Assembly: GCF_029846175.1 (NCBI RefSeq)
Contig: NZ_JARWAC010000004.1
Coordinates: forward strand, 124,001 to 188,000
From: Sphaerisporangium sp. TRM90804
GTDB lineage: Bacteria > Actinomycetota > Actinomycetes > Streptosporangiales > Streptosporangiaceae
DNA: 64,000 bases
Direction of reading: 5' to 3'
The notes beneath the pieces were generated by a model. It saw nothing but the letters and a program-made list of their open reading frames with translations. It was not told the DNA's origin and did no database searches. Shown here in pieces: positions 1-64,000 of the stretch. The first letter of the stretch is position 1, and each line of letters begins with the position of its first letter. Both the position numbers and the translations under genes were made by a program.

Positions 1-780
1 ACCGGCGTGGGCCGCGACGCCGACCACCTGCCCGCGTGGTTCGACGGCGTCGGCCTGGGCAACATGGTCCGCGACCTGGCCCGCACGGCCACCGAGGTCC
101 GCTACCTGGCCTCGGGCCTGCCCCCCGACTACCCGGCCATCAGCTCCCTCCTGACCTGGCTGACCGGCCTCCCCCTCCCCGACTCCTCCCCGCCCCCCCG
201 CGCCAACGGCCGCCCCACCACCCCGAGCCCCGCCCCGACCTTCTCCGACGCGGACGACACCCCGCCCACCCCCGAACCCAGCCCCGCGCCCGCCGGAACC
301 CCCAAGACCCGGCTCCCGGACACCTCCGGACGTCCCACGCCCGCAGACGCGCGCAGCGCCGCCCCCTCGGACCCCGCGGACCTGAACGGCACGGCCTCTC
401 CGGACCCCGCGGACCCGCACAGGACCGCTCCCTCGGAGCCCGCAGACCTGAACGCCACCGAGCCACCCGAAACGGCGGCCCGGGACAGCGCCGAACCGCT
501 CAAGCCCTCGGACTCGGCCCACGCCGAGCCGGCCAAGCCCTCACACTCCGGCGACGCCGAGCCGGTCAAACCCTCAGGCCCGGGCAACGCCGAGCCGCTC
601 AAGACGGCGGACCTCCGCCGCCCGTGGACCCCGAGCAGGCGCCCCCCCGCACTCGTCCCGCTCGCCCACCGAATGCTTCGCTGGACCGTCTTCGGCGCCT
701 CGGCCCTGGCGGTCCTCACGGTCCTGGCCCTGTTCACCAGGTGGCTCGTCACCCTGCTGACCAGCACCGGCATCATCTAG
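1..780 (+). CDS. Partial Pro-rich protein with C-terminal membrane anchor
   Basis: The reading frame is open at the left edge of the window, so the N-terminus is missing; 259 codons are visible. The first ~60 residues look folded, with a hydrophobic stretch around YLASGLPP. The next ~160 residues are a Pro/Ala/Asp-rich, probably disordered linker containing an 11-residue repeat of the type AEPxKPSxSxx (33 bp, four copies at 490-621) and a looser PADLN-type repeat before it. The last ~35 residues form one hydrophobic helix preceded by Arg-rich sequence, which suggests a tail anchor or single-pass membrane protein. I do not recognise the family. The GTG at 7 is only an internal codon. Confidence 0.6.
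   Translation, partial: TGVGRDADHLPAWFDGVGLGNMVRDLARTATEVRYLASGLPPDYPAISSLLTWLTGLPLPDSSPPPRANGRPTTPSPAPTFSDADDTPPTPEPSPAPAGTPKTRLPDTSGRPTPADARSAAPSDPADLNGTASPDPADPHRTAPSEPADLNATEPPETAARDSAEPLKPSDSAHAEPAKPSHSGDAEPVKPSGPGNAEPLKTADLRRPWTPSRRPPALVPLAHRMLRWTVFGASALAVLTVLALFTRWLVTLLTSTGII
490..621 (+). repeat. 33-bp tandem repeat, four copies
   Basis: Copies begin at 490, 523, 556 and 589 with exact 33-bp spacing. They encode AEPLKPSDSAH, AEPAKPSHSGD, AEPVKPSGPGN and a diverged AEPLKTADLRR. They lie in the disordered linker of the partial membrane protein. Confidence 0.85.
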
Positions 781-1010
781 CCCGCCCCCGCGGAGCCTTT
801 CGCCGCACAACGCCGCCGCCTTCCCCGGTATGGGGGGAGCCGCCTTCGAGGTCGGGCCTCACGCGTGTCCGGCGGGTGACGGTCCTTCCGCCGACACGGG
901 CCCAGGTACCTCGGCCGCGGCCGCGCTCCATCCCCCGGCACACCGGAGCACGGGCAAGCCGACGGGGCCGCCCGGTGGGTGACACGCGGACGATGAAGTG
1001 CGTTCTCGCG

Positions 1011-1751
1011 TCAGCGGGGGGTGATCCAGGTGGTCTTGGCGGCGGCGACCAGGGTGCCGTCGAGTTCGTAGACGGCTGAGGTGCCGAAGAACTTGCGGCC
1101 TTCACGGCCGGTGGGGCGGGCGACCACGGAGTAGGTGCCGTTGGGGTAGACGCGGCGGAACACCTGGGCGGTGATGCGGCCCAGCACGCCGGGGAGGCCC
1201 TGGCCGGGGCGGGCGTGGGACCAGCCGGTGGGGCAGTCGAGGGCGGCCCAGATGAGGGCGTCGGGTATGCCGCCGTCCTGGTCGGTCACGGTGACCGGGA
1301 CGCGCCAGCCGGCGGCGACCACGTCGGTGCCGTCGACCGGGCCGGGGAAGATGCGCAGGCCGTCGCCGGGGCCGCGCAGTCCGCAGACGAAGCAGCCGGG
1401 GGCGGGATGGCCGCCGGCCATGCCGGCGAACCCGGCCTCGGCCTTGGCGGCGTCGTTGAAGGGGACGAACGGGGGCGGCGTGATCTCCTCGGCGACGGGG
1501 ATCGCCTCGGCCAGCACCTGGTCTCCGTGGGAGAGCGAGACGCAGTTGACCACCGGGCCGACCGTCAGCGGCGTGTCCAGGGGGACCGGCCGGTGCAGGG
1601 TCACCTCCAGCGCGTGCGCCCCGTCCGCGACCTCGGCGAGAGCGCCGGCCAGCGTGCCCGCCACCCAGCCGCCGTTCGCCACGCCGTCCCGCGGGCCGCG
1701 GAAACGGGCTGGAACGTTCAGCACGGTCTGCAGACCGGCGGAAGTCGGCAT
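1011..1751 (-). CDS. Thioesterase-like (hotdog-fold) protein
   Basis: A 246-residue protein that resembles actinobacterial PaaI/acyl-CoA thioesterase-like proteins. It has two halves. The N-terminal half carries a GGWVAGTL stretch and strand patterns typical of a hotdog fold; the second half begins with a CFVCG motif that often occurs in such proteins, followed by DALIWAALDCPTGW. The substrate cannot be told from sequence. The ATG at 1751 is preceded by a GGGGGTG stretch seven bases upstream, an acceptable ribosome binding site. It stands alone, divergent from the repeat protein gene. Confidence 0.7.
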   Translation of the reverse strand: MPTSAGLQTVLNVPARFRGPRDGVANGGWVAGTLAGALAEVADGAHALEVTLHRPVPLDTPLTVGPVVNCVSLSHGDQVLAEAIPVAEEITPPPFVPFNDAAKAEAGFAGMAGGHPAPGCFVCGLRGPGDGLRIFPGPVDGTDVVAAGWRVPVTVTDQDGGIPDALIWAALDCPTGWSHARPGQGLPGVLGRITAQVFRRVYPNGTYSVVARPTGREGRKFFGTSAVYELDGTLVAAAKTTWITPR

Positions 1752-2122
1752 GTAGCGACACCCCCATGCTGCCCCGCGCCATCGCGGAGCCTCTATTGGT
1801 AAATAACGCTAGAAACCATCACATTTTATCCCGCGCGTCCCAACCCCTATGAAACCAGGCACGCATGACCACCCGGTTAGCCGCCCGTAACAGCGACATG
1901 ACGCCACGCGTCCGAGCCGCCGCTCCGAGTCGGCACAGAGGGACGAACGCCCCCGCCCCCGCACGGACCGCGTCAGCACCCTGGGGACGGCCCCCGGCCA
2001 ACGTCGTCGAGGCGACCTCCACTCCCGGCGAGAGCGACAACCGCTCCGCCGCGCACACGAACGCCACGTCGTGGGGGCGGAGCGTGCTCCGAACGGGGGG
2101 GCCGCGCGTCCTTGGGGTGCGG
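1752..2122. other. Intergenic region between divergent genes
   Basis: About 370 bases with lower GC around 1795-1835, probably holding the promoter of the minus-strand thioesterase-like gene. The plus-strand frame of the repeat protein is open back to 1865, but its codons there do not resemble the coding region, so I treat this part as a leader. No clear operator was seen. Confidence 0.4.
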
Positions 2123-4057
2123 GTGAATCGTCAGCGGGAGGGCCGGGCGTTGGGAGACGAGGAGCTCAGTGAGCCGGAACGCCGGCTGGTCGGGGCGGTG
2201 GGGACTGGCACCCTCCTCGATCTCGGGGGGCGTCGCCCGGAGCCGGGGGACGCCGGTGAACGGGGGAAGGGCCGTACGGTTCGGGCCGCGCTGCTGGTCG
2301 AGCTTCTCACCGGTGTCCGGACACCCGCCGACGGGCGGATCCGGGGCGTCAAGCTGCGTGGGGCACGTGTGACGGGCTCGCTCGATCTGGAGGCCTGCAC
2401 CGTCATCTGCCCCCTCACTCTGGAGGACTGCCTGATCGAGGAGCCCGTCGACCTCAGCGGCGCGACGGTCCCGGCGGTACGGCTTCCCGGCTCCCGGTTC
2501 CCGTCCATCAACGCCAGGCAGCTGCAGACCAGGGGGGACCTCGACCTCGGCGCGGTCACGGCGACGGAAGGGGTGGTCAACCTCGTCGGCGCCCACATCG
2601 GCGGCTCGCTCAACCTGAGCGGCGCCACCCTGGCCAACCCCGGCGGCGACACCCTGATCGCCGACCGGGTGACCGTCGACCAGGGCATGTTCTGCGGAAA
2701 GGGCTTCACCGCGACGGGCCAGGTCGGCCTCGTCGGCGCCCGCATCGGCGGTCAGCTCGTCCTGAACGGCGCCGCCCTGGCCAACCCCGGCGGGGACGCC
2801 CTGTTCGCCGACGGGCTCGCCGTGGACGGCGACGTGTTCTGCCGGGAGGGCTTCACCGCGACCGGCCAGGTCAGCCTCATCGGCGCCCACATCCGCGGCC
2901 AGTTCGACCTGAACGGCGCCACCCTCACCAACCCCGGAGGAGTGGCCCTGGTCGCCGACGGGCTCACCGTCGACCAGGGCGTGTTCTGCGGTGAGGGCTT
3001 CACCGCCACCGGCCAGGTCCGCCTGGTCAGCGCCCGCATCGGCGCCACGCTCGACCTGAGCGGCGCCGCACTCGACAACCCCGGCGGGCACGCCCTCAGC
3101 GCCGACCGGCTCACCGTCGACCAGGGCGTGTTCTGCGGTGAGGGCTTCACCGCCACCGGCGAGGTACGCCTCGCCGGCGCCCACATCGGCGGCCAGTTCG
3201 ACCTGACCGGCGCCACGCTCGCCAACCCCGGCGCGGACGCCCTCACCGCCGATCGGCTCACCGTCGGGCAGAACATGCTCTGCGGGCGGGATTTCACCGC
3301 GACCGGCCAGGTCCGCCTCGCCGGCGCCCACATCGGCGGCCGGCTCGAACTCAGCGGCGCCGCCCTCGCCAACCCCGGCGGGCTCGCGCTCGACCTGGAA
3401 GGCTGCCAGGTCGCCTATCTGTCCCTCCACCCGGCCCGCGGCTCGGACGGGGCGATCGACCTCACCAGCGCGCGCGTCGGCGTGCTCAGTGACGACCAGG
3501 GAAGCTGGCCGTCCCGGCTCCACCTGCGGGGGTTCGCCTACGACTCCCTGGCCCACGACCGGGTGGGAGTGCGGGCCAGGCTGACCTGGCTCGGCCTCCA
3601 CCAGGACGGTTACACGCCCCAGATCTACGACCAGCTCTCCGCCGTCTACCGCCGGGCGGGCCGCGAGGAGGACGCGCGCAAGGTCGCGATCGCCAAGCTG
3701 TGGCACCGCAGGCGCGTCCTCAACCCCGGCGGACGACTGGTCAACTGGCTGCTGTACCTGACCGTCGGCTACGGCTACCGCACCTGGCTGGCAGGCGTGT
3801 GGCTCGCGGCGCTGACCGCCGTCGGCACCTGGGTCTTCGCCCACTCCCCCATGACCCCCACGGTGACCTCCCCGCCCGCCTTCGTGCCGCTGGCCTACAC
3901 CCTGGACGTGCTCCTGCCCATCGTCGACCTCGGCCAGGACGGCGCCTGGCGCCCCCAGGCGGGCGCCCTCTACCTGGGCTGGGCCCTCATCGCCGCCGGC
4001 TGGATCCTGACCACCGCCGTCGTAGCGGGCCTCACCGGCGTCCTGAAGCGCACCTGA
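2123..4057 (+). CDS. Membrane protein with 49-residue beta-type repeats
   Basis: From the chosen GTG the protein is 644 residues. The N-terminal ~140 residues include blocks such as RGVKLRGARVTGSLDLEACT, reminiscent of right-handed beta-helix or pentapeptide-like folds. Six repeats of 49 residues follow (consensus start GFTATGQVxLxGAxIGG, end VDQGVFCGEG). The C-terminus has two hydrophobic helices (around WLLYLTVGYGYRTWLAGVWL and LGWALIAAGWILTTAVVAG) separated by ~50 residues. Relatives occur as membrane proteins of unknown function in actinomycetes. The frame is open to 1865, but codon use is poor before about 2115; a GGGG at 2114-2117 supports the GTG at 2123. The function is unknown; a surface or membrane scaffold is a guess. 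Confidence 0.65.
   Translation: MNRQREGRALGDEELSEPERRLVGAVGTGTLLDLGGRRPEPGDAGERGKGRTVRAALLVELLTGVRTPADGRIRGVKLRGARVTGSLDLEACTVICPLTLEDCLIEEPVDLSGATVPAVRLPGSRFPSINARQLQTRGDLDLGAVTATEGVVNLVGAHIGGSLNLSGATLANPGGDTLIADRVTVDQGMFCGKGFTATGQVGLVGARIGGQLVLNGAALANPGGDALFADGLAVDGDVFCREGFTATGQVSLIGAHIRGQFDLNGATLTNPGGVALVADGLTVDQGVFCGEGFTATGQVRLVSARIGATLDLSGAALDNPGGHALSADRLTVDQGVFCGEGFTATGEVRLAGAHIGGQFDLTGATLANPGADALTADRLTVGQNMLCGRDFTATGQVRLAGAHIGGRLELSGAALANPGGLALDLEGCQVAYLSLHPARGSDGAIDLTSARVGVLSDDQGSWPSRLHLRGFAYDSLAHDRVGVRARLTWLGLHQDGYTPQIYDQLSAVYRRAGREEDARKVAIAKLWHRRRVLNPGGRLVNWLLYLTVGYGYRTWLAGVWLAALTAVGTWVFAHSPMTPTVTSPPAFVPLAYTLDVLLPIVDLGQDGAWRPQAGALYLGWALIAAGWILTTAVVAGLTGVLKRT
2555..3436 (+). repeat. 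147-bp tandem repeat, five exact-period copies plus one diverged
   Basis: The GFTATG (or DFTATG) codons begin at 2702, 2849, 2996, 3143 and 3290, always 147 bases apart. A diverged copy starts near 2555. Nucleotide identity between neighbours is high, especially around the segment encoding LTVDQGVFCGEGFTATG, suggesting recent duplication or ongoing homogenisation inside the coding region. Confidence 0.9.
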
Positions 4058-4120
4058 ACCAGCCCGCCCGGCAGGCGAAGAGGGCCGGCGGAGCCGCCCC
4101 GCGACGGCCTGGGGAGACAC

Positions 4121-4159
4121 GACGTGGGGCCGGCGGTCTGACACCGCCGGCCCCACGTC
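4121..4159. terminator. Bidirectional hairpin terminator
   Basis: A perfect 17-bp stem (4121-4137 with 4143-4159, arm beginning GACGTGGGGCC) with a 5-base loop lies between the convergent ends of the repeat protein gene and glnA2. There is no U-tract, as is usual in actinomycetes. Confidence 0.85.
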
Positions 4160-4186
4160 TGTCGTGCTCACTTCACCGGACCGGCC

Positions 4187-5548
4187 TCACAGGACCGGCA
4201 GGTACCTGCCCAGTTCGAACTCGGTGACCTGACGGCGGTACTCGTGCCACTCGGTGCGCTTGTTGCGCAGGAAGTAGTCGAAGACGTGCTCGCCGAGGGT
4301 CTCGGCGACCAGTTCGCTGCGTTCCATGGTGGTGATGGCCTCGTCGAGGCTCTGCGGGAGGGGGTCGATGCCGAGGGCGCGGCGTTCGGCGGCGGTCAGC
4401 GCCCAGACGTCGTCCTCGGCTCCCGGGGGCATCTCGTAGCCGCCCTCGATGCCCTTCAGGCCTGCGGCCAGGATCACGGCGAACGCCAGGTACGGGTTGC
4501 AGGCGGAGTCGAGGGAGCGGAACTCCACGCGGGTGGAGTTGCCCTTGTGCGGCTTGTACATCGGCACGCGCACCAGGGCCGACCTGTTGTTGTGGCCCCA
4601 GCTCACGTAGCTCGGCGCCTCGCCGCCCAGGCCGGCGATGGCCTCGGCGCCGCCCCACAGGCGCTTGTAGGAGTTGACCCACTGGTTGCACACCGCGGTG
4701 ATCTCCGCCGCGTGCTTGAGCAGGCCCCCGATGAACGACCGGCCGATCTTGGAGAGCTGGTAGTCGGCGCCCGGCTCGTAGAAGGCGTTGCGGTCGCCCT
4801 CGAACAGCGACATGTGGGTGTGCATGCCCGAGCCGGGGAACTCGGTGAACGGCTTGGGCATGAACGACGCCCAGATGCCCTGCTCCAGCGCCACTTCCTT
4901 CATGACCAGGCGGAAGGTCATGATGTTGTCGGCCGTGGTGAGCGCGTCGGCGTACCGCAGGTCGATCTCCTGCTGGCCGGGGCCGCCCTCGTGGTGGCTG
5001 TACTCCACCGAGATGCCCATCGACTCCAGCATCATGATCGCGTTGCGGCGGAAGTCGTGGCCGGAGCTGTGCGGCGTGTGGTCGAAGTAGCCGCCGGAGT
5101 CGATCGGCACCGGCCTGGCGCCGTCCCCGGGCCGCTCCTTCAGCAGGAAGAACTCCACCTCGGGGTGGGTGTAGAAGGTGAAGCCCATGTCGGCGGCCTT
5201 GGCCAGCGTGCGCTTGAGCACCCAGCGCGGGTCGGCGTGTGACGGCGAGCCGTCCGGCATGAGGATGTCGCAGAACATGCGGGCCGCCGCCGGCGTCTCA
5301 CTGCGCCACGGAAGGATCTGGAAGGTCGCCGGATCGGGCTTGGCGAGCATGTCGGACTCATAGACGCGCGCGAAGCCCTCGATCGCCGACCCGTCGAAGC
5401 CGATGCCCTCGGCGAACGCGCCCTCCAGCTCGGCCGGCGCGATGGCCACCGATTTGAGGAAGCCGAGTACGTCGGTGAACCACAGCCGGATGAACCGGAT
5501 GTCGCGTTCTTCGAGGGTACGGAGCACGAACTCCTGCTGGCGGTCCAA
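4187..5548 (-). CDS. glnA2: Glutamine synthetase-like ligase, GlnA2 type
   Basis: A full-length GS type I fold of 453 residues. Visible family motifs are GFDGSAIEGF near the N-terminus, the metal-binding region FYTHPEVEFFLL, GPGQQEIDLRYADAL, HTHMSLFEGD and the active-site stretch NNRSALVRVP. The NLYDLPP adenylylation segment of housekeeping GlnA is replaced by a sequence without that tyrosine (PPGAEDDVWAL). Overall it matches actinobacterial GlnA2, whose Streptomyces members have been linked to gamma-glutamylation of polyamines rather than ammonium assimilation. The first in-frame ATG is at 5584, but the TTG at 5548 (giving M-D-R-Q-Q-E-F) has a GGGGA upstream, matches the GlnA2 start I remember and gives the usual length, so I chose it. 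A GlnR-like box lies upstream. Confidence 0.9.
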   Translation of the reverse strand: MDRQQEFVLRTLEERDIRFIRLWFTDVLGFLKSVAIAPAELEGAFAEGIGFDGSAIEGFARVYESDMLAKPDPATFQILPWRSETPAAARMFCDILMPDGSPSHADPRWVLKRTLAKAADMGFTFYTHPEVEFFLLKERPGDGARPVPIDSGGYFDHTPHSSGHDFRRNAIMMLESMGISVEYSHHEGGPGQQEIDLRYADALTTADNIMTFRLVMKEVALEQGIWASFMPKPFTEFPGSGMHTHMSLFEGDRNAFYEPGADYQLSKIGRSFIGGLLKHAAEITAVCNQWVNSYKRLWGGAEAIAGLGGEAPSYVSWGHNNRSALVRVPMYKPHKGNSTRVEFRSLDSACNPYLAFAVILAAGLKGIEGGYEMPPGAEDDVWALTAAERRALGIDPLPQSLDEAITTMERSELVAETLGEHVFDYFLRNKRTEWHEYRRQVTEFELGRYLPVL

Positions 5549-5657
5549 GGCATCCCCATTCTGCCGGACGTGATCGGACACCATTCGTCGTCGCGCTGAG
5601 CCATTCTCTGAGTCGGCGGAAGACTTGTCTGGTCATCTACCAGTCTGCCCGCCTGGT

Positions 5658-5673
5658 GTTTCTTACACGTTAC
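5658..5673 (-). promoter_or_regulatory. GlnR-type box upstream of glnA2
   Basis: Read on the minus strand the sequence is GTAAC-N6-GAAAC, an exact fit to the gTnAC-n6-GaAAC half of the actinobacterial GlnR consensus. It lies 110 bases upstream of the chosen glnA2 start. Only one a/b pair is evident; the second pair is not clear. Confidence 0.55.
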
Positions 5674-5839
5674 GTGGGTTCGATGTTAGAAGGATCCCGC
5701 CCCACCCGGTCCGGGGCCGGACCCCCGGGCAACACGCGATCCCGCCATGCGTATGACGGACCCCGGGTCACATCACGTAAAGTGACAGCATCGTCTCGGT
5801 GTGTATTGGTCAAGGCTGACGACCGGCCAGGGAGAGCAC

Positions 5840-6913
5840 ATGAACGCGGAGCGGCGGCACGCCCGGCAACCGGGCCTGCGGCAGCGGGTGGCCTGGGCCG
5901 CCTCCATGGCGGCGGCCCTCACGCTCCTGGCGCTCGGCGCGCAGGCCGGGAGGAACGCCGCCTGCGCCGGGGAGGCGGCCGTCCCCGACCCGGCCGGCGT
6001 GGTCGCCGGCACGTGCTCGCTGACGGGCGCGGTGCGCGGCGACATGGTGACGGCCGTGTCCTCGGCCGAGTACGCCGGTTCCGCCGCCTGCGGCGCCTAC
6101 CTGGACGTCACCGGCCCGCGCGGCACGGTGCGGGTGCAGGTGATCGACGAGTGCCCGGCGTGCCCGCCGGGCCGGCTCGACATGAGCCCGGCGGCGTTCG
6201 CCCGCATCGCCGATCCCGGCGAGAGCGCGGTGGCGGTCAGCTACCACACCGTGCACAACCCGGCGGTGCCCCGTCCCGTGGCGTTCCGCCTCAAGAAGGG
6301 CTCCTCCGCCCGTTGGCTGGCCATCCAGGCCGTCGACCACGGCAATCCGCTGCGCTCGCTGGAGATCCTCGACGACGGGCGCTGGCGCGCGCTCACCCGC
6401 GATTCCGGCAACTACTGGGTCGCCGGCCGGGGCGCCGGCGCGGGGCCGTACACCGTGCGCATCACCGACGTGCACGGCCAGCGGCTGACGGCCGGCGGCA
6501 TCACCCTGGGCTCCGAACGGCTCCAGCGCACCGGCCGCCGTCTGTACGGCCCGACGGCGACTCCGGTGCGGCGGCACGGCACGCCCCCCGGGCAGACGCC
6601 GTCCCCGCCCGGCGCCGGCACGCCGGAGGGCCCGGGCGCACCGGGCGACGCGTACGGAGGCGCGGGCCAGAGGGCCCCCGACCGGGCGGGGCCCGGCGGG
6701 GAGACCGGCCCACACGAGGGGACGGTCACGGCAGGCGGAACGCGCCCCGGCACGGAGTCCGGTACGAGCCTCGGCACGGGGCCTGGCGAAGATCCGCAGG
6801 GCAGCGCCGCCGCCGCTCGCGCGGCCGGCGGCGAGGCCGGCCAGGCCATGCCCGAGTTCCCCGAGCGAGCCCCGCTCACCGCGCTCCCCTCCGCGCCCCC
6901 CTTCCTCTGCTGA
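5840..6913 (+). CDS. Secreted expansin-like protein
   Basis: A 357-residue protein with a basic N-terminus and a hydrophobic signal-anchor helix (residues ~18-37). A double-psi beta-barrel domain follows, with the expansin/RlpA-like features GTCSLTG, SSAEYAGSAACGAYL and VQVIDECPACPPGRLDMS (Asp and Cys of the barrel). A second beta-rich domain resembling the expansin CBM63 part runs to about residue 235. The last ~120 residues are a Gly/Pro/Thr-rich disordered tail. Bacterial expansins loosen polysaccharide networks without hydrolysis; that role here is inferred. The ATG at 5840 has GGGAGA just upstream; the GTG at 5801 would put extra residues before the signal sequence. Confidence 0.85.
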   Translation: MNAERRHARQPGLRQRVAWAASMAAALTLLALGAQAGRNAACAGEAAVPDPAGVVAGTCSLTGAVRGDMVTAVSSAEYAGSAACGAYLDVTGPRGTVRVQVIDECPACPPGRLDMSPAAFARIADPGESAVAVSYHTVHNPAVPRPVAFRLKKGSSARWLAIQAVDHGNPLRSLEILDDGRWRALTRDSGNYWVAGRGAGAGPYTVRITDVHGQRLTAGGITLGSERLQRTGRRLYGPTATPVRRHGTPPGQTPSPPGAGTPEGPGAPGDAYGGAGQRAPDRAGPGGETGPHEGTVTAGGTRPGTESGTSLGTGPGEDPQGSAAAARAAGGEAGQAMPEFPERAPLTALPSAPPFLC

Positions 6914-6952
6914 GCAAGCGCGGGGCTCACGAGTGCTGAATCCGCGCGGGGC

Positions 6953-7933
6953 TCACGAGCCGGCGACGAGGGTGTCGCCGGTAGGGGTGCGGCGGTAGAG
7001 GACCTCGCGGCCCAGGCGGCTGCGGGTCACCAGGCCGCTGCCGCTGAGCACCGACAGATGCTGGGAGACCGCTCCGGGGGTGAGCGACAGCCGCCGGGCA
7101 AGCGCGGTGGTGGACACCGGGTCGCCCAGGCAGATCAGCAGCCGGGCCCGCGTGCTGCCGATCAGGGCGGCGAGCGCGCCGGGCGCGGGCGGCGGGCCGC
7201 TCTCCCACAGGGTGCCGACCCCGCGGGCGGGGTAGACGAGCATCGACTGGTAGGGCTCGGTCATGACCGCGATGCCCGGCCAGCGGAAGACGCTGGGCAC
7301 CAGCAGCAGGCCGTCGCCGCCCACGTCGCCGCTGTGGCACCACTCCCCCGTCGTCGCGGTGCGGAGCCGGCCGCCCTCCCAGTGGACGGACGGATGCAGG
7401 TCGGCGAACAGCTCCCGGGCCCCGCCCGCGGCCAGCCGCCGCAGCCGCCACAGCACGTCCGCCTCCAGCAGGCCGTGCACCCGCGGCCAGAACTCCTCCA
7501 GCGCCAGCTCCCAGTAGGCGCCGAGAGTGTCGGCGACCCGCCGGACCCCGGCGGCGGGGTCGGCGAGGAACCGGGCCATCGACCCCGCGTCCGGCGTTTC
7601 CACGCACGCGGCCTCCTCGGCGGCCTGCGCCGGAGACGCCAGACGCACCCGGGCCAGCTCGGCGGCGAAGTCGGGCAGCGGCGTCTCGGGCGGCGGGGTG
7701 AGGAAGTCGGCCATGTAGCCGTGCGCGGGCACCAGGGCGAACAACTCGGCGAGGTCGAGCGACGCCAGCCGGGGGCGTACGGCGCGCAGCCACGGCAGGT
7801 GCGGCGAGTGGCTCGCGGGGGCGCGCAGCGCCCGCAGGCTCGCCACCAGCTCCCACAGCGGAGAGAACGCGAAGCGCACGCGCGCGACGTCCTCGGCGTC
7901 GAAGCGCCAGTCGACCCTTCCCACGGCCCCCAC
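6953..7933 (-). CDS. ArsR-family regulator with N-terminal DUF5937-like domain
   Basis: A 326-residue protein. The long N-terminal domain begins VARVRFAFSPLWELVASLRAL, typical of the DUF5937 region found in actinobacterial ArsR-like regulators. The C-terminal ~80 residues are a winged helix: TTALARRLSLTPGAVSQHLS is the helix-turn-helix and GREVLYRRTPTGD the wing. No Cys pair for metal sensing is evident, so the ligand is probably not a metal. It is divergent from an MFS exporter gene only 63 bases away and most likely represses it and itself through the shared region. Confidence 0.85.
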   Translation of the reverse strand: MGAVGRVDWRFDAEDVARVRFAFSPLWELVASLRALRAPASHSPHLPWLRAVRPRLASLDLAELFALVPAHGYMADFLTPPPETPLPDFAAELARVRLASPAQAAEEAACVETPDAGSMARFLADPAAGVRRVADTLGAYWELALEEFWPRVHGLLEADVLWRLRRLAAGGARELFADLHPSVHWEGGRLRTATTGEWCHSGDVGGDGLLLVPSVFRWPGIAVMTEPYQSMLVYPARGVGTLWESGPPPAPGALAALIGSTRARLLICLGDPVSTTALARRLSLTPGAVSQHLSVLSGSGLVTRSRLGREVLYRRTPTGDTLVAGS

Positions 7934-7941
7934 CCCCGAGA

Positions 7942-7957
7942 TTTAGCCAGCCCTAAA
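7942..7957. promoter_or_regulatory. Candidate ArsR operator
   Basis: An inverted repeat TTTAG-N6-CTAAA in the short gap between the divergent regulator and exporter genes. A further TTTAGCC half-site lies at 7990-7996, just before the exporter's GTG start. The AT-rich symmetry stands out from the GC-rich surroundings. Confidence 0.5.
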
Positions 7958-7996
7958 AGAATGGCGCCGATGCGAACACCTGTCCAAGGTTTAGCC

Positions 7997-9211
7997 GTGA
8001 CCAGTACCGCGACCGCCAAGCCCACCCTTCTCCAGTCCAGGCTCGGAGGGCTGCCGAGACCGTTCTGGGTGCTCTTCGGCGGCACCTTCGTCAACAGGCT
8101 CGGCACGATGGTCGAGCCCTTCATCGGCGTCTACCTCACCCAGGCGCGCGGCCTGTCGCTGCTGGCGGCGGGCGCCGTGATGGCGGTGTTCGGCGTGGGA
8201 TCGCTGGTCTCCCAGCTCGTCGCCGGGTGGCTGAGCGACCGGCTGGGACGCCGCGCCGTGCTCACCGGCGGGATGCTGGCCACGGCCGTCGCCATGATCG
8301 TGCTCGGCTACAGCACCTCCCTGCCCGCGATCGTCGCCTCGATGGCGGTGCTCGGCCTGGTGATGGACGCCTACCGTCCCGCCTCGCAGGCCCTGGTGGC
8401 CGACCTGATCCCGCCGCACGACCGTCCCCGCGCGTTCGGGCTGCTGTTCTGGGCCGTCAACCTCGGTTTCGCGGTCGCCATGGTGGCGGGCGGGTGGCTC
8501 GCGCAGTCCGGCTTCCTCTGGCTGTTCTGGATCGACGCCGTGACCTGCGTGGTGTTCGGCGTGCTCGTGTGGCGCGCGGTCCCCGAGACGCGGCCCGCGC
8601 GCGAGCGCCGGGCGGGCGGCTTCGGCACGGTGCTCAGAGACCGGCTGATGATCGGCTTCATGCTCACCAACCTGGCGTTCACCTTCGTCTACCTCCAGGC
8701 TTTCACCACCCTGCCGCTGGCGATCACCGGTCAGGGGCTGTCCACCGCCGCGTACGGGCTGGCGATGGCGGTCAACGGCGTGCTGATCGTCGCCGTCCAG
8801 CCGCTGGTGAGCCACTGGCTGGCCAAGCGCGACCAGAGCCTGACGCTGGCGGCGGGCATGTCCGTGGTCGGCGTGGGCTTCGGGCTCATGGCGTTCGCCT
8901 CGACCACGGCCGGCTACGCCGCCGCGGTCGTGGTCTGGACGGCCGGTGAGATCGTCACGGCCGGGGCGACCGGGGCGCTCGTCGCCTCGATGGCCCCCGC
9001 GCACCTGCGGGGCCGCTACAACGGCGCGGCCGGCTTCGCGTGGTCGGCGGGCGCGCTCCTGGCTCCCCTGGCCGGCACCCGCCTGCTCTCGGGGGGCCAG
9101 GCCACGCTCTGGCTCACCGTGGGCGCGGTGGGCCTGGTCGCCGCCGCCGGCCAGTTCGCCCTCACCCCGGCCATCCGCCGCCGCGCCACCCGCGACGCCC
9201 TGCGCGGGTGA
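7997..9211 (+). CDS. MFS transporter (12-TM exporter type)
   Basis: A 404-residue major facilitator protein. After a short N-terminus, TM1 begins at FWVLFGGTFVNRLG. The loop 2-3 signature is GWLSDRLGRRAVLTGG, and about twelve hydrophobic segments follow, with a central loop at RAVPETRPARERRAGG. The family fits small-molecule or drug efflux; the substrate is unknown but probably the effector of the adjacent ArsR-like regulator. The GTG at 7997 has AAGG at a suitable distance. An ATG at 7961 in the same frame would add 12 residues and overlap the operator candidate, so I prefer 7997. Confidence 0.85.
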   Translation: MTSTATAKPTLLQSRLGGLPRPFWVLFGGTFVNRLGTMVEPFIGVYLTQARGLSLLAAGAVMAVFGVGSLVSQLVAGWLSDRLGRRAVLTGGMLATAVAMIVLGYSTSLPAIVASMAVLGLVMDAYRPASQALVADLIPPHDRPRAFGLLFWAVNLGFAVAMVAGGWLAQSGFLWLFWIDAVTCVVFGVLVWRAVPETRPARERRAGGFGTVLRDRLMIGFMLTNLAFTFVYLQAFTTLPLAITGQGLSTAAYGLAMAVNGVLIVAVQPLVSHWLAKRDQSLTLAAGMSVVGVGFGLMAFASTTAGYAAAVVVWTAGEIVTAGATGALVASMAPAHLRGRYNGAAGFAWSAGALLAPLAGTRLLSGGQATLWLTVGAVGLVAAAGQFALTPAIRRRATRDALRG

Positions 9212-9336
9212 GGGGCCGCCCGCGACACCCCCCGCAAGGGTGAGGCCGCCGCCCGCGACGCCCCGCGCGGGTGAGGCCGCCCGCGACACGCGTGGATGAG
9301 GACCGCCCGCGACGCCCCGCGCGGATGAGGACCGCC
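9191..9336 (+). repeat. Degenerate tandem repeat at the 3' end of the MFS gene
   Basis: Five units beginning CGCGAC start at 9191, 9221, 9254, 9282 and 9308 (26-33 bp each, core CGCGACGCCCCGCGCGG followed by TGAGG). The first unit contains the last codons and stop of the transporter gene, so the later units look like duplicates of the gene end. Confidence 0.75.
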
Positions 9337-9589
9337 CGAAACCCCTTCCGGCGAGTGAGCCAGACCCGTCCCGCTGGGTACCGGCGCAGGCGGGCGAGCC
9401 GACCTCGGCCCGCACCTGCTCGGCGTCCGGCAGCGCCCCCCAGGCGCGGGCGCACCGCCCGGTCGACATCGGCGTCCGGCGGGCGCACGATGAGACCGCC
9501 GGGAAGCGGGCCGGCGCACCGGAGCGCCACCGTCCGCGGGCTCGACGCGCCGCCGTCCTCCCCCGACCGCCACACGTAAGGTGGAGACC
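9337..9589. other. Intergenic region before nadE
   Basis: A GC-rich stretch with no credible gene; overlapping frames here have inconsistent codon use. It must hold the nadE promoter. AAGG at 9578-9581 is the nadE ribosome binding site. Confidence 0.4.
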
Positions 9590-11380
9590 GTGCCACAACT
9601 GCGTATCGCCCTCGCCCAGACCAACCCGGCGGTGGGCGCTCTCTCCGCCAACGCCGCCAAGCTCGTCGAGTGGACGCGCCGCGCGGCGGAGAACGACGCC
9701 CATCTGGTCGTGTTCACCGAGATGTTCCTGACCGGCTACCCCGTCGAAGACCTCGTGCTGCGCTCGTCCTTCGTCGACGCGTCCATCGAGACGCTGGAGG
9801 CCACGGCCGCCCGCCTCGCCGAGGAGGGCCTCGGCGAGCTGCCCGTCGTCGTCGGCTACGTCGACCGCTCCGGCGTCGCGCCGCGCCTCGGCCAGCCCAA
9901 GGGCGCCCCGCTGGACGCCGCGGCGCTGGTGCACCGCGGCCGGGTGGTCACGCGCACGGCCAAGCACCACCTGCCCAACTACGGCGTCTTCGACGAGTAC
10001 CGCTACTTCCTGCGCGGCGACCGCCTGCCGATCTTCCGGCTGCACGGCGTCGACGTGGCGATCGCGGTCTGCGAAGACCTGTGGCAGGACGGCGGCCCGG
10101 TGCGCGCCGTCGCCGAGGCCGGGGCCGGGCTGCTGGTCGTGCCCAACGCCTCGCCCTACGAGCGCGAGAAGGACGACGTGCGGCTGGAGCTGTGCGCCGA
10201 CCGCGCCCGCGAGGCCGGGTGCGCGCTGGCCTACGCCAACCAGGTCGGCGGCCAGGATGAGCTGATCTTCGACGGCGACTCCATCGTGGTCGACGCCGCC
10301 GGGGCGCTGGTGGCGCGGGCGGCGCAGTTCCGCGAGGAGCTGCTGTTCGCCGACCTCGACCTCCCGCTCGCCGACCCGGCGGCCCGGCCGGGCTCGTTCC
10401 CGGTCGACGCCGGCGACGGCACGACGATCACCGTCGAGCGGCTGGTGGTGTCGGCCGAGCCGGTGCCCGCCTACGCGGCGGAGCCGCCGTCCCTGGCCCC
10501 GCGCCTGGACGACCTGGAGGAGGTCTACTCGGCGCTGGTCCTCGGCGTGCGCGACTACTTCACCAAGAACGGCTTCCAGTCGGTCGTGCTGGGCCTCTCC
10601 GGCGGCATCGACTCCGCGCTGACCGCGACCATCGCCGCCGACGCCGTGGGCCCCGACCGCGTCCACGTCGTGCTCATGCCGTCGCGCCACTCCTCCGACC
10701 ACTCGGTGAGCGACGCGCGCGACCTCGTCGAGCGCCAGGGGCTGCACTCGCGGGTGGTGCCCATCGAGGGCATCGTCGACGCCTTCGAGAAGGAGGTCGA
10801 GCTGACCGGCCTGGCCGCCGAGAACCTCCAGGCGCGGGTGCGCGGCATGCTGCTCATGGGCCTGTCCAACGAGCACGGCCACCTGGTGCTGACCACCGGC
10901 AACAAGAGCGAGCTGGCCACCGGCTACTCCACCCTCTACGGCGACTCCGCCGGCGGCTTCGCGCCCATCAAGGACGTCCTGAAGACGACGGTGTGGCAGC
11001 TCTCCACCTGGCGCAACGCCCAGGCCGGCCGCGAGAGCGAGCTGCTGCACGGCTTCGCCGTCCCGCCCATCCCCGAGAACTCCATCTCCAAGGAGCCCAG
11101 CGCCGAGCTGCGCCCCGGCCAGCGCGACACCGACTCCCTGCCGCCGTACGACGTCCTCGACCGCCTGCTCGCCGACTATGTCGAGCACGACATGGGCAAG
11201 GCCGGCCTCATCGCGGCGGGCCACGACCCAGAGCTGGTGGCGAGGGTCATCCGCCTGGTCGACCTCGCCGAGTACAAGCGCCGCCAGTACCCCCCCGGCC
11301 CCAAGATCACCCCCAAGAACTTCGGCCGCGACCGCCGCCTCCCCATAACCAACCGCTGGCGCGAGACCCCGACCTCCTGA
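9590..11380 (+). CDS. nadE: Glutamine-dependent NAD+ synthetase
   Basis: A 596-residue two-domain enzyme that makes NAD+ from deamido-NAD+, ATP and glutamine. The N-terminal glutaminase (nitrilase fold) has the Glu in VVFTEMFLTGYP, Lys in TAKHHLPNYGVFDE and nucleophile Cys161 in AVCEDLWQDGG. The C-terminal synthetase has the ATP P-loop SGGIDSALT starting at Ser337 and the TTGNKSELATGYSTLYGD segment. The length is typical of the long form; the C-terminal KITPKNFGRDRRLPITNRWR is also typical. The GTG at 9590 has AAGG eight bases upstream; the alternative GTG at 9581 overlaps that site. Confidence 0.95.
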   Translation: MPQLRIALAQTNPAVGALSANAAKLVEWTRRAAENDAHLVVFTEMFLTGYPVEDLVLRSSFVDASIETLEATAARLAEEGLGELPVVVGYVDRSGVAPRLGQPKGAPLDAAALVHRGRVVTRTAKHHLPNYGVFDEYRYFLRGDRLPIFRLHGVDVAIAVCEDLWQDGGPVRAVAEAGAGLLVVPNASPYEREKDDVRLELCADRAREAGCALAYANQVGGQDELIFDGDSIVVDAAGALVARAAQFREELLFADLDLPLADPAARPGSFPVDAGDGTTITVERLVVSAEPVPAYAAEPPSLAPRLDDLEEVYSALVLGVRDYFTKNGFQSVVLGLSGGIDSALTATIAADAVGPDRVHVVLMPSRHSSDHSVSDARDLVERQGLHSRVVPIEGIVDAFEKEVELTGLAAENLQARVRGMLLMGLSNEHGHLVLTTGNKSELATGYSTLYGDSAGGFAPIKDVLKTTVWQLSTWRNAQAGRESELLHGFAVPPIPENSISKEPSAELRPGQRDTDSLPPYDVLDRLLADYVEHDMGKAGLIAAGHDPELVARVIRLVDLAEYKRRQYPPGPKITPKNFGRDRRLPITNRWRETPTS

Positions 11381-11461
11381 CCTCGATCAGCACCCTGATC
11401 TCGGCGAACGCCGTGCGGACGAAGAGCACACGCAGCCCGTGATCGCGTCGCTCGTCCGGCG

Positions 11462-11494
11462 GGCGGCTCACGCCGGTTCACCGGCGGAGCCGCC
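11462..11494. terminator. Bidirectional hairpin between nadE and tetR
   Basis: GGCGGCTC, a bulged A, CGCCGGT, a TC loop, then ACCGGCG and GAGCCGCC: a 15-bp stem with one bulge and a very tight loop between convergent gene ends. Confidence 0.75.
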
Positions 11495-11562
11495 ATCGAA
11501 GTGACGGGTGGTGATCGCGTCGCGTCGTCACCTGGGAGGCTCGCCGGCGGTGACGGACGGAG

Positions 11563-12168
11563 TCAGGGGCGCAGGCCGGTGAGGACCTGGTCGACTATGC
11601 GTTCGGGGAGGTCGGGGGAGAGGACCTCGTCCTTGTCGCGCCACTTGGTGAAGTAGACCATCGCGCCGTTCAGCGTGGCCATGGCGACCTCTACGTCGAT
11701 GTCGGCGCGGAGCTCGCCGGTCTGGGCGCCGCGGCGCAGCAGGGAGCGCAGGGCCGCCTGGCGGGGCTGGATCGCGATCTCGCGGAAGCGTTCGAGCAGG
11801 TGCGGGAAGCGCTCGGACTCGCTCATCGCGAGGTTCATGATGCAGCGGTGCCTCGGGTGGCCGGTCTCCTTGAGGATCGCCGCGAGGAAGCTGACGAGGT
11901 CGTCGCGGGCGGAGACGCCACCCGGCTCGGGGATCGGGGCCTTGAGGGTGGCCATCGCGTCGACGACCAGCTCCTCCTTGTTGGCCCAGCGGCGGTAGAT
12001 CGTCGTCTTGCCGACGCCCGCGCGCGCCGCGATCGCCTCGATCGACAGTTCGGAGACGCCCGAGCCCTCGGCGATCATCTCGACCGTGGCGTCGATGATC
12101 GCCTTCTCCGCCTTCTCGCTGCGGGGACGGCCCGGCGTGCGGACCGCCCCCATCTCGTCAGTCACCAT
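11563..12168 (-). CDS. TetR/AcrR-family regulator
   Basis: A 201-residue protein. The N-terminal helix-turn-helix is AIAARAGVGKTTIYRRWANK, the classical TetR DNA-binding motif, preceded by GRPRSEKAEKAIIDAT. The remainder is a helical ligand domain of the size found in AcrR/TetR_C-type repressors. Its ATG lies 7 bases after the stop of the upstream DHA2 exporter gene, so both are transcribed together from the promoter near 13.8 kb. It probably represses that operon and is released by an exported compound. Confidence 0.9.
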   Translation of the reverse strand: MVTDEMGAVRTPGRPRSEKAEKAIIDATVEMIAEGSGVSELSIEAIAARAGVGKTTIYRRWANKEELVVDAMATLKAPIPEPGGVSARDDLVSFLAAILKETGHPRHRCIMNLAMSESERFPHLLERFREIAIQPRQAALRSLLRRGAQTGELRADIDVEVAMATLNGAMVYFTKWRDKDEVLSPDLPERIVDQVLTGLRP

Positions 12169-12175
12169 GGTGCGC

Positions 12176-13747
12176 TCACACTACTGCGGGTTCCTTGTGA
12201 TCCGGCTGCCGCACGGGTGGTGCCGCCTTCTCCCTGCCCGGCAGCCACCTCGCCACCACCGCGGCCCCCAGGAGCGCGACGGCCGCGCCGACCACGGCGC
12301 TGACGTGCATGCCGTCCATGAACGCCTGCTTGGCCGGCTCGATCAGCGAGGCGCCCTGGGCGCCGAGCTGCTGGGCCGCGCCCATGGTGGCCGTGATGGA
12401 CTCCCCGGCCTCGTGCCGGACGCCCTCCGGCAGCGCGGTCAGCGAGCCGCTGATGTTGTCGCGGTAGGTCGCCGACAGGATGGACCCGAGGATCGCGACT
12501 CCGAGGGCGCCGCCGATCTGTCGGATCGTGTTGGTCATCGCCGAGCCGACGCCGGCCTTCTCGCGCGGCAGCGAGGACATGACGGCCTCGGTCGCGGGCG
12601 CGCCGATGCTGGCCATCGCGACGCCCTGGACGAACATGATCAGCAGGAAGGCCCAGATGGGCGTGTCGACCTGGATGAACGCGTAGCCCACCAGCGTCGC
12701 CGCGATGAGCAGCATGCTGACCGTGGCGACCAGCTTGGCGCCGAAGCGCTTGACCATTCCGGTGCTGAGCGGCGAGAAGACGAGCTGGGCCGCCGCGAAC
12801 GGCAGCAGCAGCACACCGGCCATCAGTGGGCTGAACCCCTTGACGATCTGCAGGTAGAAGGCCAGGAAGAACATCACGCCCATCATGGCGAAGAAGACCA
12901 GGCCGATGCTCGCGACGGCGGTGGAGAACCTCGGCAGCGCGAAGTAGCGCACGTCGAAGGCGGGGTGCGGGGTCCTGCGCTCGTGCCGGACGAAGGCCGC
13001 GAGCACGGCGACGCCGACGAGGGCCGGCGCCCACACCTCGGGGTCGGCGATCGTTCCCAGCTCGCCGCCCCGGATGACGCCGTAGACCAGGCCGACCATG
13101 CCGACGATCGACAGCAGGACGCCGACGGGGTCGAGCCCCGACCGGTCGGCGCTCTTGGACTCCGGCACCAGGAACGCGATCAGCAGGGAGCTGACGATGA
13201 CGACCGGCACGTTGACCAGGAAGACCGAGCCCCACCAGAAGTGCTCGAGCAGCAGGCCGCCGATGATCGGGCCGATCGCGACGGCCAGGCCGACGCCGCC
13301 GGCCCAGATGCCGATCGCCTTGCCGCGCTCCTGCGGGGAGAAGACGTTGGAGATGATCGCCAGGGTGGCGGGCATGACGGCGGCGGCGCCGAATCCCATG
13401 GCCGCGCGGGCGACGATGAGCTGCGCGGGGTCCTGCGCGTAGGCGCTGGCCAGCGACGACAGGCCGAAGAGGATCATGCCGACCTGGAGCATGCGCTTGC
13501 GGCCGAACCTGTCCCCCAGCACCCCGAAGGTGAACAGCAGGCCGGCGAAGACGAGCGTGTAGGAGTTGATCGCCCATTCGAGCTGGCCCTGCGTCGCCCC
13601 GAGCCCCGCTTCGGGGTCGGAGATGACTTTCAGCGCCACGTTGAGAATGGTGTTGTCCAAGACGATGGCCAGCAGGCTGAACACCATCACGCCGAGGATC
13701 TGCCATCTGCGTGGGTGGCCCGTTGGTTGGTGCACTTCGTCCCCCAT
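12176..13747 (-). CDS. MFS drug exporter, DHA2 (EmrB/QacA, 14-TM) type
   Basis: A 523-residue protein with the DHA2 signatures LDNTILNVAL in TM1, WAINSYTLVFAGLL in TM2, LGDRFGRKRML in loop 2-3 and the antiporter motif C region GIWAGGVGLAVAIGPIIGG in TM5. About 14 hydrophobic segments and a cytoplasmic tail follow. The family pumps drugs or secondary metabolites in exchange for protons. The ATG at 13747 begins MGDEVHQPT. The frame is open much further upstream, but those codons run through the operator region and lack coding character. It is the first gene of a two-gene operon with tetR. Confidence 0.9.
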   Translation of the reverse strand: MGDEVHQPTGHPRRWQILGVMVFSLLAIVLDNTILNVALKVISDPEAGLGATQGQLEWAINSYTLVFAGLLFTFGVLGDRFGRKRMLQVGMILFGLSSLASAYAQDPAQLIVARAAMGFGAAAVMPATLAIISNVFSPQERGKAIGIWAGGVGLAVAIGPIIGGLLLEHFWWGSVFLVNVPVVIVSSLLIAFLVPESKSADRSGLDPVGVLLSIVGMVGLVYGVIRGGELGTIADPEVWAPALVGVAVLAAFVRHERRTPHPAFDVRYFALPRFSTAVASIGLVFFAMMGVMFFLAFYLQIVKGFSPLMAGVLLLPFAAAQLVFSPLSTGMVKRFGAKLVATVSMLLIAATLVGYAFIQVDTPIWAFLLIMFVQGVAMASIGAPATEAVMSSLPREKAGVGSAMTNTIRQIGGALGVAILGSILSATYRDNISGSLTALPEGVRHEAGESITATMGAAQQLGAQGASLIEPAKQAFMDGMHVSAVVGAAVALLGAAVVARWLPGREKAAPPVRQPDHKEPAVV

Positions 13748-13770
13748 AGGTACTTTTGCGCAAATTTCGA

Positions 13771-13821
13771 TACGGTGTAGTTTCGCAACGCTACCGTAGC
13801 GCTCCCTGATTCGATACGCAA
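13771..13821 (-). promoter_or_regulatory. Promoter and operator candidate of the DHA2-tetR operon
   Basis: On the minus strand a -35 TTGCGT (13821-13816) and a -10 TACGGT (13798-13793) are separated by 17 bases. The -10 is one arm of an inverted repeat TACGGT (13771-13776) / ACCGTA (13793-13798). The motif TTCGATA recurs nearby, and a perfect TTTGCGCAAA palindrome sits at 13755-13764. Confidence 0.5.
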
Positions 13822-14054
13822 CCGTCTCGTTTCGATTAGGGGCCCGCGCACCCGCCGGCCCGGGTCTTCGACACCGAGGAGGCGGCGCCGCGCGACCGGC
13901 GGCGACGACCCCTGCCAGGCCGCGGGTGTGACCCGCATCGCCGCAGGAACGGGGACTAGGACGGGGTCCTCCGGGTGTTGCTCCAAGGGTCAGGCGTGCG
14001 ATGATCTGACCGTCCGGGGACGCCACAAGGGCGCCTCGAGGCCTGGAGGGATCG

Positions 14055-14909
14055 ATGATGTCCTCTGTCCCAAGCATGTCCGGTTCGCCGACCGCTCTCT
14101 ACGGCGGCCAGACCGGGCGACGCGTAACCGTCCGTGACATCGCCGCCGCCAAGGAACGCGGCGAGAGATGGCCGATGGTCACCGCGTACGACGCGATGAC
14201 CGCCAGGGTCTTCGACGAGGCCGGCATCCCGGTGATGCTCGTCGGCGACTCGGCCGCGATGGTGGTGTACGGCTACGACTCCACCCTTCCCGTGTCCGTC
14301 GACGACCTCATCCCGCTGACCGCGGCCGTCGTCCGCGGCTCCTCCCGCGCGATGGTCGTGGCCGACCTGCCCTTCGGCTCCTACCAGTCCTCCCCCCAGC
14401 AGGCGCTGGAATCGGCGGCCCGGTTCATGAAGGAGGCCGGCGCGCACGCCGTGAAGCTGGAGGGCGGCCGCCGCACCCTGCCGCAGGTGGAGACGCTGGT
14501 GGCGGCCGGTGTGCCGGTGATGGGCCACCTGGGGCTCACGCCGCAGTCGGTGAACGTCTTCGGCGGCTACCGCGTCCAGGGGCGGGGCCAGTCCGGCGAC
14601 GAGCTCATGGCCGACGCCAAGGCCCTGGAGCACGCCGGCGTCTTCGCCGTCGTGCTCGAATGCGTGCCGGCCGAGCTGGCCGAACGCGTCACCGCCGCCC
14701 TGTCGGTGCCGACCATCGGCATCGGCGCGGGCCCCTCGTGTGACGCGCAGGTGCTGGTCTGGCAGGACCTCATGGGCCTGACGCAGCGGCCGGCCAAGTT
14801 CGTCAAGAAGTACTTCGACCTGGCCGGCGAGATGGACCACGCCGTCCGGGCCTTCGCCGACGAGGTCGCCACCGGCGTCTTCCCCGCTCCGGAGCACAGT
14901 TACCGCTGA
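14055..14909 (+). CDS. panB: 3-methyl-2-oxobutanoate hydroxymethyltransferase
   Basis: A 284-residue enzyme that adds a hydroxymethyl group from methylenetetrahydrofolate to 2-oxoisovalerate, the first step to pantothenate and CoA. Family motifs are [17 protein letters not shown], the metal-binding [54 protein letters not shown] (catalytic Glu) and [19 protein letters not shown]. The length is normal. GGAGGG lies before the ATGATG start. It stands alone; the other pan genes are not in the window. Confidence 0.97.
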
Positions 14910-14962
14910 CCGGCCAGCACGACCACCGCCCCCGGCCAGAGCACGTTTACCGCTGACCGGCC
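14892..14962 (+). repeat. Duplication of the panB 3' end
   Basis: GAGCAC-NN-TTACCGCTGACCGGCC occurs at 14892, where it holds the last codons and stop of panB, and again at 14939, 47 bases later. 22 of 24 positions match. Confidence 0.7.
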
Positions 14963-15012
14963 GGGCCCCGGCGGGCACGGCCACCGCCGGCCCCGAGGCG
15001 ACGCCCCAGCCC

Positions 15013-15042
15013 GGGCCGTGCGCGCGCAGGCGCGCACGGCCC
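15013..15042. terminator. Bidirectional hairpin between panB and the dehydratase gene
   Basis: A 13-bp perfect stem, GGGCCGTGCGCGC (15013-15025) with GCGCGCACGGCCC (15030-15042), and a GCAG loop, located between convergent genes. Confidence 0.8.
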
Positions 15043-15050
15043 CCGGGCGC

Positions 15051-15962
15051 TCAGCCCAGCGTCGACGGGTCGGTGTTGGCGCCGCAGATCACGACGGCGA
15101 TCCGCTCCCCCGGGCGCGGCACGTACGCTCCCGAGCGCAGGGCGGCGAGCGCGGCGGCGCCCGAGTGCTCGGCCGCGACGCGGTGGCCGCGCCACAGCTC
15201 CTCGCGCGCCTCGACGATCGCGTCGTCGGTGACCAGCACGCTCCGCACGCCCGCGGCCGTCACGGTGTCGAACGCGATGCGCCCGATCCTGCTGGCCCCC
15301 AGCGCGTCGGCGGCCACGCCGCCCACCTCGACCAGCACCGGCTCGCCCATGGCCATCGCCCGGTGCAGGGTGGGGATGCGCTCCGGCTCGACGGCGACCA
15401 CCTCGGCCGCGCCGTCCAGTGCCGCGGTGACGCCCGCGACGAGCCCGCCGCCGCCCACGGCGACCAGGACGGTGTCCACTCCCCCGGCCTGCTCCATGAG
15501 CTCCAGGCCCACCGTGCCCTGGCCCGCGACCACGTCGGGGTGGTCGTAGGCGTGGATCTCCAGCGCGCCGGTCTCGGCCGCCCGCTTGGCCGACGCCTCG
15601 TACGCCTCGGCGAAGATCGAACCCGTCAGCGTGACGGCGGCGCCCAGGGCGCGCAGCCGGGCGACCTTCACCGGCGCGCAGATCTCCGGCACGAAGATCT
15701 CCGCCCGGACGCCGAGCGCGCGCGCCGCGTGGGCGACCGCCACCCCGTGGTTGCCGCCGCTGGCCGCGATGACGCCCGCCCCGGGCAGGCGGCCGGCCGC
15801 CAGGACGCGGTTGAAGGCGCCGCGGACCTTGAACGAGCCGGAGTGCTGGAGCCCTTCCAGCTTGAGCACGACCCCCGGGTCGCCCTCGACCACCGGCGTG
15901 CGGCGGACGCGCCCGGCGATCCGGGCGGCGGCCCGCTCGACGTCCCCCCGGGTGACGGTCAC
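15051..15962 (-). CDS. Threonine/serine dehydratase-like PLP enzyme
   Basis: A 303-residue fold-type II PLP enzyme. The Schiff-base Lys is in HSGSFKVRGAFN, the substrate loop is ASGGNHGVAVAHAA, and the glycine-rich PLP phosphate loop is VAVGGGGLVAGV. There is no C-terminal ACT domain, so it is like catabolic or racemase-type dehydratases. The GTG start at 15962 overlaps the stop of the upstream gamma-lyase-like gene in a GTGA, suggesting translational coupling and a joint role in amino-acid degradation to 2-oxoacids. The frame extends to 15998, but that part overlaps the neighbour and lacks family similarity. Confidence 0.85.
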   Translation of the reverse strand: MTVTRGDVERAAARIAGRVRRTPVVEGDPGVVLKLEGLQHSGSFKVRGAFNRVLAAGRLPGAGVIAASGGNHGVAVAHAARALGVRAEIFVPEICAPVKVARLRALGAAVTLTGSIFAEAYEASAKRAAETGALEIHAYDHPDVVAGQGTVGLELMEQAGGVDTVLVAVGGGGLVAGVTAALDGAAEVVAVEPERIPTLHRAMAMGEPVLVEVGGVAADALGASRIGRIAFDTVTAAGVRSVLVTDDAIVEAREELWRGHRVAAEHSGAAALAALRSGAYVPRPGERIAVVICGANTDPSTLG

Positions 15963-17140
15963 CGGGCGTCGCCGAGCGCCTGGGCGAAGTCGGCCCACAG
16001 GTCCTCGGGGTGCTCGATGCCGACCGCCACGCGCACCGTGCCCTCCCCGATGCCCACGCCCGCGAACTCCTCGGCGCTCAGCGAGCGGTGCGAGGACGAG
16101 GCCGGGTGCAGCACCAGCGTCTCGACGCCGCCGAGCGACGGCGCGAGCAGCGCCAGCCGGATGGAGCTCATGAACCGCTCGCCCGCGGTGCGCCCGCCGG
16201 CCAGGTCGAAGGAGAAGACGCCTCCGAAGTCGGGCAGCAGCTTGGCCGCCAGCTCATGCGACGGGTGGGTGGGCAGGCCCGGCCAGTGGACCGCCGCGAC
16301 GGCCGGGTGCTCGGCCAGGCGGGTGGCGAGCAGGCGGGTGTTGTCGCAGTGCCTGGCCATCCGCAGCGGCAGCGTCTGCAGGCCGCGCAGGGTGAGCCAG
16401 GCGGCGAACGGGTCGGCGGTGGCGCCCAGCTCGATGGCGAAGCGCCACGCCCTGCGGTAGAGCTCGTCGGCGGCGAAGACCGCGACGCCGCCGAGCACGT
16501 CGCTGTGCCCGCCGAGGTACTTCGTCGTGGAGTGCACGACGACGTCGGCGCCGAGCTCCAGGGGGCGGCAGAGCATCGGGGAGGCGAAGGTGTTGTCCAC
16601 CACCGAGACCAGCCCGGCCTCGCGGGCGGCGGCGCACATGCCGGGGAGGTCGGCGACCTGGGTCATCGGGTTGGCGATGGTCTCCAGGTAGAGCATCTTG
16701 GTCTCGGGCCGGACGGCCGCGCGCACCGCGGCGGGGTCGTCCTGCGCGACGTAGGTCACCGCGACGCCGAACCGTGCGGCCAGCTCGGCGACCATGGCGG
16801 CCGTGCCGCCGTACAGCGCCCGCTGGGCGATCAGATGGTCTCCCGGGCTGAGCAGGCCGAGCAGCACGATGTTGATGGCGCCCATGCCGGAGCCCGCGGC
16901 GATGGCGGCCGCGCCGCCCTCCAGGCCCGTGACCGCCTCTTCGAGCGCGCGCACCGTCGGGTTGGACAGGCGGCCGTAGACGAACGCGCCGTCGGGACGG
17001 GTCATGCCGTCCGCGAAGACGGCCGGGTCGTCGAAGGCGAAGCCGGACGTCTGGTAGATCGGGGTCGAGATCGGCGTGCTGCCGTTCAGGGGCGGCTTCG
17101 GCAGGTGGACGGCCCGGGTCTCCCGGTGCAGAGGGCTCAT
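15959..17140 (-). CDS. Cystathionine/methionine gamma-lyase-like PLP enzyme
   Basis: A 393-residue Cys/Met-metabolism PLP enzyme. Motifs are YGRLSNPTVRALEEAV, ALYGGT for the phosphate site, YLETIANPMTQVADL, VVDNTFASPMLCRPL and the PLP Lys in VHSTTKYLGGHSD. The C-terminal PSLGGVETLVLHPA is typical of gamma-lyases. The family cleaves cystathionine, methionine or homocysteine, often giving 2-oxobutyrate; the exact substrate is not decided. It is the first gene of a coupled pair with a dehydratase. The ATG has no strong ribosome binding site; a CATTCT -10-like box close to it may make the transcript leaderless. Confidence 0.88.
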   Translation of the reverse strand: MSPLHRETRAVHLPKPPLNGSTPISTPIYQTSGFAFDDPAVFADGMTRPDGAFVYGRLSNPTVRALEEAVTGLEGGAAAIAAGSGMGAINIVLLGLLSPGDHLIAQRALYGGTAAMVAELAARFGVAVTYVAQDDPAAVRAAVRPETKMLYLETIANPMTQVADLPGMCAAAREAGLVSVVDNTFASPMLCRPLELGADVVVHSTTKYLGGHSDVLGGVAVFAADELYRRAWRFAIELGATADPFAAWLTLRGLQTLPLRMARHCDNTRLLATRLAEHPAVAAVHWPGLPTHPSHELAAKLLPDFGGVFSFDLAGGRTAGERFMSSIRLALLAPSLGGVETLVLHPASSSHRSLSAEEFAGVGIGEGTVRVAVGIEHPEDLWADFAQALGDAR

Positions 17141-17270
17141 GACGTCAAGAATGGCCGCTTTAGGGGGTGTTTGTCAGATTCGCCGGTCCCGGCCGGCCGC
17201 CGGTGATCCCGATCCCGGCAGGCCTCGTACCGGTCGATCGTGCCGGCGGCAGGCTTCGCCGTTCGCCCGA

Positions 17271-17942
17271 TCAGACGTCGGTGATCCGGATCCCCGCGTG
17301 CGCCTTGTACCGGCGGTTGATCGAGATGATGTTGGCGGTCAGCGCCTCCACCTGCCCGGCGTTGCGCAGCCGTCCCCCGTAGACGCCGCGCACGCCGCCG
17401 ATGCGCGCGGCCAGCGCCTGGACGAGGTCGGTGGCCTCGCGGTCGTCGCCGAGCACCAGCACGTCGAGGTCGACCTCCTCGACCTCCGGGTCGAGCAGCA
17501 CCACGGCCGACACGTGGTGGAAGGCCGCCACGACCCGGCTGTCGCCCAGGACGGCCGCCGCCTGCTCGGCCGCGCTGCCCTCCTCGACCGGCAGCGCGAA
17601 GGCGCCCCGCTTGTCGAACCCGAGGGGGTTCACGCAGTCGACGACGATCTTTCCAGCCAGGTCGCCGGCGAGCGACTCCAGCAGGGCGCGGTGCCCGTCC
17701 CACGGCACGGCGACGATCACGATGTCGGCCTCGGACGCCACGCTCGCGTTGTCGGCGCCGCGCACCGGAAGTCCCTCGCCCAGGCTCGCCGCCGCGTCCT
17801 GCGCGCGGGACGCGTCCCGCGAGCCGATCAGCACGGTCTGCCCGGCCAGCGCGAACCGGCGGGCAAGGCCCTTGCCCTGGTCGCCCGTGCCGCCGAGGAT
17901 CCCGACCGTCAGGTCGCTCACGTCCCGAAGCTCATCGGTCAT
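17271..17942 (-). CDS. npdG: F420-dependent NADP reductase
   Basis: A 223-residue protein beginning with a Rossmann NADP site, TVGILGGTGDQGKGLARRF, followed by VLIGSRD. Further family stretches are DIVIVAVPWDG, IVVDCVNPLGFDKRGAF and a C-terminal RNAGQVEALTANIISINRRY. It transfers hydride between coenzyme F420 and NADP. The ATG at 17942 gives the normal length; the longer open frame upstream overlaps the opposite-strand gene at 18.0 kb. An F420-dependent LLM-class oxidoreductase starts at 63.3 kb, so this cofactor is in use here. Confidence 0.9.
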   Translation of the reverse strand: MTDELRDVSDLTVGILGGTGDQGKGLARRFALAGQTVLIGSRDASRAQDAAASLGEGLPVRGADNASVASEADIVIVAVPWDGHRALLESLAGDLAGKIVVDCVNPLGFDKRGAFALPVEEGSAAEQAAAVLGDSRVVAAFHHVSAVVLLDPEVEEVDLDVLVLGDDREATDLVQALAARIGGVRGVYGGRLRNAGQVEALTANIISINRRYKAHAGIRITDV

Positions 17943-18029
17943 GGCCCTGGCGCCTCCTCGCTCGACGGCAATTCCCCTGATCATGCCAGGCGGCGCTTCG
18001 CGGGACGGCGGCGGGGGCGGTGATGCACC

Positions 18030-18623
18030 ATGGGTGTCATGGACGCTGCGTCGGTGGCCTTCCTGCGCGAGGTGCTCTCCACGACCGGGTGGGTGGAGCG
18101 CACCCGCGAGCTGGCGATGGGCCTGCGCGCCACCCGCACCCCCGGGGGCCTGCTGGTGGTCGGCACGCCGCGGGAGGAGCCCTGGCACCTGACCGCGCAT
18201 CTCGACGACGAGGCGCGCCTGTCGGGCCTTTCGCAGCTCGCGCCGACCCTGGTGCGCTGGGAGCCGCCGCCGGGCGCGCCGCCGCACCTGTCGGTCGGCG
18301 TCGACCGCCTCCTGGCCGCGCGGCGCGGCGAGACCCTGTTCGTCGTGTCGGAGGCCAAGGCCCCGGTGCCGCTGCTCGAACGCGTCGACGACGCCCGCAA
18401 GACCGGCGCCACGATCCTCGCCCTGGACGGCGGCGACCCCGAGCTCGAAGGCCTGGCCCACGACGCGCTGGCCGTCCCGCCCCAGGACTCCCTCTTCACG
18501 TTCGACGCCGCCCAGCACCTGGTCAGCATGGCCGCCGGCGAGTCCTCCCGAACCCGTGGCAAGCTCATGGACCGCCTGGCCCGCCTGGCCGAACGCATCA
18601 CCGGCCCCCGCGTCCCCGACTGA
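18030..18623 (+). CDS. Conserved actinobacterial protein, possibly SIS-like
   Basis: A 197-residue soluble protein with no signal or membrane helix. A central region GETLFVVSEAKAPVPLLERV, followed by AGGD-like DGGDPELEGLAHDALAVP, resembles the strand/loop pattern of sugar isomerase (SIS) domains, but the match is weak. The C-terminus is Arg-rich (RLARLAERITGP). The ATG at 18039 is an alternative start. Function unknown. Confidence 0.6.
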   Translation: MGVMDAASVAFLREVLSTTGWVERTRELAMGLRATRTPGGLLVVGTPREEPWHLTAHLDDEARLSGLSQLAPTLVRWEPPPGAPPHLSVGVDRLLAARRGETLFVVSEAKAPVPLLERVDDARKTGATILALDGGDPELEGLAHDALAVPPQDSLFTFDAAQHLVSMAAGESSRTRGKLMDRLARLAERITGPRVPD

Positions 18624-18654
18624 GCGCCCGGCCCCACTGGTCAGGTGATTCTCG

Positions 18655-18837
18655 CTAGTCGTCGTCCCACTGCTTGTCGGACTCCTGCCACGTCTTGTTG
18701 CGGGCGGCGGCGGTCTGGAGGGCCGCGGCGGCCTCGTCGCGGGTGGCGTATGGGCCCAGGCGGTCCTTGTTGGGACAGCCCTTGTCGGGCTCGACCGCCA
18801 TGTGCTTCAGGCAGTACCACCACTGGTCGCCGCTCAT
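18655..18837 (-). CDS. Small conserved actinobacterial protein (60 aa)
   Basis: A 60-residue protein beginning [17 protein letters not shown] and containing two cysteines and a [20 protein letters not shown] helix. Similar short proteins with a YCLKH motif and an ATRxEA helix are widespread in actinomycetes, function unknown. AAGGAG sits at the right distance before the ATG, which strongly supports the start. It is divergent from map. Confidence 0.8.
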
Positions 18838-18943
18838 GTGCCGCTCCTTCCGGGGGACATCCGGGAGATCGCCCCCCGTAACGCCCGCCATGCCCGTTCT
18901 CAGGCACATCCTGCCCCCCTGGTGCGGAACTAGACTTGGCGCC

Positions 18944-19792
18944 ATGACGACTCTGCTCCGGCCAGGACGGCTCTCGCCCACCCGTAAGGTCCCCGCGCAC
19001 ATCGAGCGGCCGGAGTACGTCGGTCGCAAGGAGCCCAAGAAGGGCGGCTCCGACGTGCAGACCGCCGAGACGATCGAGCGCATGCGCGTCGCCGGCAGGG
19101 TGGCCGCGCAGGCGCTGGAGGAGGTCGGCAGGCACATCGTGCCGGGCGTCACCACCGACGAGCTCGACCGGGTCGGGCACGAGTTCCTCTGCGACCACGG
19201 CGCCTACCCCTCGACGCTCGGCTACCGCGGCTACCCCAAGTCGCTGTGCACCTCGATCAACGAGGTCATCTGCCACGGCATCCCCGACGACACCGTGCTG
19301 AACGAGGGCGACATCGTCAACATCGACATCACGGCGTACATCGGCGGCGTGCACGGCGACACCGACGCCACCTTCCTGGTCGGGGAGGTCGACGAGGAGT
19401 CCCGGCTGCTGGTGGAGCGCACCCGCGAGGCGATGATGCGCGCCATCAAGGCCGTCGCGCCCGGGCGCCAGCTCAACATCGTGGGGCGGGTCATCTCGGC
19501 GTACGCCAAGCGGTTCGGCTACGGCGTGGTGCGCGACTTCACCGGCCACGGCATCTCGACCTCGTTCCACTCCGGGCTGATCGTCCCGCACTACGACGAC
19601 CCGGGCCTGACGGTGACGCTGGAGCCGGGCATGACCTTCACCATCGAGCCGATGCTCACCCTCGGCACGATCGAGTACGACCTGTGGCCCGACGGCTGGA
19701 CCGCCGTGACCGGCGACCGCAAGCGCACGGCCCAGTTCGAGCACACGATCGTCGTGACCGATTCCGGCAGCGAGATCCTCACCCTGCCGTGA
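18944..19792 (+). CDS. map: Methionine aminopeptidase, N-terminally extended type
   Basis: A 282-residue type I methionine aminopeptidase that removes the initiator Met. Metal ligands are visible: the two Asp in [20 protein letters not shown], His in GHGISTSFH, Glu in FTIEPML and Glu in AQFEHTIVV. The ~40-residue N-terminal extension ([18 protein letters not shown]) matches the MapB/MetAP1c form of mycobacteria, where such a PxxP-containing extension has been proposed to dock to the ribosome. TAGACT at 18931-18936 lies at the -10 distance from the ATG, and no ribosome binding site is present, so a leaderless mRNA is plausible. Confidence 0.95.
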
Positions 19793-19906
19793 GCGGCTCA
19801 GACAGGGGTGCGGTTTCCCACAGGGCGGCACCTGGGGCGTACCGGCACCAACCCGGAAGGTCATCCTCATGCACCCTGATATCCGAACACGCATAACCTG
19901 ACGGCC

Positions 19907-20542
19907 ATGGACACGACCGTTGACGGGGTCGCCGGATGGGCGATCGGACTCATGGAGACGATGGGAGCGCCCGGCGCGGGCCTCGCCATCGCGCTCGAGA
20001 ACCTCTTTCCCCCCCTGCCGAGCGAAGTCATTCTGCCGCTGGCCGGGTTCACCGCCAGCAAGGGCGACATGAGCCTTGTGGCGGCGCTGGTGTGGACGAC
20101 CCTGGGCTCGGTGGTCGGGGCCCTGGCCCTGTACGGCGTGGGGGCGCTGCTCGGCCGTGAGCGCACCATCGCCATCGCCAGCCGCCTGCCGCTGATCAAC
20201 ATCGCCGACATCGAGAGGTCGGAGGCCTGGTTCGCCAGGCACGGCACGAAGACCGTCTTCTTCGGGCGCATGATCCCGATCTTCCGCAGCCTCATCTCCG
20301 TCCCGGCCGGCGTCGAGCGCATGCCGATCATGAAGTTCGCCCTGCTCACCACGCTGGGCAGCGCGATCTGGAACACGATCTTCGTGCTGGCCGGCTACCA
20401 GCTCGGCGAGAACTGGTCGCTGGTCGAGGGCTACGCCGGCATCCTGTCCAGGGTCGTCATCGTGGTCGTCGTGCTGGCCGTCGTGGTCTTCATCGGCAGG
20501 CGGGTGCTCGACCGTCGTAAAGGCAGGCATGTCGCTCGCTGA
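19907..20542 (+). CDS. DedA-family membrane protein
   Basis: A 211-residue protein with four to five hydrophobic segments. DedA/VTT features are ENLFPPLPSEVILPLAG near the N-terminus, the conserved FFGRMIPIFRSLISVPAG and a C-terminal membrane helix followed by a basic tail. The family is linked to lipid (undecaprenyl-phosphate or phospholipid) flipping and membrane homeostasis. The last 14 bases overlap the start of the following sensor kinase gene, so the three genes to 22342 probably form one operon. Confidence 0.9.
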   Translation: MDTTVDGVAGWAIGLMETMGAPGAGLAIALENLFPPLPSEVILPLAGFTASKGDMSLVAALVWTTLGSVVGALALYGVGALLGRERTIAIASRLPLINIADIERSEAWFARHGTKTVFFGRMIPIFRSLISVPAGVERMPIMKFALLTTLGSAIWNTIFVLAGYQLGENWSLVEGYAGILSRVVIVVVVLAVVVFIGRRVLDRRKGRHVAR

Positions 20543-21707
20543 GGCGCCCGTCCGCTTACCCGGCGCCGTGCTGGGCCGCGCCGGGCGAGTGCCGCTGGCA
20601 CTGCTGCTGGGCACGGTCACGGCGCTGGCCGAGCTGCTCCACCTGGTCGCGGCGGGTCTCGCCGCCCTGGTGCTCGCCCCCAGCCCGCGCGGGCGGCGGG
20701 CCGCCGCGCGCCTGGCGCACGCGGGGGCGCGGCGGCTGGCGGCGCTGGAGGTGCGGCGCCTTCGCCCGCTCAACGGCGTGCCCCCGCTGCCCGGCCGCTC
20801 CCAGGCGCTCGCCTACGTCGCCGCCCGGTGGCCGGTGGGCATCCTCGGCGGCATCGTGCTGGCGCTGCTCGTGTTCGGCGCGGCCCTGGTCGTCCGGCTC
20901 CTGTGGGGCTGGGCGCACGGGGTGTACCTGGACGGCATCGAGCCCACCCCGCTGATCGTCACCTACCTCGGCGCGACGGCGGCCCTGCTGCTGTTCCTGG
21001 ACATCAGCGGCATGGCCGGGGTCATGGCCCTGGACCGCGCCCTGGCCAGGCGGCTGCTGGAGCCCGGCCCGACCGCGCTGCTGGAGCGGCGGATCGCCGA
21101 GCTGGCCGAGAGCCGCGCCGGCATCGTCACGGCCGTGGACGCCGAGCGCCGGCGCATCGAGCGCGACCTGCACGACGGGGTGCAGCAGCGGCTGGTGGCC
21201 CTGGCCATGCTGATCGGCCGGGCCCGCCGCGGCCGCTCCCCCGAGCTGCTCGACACCCTCCTGCTCCAGGCGCACGAGGAGGCCACGGCGGCGATCGGCG
21301 ACCTGCGCGAGGTCGCCTGGCGCATCTACCCGGCCGGGCTGGACTCCCTGGGGCTGCGCGACGCCGTCGCCGCCGTCGCCGAGCGCGCGGGCGTGCCCGT
21401 GGCGGTCGACCACGGGCCGCACGGGCCCCTGCCATCCCCGGTCGAGACCGCCGCCTACTTCGTGGTGTGCGAGGCCGTCACCAACGCCGCCAAGCACGCC
21501 GGGGCCACCCGCGTCGCCGTGCGGCTGGCGAGGCGCGGCGCCACCCTGGAGGTCACCGTGCGCGACGACGGTCGCGGCGGCGCCGACCCCGGCGGCGTCG
21601 GCCTGTCCGGGCTGGCCCGCAGGGTCGCCGCGCTGGACGGCCGGTTCGGCGTGGCCAGCCCGCCCGGCGGGCCCACGACCGTCACCGCGGAGCTGCCGTG
21701 CGCGTGA
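20529..21707 (+). CDS. Sensor histidine kinase, NarL/DesK type
   Basis: A 392-residue protein. The N-terminal ~170 residues contain about four hydrophobic segments. The HisKA_3 dimerisation helix is DAERRRIERDLHDGVQQRLV, with the phospho-acceptor His in RDLHDG. The HATPase domain has the N-box VVCEAVTNAAKHAGA and G-boxes DDGRGG and GLSGLARRVAAL. The ATG overlaps dedA by 14 bases, and the response regulator follows with a 10-base overlap. The signal is unknown; coupling to DedA hints at envelope or membrane stress. Confidence 0.9.
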   Translation: MSLAEAPVRLPGAVLGRAGRVPLALLLGTVTALAELLHLVAAGLAALVLAPSPRGRRAAARLAHAGARRLAALEVRRLRPLNGVPPLPGRSQALAYVAARWPVGILGGIVLALLVFGAALVVRLLWGWAHGVYLDGIEPTPLIVTYLGATAALLLFLDISGMAGVMALDRALARRLLEPGPTALLERRIAELAESRAGIVTAVDAERRRIERDLHDGVQQRLVALAMLIGRARRGRSPELLDTLLLQAHEEATAAIGDLREVAWRIYPAGLDSLGLRDAVAAVAERAGVPVAVDHGPHGPLPSPVETAAYFVVCEAVTNAAKHAGATRVAVRLARRGATLEVTVRDDGRGGADPGGVGLSGLARRVAALDGRFGVASPPGGPTTVTAELPCA

Positions 21708-22342
21708 TCCTCGCCGAGGACTCCACGCTGCTGCGCGAAGGGCTGGTGCGCCTGCTGCTGGAGGAGGGCCACCAGGTCCCTGCCGCCGTCGGCGACGCCG
21801 CCGCGCTGGTCGAGGCCGTGGCCGAGCACCGGCCCGACATCGTGGTGGCGGACGTGCGCATGCCGCCGTCGCACACCGACGAGGGCCTGCGCGCGGCCCT
21901 GGAGATCCGCCGCCGCTGGCCGGGCACGCGGGTGCTGGTGCTGTCGCAGTACGTCGAGAAGCGCTACGCCACCGAGCTGATGGGTGGCGACGTCGACGGC
22001 GTGGGCTACCTGCTCAAGGACAGGGTCGCCCAGGTCGCCGACTTCCTGACGGCGCTGGATCGCGTCGGCGCCGGGGGCGCGGCGTTCGACCCCGAGGTGG
22101 TGCGCCAGCTCCTCGCCCGCACCACCCACGCCGACCCGGTGAGCACGCTCACCCCCCGCGAGCGGGACGTGCTTGGCCACATGGCGCAGGGATACACCAA
22201 CGCGTCGGTCGCCGCGCGGCTGCACATCTCGGTCAGCGCGGTGGAGAAGCATGTGAACGCCATCTTCGACAAGCTCGGCCTGTCCCACGTCACCGGGTAC
22301 AGCCGCCGGGTGCTGGCCGTTCTGCGCTACCTGGGCTCCTGA
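21698..22342 (+). CDS. Response regulator, NarL/LuxR type
   Basis: A 214-residue partner of the preceding kinase. The receiver begins VRVILAEDSTLLREGL; the phospho-acceptor Asp is in DIVVADVRMPP and the conserved Lys in YLLKDRV. The C-terminal LuxR helix-turn-helix is LTPRERDVLGHMAQGYTNAS with SVSAVEKHVNAIFDKLGL. GTG 21698 gives the usual MRVxLAED start; GTG 21704 in a GTGA overlap is the alternative. Confidence 0.92.
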   Translation: MRVILAEDSTLLREGLVRLLLEEGHQVPAAVGDAAALVEAVAEHRPDIVVADVRMPPSHTDEGLRAALEIRRRWPGTRVLVLSQYVEKRYATELMGGDVDGVGYLLKDRVAQVADFLTALDRVGAGGAAFDPEVVRQLLARTTHADPVSTLTPRERDVLGHMAQGYTNASVAARLHISVSAVEKHVNAIFDKLGLSHVTGYSRRVLAVLRYLGS

Positions 22343-22413
22343 CGGGGGCAGACACACGCCATCCGATCTTCTACGCTCGATCTTCGTCAGCCCATGGGCG
22401 GACAAGGCGACCT

Positions 22414-24111
22414 ATGACCGGAGACCGCGTGGACCACTTCCAGCCCGCGACCACCGCCGAGCACCTGCTGTGGCTGCTGGGACGGCACGGCGTCGAGCAC
22501 CTCTTCCTCAACCCCGGCACCGACTCCGCCCCGCTCCAGGAGGCCGTGGCCGTGCTGGGCAAGGCCGGGGTGGTGATCCCCAAGGTGGTCACCTGTTCGT
22601 TCGAGTCGGTCGCGCTGGCGGCCGCGCACGGTTACTGGCAGGTGACCCGGCGCCCGCAGTGCGTGTTCGTCCACGTCGACGTCGGCACCCAGAACCTGGG
22701 CGCGATGATGCACAACGCCCTGCGCGACCGGGCAGGCGTCGTCGTGATCGCCGGCAGGACGCCCTACGCGGAGGAACCCGGCGCGCCGGGTGGGCGCTCG
22801 CACCCGATCCACTGGCAGCAGGACGTGCCCGACCAGGCCGGCATCGTGCGCGGGTACGCCAAGTGGGTGATGGAGATCACCCGGCCCGACATGCTGGCCC
22901 GGGCCGTCGGGCGCGCGGTGCAGGTGGCGGCGGGCGGCGTCCCCGGGCCCGCCTACCTGATGGTCTCCCGCGACGTGCTGATGGACCCGCCCGCCGCCGA
23001 CCCGGGCCGCACGACGGGGTACGCCCTGCCGCGCCCGCCCGCGGCCGACCCCGACACCGTGCGGTGGATCGCCGGCCGGGTGGCTGCGGCCGAGCGGCCG
23101 CTGCTGGTCACCGCCAAGACCGGACGCCGGCCCGAGGGCTTCCTCGCCGTCACGCGGCTGGCCGACCTCGGCCGGATGCGGGTGGTCGACCTCGCCGAGA
23201 GCGGCTGCCTCAACATCGCCACGACGCATCCCATGAACGTGCTGACCGCCGACGGCGCGCGGCGGGCCGTCGCCGAGGCCGACCTGGTCATCGTCGCGGA
23301 CGCCGACGTGCCGTGGGTGCCGAGGTTCGGCGGGCCCCCCGAGGACGCCACGGTGGTGCACATCGCCGACGACCCGCTCAAGACCGACATCCCGCTGTGG
23401 ACGTTCCCCGTCGACGTCGCGGTGACCGCCGACGGCCCGACCGCGCTCGCCCAGATCGCCGAGCGACTGGAGGAGATGGGCCACACGATGCCCGAGGCCC
23501 GCCCGCCCCGGGAGCCTCGCCCGGCGGCCCCGCCCGCGCACGGCGCGATCGGGGCGCGGGAGGTCGTCGAGGCGCTGAACGCGGTGCTGCGCCCGCAGGA
23601 CGCCGTCGTGGAGGAGGCCGTCACCAGCGCCGTGGTGCTGCACGAGGTGCTGGAGCGCACCCGGCCCGCGACGCTGTTCGGCACCGGCTCGCCCGGCCTC
23701 GGCTGGGGGCTGGCGGGCGCGGTCGGGGTGAGCATGGCGTCCCCCGGCACCCGGGTGGTCGCCGTGGTCGGCGACGGCGCCTTCATGTTCGGCGTGCCGA
23801 CGGCGGCGCTGTGCCTGGCCGCGGAGGCGGCGGCGCCGATCATGGTCGTCGTGCTCAACAACGACGGCTACCGGGCGAGCAGGCTGCCGGTCTTCGAGCT
23901 CTTCCCGCAGGGGCTGTCGGCGCTGCGGGGGGACGCCGAGGGCACCCGGTTCAGCGCGCCGCCCGACCTGGCCGCGGTGGCCCGGGCCTGCCACGCCCAC
24001 GGCGAGACGGTCACCGACCGCGCCGACCTGCCCGGCGCCCTGCGGCGGGGCCTGGAGGCGGTGGAGGCCGGCCGGTCGGCCGTGGTGGACGTCCACATCG
24101 CCCGCGACTGA
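22414..24111 (+). CDS. Thiamine diphosphate-dependent enzyme, acetolactate synthase-like
   Basis: A 565-residue ThDP enzyme of the POX/acetohydroxyacid synthase fold. The catalytic Glu of the N-terminal domain is in TCSFESVALAAAHGY. The central domain is a degenerate FAD/nucleotide-type fold. The C-terminal domain has the ThDP-Mg motif GDGAFMFGV running to VVVLNNDGY. Length and motifs fit decarboxylases or carboligases of 2-oxoacids; a specific reaction cannot be assigned. It stands 71 bases behind the two-component genes with an AAGG before the ATG, so it may be a target of or co-transcribed with them. Confidence 0.82.
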   Translation: MTGDRVDHFQPATTAEHLLWLLGRHGVEHLFLNPGTDSAPLQEAVAVLGKAGVVIPKVVTCSFESVALAAAHGYWQVTRRPQCVFVHVDVGTQNLGAMMHNALRDRAGVVVIAGRTPYAEEPGAPGGRSHPIHWQQDVPDQAGIVRGYAKWVMEITRPDMLARAVGRAVQVAAGGVPGPAYLMVSRDVLMDPPAADPGRTTGYALPRPPAADPDTVRWIAGRVAAAERPLLVTAKTGRRPEGFLAVTRLADLGRMRVVDLAESGCLNIATTHPMNVLTADGARRAVAEADLVIVADADVPWVPRFGGPPEDATVVHIADDPLKTDIPLWTFPVDVAVTADGPTALAQIAERLEEMGHTMPEARPPREPRPAAPPAHGAIGAREVVEALNAVLRPQDAVVEEAVTSAVVLHEVLERTRPATLFGTGSPGLGWGLAGAVGVSMASPGTRVVAVVGDGAFMFGVPTAALCLAAEAAAPIMVVVLNNDGYRASRLPVFELFPQGLSALRGDAEGTRFSAPPDLAAVARACHAHGETVTDRADLPGALRRGLEAVEAGRSAVVDVHIARD

Positions 24112-24180
24112 CGAACCTGCCGATGCACGTGCAGATGCAATATCCAGGCCACGGGTGCCCGCCCACGCCGGCGACCGGAG

Positions 24181-24246
24181 CGGGGTCGGCGGGGCGGGCC
24201 GGGACGGCGGGCGGAGCGGGAGCGGGGACGGCGGAGGGGAGCCGGG
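24181..24246 (+). other. Dense G-tract region between convergent genes
   Basis: About ten runs of three or four G occur within 66 bases on the plus strand, mostly spaced by 1-7 bases. This pattern can form G-quadruplexes. It follows the ThDP enzyme gene and lies just past the 3' end of the convergent minus-strand gene, so it may act as a roadblock or termination region. Confidence 0.5.
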
Positions 24247-24271
24247 ACGGCCACGGTGGCGAGGCGGGCGG

Positions 24272-24778
24272 TCAGGCGTGGCCGGCGTCGACCGGTTCCA
24301 GCAGCCGGGAGTCCTCGCCGGCCGCCCGGGCCATGGCGCGCAGGGCGCGATCGCGGCGGCGGAGCAGCCGGGCGGGGTTACGGGGGACGCTCATCTTCAG
24401 ATAGAGCACGTTGGTCGAGGAGGCGGCGAGGCCGCCGACCCGGGGCAGCCCAAACGCCGCGACCTCCCCGGCGCGGGCGACGACACGGCAGGCGGAGCCC
24501 TCGGGTCCCGCCGTGAACTCGAAGGACATCAGCCCGGCCCGGCACACGAGGTCCACCCGCGCGCCCGTGGCGGTGGGCAGCACCGGGACCGTCCTGCCGG
24601 ACATCCGCTCGCGGACCGTCAGACCGGAACGCGCCGCGATCGACGCCGCCCTCTGCGGCGAGAGCCGGAACTCGCCTTCGACCGGGGCCATCGCGACGTG
24701 CCCCAAGCGGCTCCACCGGGCGATGACCACCCCGGCGAACAGCATCGTGCTCAGGATGGCGATGGTCAGGGCCTCCAT
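24272..24778 (-). CDS. Membrane-anchored protein of unknown function
   Basis: A 168-residue protein with an N-terminal hydrophobic helix (LTIAILSTMLFAGVVIA), followed by a mainly beta-rich domain and a basic C-terminal helix (RNPARLLRRRDRALRAMARA). AAGGAG at a good distance supports the ATG at 24778. It lies downstream of the GAF-LuxR gene in the same direction with ~300 bases between them. I do not recognise the family. Confidence 0.65.
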   Translation of the reverse strand: MEALTIAILSTMLFAGVVIARWSRLGHVAMAPVEGEFRLSPQRAASIAARSGLTVRERMSGRTVPVLPTATGARVDLVCRAGLMSFEFTAGPEGSACRVVARAGEVAAFGLPRVGGLAASSTNVLYLKMSVPRNPARLLRRRDRALRAMARAAGEDSRLLEPVDAGHA

Positions 24779-25076
24779 GGCCAGGCTCCTTGCTCGTGCC
24801 CGCGCCCGGACGGCTTCTGGCGCACCGTTCGCGTCGACGATCGAAGCGACGGCCGATCAGCCGCCAGGTACGACAAATGCCTCCCTTTTGACATATGGAC
24901 GATATATGGAGGGATTGCCCATAGACCGTGCGTCGGGGACGGGTTTTTCCGCCACCGGCCCCGTACTAAGTACTACCCGTCCACCCTCGTGAAAGGCCTC
25001 GCCCCCGGGGCCGGAAGCGGCGCGCGCCGGGGGCGGGAACGCCGGCGGGCAGGGTGCCGGCGGCGCGGGAAAGGGG
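24779..25076. other. Gap with low-GC island and hairpins
   Basis: CGCCCCCGG (25000-25008) and CCGGGGGCG (25027-25035) form a hairpin just after the LuxR-type gene and probably terminate it. Further along lie a GTACT-A-AGTAC palindrome (24963-24973) and two ATATGG repeats 11 bases apart (24893, 24904), probably part of the promoter of the membrane-anchored protein gene. Confidence 0.45.
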
Positions 25077-26072
25077 CTAACCCACGAACTCGTCGAGCTT
25101 CACCGCGATGCCGGACCGCTGCTCGACGCCGAGCTTGCGCAGGATGCGCGAGACGTGGCCCTTGATGGTCGACTCGGTGACGAACACCGCGGCGGCGATC
25201 TCCTTGTTGGTCATGCCGCCGCGGGCGATGAGGAGGGCGATCTCGCGTTCCTTGGACGACAGGGAGTTGAGCAGCGTCTCGGCGTGCACCGAGGGGCGCG
25301 AGATGATGTCCATGGTCTCGGTCTGGGCCTGCTCGCACCGCCGCCGCAGCTCACGCACCAGGCCGTAGAGCTCGCGCTCGCCCACCGGCACCGCGTCCTC
25401 GACCGCGCAGATCCGCGCGTGCAGCGACCGCAGGATCTCCGAGACGTCCTGGACGACCTCCACCACCGACGGCTGCTCGCCCTGCGGGGTCCCGGCCGGG
25501 ACCTCCAGCTCCTCGCGGTTGAGGTCGTCCTCACGCTCGCGGGCCAGCACGGTCGACACCGAGCGCGCCGTCCACTCGAAGGCCCGGACGTGCTCGCGGG
25601 TGTAGGCGCGGGGCTGGTACGTCTGGATGGAGGCCAGGCCGATGATCGCGGGCCCCTCCTCCCGCTTGTCGAAGACGGGGATCGTCACGGCGTCGGCGGA
25701 GGCGCGCCGCTCGTCGCCGAACGACACGCCGTGCCGCAGCAGGGCGCCGTTGTCCTCGGCGTAGGTGTACGGCCGCCGATGCGCCAGGATGAACGCGGCC
25801 TGACCCCCGGGCCCGTACCCCAGCACCTCCGGCGGGACGAACTCCTTGGTCTGGAGGGTGTCGTCGAAGGTGTACGGGTAGACGATCTTGCGTCCCTCCC
25901 GGTAGAAGCCCACGTAGAAGGCTTGGACGCTGCAGATCGTCCCCATGGCGAAACGCCAGTAGTCGAACAGGGCGTGGTGGTTGCCCATACGGGCGCGAAT
26001 CCCCCGGTCCGCCTGGCTCAGCACCGCGGCGACCTCGGGGGAGAACCCCGTGCTCGAACGAGGCAGGGACAC
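25077..26072 (-). CDS. LuxR-family regulator with GAF-like sensor domain
   Basis: A 331-residue protein. The N-terminal ~170 residues look like a GAF domain (CSVQAFYVGFYREGRKIVYPY, then ADAVTIPVFDKREEGPAIIGLASI). A helical linker with a possible coiled coil follows (ELYGLVRELRRRCEQAQTE). The C-terminal LuxR helix-turn-helix is LSSKEREIALLIARGGMTNK followed by ESTIKGHVSRILRKLGV. There is no receiver domain, so it probably senses a small molecule. The GTG at 26072 has GGAGG four bases upstream. Confidence 0.88.
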   Translation of the reverse strand: MSLPRSSTGFSPEVAAVLSQADRGIRARMGNHHALFDYWRFAMGTICSVQAFYVGFYREGRKIVYPYTFDDTLQTKEFVPPEVLGYGPGGQAAFILAHRRPYTYAEDNGALLRHGVSFGDERRASADAVTIPVFDKREEGPAIIGLASIQTYQPRAYTREHVRAFEWTARSVSTVLAREREDDLNREELEVPAGTPQGEQPSVVEVVQDVSEILRSLHARICAVEDAVPVGERELYGLVRELRRRCEQAQTETMDIISRPSVHAETLLNSLSSKEREIALLIARGGMTNKEIAAAVFVTESTIKGHVSRILRKLGVEQRSGIAVKLDEFVG

Positions 26073-26548
26073 CCGTCCTCCATGACTGACTTCGGTGCGG
26101 CCGATACCCGGTACCTGATACCCGATTAACGAACGTATACGGCATTACCGACAAAGCGAGCTTCACCGGTATTTCCGGATTTGCTATGACCTAGATCATA
26201 GAATGGTACGCCCACCGCCGCACGACCGGAAGGCCACGAGAGGGCGCCGGCCCCGCCACCTCGCATGATGCGATTCCGTTATGTCGCGCGTCGCCATCCG
26301 GCCGCCCCGGGTGACGGCGCCCGGCATGTCGCCCACCGGACCTCGTGCCGCGACGGCGTACCGCACTCGCGTGCGCGCCGCCCGGGGCCAACGGGCGCGG
26401 GACTTTCATCTTCCTCCGGTGCGGACAATCGATTACCTTTGGTAGTCGCATGACTACACGCCGCAATGGCGTCCGCGTCGAGTCGTCGCGCGGTTTCCCG
26501 ATAGCGCCGGGTGCCGATATCCCCCTGCGAAACCAAAAAGGGACGCAA
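26073..26548. other. Long intergenic region with operator-like repeats
   Basis: 476 bases between the divergent GAF-LuxR and XRE genes, with no credible gene. It holds direct repeats GATACCCG (26103 and 26117), a GTATAC palindrome near 26136, the imperfect palindrome at 26184-26201, and an AT-richer stretch before the XRE gene. GGGA at 26540-26543 is the XRE ribosome binding site. Confidence 0.5.
26184..26201. promoter_or_regulatory. Operator-like palindrome CTATGA-N6-TCATAG
   Basis: An 18-bp imperfect palindrome (16 of 18 positions symmetric, with a central CTAG) about 110 bases upstream of the GAF-LuxR start, in an AT-rich pocket. Confidence 0.4.
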
Positions 26549-27376
26549 ATGCCACATATGACGAAACTCAATCCCGAGGACTCCGCGCGCGCCCGATTCG
26601 CGTACGAGCTCCAGCGTCACCGCCTCATGGCCCACCTGACCCAGGGGCAGCTCGGCCGTCGCATGGGGTTCTCCGGCAGCCTGGTCGGCGCCGTGGAGAA
26701 CCTCAAGCGCACGCCCAGCGAGGACTTCGCCCGGCGCTGCGACCGCGCCCTCCAGCTCGACGGCGTGCTCTCGGCGCTGCACGTCGAAGGCTGGCCGCCG
26801 CCTCCCCCGGTGCCCGAGCACTTCCGCAACTGGACGCTGGAGGAGCGCCGCGCCACGGCGCTGCAGATCTGGGATCCACTGCTGGTGCCCGGCATCTTCC
26901 AGATCGAGCAGTACGCCCGGCGGGTGTTCGAGCGCGCGCCCGGCATCACCCCCGAAGAGGTCGAGGAGCGTCTCGTCGGCAGGATGCAGCGCAAGAACAT
27001 CCTTTCCCAGGAAAAGCCCCCCATGATCCTCAGCATCATCGACGAAGGCGTTCTCCGCCGGCCGATCGGCGGCCCCGAAGTGATGCGCCGGCAAATGGAA
27101 TACCTCCTCGAAATCGCGCACCATCCCCGGGTGACCATACAGATAGTTCCCTTCGAGGCCGAGGCCGTTCCAGGGTTACTGGCCGCTTTTGTTATAGCCG
27201 AACAGCGCGGCACTCCATATGCGGTATATGTGGATTCCATACCTGACGGACGAACGCTGACCGAACGAGGGGTGATCGCATCGCTGACCGCGCGTTACGA
27301 CGCCATCAGAGCGGAGGCGTACCCGACATCGCTCTCCCTCAAAGTCATCCAGCAAACCGCCGAAAGATGGACTTGA
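26549..27376 (+). CDS. XRE-family regulator with DUF5753 domain
   Basis: A 275-residue protein. The N-terminal helix-turn-helix is MAHLTQGQLGRRMGFSGSLV followed by GAVENLKRTPSEDFARRCD. The C-terminal domain is DUF5753, recognisable from WDPLLVPGIFQIEQYARRVF and VTIQIVPFEAEAVPGLLAAF. These proteins are abundant in morphologically complex actinomycetes, nearly always with a DUF397 partner, and influence development and antibiotic production (e.g. the BldB/WhiJ-type pairs). The DUF397 frame starts 10 bases before its stop. ATG 26558 is an alternative start. Confidence 0.92.
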   Translation: MPHMTKLNPEDSARARFAYELQRHRLMAHLTQGQLGRRMGFSGSLVGAVENLKRTPSEDFARRCDRALQLDGVLSALHVEGWPPPPPVPEHFRNWTLEERRATALQIWDPLLVPGIFQIEQYARRVFERAPGITPEEVEERLVGRMQRKNILSQEKPPMILSIIDEGVLRRPIGGPEVMRRQMEYLLEIAHHPRVTIQIVPFEAEAVPGLLAAFVIAEQRGTPYAVYVDSIPDGRTLTERGVIASLTARYDAIRAEAYPTSLSLKVIQQTAERWT

Positions 27377-28281
27377 GCCGGGCGAACTGGCGTAAATCCA
27401 GATTCAGCGGGGACACCGGCGGTCACTGCGTCGAGGTGGCGAGCAACCTGGCGGGCGTGGTGGCGGTCCGCGACTCCAAGAACCCCGGCGCGCCCGCCGT
27501 TGTCACCAGTCGCGGTGAATGGGGATTATTCGTAAGAACCGTAAAAATCGGGCGTACTTCCTCCTCGACGACCAACCCGTTCCACGGAACTTCCAGGGGG
27601 AGCCGATTAACCGGCGTCGGCCGCCAGCCCGCCCGACTTAACCGCATTTTCGGCATTCTTACCATTCCACCGAATTCACCGCCCGCCGTCCGGCTCTCCC
27701 CGGCGGCCCGGCGCCCGCTCTCACCCGCTGGTACACGGCTGGTCAGGGCGGCTCATGCCGGTGACAATGATCAGATGAGCATCCGAGTGGCCGGCGTCCA
27801 CGAGCTTCCCGTCCTCCAGGAGATCGAGCGCGCGGCCGGCCGGCCCTTCCGCGACATCGGCATGTCGGCCGTCGCCGAGGACGAGCCCTTGGCCCTCGAC
27901 GTGCTCGCGGGCTACCAGCGCGAGGGACGCGCGTGGGTGCGGGTCGACGCCGGCGACCGTCCCGTCGCCTACCTCATCGCCGGTCTCGTCGACGGCAACC
28001 TGCACATCGAACAGGTGTCGGTGCACCCGGCCTCGGCGCACCGCGGCATGGGGCGCTCGCTCATCGACCACGCCGCCGCGTACGCCAAGGAGCAGGCCCT
28101 GCCCGCCCTCACGTTGATCACCTTCACCCGGGTGCCGTGGAACGCCCCCTACTACGAGCGCTGCGGCTTCTGGTGCCTCGACGACGCCGAGCTCACCCCC
28201 GGCCTGCGGGCCCTGCGCCGCCACGAGGCCGAGCTCGGCCTCGACCGCTGGCCGCGCGTGTGCATGCGACGCGACCTGTGA
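27367..28281 (+). CDS. DUF397 frame reading through into the GNAT gene
   Basis: The first ~62 residues are a standard DUF397 protein: NWRKSRFSGDTGGHCVEVA, VAVRDSKNP and a terminal EWGLFVRTVKIG. Such proteins usually stop right after this point. Here no stop occurs, and the frame stays open through ~75 codons of mixed codon use with many A/T third positions (27556-27774), then continues in the frame of the GNAT gene. Either a real DUF397-linker-GNAT fusion is made, or a lost stop created a chance read-through. It overlaps the XRE gene by 10 bases, as usual for the pair. Confidence 0.6.
   Translation: MDLSRANWRKSRFSGDTGGHCVEVASNLAGVVAVRDSKNPGAPAVVTSRGEWGLFVRTVKIGRTSSSTTNPFHGTSRGSRLTGVGRQPARLNRIFGILTIPPNSPPAVRLSPAARRPLSPAGTRLVRAAHAGDNDQMSIRVAGVHELPVLQEIERAAGRPFRDIGMSAVAEDEPLALDVLAGYQREGRAWVRVDAGDRPVAYLIAGLVDGNLHIEQVSVHPASAHRGMGRSLIDHAAAYAKEQALPALTLITFTRVPWNAPYYERCGFWCLDDAELTPGLRALRRHEAELGLDRWPRVCMRRDL
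27775..28281 (+). CDS. GNAT-family N-acetyltransferase
   Basis: A 168-residue acyltransferase fold. The acetyl-CoA motif A is IEQVSVHPASAHRGMGRSLI (QxxGxG-like R-G-M-G-R-S), followed by ALTLITFTRVPWNAPYYERC, the motif B region. The substrate is unknown. The ATG at 27775 is the natural start because the preceding ~75 codons look non-coding, although the frame is open into the DUF397 segment. Confidence 0.85.
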   Translation: MSIRVAGVHELPVLQEIERAAGRPFRDIGMSAVAEDEPLALDVLAGYQREGRAWVRVDAGDRPVAYLIAGLVDGNLHIEQVSVHPASAHRGMGRSLIDHAAAYAKEQALPALTLITFTRVPWNAPYYERCGFWCLDDAELTPGLRALRRHEAELGLDRWPRVCMRRDL

Positions 28282-28346
28282 CGACGCCCTCCCGGTAGGG
28301 AAGGGCCGCGGAGCCGGGCGCGTCGGCACTGGGCGATTTATGCTGG

Positions 28347-31300
28347 ATGCACGACGCCATGGAGCCACCCTCATCGATGACGATCGGCCGGGAAGTGACG
28401 ACAGCACCGCCTTCCGCACCGGGAGAACCGCAGCGTTCACCCTCCGCCGGGCCCGGGCGCGCCGCGGAACTCCCCGGCGTGTCGCCGCTGCCGCCGGGCG
28501 CGTCGCCCCCGCCCGGCGACCCCGAGGAGAGCTACCGGCGCTCCTACGAGGGGGTCCGCGACTTCCTGCGGGTCTTCGACCAGATGCGCGTCCGCCCCAC
28601 CTGGCGCAACGGTGACGTCCCTCTGCCCGTGCTGTGGGTCGCGGGAAGGTACACGGCGACGGCGGCGGTGGCCCAGGAGCTGGAGGCCCGCTGCGACGGC
28701 ACCCCGTTCGCGCATCTCGGCCCCTCCCCCGACCCCGCCGAGGGGCCGCTCCCGGCCGGGAACCGGCACGCCCCGCCGTACGCCGCGGTGGTGGCCTGGC
28801 TCCGGCAGGCCACCCGCGACCTGGCGGCCGTCGCCCCGCCCGGCGAGGCCCACCTGCGCTTTCCGCTGCTCGCGCAGGTGCTGTGGCTGCTCGACCTGCA
28901 GATCGACGAGGTCGAGCCCGACCGCCTGCACGATGGCGTCAAGCGAGCCGTCCGGCAGCGCCGGCGGCAGATCGGCGGCGGCACCGCCCAGGACCGGCGC
29001 AACTTCTGGGCGAACGTGCGGGCCTACGCCGAGGGCCCGCTGCCGGCCTGGGCCGCCGCGGCCGCGCTGCTCAGCGCGGGGTGGGCCGACCAGCTCAGCA
29101 CGCTGCTCGGCGTCTGCGCGATCTTGGCCGGTCTGGTCATCGGAGCGGTCCACGTGCTGCTGTTGTCGCGCAGCTGGGCCGGGCGGCGCCGCTACGGGTG
29201 GTTCTGCCGCCAGCCGTACCTCATCCCCGGCGAGCGCCGCAACCAGCCGACCGACTTCACCAGGTTCGCGGTCCGCGTCCTGCAGGCCCGCCGCCGCGCC
29301 ACCGCCGTCCCGGCCGCCGAGGTCGCGGCCGTCTGGGCGGCGGCCGCCACCCGGCCGCCCGCGGACCCGCCCGCGCCCGCTCCGCTCTCGATCGTCGAGG
29401 GCGTGCCGGAGGCCCCGGAGGAGAGCGCGGAGGACCGCAAGGTCCCGGAGGCGGCGCAGGCCGCCGAGGGCATCGAGCACCTGCTGGTCAACGCCTTCCT
29501 GGAGGACCTGCGACAGGGGTACGAGCGGCGGCCGTGGAAGGTGTGGCGGCGGGTCGCTTGGGCCCGCACCTCCTACCCCGTGCTGCTGGCGGACGGCGGC
29601 GCGGGCCACCTGGTCGCCCGGGTGGAGGAGGTCCGCGCCGGCACCTGCCTGCCCGACCCGCTGCTGGTCGTCCTGGCCGGGCCCGCCGAGCGGCCCCCCG
29701 CGTTCCCGCGCCCCGGGGGGGCCGGGGGCGACGCGGCGGGCGCCGTCGTCCCGGCCGGGCGGCCGGAGCAGGCCGAGAGACTGTGGCGGCGCTGGCGCGG
29801 CGACCTCGCCCGCGACCGTGCCATCGGGTCGGCCCGGGTGCTACGCGTCGACATGCGGCCGCAGGACGCCCCGCTGTTCGAGACGGTCACCGTGCCGGTG
29901 CGCGGGCGCCGGCGCCCGCTGCTGGCGCATCCGGTGCTGCCATGGCTGGCGGTCGCGGCCGTGGTGACGCTCTCACTGGTCAACGTCGTCGCGACCGCCG
30001 CGAGCAACTGCGGGCCCGACATCCGCAGGGCGGCCACCGGCGAGTGCGTCGGGCTGGGCGAGGACGGCTTCGTCTACGCCCCGCAGCTCGCCCGGGTGCT
30101 CGGGGCTATCGACGAGAACAACGAGGCCGTCCTGTCCTCCGGGCGTCCGTACGCCACGGTGGTCTACTTCGGCAAGCTGACCGTCCAGGGCGAGGCGAGG
30201 ATCGGCCTCACCGACCCGCTCACCGACATCCACGGGGAGCTGGCCGGCATCACCATGGCGCAGGACAGGCTGATCGCCAACAGCGGGGACGGCAGCAAGC
30301 TCCAGATGCGGGTGCTGGTGGCCAACGCGGGAGCCGACTTCCGCTACGCCGAGCAGGTGGCGGGGGACGTGCTCCGGCAGGCCCGGCGCGACCCGTCGGT
30401 GGTGGGCGTCGTCGGGCTGGGGGAGAGCCGCCCGCAGGTCCAGAAGGCCATCCAGCTCCTCGGCCGCACCGCCCTGCCCGTGATCACCACGACGGCCACC
30501 TTCGACGACCTCGGGCGCCGCGGCGACGCCTTCATCCCCTCGTTCTTCCCGCTGGCCCCGCCCAACAGCGAACTCGCCGCCACGGCCGCCCGCTGGGCCC
30601 GCGCCGGCCTGCCCGGGCGCGAGGTGCCGCCCGCGCGGACGGCCGTCGTCTTCGCCGACACCAGCGTCGCCGACCTGCTGGGCCGCGACCTCGGGGCCAG
30701 GTTCGCCCGCGCGTTCGGCGACGGCGCGAGGACGGTCGGGTACGCCAACGCCGCGGAGCTGGAGACCCGGGTCGGCGAGGTGTGCTCGGCCCAGGGCGGC
30801 GGCGAGCCCGATCTCGCCTACTACGCCGGCAGGTCGGCGCAGTTCGGCGCGTTCATCGACGCGATCTCCAAGTCGCAGTGCCACCGGCTCACGGTGCTGG
30901 CCAACGACGACGTCACCCAGTACGTCAACGACCACGCCCCGCAGCTCGGGGCGAACAACCGGGTGCGGGTGATGTACGTCGCCCTGGCGTCTCCCAACGC
31001 CTGGGAGGCGGTGCCCCGGCAGTTCCGGACCGACTTCTACCAGCGGTTCGACGCCTTCCTCGCCTCGCTCGGCATGAAGGGGCTGCCCGCCATCGAGCTG
31101 CCGTCCAGGGAGTACGCGGTGCAGGCGCGCGACGCCGCCGAGACGCTGATGCAGGCCGCCCAGGCCGCCTACACGGGCCAGGGCGGCCCGGCGGCCCCGC
31201 CGGGCGATCCCGGGGTGGTCGACCGTGGCGGGGTCCTGCTGGCCCTGGAGAAGCTGGAGGAGATCGACGGCGACAGCGGCCTGGTCAAGCTGCACGGCGC

Positions 31301-31436
31301 CGGCGACGGCGCGCACGCGCTCGACCGCCCGGTGCTGCTCGTGGCCGTGGACCCCGACGGCCGCCAGGTGGTGGTCCGCCAGTGCGGCCGCCTGTACGCC
31401 CAGCAGCCGCCGAGCCCGACCTGCGGGCGCCCGTAG
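28347..31436 (+). CDS. Large membrane protein with periplasmic-binding-like outer domain
   Basis: A 1029-residue protein. After a ~60-residue Pro-rich start comes a cytosolic region (LPVLWVAGRYTATAAVAQEL resembles the first strand and loop of a P-loop NTPase, but no GK[ST] is present). Two hydrophobic helices lie at ~231-276 (LLSAGWADQLSTLLGVCAIL region), then a second cytosolic region to ~520, and a further membrane helix at ~526-552 (LAVAAVVTLSLVNVVATAAS). The C-terminal ~480 residues outside the membrane resemble a type I periplasmic-binding / branched-chain amino-acid receptor fold (VVGVVGLGESRPQVQKAIQL, TTATFDDLGRRGDAFIPSFF). The function is unknown; a ligand-gated sensor is an inference. 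TATGCT at 28339 may be a -10; the ATG at 28359 is an alternative start. Confidence 0.75.
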   Translation: MHDAMEPPSSMTIGREVTTAPPSAPGEPQRSPSAGPGRAAELPGVSPLPPGASPPPGDPEESYRRSYEGVRDFLRVFDQMRVRPTWRNGDVPLPVLWVAGRYTATAAVAQELEARCDGTPFAHLGPSPDPAEGPLPAGNRHAPPYAAVVAWLRQATRDLAAVAPPGEAHLRFPLLAQVLWLLDLQIDEVEPDRLHDGVKRAVRQRRRQIGGGTAQDRRNFWANVRAYAEGPLPAWAAAAALLSAGWADQLSTLLGVCAILAGLVIGAVHVLLLSRSWAGRRRYGWFCRQPYLIPGERRNQPTDFTRFAVRVLQARRRATAVPAAEVAAVWAAAATRPPADPPAPAPLSIVEGVPEAPEESAEDRKVPEAAQAAEGIEHLLVNAFLEDLRQGYERRPWKVWRRVAWARTSYPVLLADGGAGHLVARVEEVRAGTCLPDPLLVVLAGPAERPPAFPRPGGAGGDAAGAVVPAGRPEQAERLWRRWRGDLARDRAIGSARVLRVDMRPQDAPLFETVTVPVRGRRRPLLAHPVLPWLAVAAVVTLSLVNVVATAASNCGPDIRRAATGECVGLGEDGFVYAPQLARVLGAIDENNEAVLSSGRPYATVVYFGKLTVQGEARIGLTDPLTDIHGELAGITMAQDRLIANSGDGSKLQMRVLVANAGADFRYAEQVAGDVLRQARRDPSVVGVVGLGESRPQVQKAIQLLGRTALPVITTTATFDDLGRRGDAFIPSFFPLAPPNSELAATAARWARAGLPGREVPPARTAVVFADTSVADLLGRDLGARFARAFGDGARTVGYANAAELETRVGEVCSAQGGGEPDLAYYAGRSAQFGAFIDAISKSQCHRLTVLANDDVTQYVNDHAPQLGANNRVRVMYVALASPNAWEAVPRQFRTDFYQRFDAFLASLGMKGLPAIELPSREYAVQARDAAETLMQAAQAAYTGQGGPAAPPGDPGVVDRGGVLLALEKLEEIDGDSGLVKLHGAGDGAHALDRPVLLVAVDPDGRQVVVRQCGRLYAQQPPSPTCGRP

Positions 31437-31445
31437 CCCGGCCGG

Positions 31446-31877
31446 TCAGATCTGGCCGGTGACCGTGGTGCCCTCGCCGACCACGCTGTTGACGGTGATC
31501 GTGCCGCCGACCTCGCTGAAGCGGCGTTTCATCGTGTCGATCCCCCGTCCGGTGCGCCCGGGCGCGAACCCGACGCCGTTGTCGCTGACGGTCAGCCGCA
31601 GGCCGCCGCGGCCGGTGGTGAGGGCGAACGAGAGGGTGTGGGCGCCGCTGTGCCGCTCGACGTTGGCGAGAGCCTCACGCACGACGGCGTAGACGGCGTC
31701 CGCCACAGGGCCGGTGACGTTCTCCTTGGGCATCGCCCAGACCTCGACCGTGAGCCCCGTGCGATCCGACCACTCGGTCAGGTAGTCCTCGACGGCCTGA
31801 GCCAGACTCCGTCCTTCGCGCATGCGCAACTCTTCGAACAACTGCCCCAACCCTCCTGGGCGCACCGCTCCGGGCAT
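31446..31877 (-). CDS. Histidine-kinase-type ATPase domain protein, no H-box
   Basis: A 143-residue protein that is essentially the catalytic half of a NarX/DesK kinase. It has the N-box VVREALANVERHSGA, G1 box DNGVGF, G2 box GRGIDTMKRR and a final GEGTTVTGQI. The HisKA_3 phospho-acceptor helix and any sensor are absent. It could be an anti-sigma-type or partner ATPase, or the remnant of a longer kinase. Its stop is only 9 bases from the stop of the convergent 1029-residue gene. The ATG at 31823 is an alternative start. Confidence 0.65.
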   Translation of the reverse strand: MPGAVRPGGLGQLFEELRMREGRSLAQAVEDYLTEWSDRTGLTVEVWAMPKENVTGPVADAVYAVVREALANVERHSGAHTLSFALTTGRGGLRLTVSDNGVGFAPGRTGRGIDTMKRRFSEVGGTITVNSVVGEGTTVTGQI

Positions 31878-32076
31878 CGTGGTCCCGGCCCCACCGCGTC
31901 CCGTGGACGAAGGTCCACTTATGACGCTACCGGCGCGTGCTCAACGAGCGATTGAGATCCGTTTGGCGGGGATCGGCGGCCCGCCCGGGCCGTGACAGAC
32001 CCCGCACACCGTGTCATGCCCCACCCTCCTGCATGCCACGCTACCTGCACCGGGGCGCCGGCGCGCCGAGAGGCCG

Positions 32077-34065
32077 CTACCTGCGGTCGTTGCGTTCGAG
32101 GCGGGCGAGGTAGTCGTTGTAGGCGTCCAGCTCGGCGTCGCCGGTGCCGCCCTCCTTGGCGGCGCGCGCGTCGGCGCGGCGGTCGGCGCGCCGGGCGTGG
32201 CGCTCGTCGTCGCGGTACCACTGGAAGGCGAGCGCGATCAGGACGATCAGCGTGGGGATCTCGCCGAAGGCCCAGGCGATGGCCCCGCCGGTGCTCTGGT
32301 CGGACAGCGCGGAGGCCCCCCAGGTGCGGCCGAGCTGGTCGTACCACCCGGAGGCCAGCACCGTGCCCATGTTCATCAGCGCGATGCCGAAGAACGCGTG
32401 GAACGGCATGGTGACGAACAGCAGCAGGAGCCGCCCGACGTACGGCAGCCGGGTGGGCGCCGGGTCGATGCCGATGATCACCCAGAAGAACAGGCATCCG
32501 CTGAGCAGGAAGTGCAGGGTCATCACGATGTGCCCGAGGTGCTCCTCCATGGCCGCCTCGAACAACGGCGTGAAGTACAGGGCGTACGTGGAGACGATGA
32601 ACAGGGCGGTGGCGACGGCGGGGTGGGTGATCACCTTGGCGGCCCGGCTGTGCAGGACCACGGTCAGCCACTCGCGCGGCCCCCGGTCTCCGCGCCGTGC
32701 CACCGGCTTGAGCGCGCGCAGGGCGAGCGTCACCGGGGCGCCCAGCACGAGGAAGATCGGCACGATCATGGACAGCACCATGTGCTCGGCCATGTGCACG
32801 CTGAACAGCACGGGGGCGTAACGCGCGACGCCGGTCTGCGTGACCAGCACCAGGGCGAGCACGCCGATGCCCCAGCTGACCGTTCGGCCGACCGGCCAGC
32901 GGTCGCCGCGGCGCGCCAGCCGTACGACGCCCGCGGCGTAGAGGCCGCCGAGCAGCGCCGCGATCACCGCGAAGAACAGGTCGAACCACCACAGGGTGAG
33001 CAGGTTGCCGACCGAGATCGGCGGCGGGACCAGGTAGCCCAGCAGCTCGAACGCCCGGTCGACCGGCAGGTCGAGCGGCGGCGGCGCGGTGCGTGACAGC
33101 GCCACGGCGACGCCCGTCGCCGCGAGCATGACCAGGGCCTCGGCGGCGGCGAGCCTGGTGAAGGCGCCCGGGCGCCGTGCCGCGACGCCGGGCAGCGTGC
33201 GGCCGCGGTGCCACCAGCCGGCGACGCCCAGCAGGGTGAACAGGGCCGCCTTGACCAGCACCAGCACGCCGTAGGAGGTGGTGAACAGATCTTGGACGGC
33301 GGTGAGGCGGGCCAGCGCGCTGAACAGGCCCGACAGGCCGACGCCGACGAAGCACCACAGCGCCATGCGGGAGAAGCGGTGCGCGGCGACGTCGAGGTGC
33401 GGCTCGCCGCGGAAGGCGTGGGCGCACAGCAGCAGCAGCCCGCCCACCCACAGCGACAGCACCAGCAGGTGCATCGCGACGCTGGTGGTGGCCAGGCCGT
33501 GGTTGGGCGCCGAGGAGGAGTGGCCGGTGAGCGCGGGCGGCAACAGCGTGACCAGCGCCAGCGCCAGCAGGCCGCCGGCGGCGCCCGCGGTGATCGCGCC
33601 CCGGGAGAACAGCGCGAGCGCCGTGGCGAACAGCACGACCAGGGTGAGCGCGATGCCCTGCGAGACCTGGCTGGCGTAGCTGGTCAGCGCCTCGCCGCCG
33701 ACGACCTCGGCGACGGGCAGGCCGAGGGTCTCCGACAGGCTGAACACCATGGTCGAGGCCGCGGCGACCGCCCACACCAGCGCCGCCCACGAAGCTCCCC
33801 GCAGGTAGGCCAGGGCGGACCTGCCGAGCAGGCCCTTGTCGCTGGGCAGCAGGGCGGTGGCGGTGAGCAGCATGCCGACGGTCAGCACGCCGGCGATGTC
33901 CATGGCCAGCTTGGACCCGGGCAGGGCCCAGCGGGTGAGCGTGCCCTCGTCGGGCAGGCCGGGGATGATGCGCGGGGTGGCCGCGCCGCCGGCGAACATC
34001 GCCAGCGCCAGGGCGGCCAGGGCCGCCAGGACGCCGGCGACCGCCAGGCGTGCGGTTCGGCTCAC
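32077..34065 (-). CDS. CopD-CtaG fusion membrane protein
   Basis: A 662-residue polytopic protein. The N-terminal half is a CopD copper-import domain (HLLVLSLWVGGLLLLCAHAF, SRMALWCFVGVGLSGLFSAL). The C-terminal half is a Caa3-type CtaG cytochrome oxidase assembly domain (LFSVHMAEHMVLSMIVPIFL, TLHFLLSGCLFFWVIIGIDP, MPFHAFFGIALMNMG). The many Met and His residues in the helices fit copper handling. The GTG at 34065 overlaps the copC stop in a GTGA, so CopC and this protein are translated together. They probably pass copper to cytochrome c oxidase or into the cell. Confidence 0.92.
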   Translation of the reverse strand: MSRTARLAVAGVLAALAALALAMFAGGAATPRIIPGLPDEGTLTRWALPGSKLAMDIAGVLTVGMLLTATALLPSDKGLLGRSALAYLRGASWAALVWAVAAASTMVFSLSETLGLPVAEVVGGEALTSYASQVSQGIALTLVVLFATALALFSRGAITAGAAGGLLALALVTLLPPALTGHSSSAPNHGLATTSVAMHLLVLSLWVGGLLLLCAHAFRGEPHLDVAAHRFSRMALWCFVGVGLSGLFSALARLTAVQDLFTTSYGVLVLVKAALFTLLGVAGWWHRGRTLPGVAARRPGAFTRLAAAEALVMLAATGVAVALSRTAPPPLDLPVDRAFELLGYLVPPPISVGNLLTLWWFDLFFAVIAALLGGLYAAGVVRLARRGDRWPVGRTVSWGIGVLALVLVTQTGVARYAPVLFSVHMAEHMVLSMIVPIFLVLGAPVTLALRALKPVARRGDRGPREWLTVVLHSRAAKVITHPAVATALFIVSTYALYFTPLFEAAMEEHLGHIVMTLHFLLSGCLFFWVIIGIDPAPTRLPYVGRLLLLFVTMPFHAFFGIALMNMGTVLASGWYDQLGRTWGASALSDQSTGGAIAWAFGEIPTLIVLIALAFQWYRDDERHARRADRRADARAAKEGGTGDAELDAYNDYLARLERNDRR

Positions 34066-34640
34066 GTCTTCTTCCGCATGCTGAGAGCCATGCCGATGCC
34101 GATGCCGGCGATGCCGAAGACGACGATCCACACCCAGACGGGGATGCCGCCGGACTGCTCCTCCCGCCGCGACGCCGGGGTGGCCGCGACGGAGGAGGGC
34201 GCGGCGACGGCGGTCTCGGCGGGGCTCGGGGCCGCCGCCGAGGGGGACGGGGACGGCGAGGGGGCCGCCGCCTCGGGCGCCTTGACGGTGAAGGGGATCT
34301 CGCCCTCGATGGGGTGCCCGTCGGCGGAGACCACGCGCCAGGCGATCGTGTACTCGCCGGAAGGCAGGTCGCCGGAGACCTTCTGGGTGACGACCGGCCC
34401 GTCGACCTCGGGCTTGCCGTCGTGGTAGGCCTGGCCGCCGGCGTCCCGCACCAGGACCACCGGGAACCTGACCGACTCGGTGTAGGTGAGCGTCACCGAC
34501 TCGACGCCCTCCACCGTGGACCCCTTCTTAGGGTCACTGCTCTTCAACGTCGTGTGAGCCAGCGCGGGCGCGGCGAAGGAGGTGCCGAGCACGGCGGCGA
34601 CCACGAACGCGAGCACGGCGGCGAGCGGGGATGTCTTCAT
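34062..34640 (-). CDS. copC: CopC-type copper-binding protein
   Basis: A 192-residue exported protein. The signal peptide ends at APALAHTTLKSS, so the copper-binding His lies at the mature N-terminus, as in CopC. The YcnJ/CopC beta-barrel continues with YTESVRFPVVLV and WRVVSADGHPIEGEIPFTV, which contains the second copper-binding Asp/His pair. A Pro/Ser/Ala-rich linker and a C-terminal membrane helix (PVWVWIVVFGIAGIGIGMAL) anchor it to the membrane. It is coupled to the downstream CopD-CtaG gene. Confidence 0.92.
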   Translation of the reverse strand: MKTSPLAAVLAFVVAAVLGTSFAAPALAHTTLKSSDPKKGSTVEGVESVTLTYTESVRFPVVLVRDAGGQAYHDGKPEVDGPVVTQKVSGDLPSGEYTIAWRVVSADGHPIEGEIPFTVKAPEAAAPSPSPSPSAAAPSPAETAVAAPSSVAATPASRREEQSGGIPVWVWIVVFGIAGIGIGMALSMRKKT

Positions 34641-34800
34641 AGCCCCTTAAGGCTACTCAGCCGGAGGGCCGGTCGCCCCCGCGGTCGGCGGACGGTCGCC
34701 CCCATGGTGTGGCCGGTCGCCGGGCCGGTCGCGCGGAGAGGTCCGCGAGAGTGGTGTGGCGGACAGAGCCCCGCGGGCGCGGCCCGGCGCCGGACCGCCC

Positions 34801-34826
34801 CGCCCGGCCGCGTCCGCGGCCGGGCG
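34801..34826. terminator. Hairpin after the HTH-TPR regulator gene
   Basis: CGCCCGGCCGCG (34801-34812), TC, CGCGGCCGGGCG (34815-34826): a perfect 12-bp stem with a 2-base gap, starting 7 bases beyond the stop of the regulator gene. Confidence 0.7.
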
Positions 34827-34833
34827 CGCGGGT

Positions 34834-36123
34834 TCACAGGCCGGCGCAGGCCAGAGCGCGGTGGTAGGCGTCGACGCTGGCCTCGTCGTCCAGGACCTCC
34901 AGCATCTCGGCGGCGGCGAGCCAGCTGGCGGCGGTCTTGCGCGTCTGGTGACCGTTCTGCAGGAGCTTCTCGGCCTGGGTGATCTGCTCGATCGCCTCAT
35001 CCCGCTTGCCGAGCAGGATGAGAGCGCGGGAGAGGATCAGCCGGGTCTCCGTGAGCAGGAACCCCTTGCCGTCGTCCAGCATGTCGACGGCCTTGGTCGC
35101 GTGCCCGACGGCCTCCTGCGCCTCACCGAGCATGATCTCGGCATTGGCCAGCCCGGCCAGGCACCTGGCGACGTCGACCACGCTGGCCGCCGACTCGGTC
35201 AGGTCGCGCTTGGCGCGCACCAGCAGGTCCTTCGCCTTCGCGGCCTCGTCCGGGCGCGCCCGCATCAGCAGGACCCCCGTCGCGTTGCGGACCCTGGCGA
35301 GGTTACGGGCGTCGCCGGTCTCGGACTGGATCGCGAACGCCCGCTCCGCCAGGGCGATGGCCTCCTCCGCCTGGCCGACCTCGTCGGCGACGAGCGCGGC
35401 GTTCCAGCACGCGGCGACGGTCGCGCGGGGGGTGCCGAGCATCTCGGCCGCCCCCAGCAGCTCCAGGGCGAACTGCTGAGCCCGCAGCAGGTCGCCACGG
35501 GCGACGTAGGCCGTGAGCAGGGTCGAGCCCAGCTCCATGAGGTCGCTGTTCCAGGACGGGCGCCCGGTGCCGAAGAGCACCTCCTCGGCCACCTGCACCG
35601 CCTCGGTCAGCTTGCCGCGCTCGCGGTAGCACCGGCAGAGGGCGAGCACGACCGCGACCGCGCGCTCTTCGCCGGCCGCCTCGGCGGCGGAGTCGCGAAG
35701 GCGGGACAGCACCTCGATGGCTTCGTCCAGATCGCCGCAGGCCTCGGCCGCGAGAGCGTAGCCGTACCGCGCCTTGTGGCTGAGCGACGGCAGGCTGACC
35801 AGGCCGCCGTCCGAGAGGAGGTCGGCGTAACGGCGCCTGGCCTCGGCGGCCTCCCCGTTGTGCAGGGCGAGGCTCGCGTAGCCCAGGCCCAGCTCCAGTT
35901 CGTGCATCTGCTCGGCGGTGACGCCGTTGATCAGATACGTTATGGAGCAGTCGAGTTTGGCCGCCAGCAGTTCCAATACCGCGGTGGTCGGGGTTCGCTT
36001 GCCGCTCTCGATCAGTGATACATAACTATCCGAGAGTTCGGGGTGGGCCAACTGGGCCTGGGAAAGACCGCGTTGGCGACGAATCGTCTTGATTCGCTGT
36101 CCAATAAGATCTTGACTGGTCAC
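34834..36123 (-). CDS. HTH-TPR regulator (RRNPP-like architecture)
   Basis: A 429-residue protein. Residues ~6-65 are an XRE-type helix-turn-helix (GQRIKTIRRQRGLSQAQLAH, LSDSYVSLIESGKRTPTTAV). The remaining ~350 residues are tandem TPR-like helical pairs with the recurrent A/G/Y spacing (e.g. LGLGYASLALHNGEAAEARR, ARYGYALAAEACGDLDEAIE, VAACWNAALVADEVGQAEEA). This domain order is that of RRNPP peptide-responsive regulators. GTG 36123 is chosen because AGGGG lies five bases upstream; GTG 36129 has no room for a binding site. A secreted peptide gene starts 54 bases away on the other strand. Confidence 0.88.
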   Translation of the reverse strand: MTSQDLIGQRIKTIRRQRGLSQAQLAHPELSDSYVSLIESGKRTPTTAVLELLAAKLDCSITYLINGVTAEQMHELELGLGYASLALHNGEAAEARRRYADLLSDGGLVSLPSLSHKARYGYALAAEACGDLDEAIEVLSRLRDSAAEAAGEERAVAVVLALCRCYRERGKLTEAVQVAEEVLFGTGRPSWNSDLMELGSTLLTAYVARGDLLRAQQFALELLGAAEMLGTPRATVAACWNAALVADEVGQAEEAIALAERAFAIQSETGDARNLARVRNATGVLLMRARPDEAAKAKDLLVRAKRDLTESAASVVDVARCLAGLANAEIMLGEAQEAVGHATKAVDMLDDGKGFLLTETRLILSRALILLGKRDEAIEQITQAEKLLQNGHQTRKTAASWLAAAEMLEVLDDEASVDAYHRALACAGL

Positions 36124-36177
36124 TGGCACCCCTGAAAGATGTAGACCCCGACGGACAGCCCCCGACTGGAGTTAGCC

Positions 36178-36312
36178 ATGCGTCGCTTCCGCCTCGCCGC
36201 TACGACCCTAGCCATCGCGTTTCTCGCCCTTACCGGTACTGGAGCCAATGCTACGACTACAGAAGCCATCTCGTCTTCCGCCCGGGCGGACGTCGTTCCA
36301 GGCTGCTGCTGA
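36178..36312 (+). CDS. Short secreted peptide, candidate signal for the HTH-TPR regulator
   Basis: A 44-codon gene. TGGAG (36167-36171) lies 6 bases before the ATG. The product starts MRRFRLAATT, has a hydrophobic core (LAIAFLALTG), a likely signal-peptidase site after GANA, and a short mature part TTTEAISSSARADVVPGCC ending in two cysteines. Codon use is much richer in A/T third positions than neighbouring genes. It is divergent from the HTH-TPR regulator with only 54 bases between the starts. In RRNPP systems a secreted, processed propeptide next to the regulator acts as the quorum signal; that role here is inference. Confidence 0.7.
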   Translation: MRRFRLAATTLAIAFLALTGTGANATTTEAISSSARADVVPGCC

Positions 36313-37039
36313 TTTGTAACCTTTTCGGTACGTAGAGCAAGACAGGGCAAAGCCCCAGCCCACCACAGAGGAGACATTTCGCCCGGTCAACTCCTCGACC
36401 CGTCGGAGGCGCAAGCTACTCGCCCCCAGCTGCACGTGCAGACGCCCGCTTGCAGAGCGCTGAGCACGGCAACAGCCTCCACTCGGGTGCCGCCGGAGGC
36501 AGGCGGTGACCGGGGCCGGCATACGGCCCGCGTACGATCGCGGCACATCGACGGTCATGGTGACCAGCATCAAGTGAGCATGAGCCTCATCGCTGGTCAC
36601 CACACCCTTGTGCGGCGCCCTGGCCAGGCCGGGCGCACGGGCCGGCTCCTCGACGCCGTCCCCTGGCCCCCCCGGGCCGACGTGATCGGCATTCTGGCCT
36701 CCGGACACCGGACTCATGAACTGAGCGGTGTGGAGCATCGCTACCCGTTCCCCTAACAGGTGTCGAAGCCTGCGCACGCGATTCTGCACATGCGCCTGGC
36801 CTTGCATCTGCACAGTATTCCGCACGGGCGCCCGACGCGCACCCTTCCCCCTTTATTTAATTCCCTGGAGGGGACGATTCCATCGCCGGGGCGAGACAGT
36901 GCCCTTCCCCGTCCGGCGCCGCCGTCACGAGGGCCCCGGACGCGAGCCACCGGCTCTCCGACGCCCCCCGGTCAAGCTGCGGCCCCCCGGTCACCGGTCC
37001 CCCTTTGGCGCTCATGGCCATGCCTGGTGTACTTCGAGG
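36313..37039. other. Long region without a convincing gene
   Basis: 727 bases of lower and uneven GC between the small peptide gene and the xanthine dehydrogenase gene. Open frames on both strands lack GC3 bias and family resemblance. It contains a GAGGAG/CTCCTC pair near 36369-36404, a strong inverted repeat at 36558-36602 and an AT-rich patch at 36850-36870 that may be part of the promoter for the downstream gene. Confidence 0.45.
36558..36602. repeat. 11-bp inverted repeat with 23-base spacer
   Basis: TGGTGACCAGC (36558-36568) and GCTGGTCACCA (36592-36602) are perfect inverted copies. The arm is itself partly palindromic (GGTGACC). It lies 245 bases after the small peptide gene and could be a paired operator or an RNA hairpin. 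Confidence 0.7.
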
Positions 37040-39286
37040 GTGAGTCACACCACCCGCAGCACCAGCCGCAGCCAGCAGGAGCAGGGCGTCGGGGCGAGCG
37101 CGCTCCGGCCGGACGGCACCTTGAAGGTGACCGGCGAGTTCGCCTACTCCTCCGACCTCTACCTGGCGGACATGCTCTGGGGGGCCACCCTCCGCAGCCC
37201 GCATCCCTCGGCGTGGATCCGCTCGGTCGACGTCACCCCCGCCCTCGCCATGCCCGGCGTTTACGCGGCGCTCACCTGGGAGGACGTCCCCGGCGAGCGG
37301 TTCTACGGCCTGGAGCTCAAGGACCAGCCGGTGCTCGCCGTCGACCAGGTGCGCTACGAGGGGGAGCCGGTGGCGGTCGTGGCCGCCGACCACCCCGAGA
37401 CCGCGCGCCGGGCCGCGGCGGCGATCATCGTGGAGTACGAGCCGCGCGAGGCCGTGACCGACGCGCGCCGCGCCCTGTTCGACGCCGCCTCGCCGAAGGT
37501 CCACGCGAACGGCAACCTCGTCCGGCACCAGCCGGTGCGGGTGGGCGGCACGTTCGAGGCCGACGTCGTCGTCACCGGCGAGTACGAGGTCGGCATGCAG
37601 GACCAGGCGTTCCTCGGCCCGGAGTCCGGGCTGGCCGTGCCCGCCGAGGACGGCGGCCTCGACCTGTTCGTCGCGACGCAGTGGCTGCACGTCGACCAGG
37701 AGCAGATCGCGCCCTGCCTGGGCCTGCCCAAGGACAAGGTGCGGATGACGCTGGCGGGCGTCGGCGGGGCGTTCGGCGCCCGGGAGGACCTGTCGATGCA
37801 GGTGCACGCCGGCCTGCTGGCCCTGCGCACCGGCAGGCCGGTGAAGATGGTGTACGGCAGGCAGGAGTCGTTCTTCGGGCACGTGCACCGCCACCCGGCC
37901 GTGATGCGGTACGAGCACGGCGCCACCCGCGACGGCCTGCTGGTGTACGTGAAAGCCGAGATCGTGCTGGACGGCGGGGCCTACTGCTCCTCCTCCCCCG
38001 CCGTGGTCGGCAACGCCGCGTCGCTGGGCGTGGGTCCGTACGAGGCCGCCAACATCGCGATCGACGCCTACGGCGCCTACACCAACAACCCGCCGTGCGG
38101 GGCGATGCGCGGCTTCGGCGCCGTTCAGGCCTGCTACGCCTACGAGTCGCAGATGGACCGGCTCGCCGAGGCGTGCGGGCTCGACCCGGTGGAGATCCGG
38201 GTGCGCAACGCGGTGTCGCAGGGGTCGCGCCTGGCCACCGGCCAGCTCGTCGACTCCCCCGCCCCGCTGGCCGGCATGCTGCGCGAGCTGGCCGCCATGC
38301 CGCTGCCGGACGCCACCCCCGCCACCGACCTGCGGTCGCTGCCCGGCGGCGTGGCCCAGACCACCCACGGCGAGTCCGTGCGGCGCGGCGTCGGGTACGG
38401 CGTGGGGATCAAGAACATCTGCTTCTCCGAGGGCTTCGACGACTACTCGACGGCCAGGGTGCGGCTGGAGCTGCTCGGCGGCGAGCCGCACGTGCTCGTG
38501 CACACCGCCGCCGCCGAGGTCGGGCAGGGCCTGTTGACGGTGCAGGCGCAGATCGCCCGCACCGAGCTGGGCGTCGAGCGGGTCACCGTCGCCCCGGCTG
38601 ACACCGGGGTCGGCTCCGCGGGCTCCAGCTCGGCCTCGCGCCAGTCGTACGTCACCGGCGGCGCCGTCAAGACGGCGAGCGAGGCGGTACGCGCCCGCCT
38701 GGACGAGTTGCGCGCCGAGCACCCGGCGATGCCCCTGGAGGAGCTGCTGGAGCGGTTCGGGCCGGTCGAGGAGACCCGGGAGTACCGCCACCGCAAGACG
38801 TACCCGATGGACCCGCTGACCGGGCAGGGCGACTCCCACACCCAGCTCGCCCTGTGCGTCCACCGGGCCGTGGTCGACGTGGACGTGGAGCTCGGCCTGG
38901 TCAAGGTGGTCGAGCTGGCGGCCGTGCAGGACGTCGGCAAGATGCTCAACCCGCTGGCGCTGGAGGGTCAGATCCACGGCGGCTCGGCGCAGGGGCTGGG
39001 GCTGGCGCTCATGGAGGAGATCCAGGTGCGCGACGGCAAGGTGCTCAACCCGTCGTTCACCGACTACCTGATCCCCACCATCCTCGACATGCCGCCCATG
39101 CGGCTGTCGATCCTGGAGAATCCCGACCCCGCCGCGCCCTACGGGCTGCGCGGGGCCGGGGAGCCGCCGACGCTGTCGTCCACCCCGGCCGTCGCCGCGG
39201 CGGTGCGGGCGGCGACGGGGCTCGCGCTGTCGCGGGTGCCCATCAGGCCGCACGACATCGCGCTCGCCCGGGAGACGGCGGGTTAG
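37040..39286 (+). CDS. Xanthine dehydrogenase-type molybdenum-binding subunit
   Basis: A 748-residue large subunit of the xanthine dehydrogenase/aldehyde oxidase family. Visible features are the N-terminal a/b-hammerhead (GEFAYSSDLYLADMLWGATL), Mo-cofactor loops VGGAFGAREDLSM and PPCGAMRGFGAVQ, AAEVGQGLLTVQAQIAR and the catalytic Glu in GLRGAGEPPT. It would hydroxylate purines or related heterocycles. The FAD and 2Fe-2S subunits normally needed are not beside it. GTG 37040 begins MSHTTRSTS; the longer open frame upstream is not coding-like. Its stop overlaps the stop of the convergent gene. Confidence 0.9.
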   Translation: MSHTTRSTSRSQQEQGVGASALRPDGTLKVTGEFAYSSDLYLADMLWGATLRSPHPSAWIRSVDVTPALAMPGVYAALTWEDVPGERFYGLELKDQPVLAVDQVRYEGEPVAVVAADHPETARRAAAAIIVEYEPREAVTDARRALFDAASPKVHANGNLVRHQPVRVGGTFEADVVVTGEYEVGMQDQAFLGPESGLAVPAEDGGLDLFVATQWLHVDQEQIAPCLGLPKDKVRMTLAGVGGAFGAREDLSMQVHAGLLALRTGRPVKMVYGRQESFFGHVHRHPAVMRYEHGATRDGLLVYVKAEIVLDGGAYCSSSPAVVGNAASLGVGPYEAANIAIDAYGAYTNNPPCGAMRGFGAVQACYAYESQMDRLAEACGLDPVEIRVRNAVSQGSRLATGQLVDSPAPLAGMLRELAAMPLPDATPATDLRSLPGGVAQTTHGESVRRGVGYGVGIKNICFSEGFDDYSTARVRLELLGGEPHVLVHTAAAEVGQGLLTVQAQIARTELGVERVTVAPADTGVGSAGSSSASRQSYVTGGAVKTASEAVRARLDELRAEHPAMPLEELLERFGPVEETREYRHRKTYPMDPLTGQGDSHTQLALCVHRAVVDVDVELGLVKVVELAAVQDVGKMLNPLALEGQIHGGSAQGLGLALMEEIQVRDGKVLNPSFTDYLIPTILDMPPMRLSILENPDPAAPYGLRGAGEPPTLSSTPAVAAAVRAATGLALSRVPIRPHDIALARETAG

Positions 39287-40656
39287 CCGAGGTCGCCGCG
39301 CTCGCAGGCGACCCCGTCGCGGTCGCCGTCGGTGTACCAGGCGTACTCGGGGTGGACGCCCTCGGTGTAGGGGCCGCGGCCGGCGGCGTTGGCCTCCCTG
39401 CAGGTGCGGTACCGGGGGTCGGGCGAGCGGGTGGCGGCCGAGCGCGGGGCCTCGGACCGCTGGTTCACCGGCACGTTCGCGGACGCGCGGGGACTTGCGC
39501 TCGCCTGCGGCGACGGCGTCGTCCCGGCGCCGCCCACGCCCGTGCCGCCCGCGCCGCCCGTGCCCGCGCCGTCCGGGGGCGTCAGCGGGGCGGGGCCGCC
39601 GCCGGCCGGGGACTGCGTCGAGCCCGGGGCGCCGGTGGGGGCGGTCGTGGGAGAGCAGGTGGGCGTGCCCGGGGGCGCCGTGCCGCCGGGCGAGGTGATC
39701 GGACCGCCGGGCGAGGTGACGCCGCCGGTGCCGCCGGGAGGTGCGGTGCCCGTGCCGGGCGGGCAGGTGGAGGCCGCGGCCGAGGGGGACGCCGAGGGGA
39801 CGGCCCCGTCGGTTCCGGGCACCGGGCCGGGCGTGCCGAGAAGACGGGAGACGAGGGCGTCGGCCTGCTGCTCGTCGAGGCCCGTGATGCTGAGGCTGTC
39901 CTGGGTGATGGGCTGGGCGACCCGGGGGGCGGCCACCACCTTGTCGTCCACGACCACGGCCAGGAGCTGGTTGAGGGCGTCGCGGGTGAGATCCTCCAGC
40001 CGCTGGCGGCTCTCGGGGGCGAGCACGACCCGCACGGCGTACTCTCCGCCGGTGTCGGCCACGGCCTCCACCTTCAGCACCGAGGTGACGGTGACGCCGG
40101 GGGCCACCTGGTAGCAGGTGGTGCCCGCGTCGTCCAGCACGGCTTCGGCCCCAGGGCACGGCGCGGGCCGCGTGCCGGTGACCGGGGCGAAGTGGATCGC
40201 GGTGGCCAGGCGGCGCGGCGGCGCCGCGCCGAGCGGGACGTCGGGCTGGCGGGTCATCAGGACGGCGATCGTGCCGAGCACGCCGGTCACCAGCACGACC
40301 ACGGCCAGCGCGGCGATCAGGGCGATGGTGGTGGAGCGCGCGGCCCGCGGCGGCGCCCCGGGCCCGGACGGCGGCCCGCCCGGGGCCCCCGGGCCGGGCG
40401 GGGGGCCGGACGGCCCTCCGGGGCCGGCCGGGGGCTCGCCCGGCCCGGGTGGCCCTCCGGCCGCGGGCGGCTCCCCGGGATCGGGCGGGCTGCCGGACGG
40501 CGGAGCCGTCTCGGGGCGCTCGAAGGGCGACCGGCCGCCGGAACGGGCGGCGGCCGTGCCGGGGCCGGGCATGGCGGCGTGATCCGTCTCGGCGGGACGA
40601 TCGGCGTGGTCGTCCGCCGGCGGATGACCGGGCATCCCCATTCCTGTCACTGACAT
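39283..40656 (-). CDS. Membrane protein with SecD-head-like and Excalibur domains
   Basis: A 457-residue protein. The first ~110 residues are an extremely Gly/Pro-rich cytosolic segment, then one membrane helix (TTIALIAALAVVVLVTGVLG). Outside, residues ~150-270 resemble the SecDF P1 head (LLAVVVDDKVVAAPRVAQPI, SLSITGLDEQQADALVSRL). A ~120-residue Pro/Ser/Thr/Gly linker leads to a C-terminal Excalibur calcium-binding domain (YRTCREANAAGRGPYTEGVH, DGDRDGVACE). Such domains are typical of surface proteins. The combination suggests a cell-envelope role, but no activity can be assigned. Confidence 0.82.
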   Translation of the reverse strand: MSVTGMGMPGHPPADDHADRPAETDHAAMPGPGTAAARSGGRSPFERPETAPPSGSPPDPGEPPAAGGPPGPGEPPAGPGGPSGPPPGPGAPGGPPSGPGAPPRAARSTTIALIAALAVVVLVTGVLGTIAVLMTRQPDVPLGAAPPRRLATAIHFAPVTGTRPAPCPGAEAVLDDAGTTCYQVAPGVTVTSVLKVEAVADTGGEYAVRVVLAPESRQRLEDLTRDALNQLLAVVVDDKVVAAPRVAQPITQDSLSITGLDEQQADALVSRLLGTPGPVPGTDGAVPSASPSAAASTCPPGTGTAPPGGTGGVTSPGGPITSPGGTAPPGTPTCSPTTAPTGAPGSTQSPAGGGPAPLTPPDGAGTGGAGGTGVGGAGTTPSPQASASPRASANVPVNQRSEAPRSAATRSPDPRYRTCREANAAGRGPYTEGVHPEYAWYTDGDRDGVACERGDLG

Positions 40657-40993
40657 CGCTCGGGCGAGCCTATCGAGGCTGCCGGGTTCGGGCTAACCGG
40701 GGAATCCGCGCCGCCGGGCGGCGACCGGAGACGGCCACCGGGCCCGGCGAGCCCTCTGACAATTTGCCAGCTAATAGAGTCATTCCTGGGAATCTGCTCC
40801 GTATCAGGCGTTTTTCGGGGAACGGAACGTGGTAAGAGGTCCGGCCGGAAACGGCCGGGGCCGCCCGAGGCGCTCCACCCCCGCCACGCCCGTGGGCGGG
40901 TCCCCGGGTCACGCCGGCCGCCGCCGTCCCGGCCGGCCGCCGCCGCGCCGCGGCGGGGCGAGGACGTCGTCCCGGGGGTCGAGGGAGGATCTC
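40657..40993. other. Divergent intergenic region before ald
   Basis: 337 bases between divergent genes. It has a lower-GC centre (40760-40820) that may hold both promoters, and GC-rich GGCCGG-type repeats nearer ald. GGGAGGAT just before 40994 is the ald ribosome binding site. A GGTTCGGGCTAACC-like segment near 40685 recalls part of known riboswitch cores, but I could not make it fit one. Confidence 0.4.
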
Positions 40994-42109
40994 ATGAAGG
41001 TCGGAGTGCCCCGAGAGGTGAAGGACCACGAGCACCGTGTCGCGCTCACCCCCGCCGGGGCCCACGAACTGGCCGGCCACGGCCACGAGGTGCTCGTCGA
41101 GCGCGGCGCCGGCGCGGGGTCGTCCATCCCCGACGAGCAGTTCGCCGCCGCCGGAGCGCGGATCGTGGACTCGGCGGAGGAGGTCTGGCGCGAGGGCGAG
41201 CTGATCCTGAAGGTGAAGGAGCCCGTCGCCACCGAGTACCCGCTGATGAGGCCGGGCCAGGTGCTGTTCACCTACCTGCACCTGGCCGCCTCGCGCAAGC
41301 TCACGGTGGCGATGCTGGAGGCCGGGGTCACCGGGATCGCCTACGAGACCGTGCAGGCGCCGAGCGGCGCGCTGCCCCTGCTCGCGCCGATGTCGGAGGT
41401 GGCCGGACGCATCGCGCCGCAGGTGGGGGCCTACCACCTCATGCGCCAGGGAGGCGGCCGCGGGGTGCTGATGGGCGGCGTCCCGGGCGTGTACGCGGCC
41501 AAGGTGGTGGTGCTGGGCGCCGGGGTGTCCGGCATGAACGCCGCCTCCATCGCCCTCGGGATGCAGGCGGAGGTCCTGCTGCTGGACAAGAACATCGACC
41601 GGCTGCGCCAGGCCGACACGATCTACCGGGGGCACCTGCGCACGGTCGCGTCGAACGCCTACGAGATCGAGCGCGCGGTCCAGGGCGCGGACCTGGTGAT
41701 CGGCGCGGTGCTCGTGCCGGGCGCCAAGGCGCCGCGGCTGGTCACCAACGAGATGGTCTCCCGCATGAAGCAGGGCTCCGTACTGGTCGACATCTCGATC
41801 GACCAGGGCGGCGCCTTCGAGGACTCGCGGCCGACCACGCACGCCCACCCGACCTACCGGGTGCACGACTCGGTCTTCTACTGCGTGGCGAACATGCCCG
41901 GCGCCGTGCCGCACACCTCGACGTACGCGCTGACCAACGTGACGGTGCCCTACGCGCTGGCGATCGCCGACAAGGGCTGGCGGCGGGCGCTGCTGGAGGA
42001 CCCCGCGCTGGCGCTCGGCCTGAACGTCCACGCGGGGCGCCTCGCCAACCGTCCGGTCGGCGAGGCGCACGGCCTCGACGCGGTGGACCTCGCGGAACTG
42101 CTGCGCTGA
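40994..42109 (+). CDS. ald: Alanine dehydrogenase
   Basis: A 371-residue enzyme that interconverts L-alanine and pyruvate plus ammonium with NAD. The N-terminus MKVGVPREVKDHEHRVALTP, the active-site Lys and His in LKVKEP and YLHLAA, the NAD-binding VVVLGAGVSGMNAASIALGM, and the C-terminal NMPGAVPHTSTYALTNVTVP are all diagnostic. The length is normal. A strong ribosome binding site supports the ATG, and the longer open frame upstream is ignored. Confidence 0.97.
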   Translation: MKVGVPREVKDHEHRVALTPAGAHELAGHGHEVLVERGAGAGSSIPDEQFAAAGARIVDSAEEVWREGELILKVKEPVATEYPLMRPGQVLFTYLHLAASRKLTVAMLEAGVTGIAYETVQAPSGALPLLAPMSEVAGRIAPQVGAYHLMRQGGGRGVLMGGVPGVYAAKVVVLGAGVSGMNAASIALGMQAEVLLLDKNIDRLRQADTIYRGHLRTVASNAYEIERAVQGADLVIGAVLVPGAKAPRLVTNEMVSRMKQGSVLVDISIDQGGAFEDSRPTTHAHPTYRVHDSVFYCVANMPGAVPHTSTYALTNVTVPYALAIADKGWRRALLEDPALALGLNVHAGRLANRPVGEAHGLDAVDLAELLR

Positions 42110-42121
42110 CCCCGGCCGGGG
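42110..42121. terminator. Small GC palindrome between ald and the DUF3105 gene
   Basis: CCCCGGCCGGGG, immediately after the ald stop and 14 bases from the convergent gene's stop. It may act as a short bidirectional terminator. Confidence 0.4.
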
Positions 42122-42134
42122 CCGGGGCACGCGG

Positions 42135-42872
42135 TCAGGAGGACGGCGTGGCGCTCGGGGCCGCCTCGCTCGCCGCGGGGGTCGCCTCGCCGCTGGGCGC
42201 CGGGGTGGCCGCGCCGCTGGGGGCCGCCGACGGCGGCGTCGCGGGCAGCGGGTTCGCCGCGGCGGGCGCGTCGGTGCTGCCCCGGCCGGTGCACGTGGCG
42301 CCGTACTCCGGAGTGGTGGTGGGGTTCTGCTTGTACTTGGTGATGTACCTGGGCAGACGGGGGTCGTCGGGGCCCGTCAGCAGGAGCTGGTTGTTCCAGG
42401 AGCTGACCGCGACCGGGGCGGCGAGGTTCGGGAACGGGCTCAGCAGGATGTAGTCGCCGGTGACGAGCGCCTTGAGCTTGTCGATGCCGGCCTGCGGCAG
42501 GTCGGGGCGGTAGGTGATCCAGACCGCGCCGTGCTCCATGGAGTGGACGGCGTTCTCGCTGTTGATCGGCTCCAGGTAGACGCCGCACTGCTGCCAGGTG
42601 GGGTTGTGCTCGCCGCCGACGGGCGGGTTCTCCTTGTAGGAGACCTTCACCTGGGTGTGCTGCGAGGCCTCGTACTTGAACGTCTTCACCCCGTCGAGCG
42701 ACGACTGCGACCGCTCGTTGATCACGTAGACGCCGACGATGCCCACCAGGAGGACGATGACAAACGCGCCGGCTCCCCACATGAGCATCGCGGTGCGACG
42801 CTCCTTGCGCTTCTGGGCCGCTTGAAGCTTGGCGAGCTGCTCCCGCCGCGCTTGCGTCCTCTCCTTGACCAT
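42135..42872 (-). CDS. DUF3105 membrane-anchored protein
   Basis: A 245-residue protein with a basic N-terminus, a membrane helix (LMWGAGAFVIVLLVGIVGVY) and an extracytoplasmic DUF3105 domain (NPPVGGEHNPTWQQCGVYLE, AVHSMEHGAVWITYRPDL, VSSWNNQLLLTGPDD). The domain has conserved His, Cys and Met residues that could bind a metal such as copper. The C-terminal ~50 residues are a Pro/Ala/Ser-rich tail. GGAGG precedes the ATG. It is divergent from a DUF305 gene, a pairing common in actinomycetes. Confidence 0.9.
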   Translation of the reverse strand: MVKERTQARREQLAKLQAAQKRKERRTAMLMWGAGAFVIVLLVGIVGVYVINERSQSSLDGVKTFKYEASQHTQVKVSYKENPPVGGEHNPTWQQCGVYLEPINSENAVHSMEHGAVWITYRPDLPQAGIDKLKALVTGDYILLSPFPNLAAPVAVSSWNNQLLLTGPDDPRLPRYITKYKQNPTTTPEYGATCTGRGSTDAPAAANPLPATPPSAAPSGAATPAPSGEATPAASEAAPSATPSS

Positions 42873-42928
42873 CGGTCCTCCAACACCTGTCCACGCCGGT
42901 GGATGCTTATGCCGCCAGTCTTATGTGG

Positions 42929-42983
42929 AGGATAGTGGGTGAGTAATAACGTTTGCGTTTAACGCCCTGCAACTCACTATCCT
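42929..42983. promoter_or_regulatory. Divergent promoter region with paired TATCCT boxes
   Basis: TATCCT occurs on the plus strand at 42978-42983 and on the minus strand at 42934-42929, each preceded by a CAC and facing its own gene. An AT-rich segment with repeated CGTTT lies between. Both boxes fit a TANNNT -10 element. Confidence 0.45.
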
Positions 42984-42991
42984 GGCGGCCG

Positions 42992-43621
42992 ATGAGCACC
43001 TCACGAACGCGACTGATCGTGGTCGCCCTGATCTCCTGTCTGGCGACGGCGGTCGTCATGCTGCTGGTCACCTCGGCCTCGGCTCCCCCGGGAGACGCCT
43101 CGCCGGAGGCGGGTTTCTCCCGCGACATGGCGGTGCACCACGCGCAGGCGGTGGAGATGAGCTTCGCGGTGCGCGACGCCAGCACCGACGAGCGCGTCCG
43201 CACGCTGGCCTACGACATCATCACCACCCAGACCGCCCAGCGTGGAATTTTCATGGGGTGGCTCCAGCAGTGGGAGCTCACCCAGGCCGGCACGCGTCCC
43301 TCGATGGCGTGGATGGCGGGCCACGGCCACGGCCGGGCCGCGCCGGCCGGCGGGAGGATGCCGGGCATGGCGACGGACGAGGAGATGGACCGGCTGGAGG
43401 CGGCACGTGGCAAGGACGCCGAGATCCTGTTCTTCCAGCTCATGATCCGCCACCACGAGGGCGGCGTGCAGATGGCGGAGGCGCTGCTGACGCTGTCGAG
43501 CCGCGACGAGGTGCGCACGATGGCGCGCCACATCGTGCAGTCGCAGAGCGGCGAGATCAAGTTCATGACCGAGCTGCTGAAGGCCCGCGGCGGGCAGCCC
43601 TACCCGTCGATCCTCAAGTAG
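42992..43621 (+). CDS. DUF305 secreted or membrane-anchored protein
   Basis: A 209-residue protein. The N-terminal hydrophobic helix (LIVVALISCLATAVVMLLVT) is a signal or anchor. DUF305 is recognised by the two His pairs in FSRDMAVHHAQAVEMS and QLMIRHHEGGVQMAEALLTL, plus Met-rich spacing (MAWMAGHGHG, GRMPGMATDEEMDRL). The His/Met content suggests copper binding on a four-helix bundle. The ATG at 42992 is preferred because it starts right before the signal helix. Confidence 0.9.
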   Translation: MSTSRTRLIVVALISCLATAVVMLLVTSASAPPGDASPEAGFSRDMAVHHAQAVEMSFAVRDASTDERVRTLAYDIITTQTAQRGIFMGWLQQWELTQAGTRPSMAWMAGHGHGRAAPAGGRMPGMATDEEMDRLEAARGKDAEILFFQLMIRHHEGGVQMAEALLTLSSRDEVRTMARHIVQSQSGEIKFMTELLKARGGQPYPSILK

Positions 43622-43626
43622 GACAC

Positions 43627-43652
43627 CGGGCCGGGCTCGGTGGCCCGGCCCG
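43627..43652. terminator. Bidirectional hairpin terminator
   Basis: CGGGCCGGGC (43627-43636) pairs with GCCCGGCCCG (43643-43652) around a 6-base loop, between the convergent DUF305 and aldolase genes. Confidence 0.75.
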
Positions 43653-43664
43653 TTCCTGCGGCCC

Positions 43665-44744
43665 TCAGCCCTCGCGTCCGGGAGGCCCGGAGGCCATCTC
43701 CTCGGCGAGGGCGGCGGCGAAGGCGTCGACGTCCGCCTCGGTGGTGTCGAAGGCGGTCATCCAGCGGACCTCGCCCGTGGTCTCGTCCCAGGTGTAGAAC
43801 CGGAAGCGCTTGCGCAGGCGGTCGGCGGCGTCGGGCGGCAGGACGGCGAAGACGGCGTTGGCCTCCACCGGGCGCGAGACGGTGACGCCGGGCACCTCGC
43901 TCACGGCCCGCGCCAGGCGCGCGGCCATGGCGTTGGCGTTGCGGGCGTTGCGCAGCCACAGGTCGCCGGCGAGCAGCGCCTCGAACTGCGCCGAGACGAA
44001 GCGCATCTTGGAGGCGAGCTGCATCGAGCTCTTGCGCAGGTAGATCACGCCGCGGGCGGCGCCGGGGTTCAGCACGACGACGGCCTCACCGAACATCAGC
44101 CCGTGCTTGGTGCCGCCGAAGCTGAGGACGTCGACGCCGGCGTCGGTGGTCAGGGCGCGCAGCGGCACGCCGAGGGCGGCGGCGGCGATGGTCAGGCGCG
44201 AGCCGTCCATGTGCAGCAGCATGCCCAGGCCGTGGCAGTGGGCGGCGACGGCCGCGATCTCGCCGGGCGTGTAGAGCGTGCCCAGCTCGGTGCTCTGCGA
44301 GATCGACACGACCTTGGGCTGGGCCCGGTGCTCGTCGCCGAACCCCCACGCCTCCGCGCCGACCAGCTCGGGGGTGAGCTTGCCGTCGGGCGTGGGCACG
44401 CTCCAGAGCTTCAGGCCGGCGGCCTGCTCGGGGGCGCCCCCCTCGTCGACGTGGATGTGCGCGGTCCGCGCGCAGACCACGGCCTCCCACGGTGCGGTCA
44501 TGGCGCGCAGGCCGACGACGTTGGCGCCGGTGCCGTTGAACACCGGCCACACCTCGGCCTGGGGGCCGAAGTGCCGCCGGAACACCTCGCGAACCGCCTC
44601 GGTGTAGACGTCGCCGCCGTAGGCGACCTGGTGGCCGCCGTTGGCCTGGGCCAGCGCCCGCATGATCTCCGGGTGGACGCCCGCGTAGTTGTCGCTGGCG
44701 AACGAGCGCGCCTCGGGGTCGTGACGGCGTCGCGCGTCGGTCAC
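43665..44744 (-). CDS. Threonine aldolase-family PLP enzyme
   Basis: A 359-residue fold-type I PLP enzyme. Family features are SFASDNYAGVHPEIMRALAQ at the N-terminus, VFNGTGANVVGLRAM, HIHVDEGGAPE, LHMDGSRLTIAAAAL and the PLP Lys in SFGGTKHGLMFGEAVV. It would cleave beta-hydroxy amino acids such as threonine to glycine and an aldehyde. The GTG at 44744 overlaps the SDR stop in a GTGA; residues upstream of it in the open frame are not family-like. It is the third gene of the DUF6421 operon. Confidence 0.88.
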   Translation of the reverse strand: MTDARRRHDPEARSFASDNYAGVHPEIMRALAQANGGHQVAYGGDVYTEAVREVFRRHFGPQAEVWPVFNGTGANVVGLRAMTAPWEAVVCARTAHIHVDEGGAPEQAAGLKLWSVPTPDGKLTPELVGAEAWGFGDEHRAQPKVVSISQSTELGTLYTPGEIAAVAAHCHGLGMLLHMDGSRLTIAAAALGVPLRALTTDAGVDVLSFGGTKHGLMFGEAVVVLNPGAARGVIYLRKSSMQLASKMRFVSAQFEALLAGDLWLRNARNANAMAARLARAVSEVPGVTVSRPVEANAVFAVLPPDAADRLRKRFRFYTWDETTGEVRWMTAFDTTEADVDAFAAALAEEMASGPPGREG

Positions 44745-45394
44745 GTGCTCAGGTCCAGCCGTGTGCCGTTGAGCTCCTCGGCGGGGCGGTCCCACAGGCC
44801 GGCGACGACCTCGGCGAGGTCGTTCACGTCGGTGTAGCCGGGGAACCGGCGGTCGGGGGCGGCCTCACGCATGGCGTCGTCGACCAGGGCCTTGATCACC
44901 AGGATCGTGGCCGCTCCGCGCGTGCCGCGCAGCGCGTCGGCGAGCGCGAGCGTCCAGGCCTCGGCGGCGGCCTTGGCGGCGGCGTAGGCGGCGCCGCCCT
45001 GCGTCGGCTGCTGGGCGGCCTTGGCCGACACGATCGCGAACCGGCCGGCGTCGCCGCGGCGCAGCGCGGGCTCGAAGGCGAGCGAGACGTTCTGCAGGGT
45101 GCGGATCAGCAGCTCGTGCAGGACGTCCCAGTCGGCGAGGTCGGTGTCGGCGAAGGTCTTGGACCCGCGCCAGCCGCCCACGAGGTGGATCACCCCGTCG
45201 ACCCGGCCGTGCTCGTCCTCGACCGCGCGGGCCAGTGCCCGCGTGGCGGCGGCGTCGGCGAGGTCGACGGCGGTCACGCCGTCCCCGGCGTGCCGGCCGA
45301 GGCCGATCACCGTGTCGCCGCGCGCGGCCAGGCGCCTGGAGACGGCCCGCCCCGCGGGCCCTCCGGCCCCGGCGACGATGACAACCCTGCTCAT
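44741..45394 (-). CDS. Short-chain dehydrogenase/reductase
   Basis: A 217-residue SDR. The Rossmann start is VVIVAGAGGPAGRAVSRRLA, with GVIHLVGGW in place of NNAG, the catalytic Ser in AIVSAKAA and the Tyr/Lys pair in AAYAAAKAA. The short length is near the lower end for the family. The substrate is unknown. It starts 31 bases after the DUF6421 gene and is coupled to the aldolase gene, suggesting a shared pathway around an amino-acid-derived aldehyde. Confidence 0.88.
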   Translation of the reverse strand: MSRVVIVAGAGGPAGRAVSRRLAARGDTVIGLGRHAGDGVTAVDLADAAATRALARAVEDEHGRVDGVIHLVGGWRGSKTFADTDLADWDVLHELLIRTLQNVSLAFEPALRRGDAGRFAIVSAKAAQQPTQGGAAYAAAKAAAEAWTLALADALRGTRGAATILVIKALVDDAMREAAPDRRFPGYTDVNDLAEVVAGLWDRPAEELNGTRLDLST

Positions 45395-45425
45395 CGCACC
45401 TTCTCCGTTCCCACGGCCGCGCCGG

Positions 45426-47486
45426 TCACGCGCGGATTCCCCTCGTGGCCTCGATCACGCCGGACAGCTTACGGCGCAGGGCCTCGTAGAACATGCTCAG
45501 GGGGAACTCGTCCGGCAGGACGGCGTCCACCACGGCCTTGGGAAAGCCGTCGACCGGCAGCGCCTCGACGCCGCGCGCCCACACCGAGGCCGGGTGCGGC
45601 GCCACGTACGCCGCCACGAGCTGGTGGGCGGCGAGCCAGTGGGCCAGCTTGGAGCGGTCGATGCCGTCGCGGTAGAGCTTCTCGACCTCCCCGCGCAGGT
45701 CGGCGACGCAGCCGGCGACCCTGTCCCAGTCGATCGCGAGCCGGTTGTCGGTCCACCGGACGACGTCGTTGCGGTGCAGATAGGCGAACAGGAGCTGGCC
45801 GCCGAGCCCGTCGTAGTTGCGCACCCGCTCGCCGGTGACCGGGAAGCGGAACAGGCGGTCGAACAGGATGGCGTACTGCACGTACCGGGCGTGCGGCACG
45901 CCCTCGCCCTCCAGCGTGACGGCCTCGCAGAAGGCGGTGAGGTCGCAGCGCAGCTCCTCCAGGGAGTAGAGCCAGTACGGCATGCGCTGCTTGATCATGA
46001 ACGGGTCGAAGGGCAGGTCGCCGTGGCTGTGGGTGCGGTCGTGCACCAGGTCCCACAGCACGAACGTGTCCTGCGCGAGGTCCTGGCTCTCCAGCAGCCG
46101 GGAGGCGTCCGGCGGGAGGGCGAGCTTCAGGGTCTCGGCGGCGGCGCGGCTGACGGCGCGGAAGCGGGCGGCCTCGCGGTCGCAGAAGATGCCGCCCCAG
46201 GTGAACCGGGCCGGGGCCTGCCGCACCGCGACGGTCTCGGGGAACAGCACGGCGGAGTTGGTGTCGTACCCGGCGGTGAAGTCGACGAACTCGATGGGGA
46301 CGAACATGGCGTTGTCGTAGCGCTCGCGCTCCAGCGCGGCCAGCCACTCGGGCCAGACGGTGCGGATCCAGACCGCTTCGAGGTTGCGGTTGGGGTTGCC
46401 GTTCTGGGTGTACATCGGGAAGACGACCAGGTGCTCAAGGCCGTCGGCCCGCTGGGTGTCGGGGTGGAAGGCGTCCAGCGAGGCCCCGAAGTCGGGCACG
46501 CCCAAGCCGCCGTCCCGCCAGGCGCGCAGGTCGGCCACGACGGCGTCGAGGTAGGCGGCGTCGTGCGGGAAGAGCGGCGCCAGCCTCTGGACGCCGGCCA
46601 CGACCTCGTCGACGATCGGCGCCGCGGCGGCGGCGTCCTCGATCGACCCGTCCTTGGCCGTGAGCGGCCGCAGCAGCTCGACGGCGTCCTTGAGCCGGTC
46701 GAAGCCCTCGTCGGCCCTGCGCGTCCGGTCGGAGCCCGCGGGGACGCGGGCGGCCCAGGTGAGGACGTTGCCCCAGAGGCGTTCGTGCCGCAGGTCGCCG
46801 ATGGAGTCGTCGCCGAACAGGTCGGAGTCGGCGAACACGACGACCCGGCCCAGGCCGTGGCGCAGGGCCACCGCGAGGGCGCGGCCGGGCAGGTCGGCGG
46901 TGGGCGAGGTCTGGAACAGGACGGTCGCGCCGGGTGGCGGGTTCAGGACGCCGGCGCGGTAGAAGCACGCCTCGCGCGCGCCCGCCGTGAGGTCGTCCCC
47001 GGCCGAGGGGACGGGCACGCCCAGCACCCACGCGGCCACGCCGTTGTAGCGGCTGACCGGGTCGTGGACGGTGGCGTGCTCGACGCCGACCCCGAACCTG
47101 GCGAGCAGCTCGTCCAGGTTGTTGCCGTACTTCTCCTGCTCGCACTCGGCGAGCACGACCAGGCCGCCGCCCGCGGCGACGTACTCCTCGATCGCGTCCA
47201 TCTCCTCGACGGGCAGCGCGGGGCTTCCGTGCCCGGTCGTGCGCTCCCAGCGCTCGCCCGAGGGGTGCGCGATGACGAAGGCGTCGTGGGCGTTGAGCAG
47301 GGAGAGGGTGACCGCGCCCTCGGTGTGGGCGGCCACGGAGTGCCCGAGCCGCCGCAGCGCGTCGGCCGCGCGCGTGTAGCTGTTGTCGTCGGGGTGCGCC
47401 GGGTTGATCCTCTCCGCGACCTCACGGCGGATCGTCCAGGACTCGTTGTGCGCCTCGTCGAACAGCACCCGCGGGAAAGCCCTCAT
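45426..47486 (-). CDS. DUF6421-family protein
   Basis: A 686-residue protein. The N-terminal ~250 residues look like a class I glutamine-amidotransferase-like fold (RVLFDEAHNESWTIRREVAE, VAAGGGLVVLAECEQEKYGN, GRVVVFADSDLFGDDSI). The C-terminal ~430 residues match the actinobacterial DUF6421 family (VWIRTVWPEWLAALERERYD, FVLWDLVHDRTHSHGDLPFD, MPYWLYSLEELRCDLTAFCE); the HDRTHSHGD stretch suggests a metal site. It is the first gene of a three-gene operon with an SDR and a threonine-aldolase homologue. I know no established function. Confidence 0.85.
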   Translation of the reverse strand: MRAFPRVLFDEAHNESWTIRREVAERINPAHPDDNSYTRAADALRRLGHSVAAHTEGAVTLSLLNAHDAFVIAHPSGERWERTTGHGSPALPVEEMDAIEEYVAAGGGLVVLAECEQEKYGNNLDELLARFGVGVEHATVHDPVSRYNGVAAWVLGVPVPSAGDDLTAGAREACFYRAGVLNPPPGATVLFQTSPTADLPGRALAVALRHGLGRVVVFADSDLFGDDSIGDLRHERLWGNVLTWAARVPAGSDRTRRADEGFDRLKDAVELLRPLTAKDGSIEDAAAAAPIVDEVVAGVQRLAPLFPHDAAYLDAVVADLRAWRDGGLGVPDFGASLDAFHPDTQRADGLEHLVVFPMYTQNGNPNRNLEAVWIRTVWPEWLAALERERYDNAMFVPIEFVDFTAGYDTNSAVLFPETVAVRQAPARFTWGGIFCDREAARFRAVSRAAAETLKLALPPDASRLLESQDLAQDTFVLWDLVHDRTHSHGDLPFDPFMIKQRMPYWLYSLEELRCDLTAFCEAVTLEGEGVPHARYVQYAILFDRLFRFPVTGERVRNYDGLGGQLLFAYLHRNDVVRWTDNRLAIDWDRVAGCVADLRGEVEKLYRDGIDRSKLAHWLAAHQLVAAYVAPHPASVWARGVEALPVDGFPKAVVDAVLPDEFPLSMFYEALRRKLSGVIEATRGIRA

Positions 47487-47530
47487 CCTTTACCCCCTCA
47501 ACACACGAAAATCTACGGTTGGTCCGTTCT

Positions 47531-47547
47531 ATATACGGAAAATATAC
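47531..47547. promoter_or_regulatory. ATATAC direct repeat upstream of the DUF6421 operon
   Basis: ATATAC-GGAAA-ATATAC: two copies 11 bases apart (one helical turn), 45-61 bases upstream of the DUF6421 start, in an AT island inside a very GC-rich region. Likely promoter or activator site. Confidence 0.5.
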
Positions 47548-47766
47548 ACAGTATCCAGCCAAACCCGGGAAGCCCCCAGCGGCACGCGACCTACGGGCCG
47601 GGGTACACCCCCCGGCCATACGGGCCCCCGACTCCCCCCGGGCACAGCGCCCCCTCCCACCCCGCCCGGCCAACTCCCCCCGCCCGCGGCTTCTCGCGGC
47701 CGCCCCTCCGGCGGCGGACGGGGGCGCCGATACGCTTCCCCTCGACCCCCGTTCCGAGGAGATTGC

Positions 47767-48453
47767 ATGCTGTCGCTGAGCCACCGGGTGGAGGGCGGGG
47801 AGCGGCTGGCGTCGCTGCTGTGGGAGTTCGGCCCCGGGTGGCGGATGATCTCCTCGGCGCTGCTGGGCGGCGGCACGGGGACGGCCGGGTGGGTGCTCAA
47901 CGCGCAGGTGCGGGGCGGTTACGCCCGCATGGACCCCGCTGACCACCTGCGCGAGCTGGCTCCGGATGGGCCTGGGGTCGGCATGATGACGGCCGCCCCG
48001 GTCGCGCGCTACAACCGCGCCCACGACCGGGGAGTGGACGCCGTCGCCACGGTCGGCCTCGGGCTGCCGACCTGGGCCGCCGAACCGGAACCCGAACCCG
48101 CCTCGCTGATCCCGCCGCCCTCGCCGCCCGCCCCGGGAACGGTCAACATCATCGTGGCCGTCCCCGTGGCGGTGAGCGACGCCGCCCTGGTCAACCTGGT
48201 CATGACCGTGACCGAGGCCAAGACCCAGGCCCTGATCGAGGCCGGTTACGCCTGCACCGGCACGGCCTCGGACGCCGTCTGCGTCGCCGTGCGCGCCCAG
48301 GGCCCCGAGGAGCCGTTCGGCGGCCCGAGGTCCACCTGGGGCGCCCGGGCCGCTCGCGCCGTCCACGCGGCCGTCCTTGAGGGCGCCCACGCCTGGCGCC
48401 GCGCCCCCGAGACCCGGCCGGCCGCCGAGGCAGACTCCACTGGCCTCACCTGA
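47767..48453 (+). CDS. cbiZ: Adenosylcobinamide amidohydrolase
   Basis: A 228-residue CbiZ protein. Family stretches are MISSALLGGGTGTAGWVLNA near the N-terminus, a GVDAVATVGLGLPTWAA block and PGTVNIIVAVPVAVSDAALV with NLVMTVTEAKTQALIEAGY. CbiZ removes the aminopropanol side chain of cobinamides so that they can be rebuilt into cobalamin. The neighbouring btuFCD transporter with a cobalamin riboswitch supports this assignment. GAGGAG lies before the ATG. No riboswitch was seen directly upstream of this gene. Confidence 0.9.
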   Translation: MLSLSHRVEGGERLASLLWEFGPGWRMISSALLGGGTGTAGWVLNAQVRGGYARMDPADHLRELAPDGPGVGMMTAAPVARYNRAHDRGVDAVATVGLGLPTWAAEPEPEPASLIPPPSPPAPGTVNIIVAVPVAVSDAALVNLVMTVTEAKTQALIEAGYACTGTASDAVCVAVRAQGPEEPFGGPRSTWGARAARAVHAAVLEGAHAWRRAPETRPAAEADSTGLT

Positions 48454-48585
48454 GGCTGTCCAGGCCCGCCCCCTGGCCCGCGCCCCGCGACAAGGTCCGG
48501 CCGCGCCGCCTCGACCTCGCGCCGCCCCTCACAGGCCCGGCCTTCTCGACCCGCCGCGGCCGGAGGCGATGGGCCCGCCGCTCTC

Positions 48586-48670
48586 GCGCGACGGTGAATG
48601 GGCGTACTCGGCGAGGGTCGCCTCAAGAAAGCTGCGCCGAGGCACCATTTCTGGGACGGCGGCCGGTTGA
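48586..48670 (+). repeat. Short dispersed repeat, copy A
   Basis: About 85 bases sharing blocks GCGCGACGGT, GGCGAGGGTCGCCT, GCGCCGAGG and CGGTTG-N-TCG, in the same order, with copy B at 52037-52125. It lies between cbiZ and btuD, just downstream of the btuFCD operon. Confidence 0.65.
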
Positions 48671-48685
48671 TCGAGGGCTGAGCTC

Positions 48686-49483
48686 TCAGACGGGTGGGGT
48701 GGGGCGGATGAGGTTGACGAGGGGGCGGCCGGTGGGGTCTTCGGTGACGCGGACGCGGGCGCCGAAGTGCCGGGCCAGGAGCGGCTCGGTGAGGACCTCG
48801 CGGACGGGGCCGGAGGCGACGGTGCGGCCGTCGGCGATGAGCAGCATCGAGTCGGCGTACTGGCCGGCCAGGCCGAGGTCGTGGATGGTGGTCACCACCG
48901 TGAGGCCGTCGGCGAGGCGCAGCCGGTCGACCAGCTCCAGCACCTGCTGCTGGTGGCCGAGGTCCAGGGCGGTGGTGGGCTCGTCCAGCAGCAGGACGGG
49001 CGCCTGCTGGACGAGCGCGCGGGCGAGCACGACCCGCTGGCGCTCGCCGCCCGACAGCCGGCCCAGGGTGCGGCCCGCCAGCTCGGCGAGGTCGAGGCGC
49101 TCCAGCACGGCCCCGGTGACCTCGCGGTCGTGGCGGCTCTCCCTGCCGAGGTGGGAGATGTACGGCGTGCGGCCGAGCAGGGTGTACTCGAAGACGGTGA
49201 GGCTCGCCGGCATCAGCGGCGTCTGCGGGGCGTAGGCCATCAGCCTGGCCCGCCGGCGCGGCTTCAGCGTGCGCGCGGGCACGCCGCCGACCAGCACCTC
49301 TCCCTCGCTCTCCAGCAGGCCCATCATGGCCCGCAGCAGCGTGGACTTGCCCGCCCCGTTGGGGCCGACGACCGCCAGCCACTCACCGCCCGACGCCGAC
49401 AGCCCGACCCCGGCCAGCACCGGCCGCCGGTCGAGGGCCACGCACAGATCCCGGACCTCGACCGTCGTGCCCGCCGCGCTCAC
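48686..49483 (-). CDS. btuD: Vitamin B12/corrinoid ABC transporter ATP-binding protein
   Basis: A 265-residue ABC ATPase. Walker A is GPNGAGKSTLL, the signature motif LSGGERQRVVLARALVQ, Walker B VLLLDEPTTALD and the switch His is in TTIHDLGLAGQ. It belongs to the FecE/BtuD-type importers. The GTG at 49483 overlaps the permease stop in a GTGA. The riboswitch at the head of the operon and cbiZ next door point to corrinoids rather than siderophores. Confidence 0.88.
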   Translation of the reverse strand: MSAAGTTVEVRDLCVALDRRPVLAGVGLSASGGEWLAVVGPNGAGKSTLLRAMMGLLESEGEVLVGGVPARTLKPRRRARLMAYAPQTPLMPASLTVFEYTLLGRTPYISHLGRESRHDREVTGAVLERLDLAELAGRTLGRLSGGERQRVVLARALVQQAPVLLLDEPTTALDLGHQQQVLELVDRLRLADGLTVVTTIHDLGLAGQYADSMLLIADGRTVASGPVREVLTEPLLARHFGARVRVTEDPTGRPLVNLIRPTPPV

Positions 49484-50475
49484 GGCTCCACCGCGCGGGT
49501 GGCGCGCAGGACGCCGACGAAGAACGGGGCGCCGATGAAGGCGGTGACCACGCCGATGGGCAGTTCGGCGGGGGCGAGCACGGTGCGGGCGACCATGTCG
49601 GCCAGGACGAGGAACGCCGCCCCGCCGATCAGGGACAGCGGCAGCACCACCCGGTAGGAGCCGCCCGCGAGCCGGCGCGCGATGTGCGGGACGACGATGC
49701 CCACGAACCCGATGAGGCCGCTGACCGCCACGGCGGAGGCCGTGGCCAGGGAGGCGGCGCACAGGATGACCAGACGGACGCGGGCCGCGCTGACGCCCAG
49801 GCTGGTGGCCTCGTCGTCGCCGACCGACAGCACGTCGAGCAGCCGGCCGTGGGCGAGCATCACGCCGATCGACACCAGGGCGTAAGGCGCGATCAGCCAC
49901 ACCTGCGACCAGTCGCCGCCGATGCCGCCGAGGATCCAGGCGTAGATGCGCTGGAGCTGCTCGACCCGGATCTGCTGGACGAACGCCTGCAACGCGGACA
50001 GGAACGAGGCGACCGCCACCCCGGCCAGCACCAGTGTGGCCGTGCCGCCGCCGCGCCCCGCCGTGTTGCCCAGCCCGTACGCCAGCATGACCCCGCCGAC
50101 GGCGCCCGCGAAGGCGGCCAGCGGCACCAGGCCGTCCGCCTGCACCAGCACGATCACCAGCGTGGCGGTGAACCCGGCTCCGGCGGCGGCGCCCAGCAGG
50201 TAGGGGTCGGCCAGCGGGTTGCGGAACACACCCTGGTAGCCCGCGCCCGCCAGCGCCAGCAGGCCGCCGACGATCGCGGCCAGCACGACCCGGGGCATCC
50301 TGAGCTGGTAGAGCAGCCCCTGCTCCACGGGCGACAGCCCCGAGTCGACCGAGACGAACGGCAGCAGGTCGGCCAGTTCCAGCACGACGCCCTTGGCCGG
50401 GATGCCCGCCGCCCCGGTCATCAGGCCGGCGAGCACGCAGACGAGCAGGACGGCGAGCGCGACGGCGAGCGCCAC
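49480..50475 (-). CDS. btuC: Vitamin B12/corrinoid ABC transporter permease
   Basis: A 331-residue FecCD/BtuC-family permease with about ten hydrophobic helices. Family motifs are LRMPRVVLAAIVGGLLALAG, GVFRNPLADPYLLGAAAGAG, LVLAGVAVASFLSALQAFVQ and GLIGFVGIVVPHIARRLAG. The start is uncertain: GTG 50475 has a GAGG nine bases upstream and gives the usual length, while an in-frame CTG at 50514 overlapping the btuF stop would add 13 residues. Confidence 0.88.
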   Translation of the reverse strand: MALAVALAVLLVCVLAGLMTGAAGIPAKGVVLELADLLPFVSVDSGLSPVEQGLLYQLRMPRVVLAAIVGGLLALAGAGYQGVFRNPLADPYLLGAAAGAGFTATLVIVLVQADGLVPLAAFAGAVGGVMLAYGLGNTAGRGGGTATLVLAGVAVASFLSALQAFVQQIRVEQLQRIYAWILGGIGGDWSQVWLIAPYALVSIGVMLAHGRLLDVLSVGDDEATSLGVSAARVRLVILCAASLATASAVAVSGLIGFVGIVVPHIARRLAGGSYRVVLPLSLIGGAAFLVLADMVARTVLAPAELPIGVVTAFIGAPFFVGVLRATRAVEP

Positions 50476-50510
50476 CGGGCGTGACCTCGCCGCGCGCGCC
50501 GCCTCTGGTC

Positions 50511-51452
50511 TCAGCGGGCCGCCTTGGTGACGGCGTCGCCGACGACCTCCACCAGGTCGGCCACCCGGGGGCCCCAGCGCGAGGCCACGTCGTCGTCGAG
50601 CGGGATCACCTGGTCCTTCTCGATCGCGGTGAGCCCGCCCCAGCCGGGGCGCTTGGCCAGGGTCTCCTTGGACTGGCCGCAGCACTTGGTGTCGGCCAGG
50701 AAGATGAGGTCGGGATCGGCCTCGGCGACGAACTCGCTGGACAGCTTGGGGTAGCCGCCCGCCGGGTCGGGCGCCTTGTCGGCGATGTTGGTGAGCCCGA
50801 ACAGCGCGTAGATCTGGCCGATGAAGGTCTCGGACGTCACCGAGTAGGGCGTGTTGTCCAGCTCGTGGAGGAAGGTCAGCTCGCGGTCGCGGGGCGCGTC
50901 GGCGGTCGCGGCCTCGATGCGGCTCTTCATGCCCGCCACGACCTCGGCGGCCTTCGCCACGTTACCGGTGGCGGCCCCGAGGTCGGTGATCTGGTCGTAG
51001 CCGTCGTCGAGCTTGGTGGGGGCCGGCTCCAGCAGGACGGGGATGCCGACCTTGGACAGCGCGGCCACCACGCCGCCGACGTCGTTGGCGAGCACCACCA
51101 GGTCGGGCTTCTTGGCGATGATCGCCTCGGCGTTCGGCTTGAAGCCGGACAGGTCGGTCTTGGGCGCCTCGGCGGGGTACGTCGACTGGTCGTCCACCGC
51201 GACGACCTGCGGGCCGGCGCCGAGGGCGAACAGGCTCTCGGTGGCGCTCGGCGACAGCGACACGATCTGCTCGGGCCTGCGGGGGACGGTCACCGCGCCG
51301 TTGCCGGCCTGGACGGTCACCGGGAAGGCGGCGGGCGACGCCGCGGGGGTGGGGGCTGCGGGGGTGGCCGAGGTGCCGGCGGTCTGGCCGCATCCGGCCA
51401 GCGCCACTGCACCCAGCAACACGCCGGCCAGGGCCGTGCGTACGGGCCTCAC
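50511..51452 (-). CDS. btuF: Vitamin B12/corrinoid-binding lipoprotein
   Basis: A 313-residue class III substrate-binding protein. The signal peptide ends in a lipobox (VALAGCGQ, Cys21). The mature part has PEQIVSLSPSATESLFALGA, KPDLVVLANDVGGVVAALSK and a C-terminal WGGLTAIEKDQVIPLDDDVA, as in BtuF-type proteins. The GTG at 51452 has TGGAGGA five bases upstream. The GTG at 51503 would place 17 polar residues before the signal helix and is rejected. It is the first gene of btuFCD, directly under the riboswitch. Confidence 0.9.
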   Translation of the reverse strand: MRPVRTALAGVLLGAVALAGCGQTAGTSATPAAPTPAASPAAFPVTVQAGNGAVTVPRRPEQIVSLSPSATESLFALGAGPQVVAVDDQSTYPAEAPKTDLSGFKPNAEAIIAKKPDLVVLANDVGGVVAALSKVGIPVLLEPAPTKLDDGYDQITDLGAATGNVAKAAEVVAGMKSRIEAATADAPRDRELTFLHELDNTPYSVTSETFIGQIYALFGLTNIADKAPDPAGGYPKLSSEFVAEADPDLIFLADTKCCGQSKETLAKRPGWGGLTAIEKDQVIPLDDDVASRWGPRVADLVEVVGDAVTKAAR

Positions 51453-51538
51453 GAGAGTCCTCCAGTCGCCGGGAAGCGAGGGACCCGCGAGATGACGGAT
51501 CACCCTTTTCCACGAGGGTTGACGGCGTCGGCGCGGCT

Positions 51539-51648
51539 CGCAGGCGACCTGGCTCGGCCGGGGGGCCTCACAGTTGCGGGACAGCGCCGGTTTCCCACCG
51601 GACTTCGCTGCGTGCCACGCGTCAGGGGAACCGTATCAACGACCTGCG
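51539..51648 (-). ncRNA. Cobalamin riboswitch
   Basis: Read on the minus strand: P1 arms CGCAGG (51648-51643) and CCTGCG (51544-51539) enclose GTCCGGTGGGAAACCGG, then GCTGTCCCGCAACTGT and the B12 box GAGCCAGGTCGCCTGC. These are the conserved core elements of cobalamin riboswitches in the right order. It sits 86 bases before btuF, so B12 probably lowers expression of the transporter, most likely by blocking translation start. Confidence 0.92.
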
Positions 51649-51833
51649 TATACGGATACGACGGGTCAGCCGGAGCAGGACGACCGGCCATCGCTCCACC
51701 CGCGAAGTGTCCGCTCCCGGCGCCGACACGACGGGACATGATACGGCGAGCCGGCGCCGCCCTGCGGCGCGCAGCCCGGTGATCCGCGCATTTCCGTCAA
51801 CGCGGCCAGTGGCACCTCCGTCGCCGCCCTTGG

Positions 51834-51888
51834 AGACGGCGCATTCGGCACGTCTTCTCAAGGGCGACCCTCTACCCGGCCCACCCCC
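51834..51888 (-). repeat. Short dispersed repeat, copy C (inverted)
   Basis: Its reverse complement contains GGGCCGGGTAGAGGGTCG, then CCCTTGAGA, and further GTGCCGAATGCGCCGTC, matching copy B block by block. With copy B it forms a ~55-bp imperfect inverted repeat around a ~160-base spacer. Confidence 0.6.
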
Positions 51889-52036
51889 ACGGTGGCGCGA
51901 GCACCCGCCCTCAGCCCGCCGAAGGACCGAAGGAGCGGCCCAGCGACCGACCGGGGTCGCACCCCACCCGCGTCCGGCCGGTGGACCGGCATCGTGCCGA
52001 TGACGCCCTCCCGGGACAGTCCCGGTGCGGGTGCCT

Positions 52037-52125
52037 GCGCGACGGTAGAGGGCGGGCCGGGCGAGGGTCGCCTTTGAGAGGGCGCGCCGAGGGCGCCGTT
52101 TCGCGGCGGTCCGGTTGGTCGCGGG
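52037..52125 (+). repeat. Short dispersed repeat, copy B
   Basis: Contains GCGCGACGGT, GGGCGAGGGTCGCC, GCGCCGAGGGCG and CGGTTGGTCG in the same order and spacing as copy A. It lies just past the stop of the Gfo/Idh gene and upstream of the btuFCD riboswitch. Confidence 0.65.
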
Positions 52126-52139
52126 CGGCGGCTGGGGCG

Positions 52140-52991
52140 TCAGGCGAGCTGGGACTCGGCGGCGGCGATGAGTTCCTGGAGGCGCAGGCCGTGGCGGGCG
52201 TCGAGGGGGTGGCCGCCGCCTCGGCGCACGGTCTGGGCGAACTCGGCGACCATGTCGGGGAAGACGTCGTAACCGAGGTCGCCGCCGTCGAGCACCTCGC
52301 TGCCGTGGCGGCCGAAGACGGCCACCTGCGAGGAGCCGCGCTCGACCCGGGCGGCCATGGACAGGGAGGCCTCGCTCACCGCGCCGCTCTCGTGCTCCAG
52401 CATCAGGCCCACCCAGCCCAGCGTGTGCCCGTGGGCGCGGATGCCGACGACGCGGCCCAGCGCGGCGTCGAGCATGTCGATCATGTGCGGGCCGACGTCG
52501 AGGATCGCGCCGCGCTCCTGCCGCCACGGGGAGTCGATGCTGTGCAGCGCGCCGGAGATGTTCACGGCGTACCCGCCGAAGACCTCGATGGCGCGAGCGC
52601 GCTCCAGGAAGGCCCGGGTGGCGGCCGAGTAGCGGAAGGTCAGCACCATCTGCGAGGGCACGCCGGCCTCGCCGACGGCGTCGGCCAGGCGCCGGGCGCC
52701 GTCGAGGTCGGCAGCCAGGGGCTTCTCCAGCAGCAGCGCCTTGCCGGCCCTCGCGGCCTTGACGGCCAGCTCGGCCTGCACGCCGGGCGGGACGCAGAAC
52801 GCGACGGCCTCGCAGGCGTCGAACAGCTCCTCGACGCGCTCGTACACCGGCGCGCCGAGCCTGGCCGCCGCCTTGGGCCTGCGGGCCCAGACCCCGGCCA
52901 GGCGCGTGTGCGGGCCCTTGGCCAGCGCGGGGGCGTGTACGGCCTCGGCCCACGGCCCGGCTCCGATCAGACCTACCGACACTGGCTCCAC
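52140..52991 (-). CDS. Gfo/Idh/MocA-family oxidoreductase
   Basis: A 283-residue NAD(P)-dependent oxidoreductase. The Rossmann motif is VGLIGAGPWAEAVHAPALAK, the conserved EKP is in LLLEKPLAADLDGARRL, and the C-terminal substrate domain has ILDVGPHMIDMLDAALG with the catalytic His. It is shorter than the family average (~330). The substrate is unknown, perhaps a sugar or inositol. It stands alone, divergent from the terpene operon. Confidence 0.88.
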   Translation of the reverse strand: MEPVSVGLIGAGPWAEAVHAPALAKGPHTRLAGVWARRPKAAARLGAPVYERVEELFDACEAVAFCVPPGVQAELAVKAARAGKALLLEKPLAADLDGARRLADAVGEAGVPSQMVLTFRYSAATRAFLERARAIEVFGGYAVNISGALHSIDSPWRQERGAILDVGPHMIDMLDAALGRVVGIRAHGHTLGWVGLMLEHESGAVSEASLSMAARVERGSSQVAVFGRHGSEVLDGGDLGYDVFPDMVAEFAQTVRRGGGHPLDARHGLRLQELIAAAESQLA

Positions 52992-53405
52992 GGCGCTCAG
53001 CTCCCCCGACGCATCCGGATGACTGCCGGTGACCCTAGCCGAGCCCGGACATTCGCCGCACGCCGTCCGAGCCGGCGACCACCCCCGCGCTCGCGGGCCG
53101 GGGGCGGGTGGTTTCCGTCACCGTCCGTATCCGGACAGCCATCCTGACAAGAGTCACTTGATCGGCGTAAGTGATCGTGATACTTCATGATAGCTGCGGC
53201 ATATGCCGCAAGAGTGGTGAATTGCGGCATGAGTGGCGGTTGATGTGGGGATACGACGACCGTCAGGGTTCGCGGGAGCGCGGGACGCATGCCGTCCCCC
53301 GTCCGGGCCCGAGGTCTCCGCGCGGTACGGCGACGCCGGCCGCTCACCTTGCGTGTCCGGACGTGGCGGGCGTGCACGCCGTCGGCCGGGACGGAGGGCG
53401 CCGCG
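52992..53405. other. Divergent intergenic region before the terpene operon
   Basis: 414 bases. The half near the P450 gene has lower GC with TTGATC (53158-53163) and GATACT (53179-53184), a possible weak promoter with a 15-base gap, followed by a perfect palindrome at 53195-53210. GGAGGG at 53394-53399 serves the P450 ATG. The left half has GC-rich inverted repeats of no clear role. Confidence 0.5.
53195..53230. promoter_or_regulatory. Operator candidate of the diterpene operon
   Basis: TGCGGCATATGCCGCA (53195-53210) is a perfect 16-bp palindrome. Its half-site TGCGGCAT recurs at 53223-53230, and both are followed by GAGTGG. The position just after a candidate -10 suits a repressor. Confidence 0.6.
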
Positions 53406-54803
53406 ATGACGGTCGCCGCCGAGCCGGCGCGGCCCGGCACCGTCTCGCTGATCAGGCTGCTCCCCCGGCTCGCGCGCGACCCGGTGAACATGCTCGCCGA
53501 CCTCGGACGCCGTTCCGGCGGCGGGATCGTGCGGCTGCGGTCGGGCCGCGTGCCCGTCTACCTGGTGAGCCATCCCGACGACGTCCAGCACGTCCTGCGC
53601 GGCCGGTGGGAGAACTACGTCCGCGAGGGCATGTTCTGGCGGCCGCTGCGACGGCTGCTCGGGCACAGCGTCCTGGACGACGGCTCGGCCTGGAGGTCCA
53701 GCAGGGACATCCTGCAGCCGCTGTTCACCGCCAGGTACGTCGCCTCGCTCGCGGAGCGGACGGCGGACGTGGTCGACCTGCGGGTCGGCGAGCTGGAGGA
53801 GCACGCCCGGTCGGGGCGGGCGTTCGACGCCGGCGAGGAGATGGCCGACGTCGTCAACGAGACCGTCGTGAAGGTGCTGTTCGGCGGCAGGCTCTCCCGC
53901 GAGCACGGGCGGCGGCTGTCCTCCGCCTACGACCACGCCGCCCGGTCGATCGCCTTCCGGCTGCTGCTGCCGTCGATGCCCTACTCGGCCAGGCTGCCCG
54001 GCGACAGGCCGTTCATGGCGGCCGTCCAGACGATCGACGACGTGATGCTCCCCATGGTCCGCCGGGCGCTGACCATGCCGGACGACGGCGCGGACGTCCT
54101 GTCGGCGCTGCTGCGCGCCCGCCGGGCCGAGCTGCCGGCGGACGGACGGCCCGCGCGGCCCGCCGAGGTCGAGGCACAGCTCCGCGACGACGCGGTCAGC
54201 GTCTACGGAGCCGCGGCGGAGTCGACCGCCACGACCCTCACCTGGCTGTGGACGCTGCTGGACGCCCACCCGCACGTCGCCTCCCGGCTCTACGCCGAGG
54301 TGGAGCACGTCGTCGGCTCCGGCCCGGTGCTCGCCGAGCACGTCCGGGAGCTGACGTACACCCGGATGGTGCTGGACGAGGTGATGCGCCTTCGGCCGTC
54401 GGGCTGGCTGTTCCCCCGCATGGCGGTCCGGGAGGACACGGTCGGCGGCGTGCGCGTCGAGGCCGGCGCCCAGATGCTGATCACCCCGTACGCCACCCAC
54501 CGGCTGGACGAGTTCTGGGACCGGCCGCTGGAGTTCGACCCCGAGCGCTTCGCCCCCGGCGAGCAGGAGCGGCGGCACCGCTACGCGTACTTCCCGTTCG
54601 GCGGCGGCCCGCACCAGTGCCTCGGCAAGCACCTGTTCCTCATGTCGGCGCCGCTGATCGTCGCGGCGATCCTCAGCCGGTTCCGCCCGCTGCTGCGCGG
54701 CGACGGTCGCTACACGCCCGCCCCGGCGGGGTCGCTGCGCCCGAGGGAGAAGGTCGAGCTGGTTCTGGTGCCCGCCGCGCGCGCCAGGCAGGCGGCCCGG
54801 TGA
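53406..54803 (+). CDS. Cytochrome P450
   Basis: A 465-residue P450. The heme-binding motif is FPFGGGPHQCLGKHLF with Cys405. The K-helix ExxR is EVMRLRP, and the I-helix is AAAESTATTLTW, where the usual AGxET is altered to AAESTA. The length and the WENYVREG / PLFTARYVASLAE stretches resemble bacterial class I P450s used in terpene decoration. The ATG at 53406 with GGAGGG upstream is chosen over an earlier in-frame ATG at 53289 whose extension is Arg-rich and non-homologous. It overlaps the terpene synthase gene in a GTGA, so it most likely oxidises the product of the two cyclases. Confidence 0.92.
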   Translation: MTVAAEPARPGTVSLIRLLPRLARDPVNMLADLGRRSGGGIVRLRSGRVPVYLVSHPDDVQHVLRGRWENYVREGMFWRPLRRLLGHSVLDDGSAWRSSRDILQPLFTARYVASLAERTADVVDLRVGELEEHARSGRAFDAGEEMADVVNETVVKVLFGGRLSREHGRRLSSAYDHAARSIAFRLLLPSMPYSARLPGDRPFMAAVQTIDDVMLPMVRRALTMPDDGADVLSALLRARRAELPADGRPARPAEVEAQLRDDAVSVYGAAAESTATTLTWLWTLLDAHPHVASRLYAEVEHVVGSGPVLAEHVRELTYTRMVLDEVMRLRPSGWLFPRMAVREDTVGGVRVEAGAQMLITPYATHRLDEFWDRPLEFDPERFAPGEQERRHRYAYFPFGGGPHQCLGKHLFLMSAPLIVAAILSRFRPLLRGDGRYTPAPAGSLRPREKVELVLVPAARARQAAR

Positions 54804-55681
54804 CCGCCACCGCCACCGGGCCCTGGCCGCCGGCCGTGCAGAGCGGTGTGATCTGCGCCACGGCCGGGCGCTCCCAGCGCGAGATGCGCCGGTGGGCGGC
54901 GGCCTACCCGGGCCTGTTCGCGGCCAAGCCGTTCGACGAGGCCCTGTACGGCACCGTGGCCCTGGCCATGGCCTTCAGCGGCCCGTGGCTGACCGCCGAC
55001 CGGCTCGCCGTGGCCAACAAGGCCACGCTGTGGGCGTTCGCGCTGGACTGGCTGGTCGACTACGCCGGCGGGTCGCCGGCCGAGATGCGGGGCCTGCGCG
55101 AGCGGTGCGCGGCGGTGGCCGCCGGCGCCGAGCCCGCCCCCGGCGACGAGCTCGCGCTCATGCTGGCCGACATCCGGCGCGACCTGGCCCCGGCCCCGGC
55201 GTTCGCCGAGCTGGAGCGGGTCTGGCTGGAGGAGCTCGGGCGCACGCTGGACGCCATGATCAGGGAGTGGGAGTGGAAGGCGTCCGGAACCACCCCGACG
55301 GTGGAGGAGTACCTCGCCAACGCCGACAACCACGCCTTCTGCTTCGTGTTCACCTGCCACTGGATCTCCGTCGCCGAACCCGGGGCGGCCGCCGGGCTCG
55401 ACCGGGTGCGTGAGGCGAGCCGGGCGGTGCAGCGGGTGATGCGCCTGCTCAACGACGTCAGCTCCTACGACAGGGACGTGAGCTGGGGCGACGTGAACGT
55501 GCTCCTGCTCGGCACCACCCGCGAGGAGGTGACCCGGCGCGTGGGGGCGCTGGCCGCCGAGGCCCGCGGGCTGCTCGCCGAGCTGCGGAGCGGGCATCCG
55601 GAGACCGCCGACTACATGGAGCGCCAGATGGACTTCTGTGCGGGCTTCTACCAGGCCGGCGAGTACTGGGGCCGTCTGTGA
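54800..55681 (+). CDS. Class I terpene synthase (diterpene synthase-like)
   Basis: A 293-residue all-helical protein. The first metal motif is a DxxxD form, DWLVD (Asp83, Asp87), in place of DDxxD. The second is NDVSSYDRD (Asn218, Ser222, Asp226), an NSE/DTE variant ending in Asp. The short size and motif spacing fit bacterial class I terpene synthases that act after a class II cyclase. The GTG overlaps the P450 stop, and its own stop overlaps the next GTG, so all three proteins are translationally coupled. It would ionise the bicyclic diphosphate made by the following gene product. Confidence 0.85.
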   Translation: MTATATGPWPPAVQSGVICATAGRSQREMRRWAAAYPGLFAAKPFDEALYGTVALAMAFSGPWLTADRLAVANKATLWAFALDWLVDYAGGSPAEMRGLRERCAAVAAGAEPAPGDELALMLADIRRDLAPAPAFAELERVWLEELGRTLDAMIREWEWKASGTTPTVEEYLANADNHAFCFVFTCHWISVAEPGAAAGLDRVREASRAVQRVMRLLNDVSSYDRDVSWGDVNVLLLGTTREEVTRRVGALAAEARGLLAELRSGHPETADYMERQMDFCAGFYQAGEYWGRL

Positions 55682-57495
55682 GCCGCGCCCGGCCCGCGGG
55701 CACCGCCCCGGCGACCGGAATGACCGAGCCCACCGGGCCCGGCCGGTCCGCGCCCCCCGGTCAGCCCGCCGGAGCCCCGCACCCGGCCCGGCCCGGCCCG
55801 CACTCCGCCCACCCCGCCCCCGGCGCGTCCATCCACCCCGCCACTGGCGGGTCCGCCCATTCCGCGCAGCCCGGCGACCCCGCCGCGTTCGCGCATGCCG
55901 CGCAGACCGGCGAGGCCGCCGGACTGGTGGCCGGGCTTCTCGCGCAGCCCTGGGGCCGGGTGACGCCGTCGGTCTACGAGACCGGCCGGCTGGTGACCAT
56001 CGCCCCCTGGCTGGCCGGGCACGCCGAGCGCCTGGGCTTCCTGGCCGCCGCGCAGCGGCCGGACGGCGGGTGGGGCCCGCACGAGGACTACCGCCTGGTG
56101 CCCACGCTCAGCGCGACCGAGGCCATGCTGAGCGAGCTGCGGCGTGAACCCGCCGCCGGCCACGCCGACCTGGCCGCCCGCGCCGAGCGCGGCCTGCGGG
56201 CGCTGTTCGGCCGGCCGGGGAGCGGCGGCCCGCCGCCGCCGCCCGACCTGCCCGCCGTGGAGCTGGTCGTCCCCTACCTGACCGGCGCGATCAACCGGCA
56301 CCTGCGCGACCTGGGCCCGGCCGCCGGCGCGCTCGCCGGGTGGGCGGGACGCGACCTGCCGCTGCCGGAGGGCATGGACGAAGGCAGGCTCGCGAAGGTC
56401 CGCTCGCTGGTGCGGGCCGGCGCAGCCATGCCCGAGAAGCTGGCGCACGCGCTTGAGGTGGCCGGGGACGCCGCCGAGGGCGCGCGCGGCGTCGCCCGCA
56501 CGCCCGCCGGCACCGTCGGGGCGTCACCGGCGGCGACCGCCGCGTGGCTGGGAGACCGGGTGCGCCGCGAGCCCGGGGATCCCGCCCGGAGCTACCTGGA
56601 GGCCGTCGTCGCGGCGCACGGCGGGCCGGTCCCCTGCGGCCTGCCCATCACCGTGTTCGAGCGCGGGTGGGTGCTGAGCTGGCTGCTGCGCGCGGGCGTC
56701 CCGGTGCGCGCGCCCGAGCCGCTCGTGGCGTCCCTGCGCCACGGGATCGACCCCGACGGCATCGCCGCCGGACCGGGCCTGCCCGCCGACGCCGACACCA
56801 CCTCCGTCGCGCTATACGCGCTGGCCCTGCTGGGGGCGCCCCGCGACCCCGCGAGCCTGGCGGGCTACCGCGTGGGCCCGCACTACCAGACCTGGCGCGG
56901 CGAGAACGGCGTCTCCACCACCACCAACGCGCACGTGCTCGACGCGCTCGGCGCGTACCGCCCGGCGGACCCGGCCATCCGGGCGCGGTACGCGGCCACG
57001 GCCGGGGGTGTGGCCGGCTGGCTGCGGGACCGGCAGCACGCGGACGGGAGCTGGACCGACCGGTGGCACACCTCCCCCTACTACGCGACGATGTGCTGCG
57101 CCCTGGCGCTGGACGCCGCCGGCCCGGCGGGCCGTCCCTCGCCCGAGGTGCGGCGGTCGGTGCGCTGGCTGCTGTCCACCCAGCGCGCGGACGGCTCGTG
57201 GGGGCTGTGGCGCGGCACCGCGGAGGAGACCGCGTACGCCATGCACGTGCTGCTGCTCACCGGGGCCGGGCGCGAGGACCCCGAGCACGCGCGGGCGGCC
57301 GTCCGCGGCGGGCTGTACCTTCGGCGCGGAGCCGTGCCGGGCGACGACCCGCCGATGTGGGTCGACAAGGACCTGTACACCCCGCTGGCGGTCGTGCACG
57401 CCGCGGTCCTGGCGGCGCTGCACCTGGTGCGCCATCATTCCGGGTTAACAGTGGGATACGGGTCGGCAGGCGGCGAACGTGCAGCGAGATACTAA
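55678..57495 (+). CDS. Class II diterpene cyclase (prenyltransferase/squalene-cyclase fold)
   Basis: A 605-residue protein. About 75 N-terminal residues are a low-complexity His/Pro/Ala-rich extension. The rest is an alpha-barrel with QW-like repeats (RPDGGWGPHEDYRLV, HADGSWTDRWHTSPYY, RADGSWGLWRGTAEE). The catalytic acid motif of class II cyclases, DxDD, appears as DADTT (Asp371, Asp373). Such enzymes protonate GGPP to a bicyclic diphosphate. The GTG start overlaps the class I gene. An internal ATG (near MTEPTGPG) may be the true start. No GGPP synthase gene lies in the window. Confidence 0.85.
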   Translation: MSRARPAGTAPATGMTEPTGPGRSAPPGQPAGAPHPARPGPHSAHPAPGASIHPATGGSAHSAQPGDPAAFAHAAQTGEAAGLVAGLLAQPWGRVTPSVYETGRLVTIAPWLAGHAERLGFLAAAQRPDGGWGPHEDYRLVPTLSATEAMLSELRREPAAGHADLAARAERGLRALFGRPGSGGPPPPPDLPAVELVVPYLTGAINRHLRDLGPAAGALAGWAGRDLPLPEGMDEGRLAKVRSLVRAGAAMPEKLAHALEVAGDAAEGARGVARTPAGTVGASPAATAAWLGDRVRREPGDPARSYLEAVVAAHGGPVPCGLPITVFERGWVLSWLLRAGVPVRAPEPLVASLRHGIDPDGIAAGPGLPADADTTSVALYALALLGAPRDPASLAGYRVGPHYQTWRGENGVSTTTNAHVLDALGAYRPADPAIRARYAATAGGVAGWLRDRQHADGSWTDRWHTSPYYATMCCALALDAAGPAGRPSPEVRRSVRWLLSTQRADGSWGLWRGTAEETAYAMHVLLLTGAGREDPEHARAAVRGGLYLRRGAVPGDDPPMWVDKDLYTPLAVVHAAVLAALHLVRHHSGLTVGYGSAGGERAARY

Positions 57496-57703
57496 ATAAC
57501 CCTTAACTAGACATCTTTACTTAAATAACTCCATCTTGTCGCGCGGTAATTAGTCCCATGCTAGGGTTTCTCGGGTGTGATGCCACGGTATGCCGTATTA
57601 ACTTCTCATACGGCGTCCTGGCAGGCTGTACCGAGCAGCCGCGCCACCACGTTAATCCCCGTTAACCGGGTGTGGTTTCCTGACTTTCGCCAGGGATGGA
57701 GTT
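57496..57703. promoter_or_regulatory. AT-rich promoter region of the conservon
   Basis: 208 bases of unusually low GC between the diterpene cyclase and the kinase gene. It contains an inverted repeat GCCGTAT (57592-57598) / ATACGGC (57608-57614) and a tandem CGTTAAYCC pair near 57650-57668. No clear terminator of the terpene operon was seen. Confidence 0.45.
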
Positions 57704-60244
57704 ATGCGCTTCCGCAACTCGCGGGTCCGGACCAAGGTGACAGCCCTTCTCCTGTCGCTCGTCGCGCTGTGGGGCTTCGCCGCCTGGGTGACGCTGCGCG
57801 AGGGCCTGAACCTGCTGTGGGTCTCCACACTCGACACCAGCGTCTCACAACCCGCCGAGCGGCTGATCATCGAGCTGCAGCGAGAGCGCCGCCTCACCCT
57901 GGTGCTCCTGGGCGGCCCGGTGTCCACCGGGCGCAAGAGCGCCCTGACCGCCCAGCGCGTCCGGTCGCTGCAGGCCGGGGCCGAGTTCCACCCCCTGATC
58001 TCCGACAGCGGCGTGCGGCGGGCCGCCAGCGACATGGTGCTGCGGCGCCTGTCGGCCGCCGACCGCGCCGTACGCGGCCTGACGGTCCTGCGCGAGCGGA
58101 TCGACGCCGGCGAGGCCGACCGCTACGCCGCCGGGGACACCTTCACCCAGGTCATCGAGTCGATCTACAACATCTACGACGGCCTGGCCACCCTGGACGA
58201 CCAGCAGTTCGCCCACGACACCCGCACCCTGGTCGCCCTGGCCCGCGCCCGCGAGCTGCTGGCACAGGAGGACGCGTTCGCGGCCGGCGCCCTGGAGACC
58301 GGCGGCTTCGGCCCGGCCGACAGCACCCGGTTCACCCAGATCGTCGGCGCCCAGCGGCTGTCGCTGGAGCGGGCCGTGGCCGAGCTGCCCCAGTCGGACC
58401 GCGCCTCCTTCGACGACCTGCTCGCCGGCGACGCGTTCCAGCGGTTCCGCGACCTGGAGGACCGGCTGGTCCAGGCCAGGTGGCGGGCCGGCGGCGCGCC
58501 CGTCGACGCCGAGACCTGGAGCACGACGACCGACACCGTGCTCACCCGGCTCGACCGGCTGGTCACCGCCAGCGGCGACGCGCTGGTCGACCGCGCCACG
58601 CCCCTGGCCACCGGGGTCATCGTCCGGCTCGTCCTGGCCGGCGGCCTCGGGCTGCTCGCCGTCATCGCCTCCATCATCCTGTCGATCACCACGGCCCGCG
58701 CCCTCGTGCGGCGGCTGGAGGAGCTGCGCACCGCCGCCCTGGACCTGGCCGCGCGGCGCCTGCCCGGCGTCGTCGAGCGCCTGGGCCGCGGCGAGGACGT
58801 CGACGTGGCCGCCGAGGCGCCGCCGCTCGCGGTCGGCGACGACGCGATCGGCGAGGTCGGCCGGGCGTTCAACACCGTGCAGGAGACGGCGATCCGGGTG
58901 GCGGTCGAGCAGGCCGAGCTGCGGCGCAGCTACCGGGGCATCCTGCTCAGCCTGGCCCGCCGCACCCAGTCGCTGGTGCACCGTCAGCTCACCGTCCTGG
59001 ACGGCATGGAGCGGCGCGTGACCGACCCCGGCGAGCTGGCCGACCTGTTCCGCGTCGACCACCTCGCCACCCGCATGCGGCGCAACGCCGAGAACCTGAT
59101 CGTGCTGTCGGGCGCCTCGCCCGGCCGCGCGTGGCGGCGCTCGGTCCCCATGGTCGACGTCGTCCGCGGCGCGCTCGCCGAGATCGAGGACTACACGCAG
59201 GTCGTCCTGATGCCCATGGGCGAGACCGAGCTGGCCGGCCGGGCGATCGGCGACGTGATCCACCTGCTCGCCGAGCTGATCGAGAACGCGGTCTCCTTCT
59301 CCCCGCCCTACGCCACGGTGCAGGTCAGCGGGCAGGTGGTGGCCAACGGGTACGTGATCGAGATCGAGGACCGCGGCCTCGGCATGCTGCCCGCCGACCT
59401 GGCCCTGGCCAACGAGCAGATCGCGAACCCGCCGGACTTCAAGCTCACCGACACCCCGCGCCTCGGGCTCTACGTGGTCAGCCGCCTGGCCTCCCGCCAC
59501 CGCATCCAGGTGACGCTGAAGCCGTCCCCCTACGGCGGCACGACCGTCGTGGTCCTGCTGCCGCGCGAGCTGACCGGCGACGAGAGCGAGACCTCCTCCG
59601 GCGCCGTCCCCGCCGGCTCGGGCACGCGCCCCGCGCCCGGCCTGGACGCCGCCCCCGGCCGGGTGGAGCGCCCCGAGTGGTTCACCCGGCTCGAACGCGA
59701 CGACCGGGCCCTGGAGTCGCCGGCCGTGGTCGCGCCGCCCATCCTGAGGGACGACACCCCTGACGACGGCCACGACGAGCCCGGCCACGCGCCGGGCCCC
59801 CTGCCCGAGGCCGGCCTCGCTTCGGGCCCCGCACCCGGCGAGGCCGGTCTCGGCCCCGTGCCGGAGCAGGGCCGCGTGCCCGCTCCCCCGGCCGAACCGG
59901 TGGCCGCCCCCGGTCTCCCGGGCCGCCGGTCCGGCACGCCGCCCCAGCCCGAGCCCGAGCCCGTCCTCGACGCGGCTCCGGACGCCGTGACCGCCGAGGC
60001 GGCGTACACGCCCTCCGGGCTGCCGCGCCGCGTGGCGCAGACCCACATCGCCCCCGCGCTGCGCCAGGACGCCCCGGAGCCGGTCGTACGGGCGCGGGAG
60101 GACGACCGCTCGCCCGAGGAGATCCGCAGGCTGATGGGCGCCTTCCAGTCGGGCACCGAGCGCGGCAGGTCCGAGGCGGAGCGGCTGCCGGGGCCCGACG
60201 ACGGCCGGGAGAAGGGCGGCGGCCTGCCCAAGCGCCGCCGATGA
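57704..60244 (+). CDS. Conservon sensor histidine kinase with NIT domain
   Basis: An 846-residue CvnA-type kinase. TM1 is at ~12-31 (VTALLLSLVALWGFAAWVTL) and TM2 at ~304-330. Between them is a nitrate/nitrite-sensing-like (NIT) helical domain, recognisable from PAERLIIELQRERRLTLVLL. A HAMP-like linker follows, then a kinase core (RRTQSLVHRQLTVLDGMERR, N-box LAELIENAVSFSPP, G-box EDRGLGM). The last ~250 residues are a Pro/Glu-rich tail with a short conserved end (RLMGAFQSGTERG). The ATGA at its end overlaps an alternative start of the next gene. Conservons influence morphology and secondary metabolism through a small GTPase. Confidence 0.9.
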   Translation: MRFRNSRVRTKVTALLLSLVALWGFAAWVTLREGLNLLWVSTLDTSVSQPAERLIIELQRERRLTLVLLGGPVSTGRKSALTAQRVRSLQAGAEFHPLISDSGVRRAASDMVLRRLSAADRAVRGLTVLRERIDAGEADRYAAGDTFTQVIESIYNIYDGLATLDDQQFAHDTRTLVALARARELLAQEDAFAAGALETGGFGPADSTRFTQIVGAQRLSLERAVAELPQSDRASFDDLLAGDAFQRFRDLEDRLVQARWRAGGAPVDAETWSTTTDTVLTRLDRLVTASGDALVDRATPLATGVIVRLVLAGGLGLLAVIASIILSITTARALVRRLEELRTAALDLAARRLPGVVERLGRGEDVDVAAEAPPLAVGDDAIGEVGRAFNTVQETAIRVAVEQAELRRSYRGILLSLARRTQSLVHRQLTVLDGMERRVTDPGELADLFRVDHLATRMRRNAENLIVLSGASPGRAWRRSVPMVDVVRGALAEIEDYTQVVLMPMGETELAGRAIGDVIHLLAELIENAVSFSPPYATVQVSGQVVANGYVIEIEDRGLGMLPADLALANEQIANPPDFKLTDTPRLGLYVVSRLASRHRIQVTLKPSPYGGTTVVVLLPRELTGDESETSSGAVPAGSGTRPAPGLDAAPGRVERPEWFTRLERDDRALESPAVVAPPILRDDTPDDGHDEPGHAPGPLPEAGLASGPAPGEAGLGPVPEQGRVPAPPAEPVAAPGLPGRRSGTPPQPEPEPVLDAAPDAVTAEAAYTPSGLPRRVAQTHIAPALRQDAPEPVVRAREDDRSPEEIRRLMGAFQSGTERGRSEAERLPGPDDGREKGGGLPKRRR

Positions 60245-60378
60245 CGACCTCCGGCGTTCCCCGCACCGTGCTCGCGGGGATCGGGCGCCGTCCCGCGGGG
60301 CGGCCGCACCGGCCCCGGACGCGCCCTCGCGTCCGGCGGAGCACGACCCGAGACGACTTCCAGGCACGAAGGAGCGTG

Positions 60379-60768
60379 ATGACGAGCCTCGCCAACGACC
60401 CCGGACAGGAACAATGGCTGGACGAGGAAGCGGGAAGGATCGTCCGGCCCTACGTGATGACGCGTGGCCGGACCCAGCCCAGCCGGGGCAAGATCGACCT
60501 CATCACGCTCGTGATGACCACCGGCTCGGCCGCCCCCGCGGAGCCGGGGCTGGGCCCCGAGCACCACTCCATCGTCAAGATGTGCGACGAGGTCCTGTCG
60601 GTCGCGGAGATCGCCGCCCACCTCGACCTGCCCGCCGGAACCGTGCGCGTCCTGCTGGGCGACCTGGTCGACCGGGGGCTGGTCGTGCTCCAGGAGCCGC
60701 ACCGGGAGTCGGACATCCTGGACCTGGACACCTACAAGGCGGTGCTCAATGGCCTTCGCGCGCTCTAG
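60379..60768 (+). CDS. Conservon DUF742 protein (CvnC type)
   Basis: A 129-residue DUF742 protein. Diagnostic stretches are GRIVRPYVMTRGRTQP, HHSIVKMCDEVLSVAEIAAH and VRVLLGDLVDRGLVVLQEP, the latter a winged-helix-like fold. AAGGAG four bases before the ATG at 60379 supports this start; an ATG at 60241 in the same frame would add 46 Arg/Pro-rich residues. It overlaps the GTPase gene by 20 bases. Confidence 0.9.
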   Translation: MTSLANDPGQEQWLDEEAGRIVRPYVMTRGRTQPSRGKIDLITLVMTTGSAAPAEPGLGPEHHSIVKMCDEVLSVAEIAAHLDLPAGTVRVLLGDLVDRGLVVLQEPHRESDILDLDTYKAVLNGLRAL

Positions 60769-61354
60769 CCGCGACGCCGGACGGGCCGAGCTGCCCACCG
60801 CGATCAAGATCCTGGTCGCGGGCGGCTTCGGCGCGGGCAAGACGACCATGGTCGGCTCGGTCTCCGAGACCCGGCCGCTGCGCACCGAGGAGACCCTGAC
60901 CGACCGCGGCATGGGCGTCGACGACGTCTCGGGCGTGGAGACCAAGGGGACCACCACGGTCGCCATGGACTTCGGCCGCATCTCGCTCGGCGCCGACTAC
61001 GTGCTCTACCTGTTCGGCACCCCCGGGCAGGAGCGCTTCTGGTTCGTCTGGGACGAGCTGGCGCTGGGCGCCATGGGCGCGGTCGTGATCGCCGACACCC
61101 GGCGCCTGGCCGACTGCTTCCCTTCGGTGGACTACTTCGAGCGGCGCGGCACTCCGTTCGTGGTGGCCGTCAACTGCTTCGACGGCGCCCCCACCTACGA
61201 GCTGGGCGAGATCCGGCTCGCGCTCGGCCTCGGCGACGCCATCCCCGTCGTGCTGTGCGACGCCCGCGTGCGGCAGTCGAGCAAGGACGTGCTGATCACG
61301 CTGGTCCAGCACGCCATGGAGACCCGGGTCGCCTCCTCCACCGTCGCGCACTGA
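60749..61354 (+). CDS. Conservon Ras-like GTPase (CvnD type)
   Basis: A 201-residue ATP/GTP-binding protein. G1 is GGFGAGKTTMVGS, G2/switch I includes the Thr of GVETKGTTTVAMDFG, G3 is LFGTPGQERFWFVWDE, and the G4 position reads AVNCFDGA in place of NKxD, as is usual for conservon GTPases. It acts as the output switch of the kinase complex. The Roadblock/LC7 protein that usually regulates it (CvnB) is not encoded here. Confidence 0.92.
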   Translation: MAFARSSRDAGRAELPTAIKILVAGGFGAGKTTMVGSVSETRPLRTEETLTDRGMGVDDVSGVETKGTTTVAMDFGRISLGADYVLYLFGTPGQERFWFVWDELALGAMGAVVIADTRRLADCFPSVDYFERRGTPFVVAVNCFDGAPTYELGEIRLALGLGDAIPVVLCDARVRQSSKDVLITLVQHAMETRVASSTVAH

Positions 61355-61381
61355 CGTCCCGGTCCCACCGTCCGAGGCGGA

Positions 61382-62020
61382 TCACTCCGGCCAGTCGGAG
61401 TCCTGGATCACCTGGACGAAGTCGACGCGGCGGAAGCCGGGCAGGAAGTGCTCCAGCACGTCCGCGTTGACCGTCCCGAAGGTCGTCTCGGGCCGGTCCT
61501 TGAACCCGGCCGTGAACGCCGCGAGGATGGCGCGCTTGAAGCCGGGACGCGGATGGGCCGCCGTGACCGCCTCGACGTCGCGCGGGTCGAGCCCGCGGTA
61601 GCCGATGCCCAGCACGTCGGTCTCGACGCCCGCGGTGACCAGCGCCACCTCCGGCTCCAGCCGGTAGGGGACCTCCGGGGTGGTGTGCAGGGCGATGGCC
61701 TCCCACACCTTGCGGACGTCGTGCTCGGGCACGCCGTGCGAGGCCAGGAACCGGCGGGCCTCGTCGGCCCCGTCGAGCTCGAAGCGCTGGCCGGTGCGCC
61801 GGTAGGTCTCGGTGAGCCCGAGGTCGTGGAACATGGCGCCGACGTACAGCAGCTCGGGGTCGGCCTCCAGCCCGAGCCGCCTCCCCTGGAGGGTGCCGAA
61901 GAGGAAGACCCGGCGGGAGTGGTCGTACACCAGCGGGGTGGCGGCGTCCCTGACCAGCTCGGTGGCCTCGGCGGCGAGCGCCGAGTCGGGGATCGTCACA
62001 TCCGCGATCTTCTCGCCCAT
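61382..62020 (-). CDS. HD-domain hydrolase-like protein
   Basis: A 212-residue protein. The metal ligands of an HD fold are visible: His in VYDHSRRVFLFG, the His-Asp pair in VGAMFHDLGLTE and a further His in IALHTTPEVPYRL. It resembles the cyanamide hydratase/HDIG-like subgroup of phosphohydrolases and hydratases. The substrate is unknown. GGAGGG precedes the ATG at 62020. It is followed upstream by a TIM-barrel protein gene in the same direction, 91 bases away. Confidence 0.85.
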   Translation of the reverse strand: MGEKIADVTIPDSALAAEATELVRDAATPLVYDHSRRVFLFGTLQGRRLGLEADPELLYVGAMFHDLGLTETYRRTGQRFELDGADEARRFLASHGVPEHDVRKVWEAIALHTTPEVPYRLEPEVALVTAGVETDVLGIGYRGLDPRDVEAVTAAHPRPGFKRAILAAFTAGFKDRPETTFGTVNADVLEHFLPGFRRVDFVQVIQDSDWPE

Positions 62021-62111
62021 GGTGGTCGGTCCCTCCCTGCCGTGCCCCGCGCTCGCGCGCCTCTCCCTCCACTGTCGCAATCGGCGCCGGCGAGGGCCGC
62101 ACCGAGGTCGG

Positions 62112-63125
62112 TCAGGCGTCGTAGGCGGCCAGGGCGTGGAAGACCTGCTTGGGCTCCCAGTCCATGTCGGGGTAGGCGGTCCCCTTGCCGCCGGGGAGCA
62201 TCTTGACCACCCCGTACGACGACAGGTCCAGATCGTGGCGAGGGTCGGCCCGGTGCGGGGAGTTGTAGGCGGCGAAGGTGAACCAGAAGGCGGCCTCCAC
62301 GCCCTCCCGCCGGAAGATCTCCAGCATCTCGTGCAGGTAGGTCACCTGCTCGGCCTCGTCGCGCTGGAAGTCGCCGGTGAGCCGGGGCGGGTCGGCGTCG
62401 TGGTCGACGATCGCCCACGCCATGCCGCCCCGGTCGGCGGCCCCCTTGTAGGCGCAGGTGCCGAACTCGGTGACCACCACCGGCTTGCCGTGCCGGAAGT
62501 GCCCCCGCAGCTCCTCCAGGTAGCCGGCGGCGTTGCGCCGGTCGCGGTAGCTGTCGACCGCCACGACGTCGAAGGGGCTCCAGTCGATCTGCTCCCAGGG
62601 CCCCGCCGCGTAGGTGACCCTGCCGCCGAACCGCCCCCGCGCGACGACCGCCGTCTCGGCCAGGAAGGCGTCGACCTCGTCCGGCAGCGTGCGCAGCCGC
62701 TCCCGGGCGAGGGGGTCCCTCATCGAGGAGACCAGGAACTCCAGGCGCTCGGCGTACGTGCGGCCCGGCAGGAAGCCGGCCGCGAAGACGCTCATCTCGC
62801 ACCCCGTCACCAGCACCACCTCGGCGCCGCCTGCCCGCAACCGCTCGGCCCGGTCGGCGCAGTCGGCGAAGTACGGGCGCATCCGCTCGCGGGTCATCTC
62901 ACACGGGAACGGGGCGAACCACACCTCCAGCCCCGCCTCGGCCGCGTACCGCCCGGCGACGGACAGCCGCTCGGGCAGGCCCCCGGAGACGCGGACGGCG
63001 GTGCAGCCGAGATCGTCGGCGATGATCCGCATCTCGCGCCGGACCGTCTCGGGGTCGAACGACTCCCGCGAGGAGGAGCCGCCCGGGAAGAACCCCGTGT
63101 CGTAGTTGATGCCCTTGCCACGCAT
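62112..63125 (-). CDS. TIM-barrel glycoside hydrolase-like protein
   Basis: A 337-residue protein starting MRGKGINYDTGFFPGG. It has barrel-type strands AVRVSGGLPERL, GLEVWFAPFP and FDVVAVDSYRDRRN, then VVVTEFGTCAYKG, where the Glu of TEFG occupies the usual nucleophile position of clan GH-A hydrolases, and EAAFWFTFAAYN near the end. Close homologues are sometimes labelled abortive infection proteins, a name I cannot support from the sequence. No signal peptide is seen, so it is cytoplasmic. Confidence 0.75.
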   Translation of the reverse strand: MRGKGINYDTGFFPGGSSSRESFDPETVRREMRIIADDLGCTAVRVSGGLPERLSVAGRYAAEAGLEVWFAPFPCEMTRERMRPYFADCADRAERLRAGGAEVVLVTGCEMSVFAAGFLPGRTYAERLEFLVSSMRDPLARERLRTLPDEVDAFLAETAVVARGRFGGRVTYAAGPWEQIDWSPFDVVAVDSYRDRRNAAGYLEELRGHFRHGKPVVVTEFGTCAYKGAADRGGMAWAIVDHDADPPRLTGDFQRDEAEQVTYLHEMLEIFRREGVEAAFWFTFAAYNSPHRADPRHDLDLSSYGVVKMLPGGKGTAYPDMDWEPKQVFHALAAYDA

Positions 63126-63335
63126 GCGCGCCGATCCTCTCCGTCGTGGGCGGAGACGTGGTCGCCGGTCCCGGGCGTCCGGTTCGGTCCCCCGCCGACT
63201 CCAATCTCGCGCACGTCCGTCCCCCGCGCGCGGCGCCCGAGGCTTCCCGGCGCGCGTCCGCCGCCATATCTTGGTCGGGCGTCCGTCCCCCCGCCTCCCG
63301 CTCCGGCGGCCGGCCCGCCCCGCAGAGGAGAAGCC
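63126..63335. other. Divergent intergenic region
   Basis: 210 GC-rich bases between the TIM-barrel and LLM oxidoreductase genes. AGAGGAG at 63325-63331 is the ribosome binding site of the oxidoreductase. No operator was recognised. Confidence 0.4.
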
Positions 63336-64000
63336 GTGAGAAGGCCGTTCCGGTTCGCCGCCGTCATCCGTGAGGCCGAGTCGGCCAAGAGCTGGGCGGA
63401 CCAGGCCCGGCGCCTGGAGGACTCCGGCTTCGAGGTGCTGCTCGTCCCCGACCACCTGGTGGGCGCCCGGTTCGCGCCGGTCGCCGCGCTCGCCGCCGCC
63501 GCGTGCGCCACCAGCAGGCTGCGCGTCGGCACGCTGGTGTTCGCCAACGACTTCCGCCATCCGGCCGTGCTGGCCAAGGAGGCCGCCACCCTCGACGTGC
63601 TGTCGGAGGGCCGGCTGGAGTTCGGCGTCGGCACCGGCTGGATGGCGTCCGACTACGCCTCGGCCGGGCTGCCGCTGGAGACGCCGCGCGTCCGCGTCGC
63701 CCGGCTCGCCGAGGCGATCACCGTGCTCAGGGGGCTGTGGTCGGACGGCCCCTTCACCTTCGAGGGCGAGCACTACCGGGTCACCGAGCTCGACCAGTGG
63801 CCCAAGCCCGTCCAGCGGCCCGGCCCCCGGCTGACGGTCGGCGGCGGCGGGCCCCGCCTGCTGGAGCTCGGCGCGCGGGAGGCCGACGTGCTGAACATCA
63901 CGACGCGTGTCCTGCCCGACGGCTCCGGACCGGACCCCGCCGACAGCGCTCCCGGGGCCTTCCTGGCGAAGCTCGCCGCCGTCCGCGAGGCCGCCGGCGA
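63336..64000 (+). CDS. LLM-class F420-dependent oxidoreductase (partial)
   Basis: 221 codons to the right edge of the window; the C-terminus is missing. The protein has the luciferase-like barrel start RRPFRFAAVIREAESAKSWA, LEDSGFEVLLVPDHLVG, LRVGTLVFANDFRHPAVLAK, LDVLSEGRLEFGVGTGWM and LTVGGGGPRLLELGAREADV, typical of the actinobacterial TIGR03621-like F420 family. It uses reduced F420 or FMN to reduce or oxidise an unknown substrate. The GTG at 63336 has a strong ribosome binding site. Confidence 0.9.
   Translation, partial: MRRPFRFAAVIREAESAKSWADQARRLEDSGFEVLLVPDHLVGARFAPVAALAAAACATSRLRVGTLVFANDFRHPAVLAKEAATLDVLSEGRLEFGVGTGWMASDYASAGLPLETPRVRVARLAEAITVLRGLWSDGPFTFEGEHYRVTELDQWPKPVQRPGPRLTVGGGGPRLLELGAREADVLNITTRVLPDGSGPDPADSAPGAFLAKLAAVREAAG

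Follow-up and report, generated by a model that had tools for sequence, protein, structure and literature searches.

A divergent gene pair from the soil actinomycete Sphaerisporangium sp. TRM90804, in which an HTH-TPR regulator faces a tiny secreted-looking peptide ending in Cys-Cys (CC), is real, conserved, and protein-coding, and the CC end of the peptide is under constraint at the protein level. We consider it likely that the pair represents an RRNPP-like pheromone-receptor module of the Actinomycetota, with the CC end as a constant anchor and the residues ahead of it as a variable specificity segment. Peptide communication of this form has so far been known chiefly from Bacillus-type bacteria. 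The stretch of DNA analyzed, 64,000 nucleotides long and designated the window, comes from a genome of 8.3 Mb. Features of the pair are collected in Table 1.

Table 1. Features of the regulator-peptide pair, by position in the window.
Feature	Positions	Strand	Basis or remark
HTH-TPR regulator, presumed receptor, 431 aa	34834..36129	-	Pfam; AlphaFold2 model; PlcR-related by profile
TPR array, nine helix pairs, residues 72-428	34846..35916	-	Secondary structure of model
N243 codon, TPR5 helix A position 6	35401..35403	-	Kept in 69/73 CC, 0/10 swapped-tail, 6/17 with no peptide found
A239 codon, TPR5 helix A position 2	35413..35415	-	Kept in 0.90 of 73 CC, 0/10 swapped-tail, 0.41 with no peptide found
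T203 codon, TPR4 helix A position 6	35521..35523	-	Kept in 69/73 CC, 1/10 swapped-tail, 6/17 with no peptide found
DNA-binding HTH_3 domain, residues 13-66	35932..36093	-	Pfam
Gap between divergent starts, 48 bp	36130..36177	.	Probably overlapping promoter and operator
Likely ribosome binding site of peptide gene, GGAG	36168..36171	+	By sequence
Propeptide gene, 44 aa	36178..36312	+	ATG to TGA; translation; divergent frame kept in relatives
Predicted signal-peptide part, residues 1-30	36178..36267	+	Column conservation, 88 CC peptides
Presumed exported part ISSSARADVVPGCC, variable tail	36268..36309	+	Alignment of 88 peptides; pN/pS by segment
Cys-Cys of presumed exported part	36304-36309	+	Invariant in 88 aligned peptides

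The peptide gene translates as MRRFRLAATTLAIAFLALTGTGANATTTEAISSSARADVVPGCC, followed directly by a stop codon, and the probable ribosome binding site lies six bases 5' of its ATG. The first-pass annotation had proposed this frame with this binding site and had pointed to its low GC3, and both hold (GC3 is 0.62, vs. 0.90 in the regulator gene); the 54 bases it gave between the starts must be corrected, as the start codons are 48 bases apart. It had also proposed an A-x-A cleavage site leaving a 19-residue mature part. That site, A23-N24-A25, is possible, but the best-kept A-x-A column among 88 aligned CC peptides is at A30 (..TEA, followed by ISSS..) rather than at A25. We favor cleavage after A30, which would leave 14 residues, although cleavage after A25 could also occur. 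The propeptide has a basic N-terminus, a hydrophobic core, and the A-x-A column, and export is judged from hydropathy; signal-peptide frames throughout this work were recognized by a crude hydropathy filter. By that filter the window contains 21 signal-peptide-like frames of 30-75 residues, of which the peptide gene is the sole one with a CC end. Pfam has no family for the 44-residue peptide, and NCBIfam returned nothing above cut-off for nine peptides of the family or for the regulator. Just beyond the peptide gene, at 36313-36500 on the minus strand, lies the decayed C-terminus (RLHV..RRVEELTGRN..SS, with frames broken upstream) of what we take to be a PucR-like regulator. At 36 of 81 loci an intact copy is present, in convergent orientation to the peptide gene.

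The regulator begins with GTG and matches Pfam families HTH_3 (E 9.5e-11) and TPR_12 (E 1.4e-8). An AlphaFold2 model built with 97 sequences (pLDDT 94.3, pTM 0.86) shows the HTH domain followed by nine TPR-like helix pairs. A profile search matches the regulator to PlcR with an E-value of 1.1e-13, although designed TPR proteins rank above PlcR and matches to unrelated TPR proteins are numerous; NprR is also among the matches. Foldseek searches with the model list the PlcR-PapR7-DNA complex and Rap-pheromone complexes, with moderate TM-scores to RRNPP members, while the top matches are eukaryotic LGN TPR proteins. Because designed TPR and LGN proteins rank first, and RRNPP members reach only moderate TM-scores, the resemblance to PlcR and Rap may in part be generic to any combination of HTH and TPR. 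The source genome encodes a second HTH-TPR regulator (L248, C63:298613-299827), 32% identical to the first, without an adjoining CC peptide.

Relatives of the pair are found more readily through the regulator than through the peptide. A search with the 44-residue peptide recovers it in 6 of 60 relatives, source genome counted, because its signal part is only weakly similar among relatives and its tail has diverged; the regulator is the better probe. The nearest named relatives of the regulator, up to 68% identical, belong to Sphaerisporangium species. Homologs occur in 87 of 150 genomes of the host family (E 1e-60 or better), 42 of 296 genomes of the class (E 1e-50), 16 of 150 genomes of family f20 (E 1e-40), and 5 of 396 genomes of the phylum (profile search, E 1e-60). 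As checks on its reading, the first-pass annotation had named whether homologous regulators keep the small frame next to them, the lack of which would have refuted it, and whether the peptide C-termini align; the outcome agrees with it on both counts. In all 30 of the best family loci, a small frame that starts with basic residues, has a hydrophobic core, and ends in CC diverges from the regulator. In the best 80 of 340 confirmed named candidate loci (the 80-locus set), a divergent small frame is present in every case, with CC ends in 65 and another tail in 15. In the alignment of 88 CC peptides, conservation is seen in the signal part and in the N-x-T..A-x-A stretch, the approximately five residues that precede the end show the highest entropies, and the terminal C-C is invariant. 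The 15 peptides without CC form one lineage; their N-terminal halves are like those of the rest, while most end in a GW..P-like motif. Over the 1,323 kb covered by the 80-locus set, no other CC-ended signal-peptide frame was found more than 400 bp from the regulator; a locus outside the set, L088, has a second CC peptide 2.3 kb away.

Constraint on the peptide is visible in its codons. The 129 distinct CC peptides, 36-71 residues long, use both TGC and TGT for Cys and all of TGA, TAG, and TAA as stops. In pairwise alignments of 28 independent pairs, pN/pS, uncorrected for multiple hits, is 0.52 in the signal part, 0.56 in the linker, and 0.77 in the tail, and the CC codons show no nonsynonymous change against five synonymous ones. 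A chance origin for the small open frame, which its shortness and a GC3 below that of its neighbors might otherwise suggest, is therefore extremely improbable: changes in the CC codons are synonymous, pN/pS is below 1, and both place and sequence are kept in 80 of 80 loci of the best-80 set.

The two Cys codons immediately 5' of the stop suggest a different reading, namely that of a cysteine-responsive leader peptide. Such peptides govern a downstream gene through ribosome stalling. Here the next gene is convergent in 45 of the 79 cases with a gene in view, which leaves those 45 without the same-strand downstream gene that a leader would govern, and on this ground we rejected the reading. It would also leave the signal peptide, the hypervariable tails, and the lineage without Cys unexplained, and we regard it as very improbable.

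The wider family shows both rearrangement of the pair and its loss. A divergent CC peptide accompanies 88 of 122 distinct regulators, and a divergent peptide with a swapped tail accompanies 12 more; one has, at L099:4369-4551, a peptide ending GGGLCCYE, two residues past CC, and the distant regulator at this last locus retains T203 and N243. The remaining 21, mostly in sister clades, have none of these in the divergent place, although L046 has a convergent CC peptide and L047 is at a contig end. Fourteen of 20 loci from family f20 contain a CC frame. In Streptomyces goshikiensis (L204), an annotated hypothetical protein encoded downstream of the regulator on the same strand ends KDIPLCC, and in Streptomyces sp. 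NBC_01707 (L206) a peptide ending DGDLPLCC lies 1.9 kb downstream. The pairing thus survives rearrangement, the CC peptide having moved downstream in some distant relatives and lying convergent in L046. The S. goshikiensis locus also encodes a second small secreted-looking protein without CC (L204:6878-7090) directly after the CC peptide, and cytochrome P450 and SARP-type (BTAD) genes lie nearby. At two loci (L063 and L070) the complete regulator-peptide pair occurs twice in tandem, with a different tail belonging to each, and two others (L031 and L073) carry two consecutive regulators with one CC peptide, the second regulator being only 43-44% identical to that of the window. At L165 the peptide was found, while the regulator reading frame was not delimited in the scan. 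No peptide was found near ten sister-clade regulators (L093, L095, L097, L098, L101, L103, L104, L107, L108, and L117), and T203 or N243 is changed in most of the sampled rows of this clade; these regulators are possibly eavesdroppers or users of another ligand. Among plasmid records, 16 have relatives, of which 14 are from Streptomyces; two of the four Streptomyces plasmid loci opened (L205 and L207) have no CC peptide. Phage records gave one weak match, with no CC frame there, and the pattern used on IMG/VR contigs found no relative. In another class, five genomes encode related regulators with divergent tiny frames ending in FPWP/YPWP-like motifs or FPGP; of two further loci, L258 has no such frame, and in it, as in L259, the match is limited to the C-terminal half of the regulator.

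The distance from start to start is 44-69 bp across the 80-locus set, and a sequence such as AAGATGTA was seen by eye to be common to the intergenic gaps of relatives. A consensus scan of the 48-bp gap in the window found no promoter; judged from the gap lengths of the set and the shared sequence, the gap probably holds an overlapping promoter and operator. On the other side, homologs of copC and ctaG/copD (32077-34640) lie 3' of the regulator and on its strand. Within 8-kb flanks of the 80-locus set, copC occurs in 79 loci and ctaG/copD in all 80. These neighbors, together with a CC end that could bind copper, favor the alternative that the peptide is a secreted effector (an antimicrobial, or a thiol or copper binder) under control of the regulator, which would itself sense something else. 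However, neither copC nor ctaG/copD was detected by tblastn (E 1e-5) in 24 far loci, many of them with CC peptides, and the swapped-tail lineage has no CC and yet retains the copper neighbors at its loci in the 80-locus set. Hypervariable tails, and groove residues that track the CC end (see below), also suit a ligand better than an effector, which we consider an unlikely though not negligible reading. A role in copper biology was set aside as a general explanation, since the genes are absent from the far loci and patchy in 60 mid-range loci (copC in 31, ctaG/copD in 40), some of the loci that do have them being without a peptide. Other neighbors vary by lineage, and no common target or shared cargo appears among the neighbor families tallied (for 65 proteins, the first 25 of 32 families; for 72 proteins, the first 25 of 94). 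Nor does the pair have a dedicated exporter, protease, or importer next to it. Ten SBP_bac_5 binding proteins encoded in the source genome are candidates for import; import proteins of this type are common in bacteria.

We compared alignment columns among 73 regulators with CC peptides, 10 with swapped tails, and 17 with no peptide found, counting L207 among the last and leaving out the second regulators of two tandem pairs (L031_106 and L073_29). Sixty-eight columns are kept in at least 90% of the 73 CC regulators, with mean retention of 0.90 in the swapped-tail group and 0.87 in the group without peptide. Three columns, N243, A239, and T203, are clear outliers in retention (Table 1), although they were chosen after a scan of all columns. 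Placed by TPR register, all three would lie on the inner face of the TPR array, positions 2 and 6 of helix A being those that we take to face the groove. TPR4 positions 9, 12, and 13 and TPR5 positions 9 and 13 are among the most variable of the core set. Four CC regulators, all of one lineage, have Glu at position 243, and in all four cases the peptide has His before CC. In the other class, the residue at T203 is Ile or Val. Receptor positions therefore change together with the peptide end. A tree of 102 regulators places all ten of the true swapped-tail rows within one clade of 13 (SH-aLRT 99), so that the signal at T203, A239, and N243 rests on few independent events. A partial Mantel comparison of tail with groove residues gave p 0.008 for the best of 25 sets, which is not significant after correction. 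We infer that the peptide is probably the ligand of the regulator, and the receptor positions that change with its end add support.

In the mechanism we propose, the 44-residue propeptide would leave the cell by the general secretion route, where its signal peptide would be cut off, perhaps with further trimming. The C-terminal segment, with its Cys-Cys end and free carboxylate, would accumulate until an oligopeptide importer takes it back up. Inside, it would bind the inner groove of the TPR array, where T203, A239, and N243 of TPR4-TPR5 would hold the constant CC end while the variable residues ahead of CC confer specificity. Binding would alter the regulator's action on DNA in the 48-bp region at the least, and so feed back on the signal; the regulator probably acts elsewhere too. 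Since neighbors are not common across lineages, we favor a module that stands alone and feeds back on its own divergent promoter. The steps of export, processing, import, and binding are deduced, as are the direction of regulation and the targets. That regulators and peptides are paired strictly one to one, and that the two adjacent Cys could form a disulfide, would also suit a peptide that acts within its own cell, the regulator gauging secretion or redox state through unexported or re-entering propeptide with no signaling between cells. Hypervariable tails, however, are what would be expected if the signals of neighbors must be told apart, and we think such private sensing improbable, more so than the secreted effector. 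For the pheromone-receptor module, a more speculative extension can be drawn: a peptide language spanning the phylum, in which actinomycetotal HTH-TPR receptors read tiny exported peptides with at least three end types (CC, GW..P-like, and FPWP/YPWP-like), the end being a fixed address that TPR4-TPR5 would hold and the preceding residues being the word. The CC pair might even be redox-gated, forming a disulfide outside that cytoplasmic thiols open after import, and so report, in addition to density, that the peptide has come back into a living cell. We offer this extension tentatively, as one that may well prove wrong.

Should the pair work as proposed, peptide signaling through TPR receptors spans actinomycete families, antibiotic producers included. 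Each peptide sequence would then be a ready synthetic inducer, for example for S. goshikiensis near its cytochrome P450 and SARP-type genes, and a family that combines a constant end with a hypervariable segment would suit the learning of receptor specificity.

Among known systems, PlcR-PapR of the Bacillus cereus group is alike in having an HTH-TPR receptor adjoining a small propeptide. In PapR the propeptide is small and the signal lies at the C-terminus, as is proposed here. The present pair differs in its nine TPR pairs and 431-residue receptor, its divergent gene order, its CC end, and its actinomycetotal host. Compared with NprR-NprX and Rap-Phr, the HTH domain here matches the DNA-binding kind, and we know of no counterpart in those systems to a hypervariable tail with an invariant CC. 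Those systems, according to PMC11343458, combine a TPR receptor, as here, with a Sec-exported propeptide bearing the pheromone at its C-terminus, as is predicted here. PMC10075063 gives a five-part signature for RRNPP systems (propeptide of 10-100 residues, Sec export by SignalP with maturation outside the cell, receptor of 250-500 residues, TPRs, and adjacent genes), from a survey with RRNPP_detector that covered Firmicutes and viruses. That signature, by which the novel subfamilies of the survey were recognized, describes this pair also: the propeptide has 44 residues and the receptor 431, TPRs are seen both as a Pfam match and as helix pairs, and the genes are adjacent. Four of the five parts are thus found by computation, and the fifth, Sec export, is predicted from anatomy alone. 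The RRNPP-type architecture suggested in the first-pass annotation is borne out to that extent, with the frame conserved and export judged by hydropathy; we propose that the pair would work like an RRNPP system. RRNPP signaling is presented as a Firmicutes system, and actinomycete signals as typically small molecules, in PMC10075063, PMC4748050, PMC9765709, PMC11343458, PMC13220807, and PMC12849477, the first of which describes the signals of Actinomycetota as typically enzyme-made. Our searches of the open-access literature turned up neither CC-ended peptides nor pairs of the RRNPP type in actinomycetes, subscription journals and preprints lying mostly outside the scope of that search. The gamma-butyrolactone systems of Streptomyces (ArpA/AfsA type), as treated in PMC4748050 and PMC13220807, are similar in serving cell-density signaling in actinomycetes, but their signal is an enzyme-made small molecule rather than a peptide and their receptor is of another type. 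Set beside all of these, the present pair is new in its host phylum, in the invariance of its Cys-Cys end, and in having end types that vary together with receptor residues.
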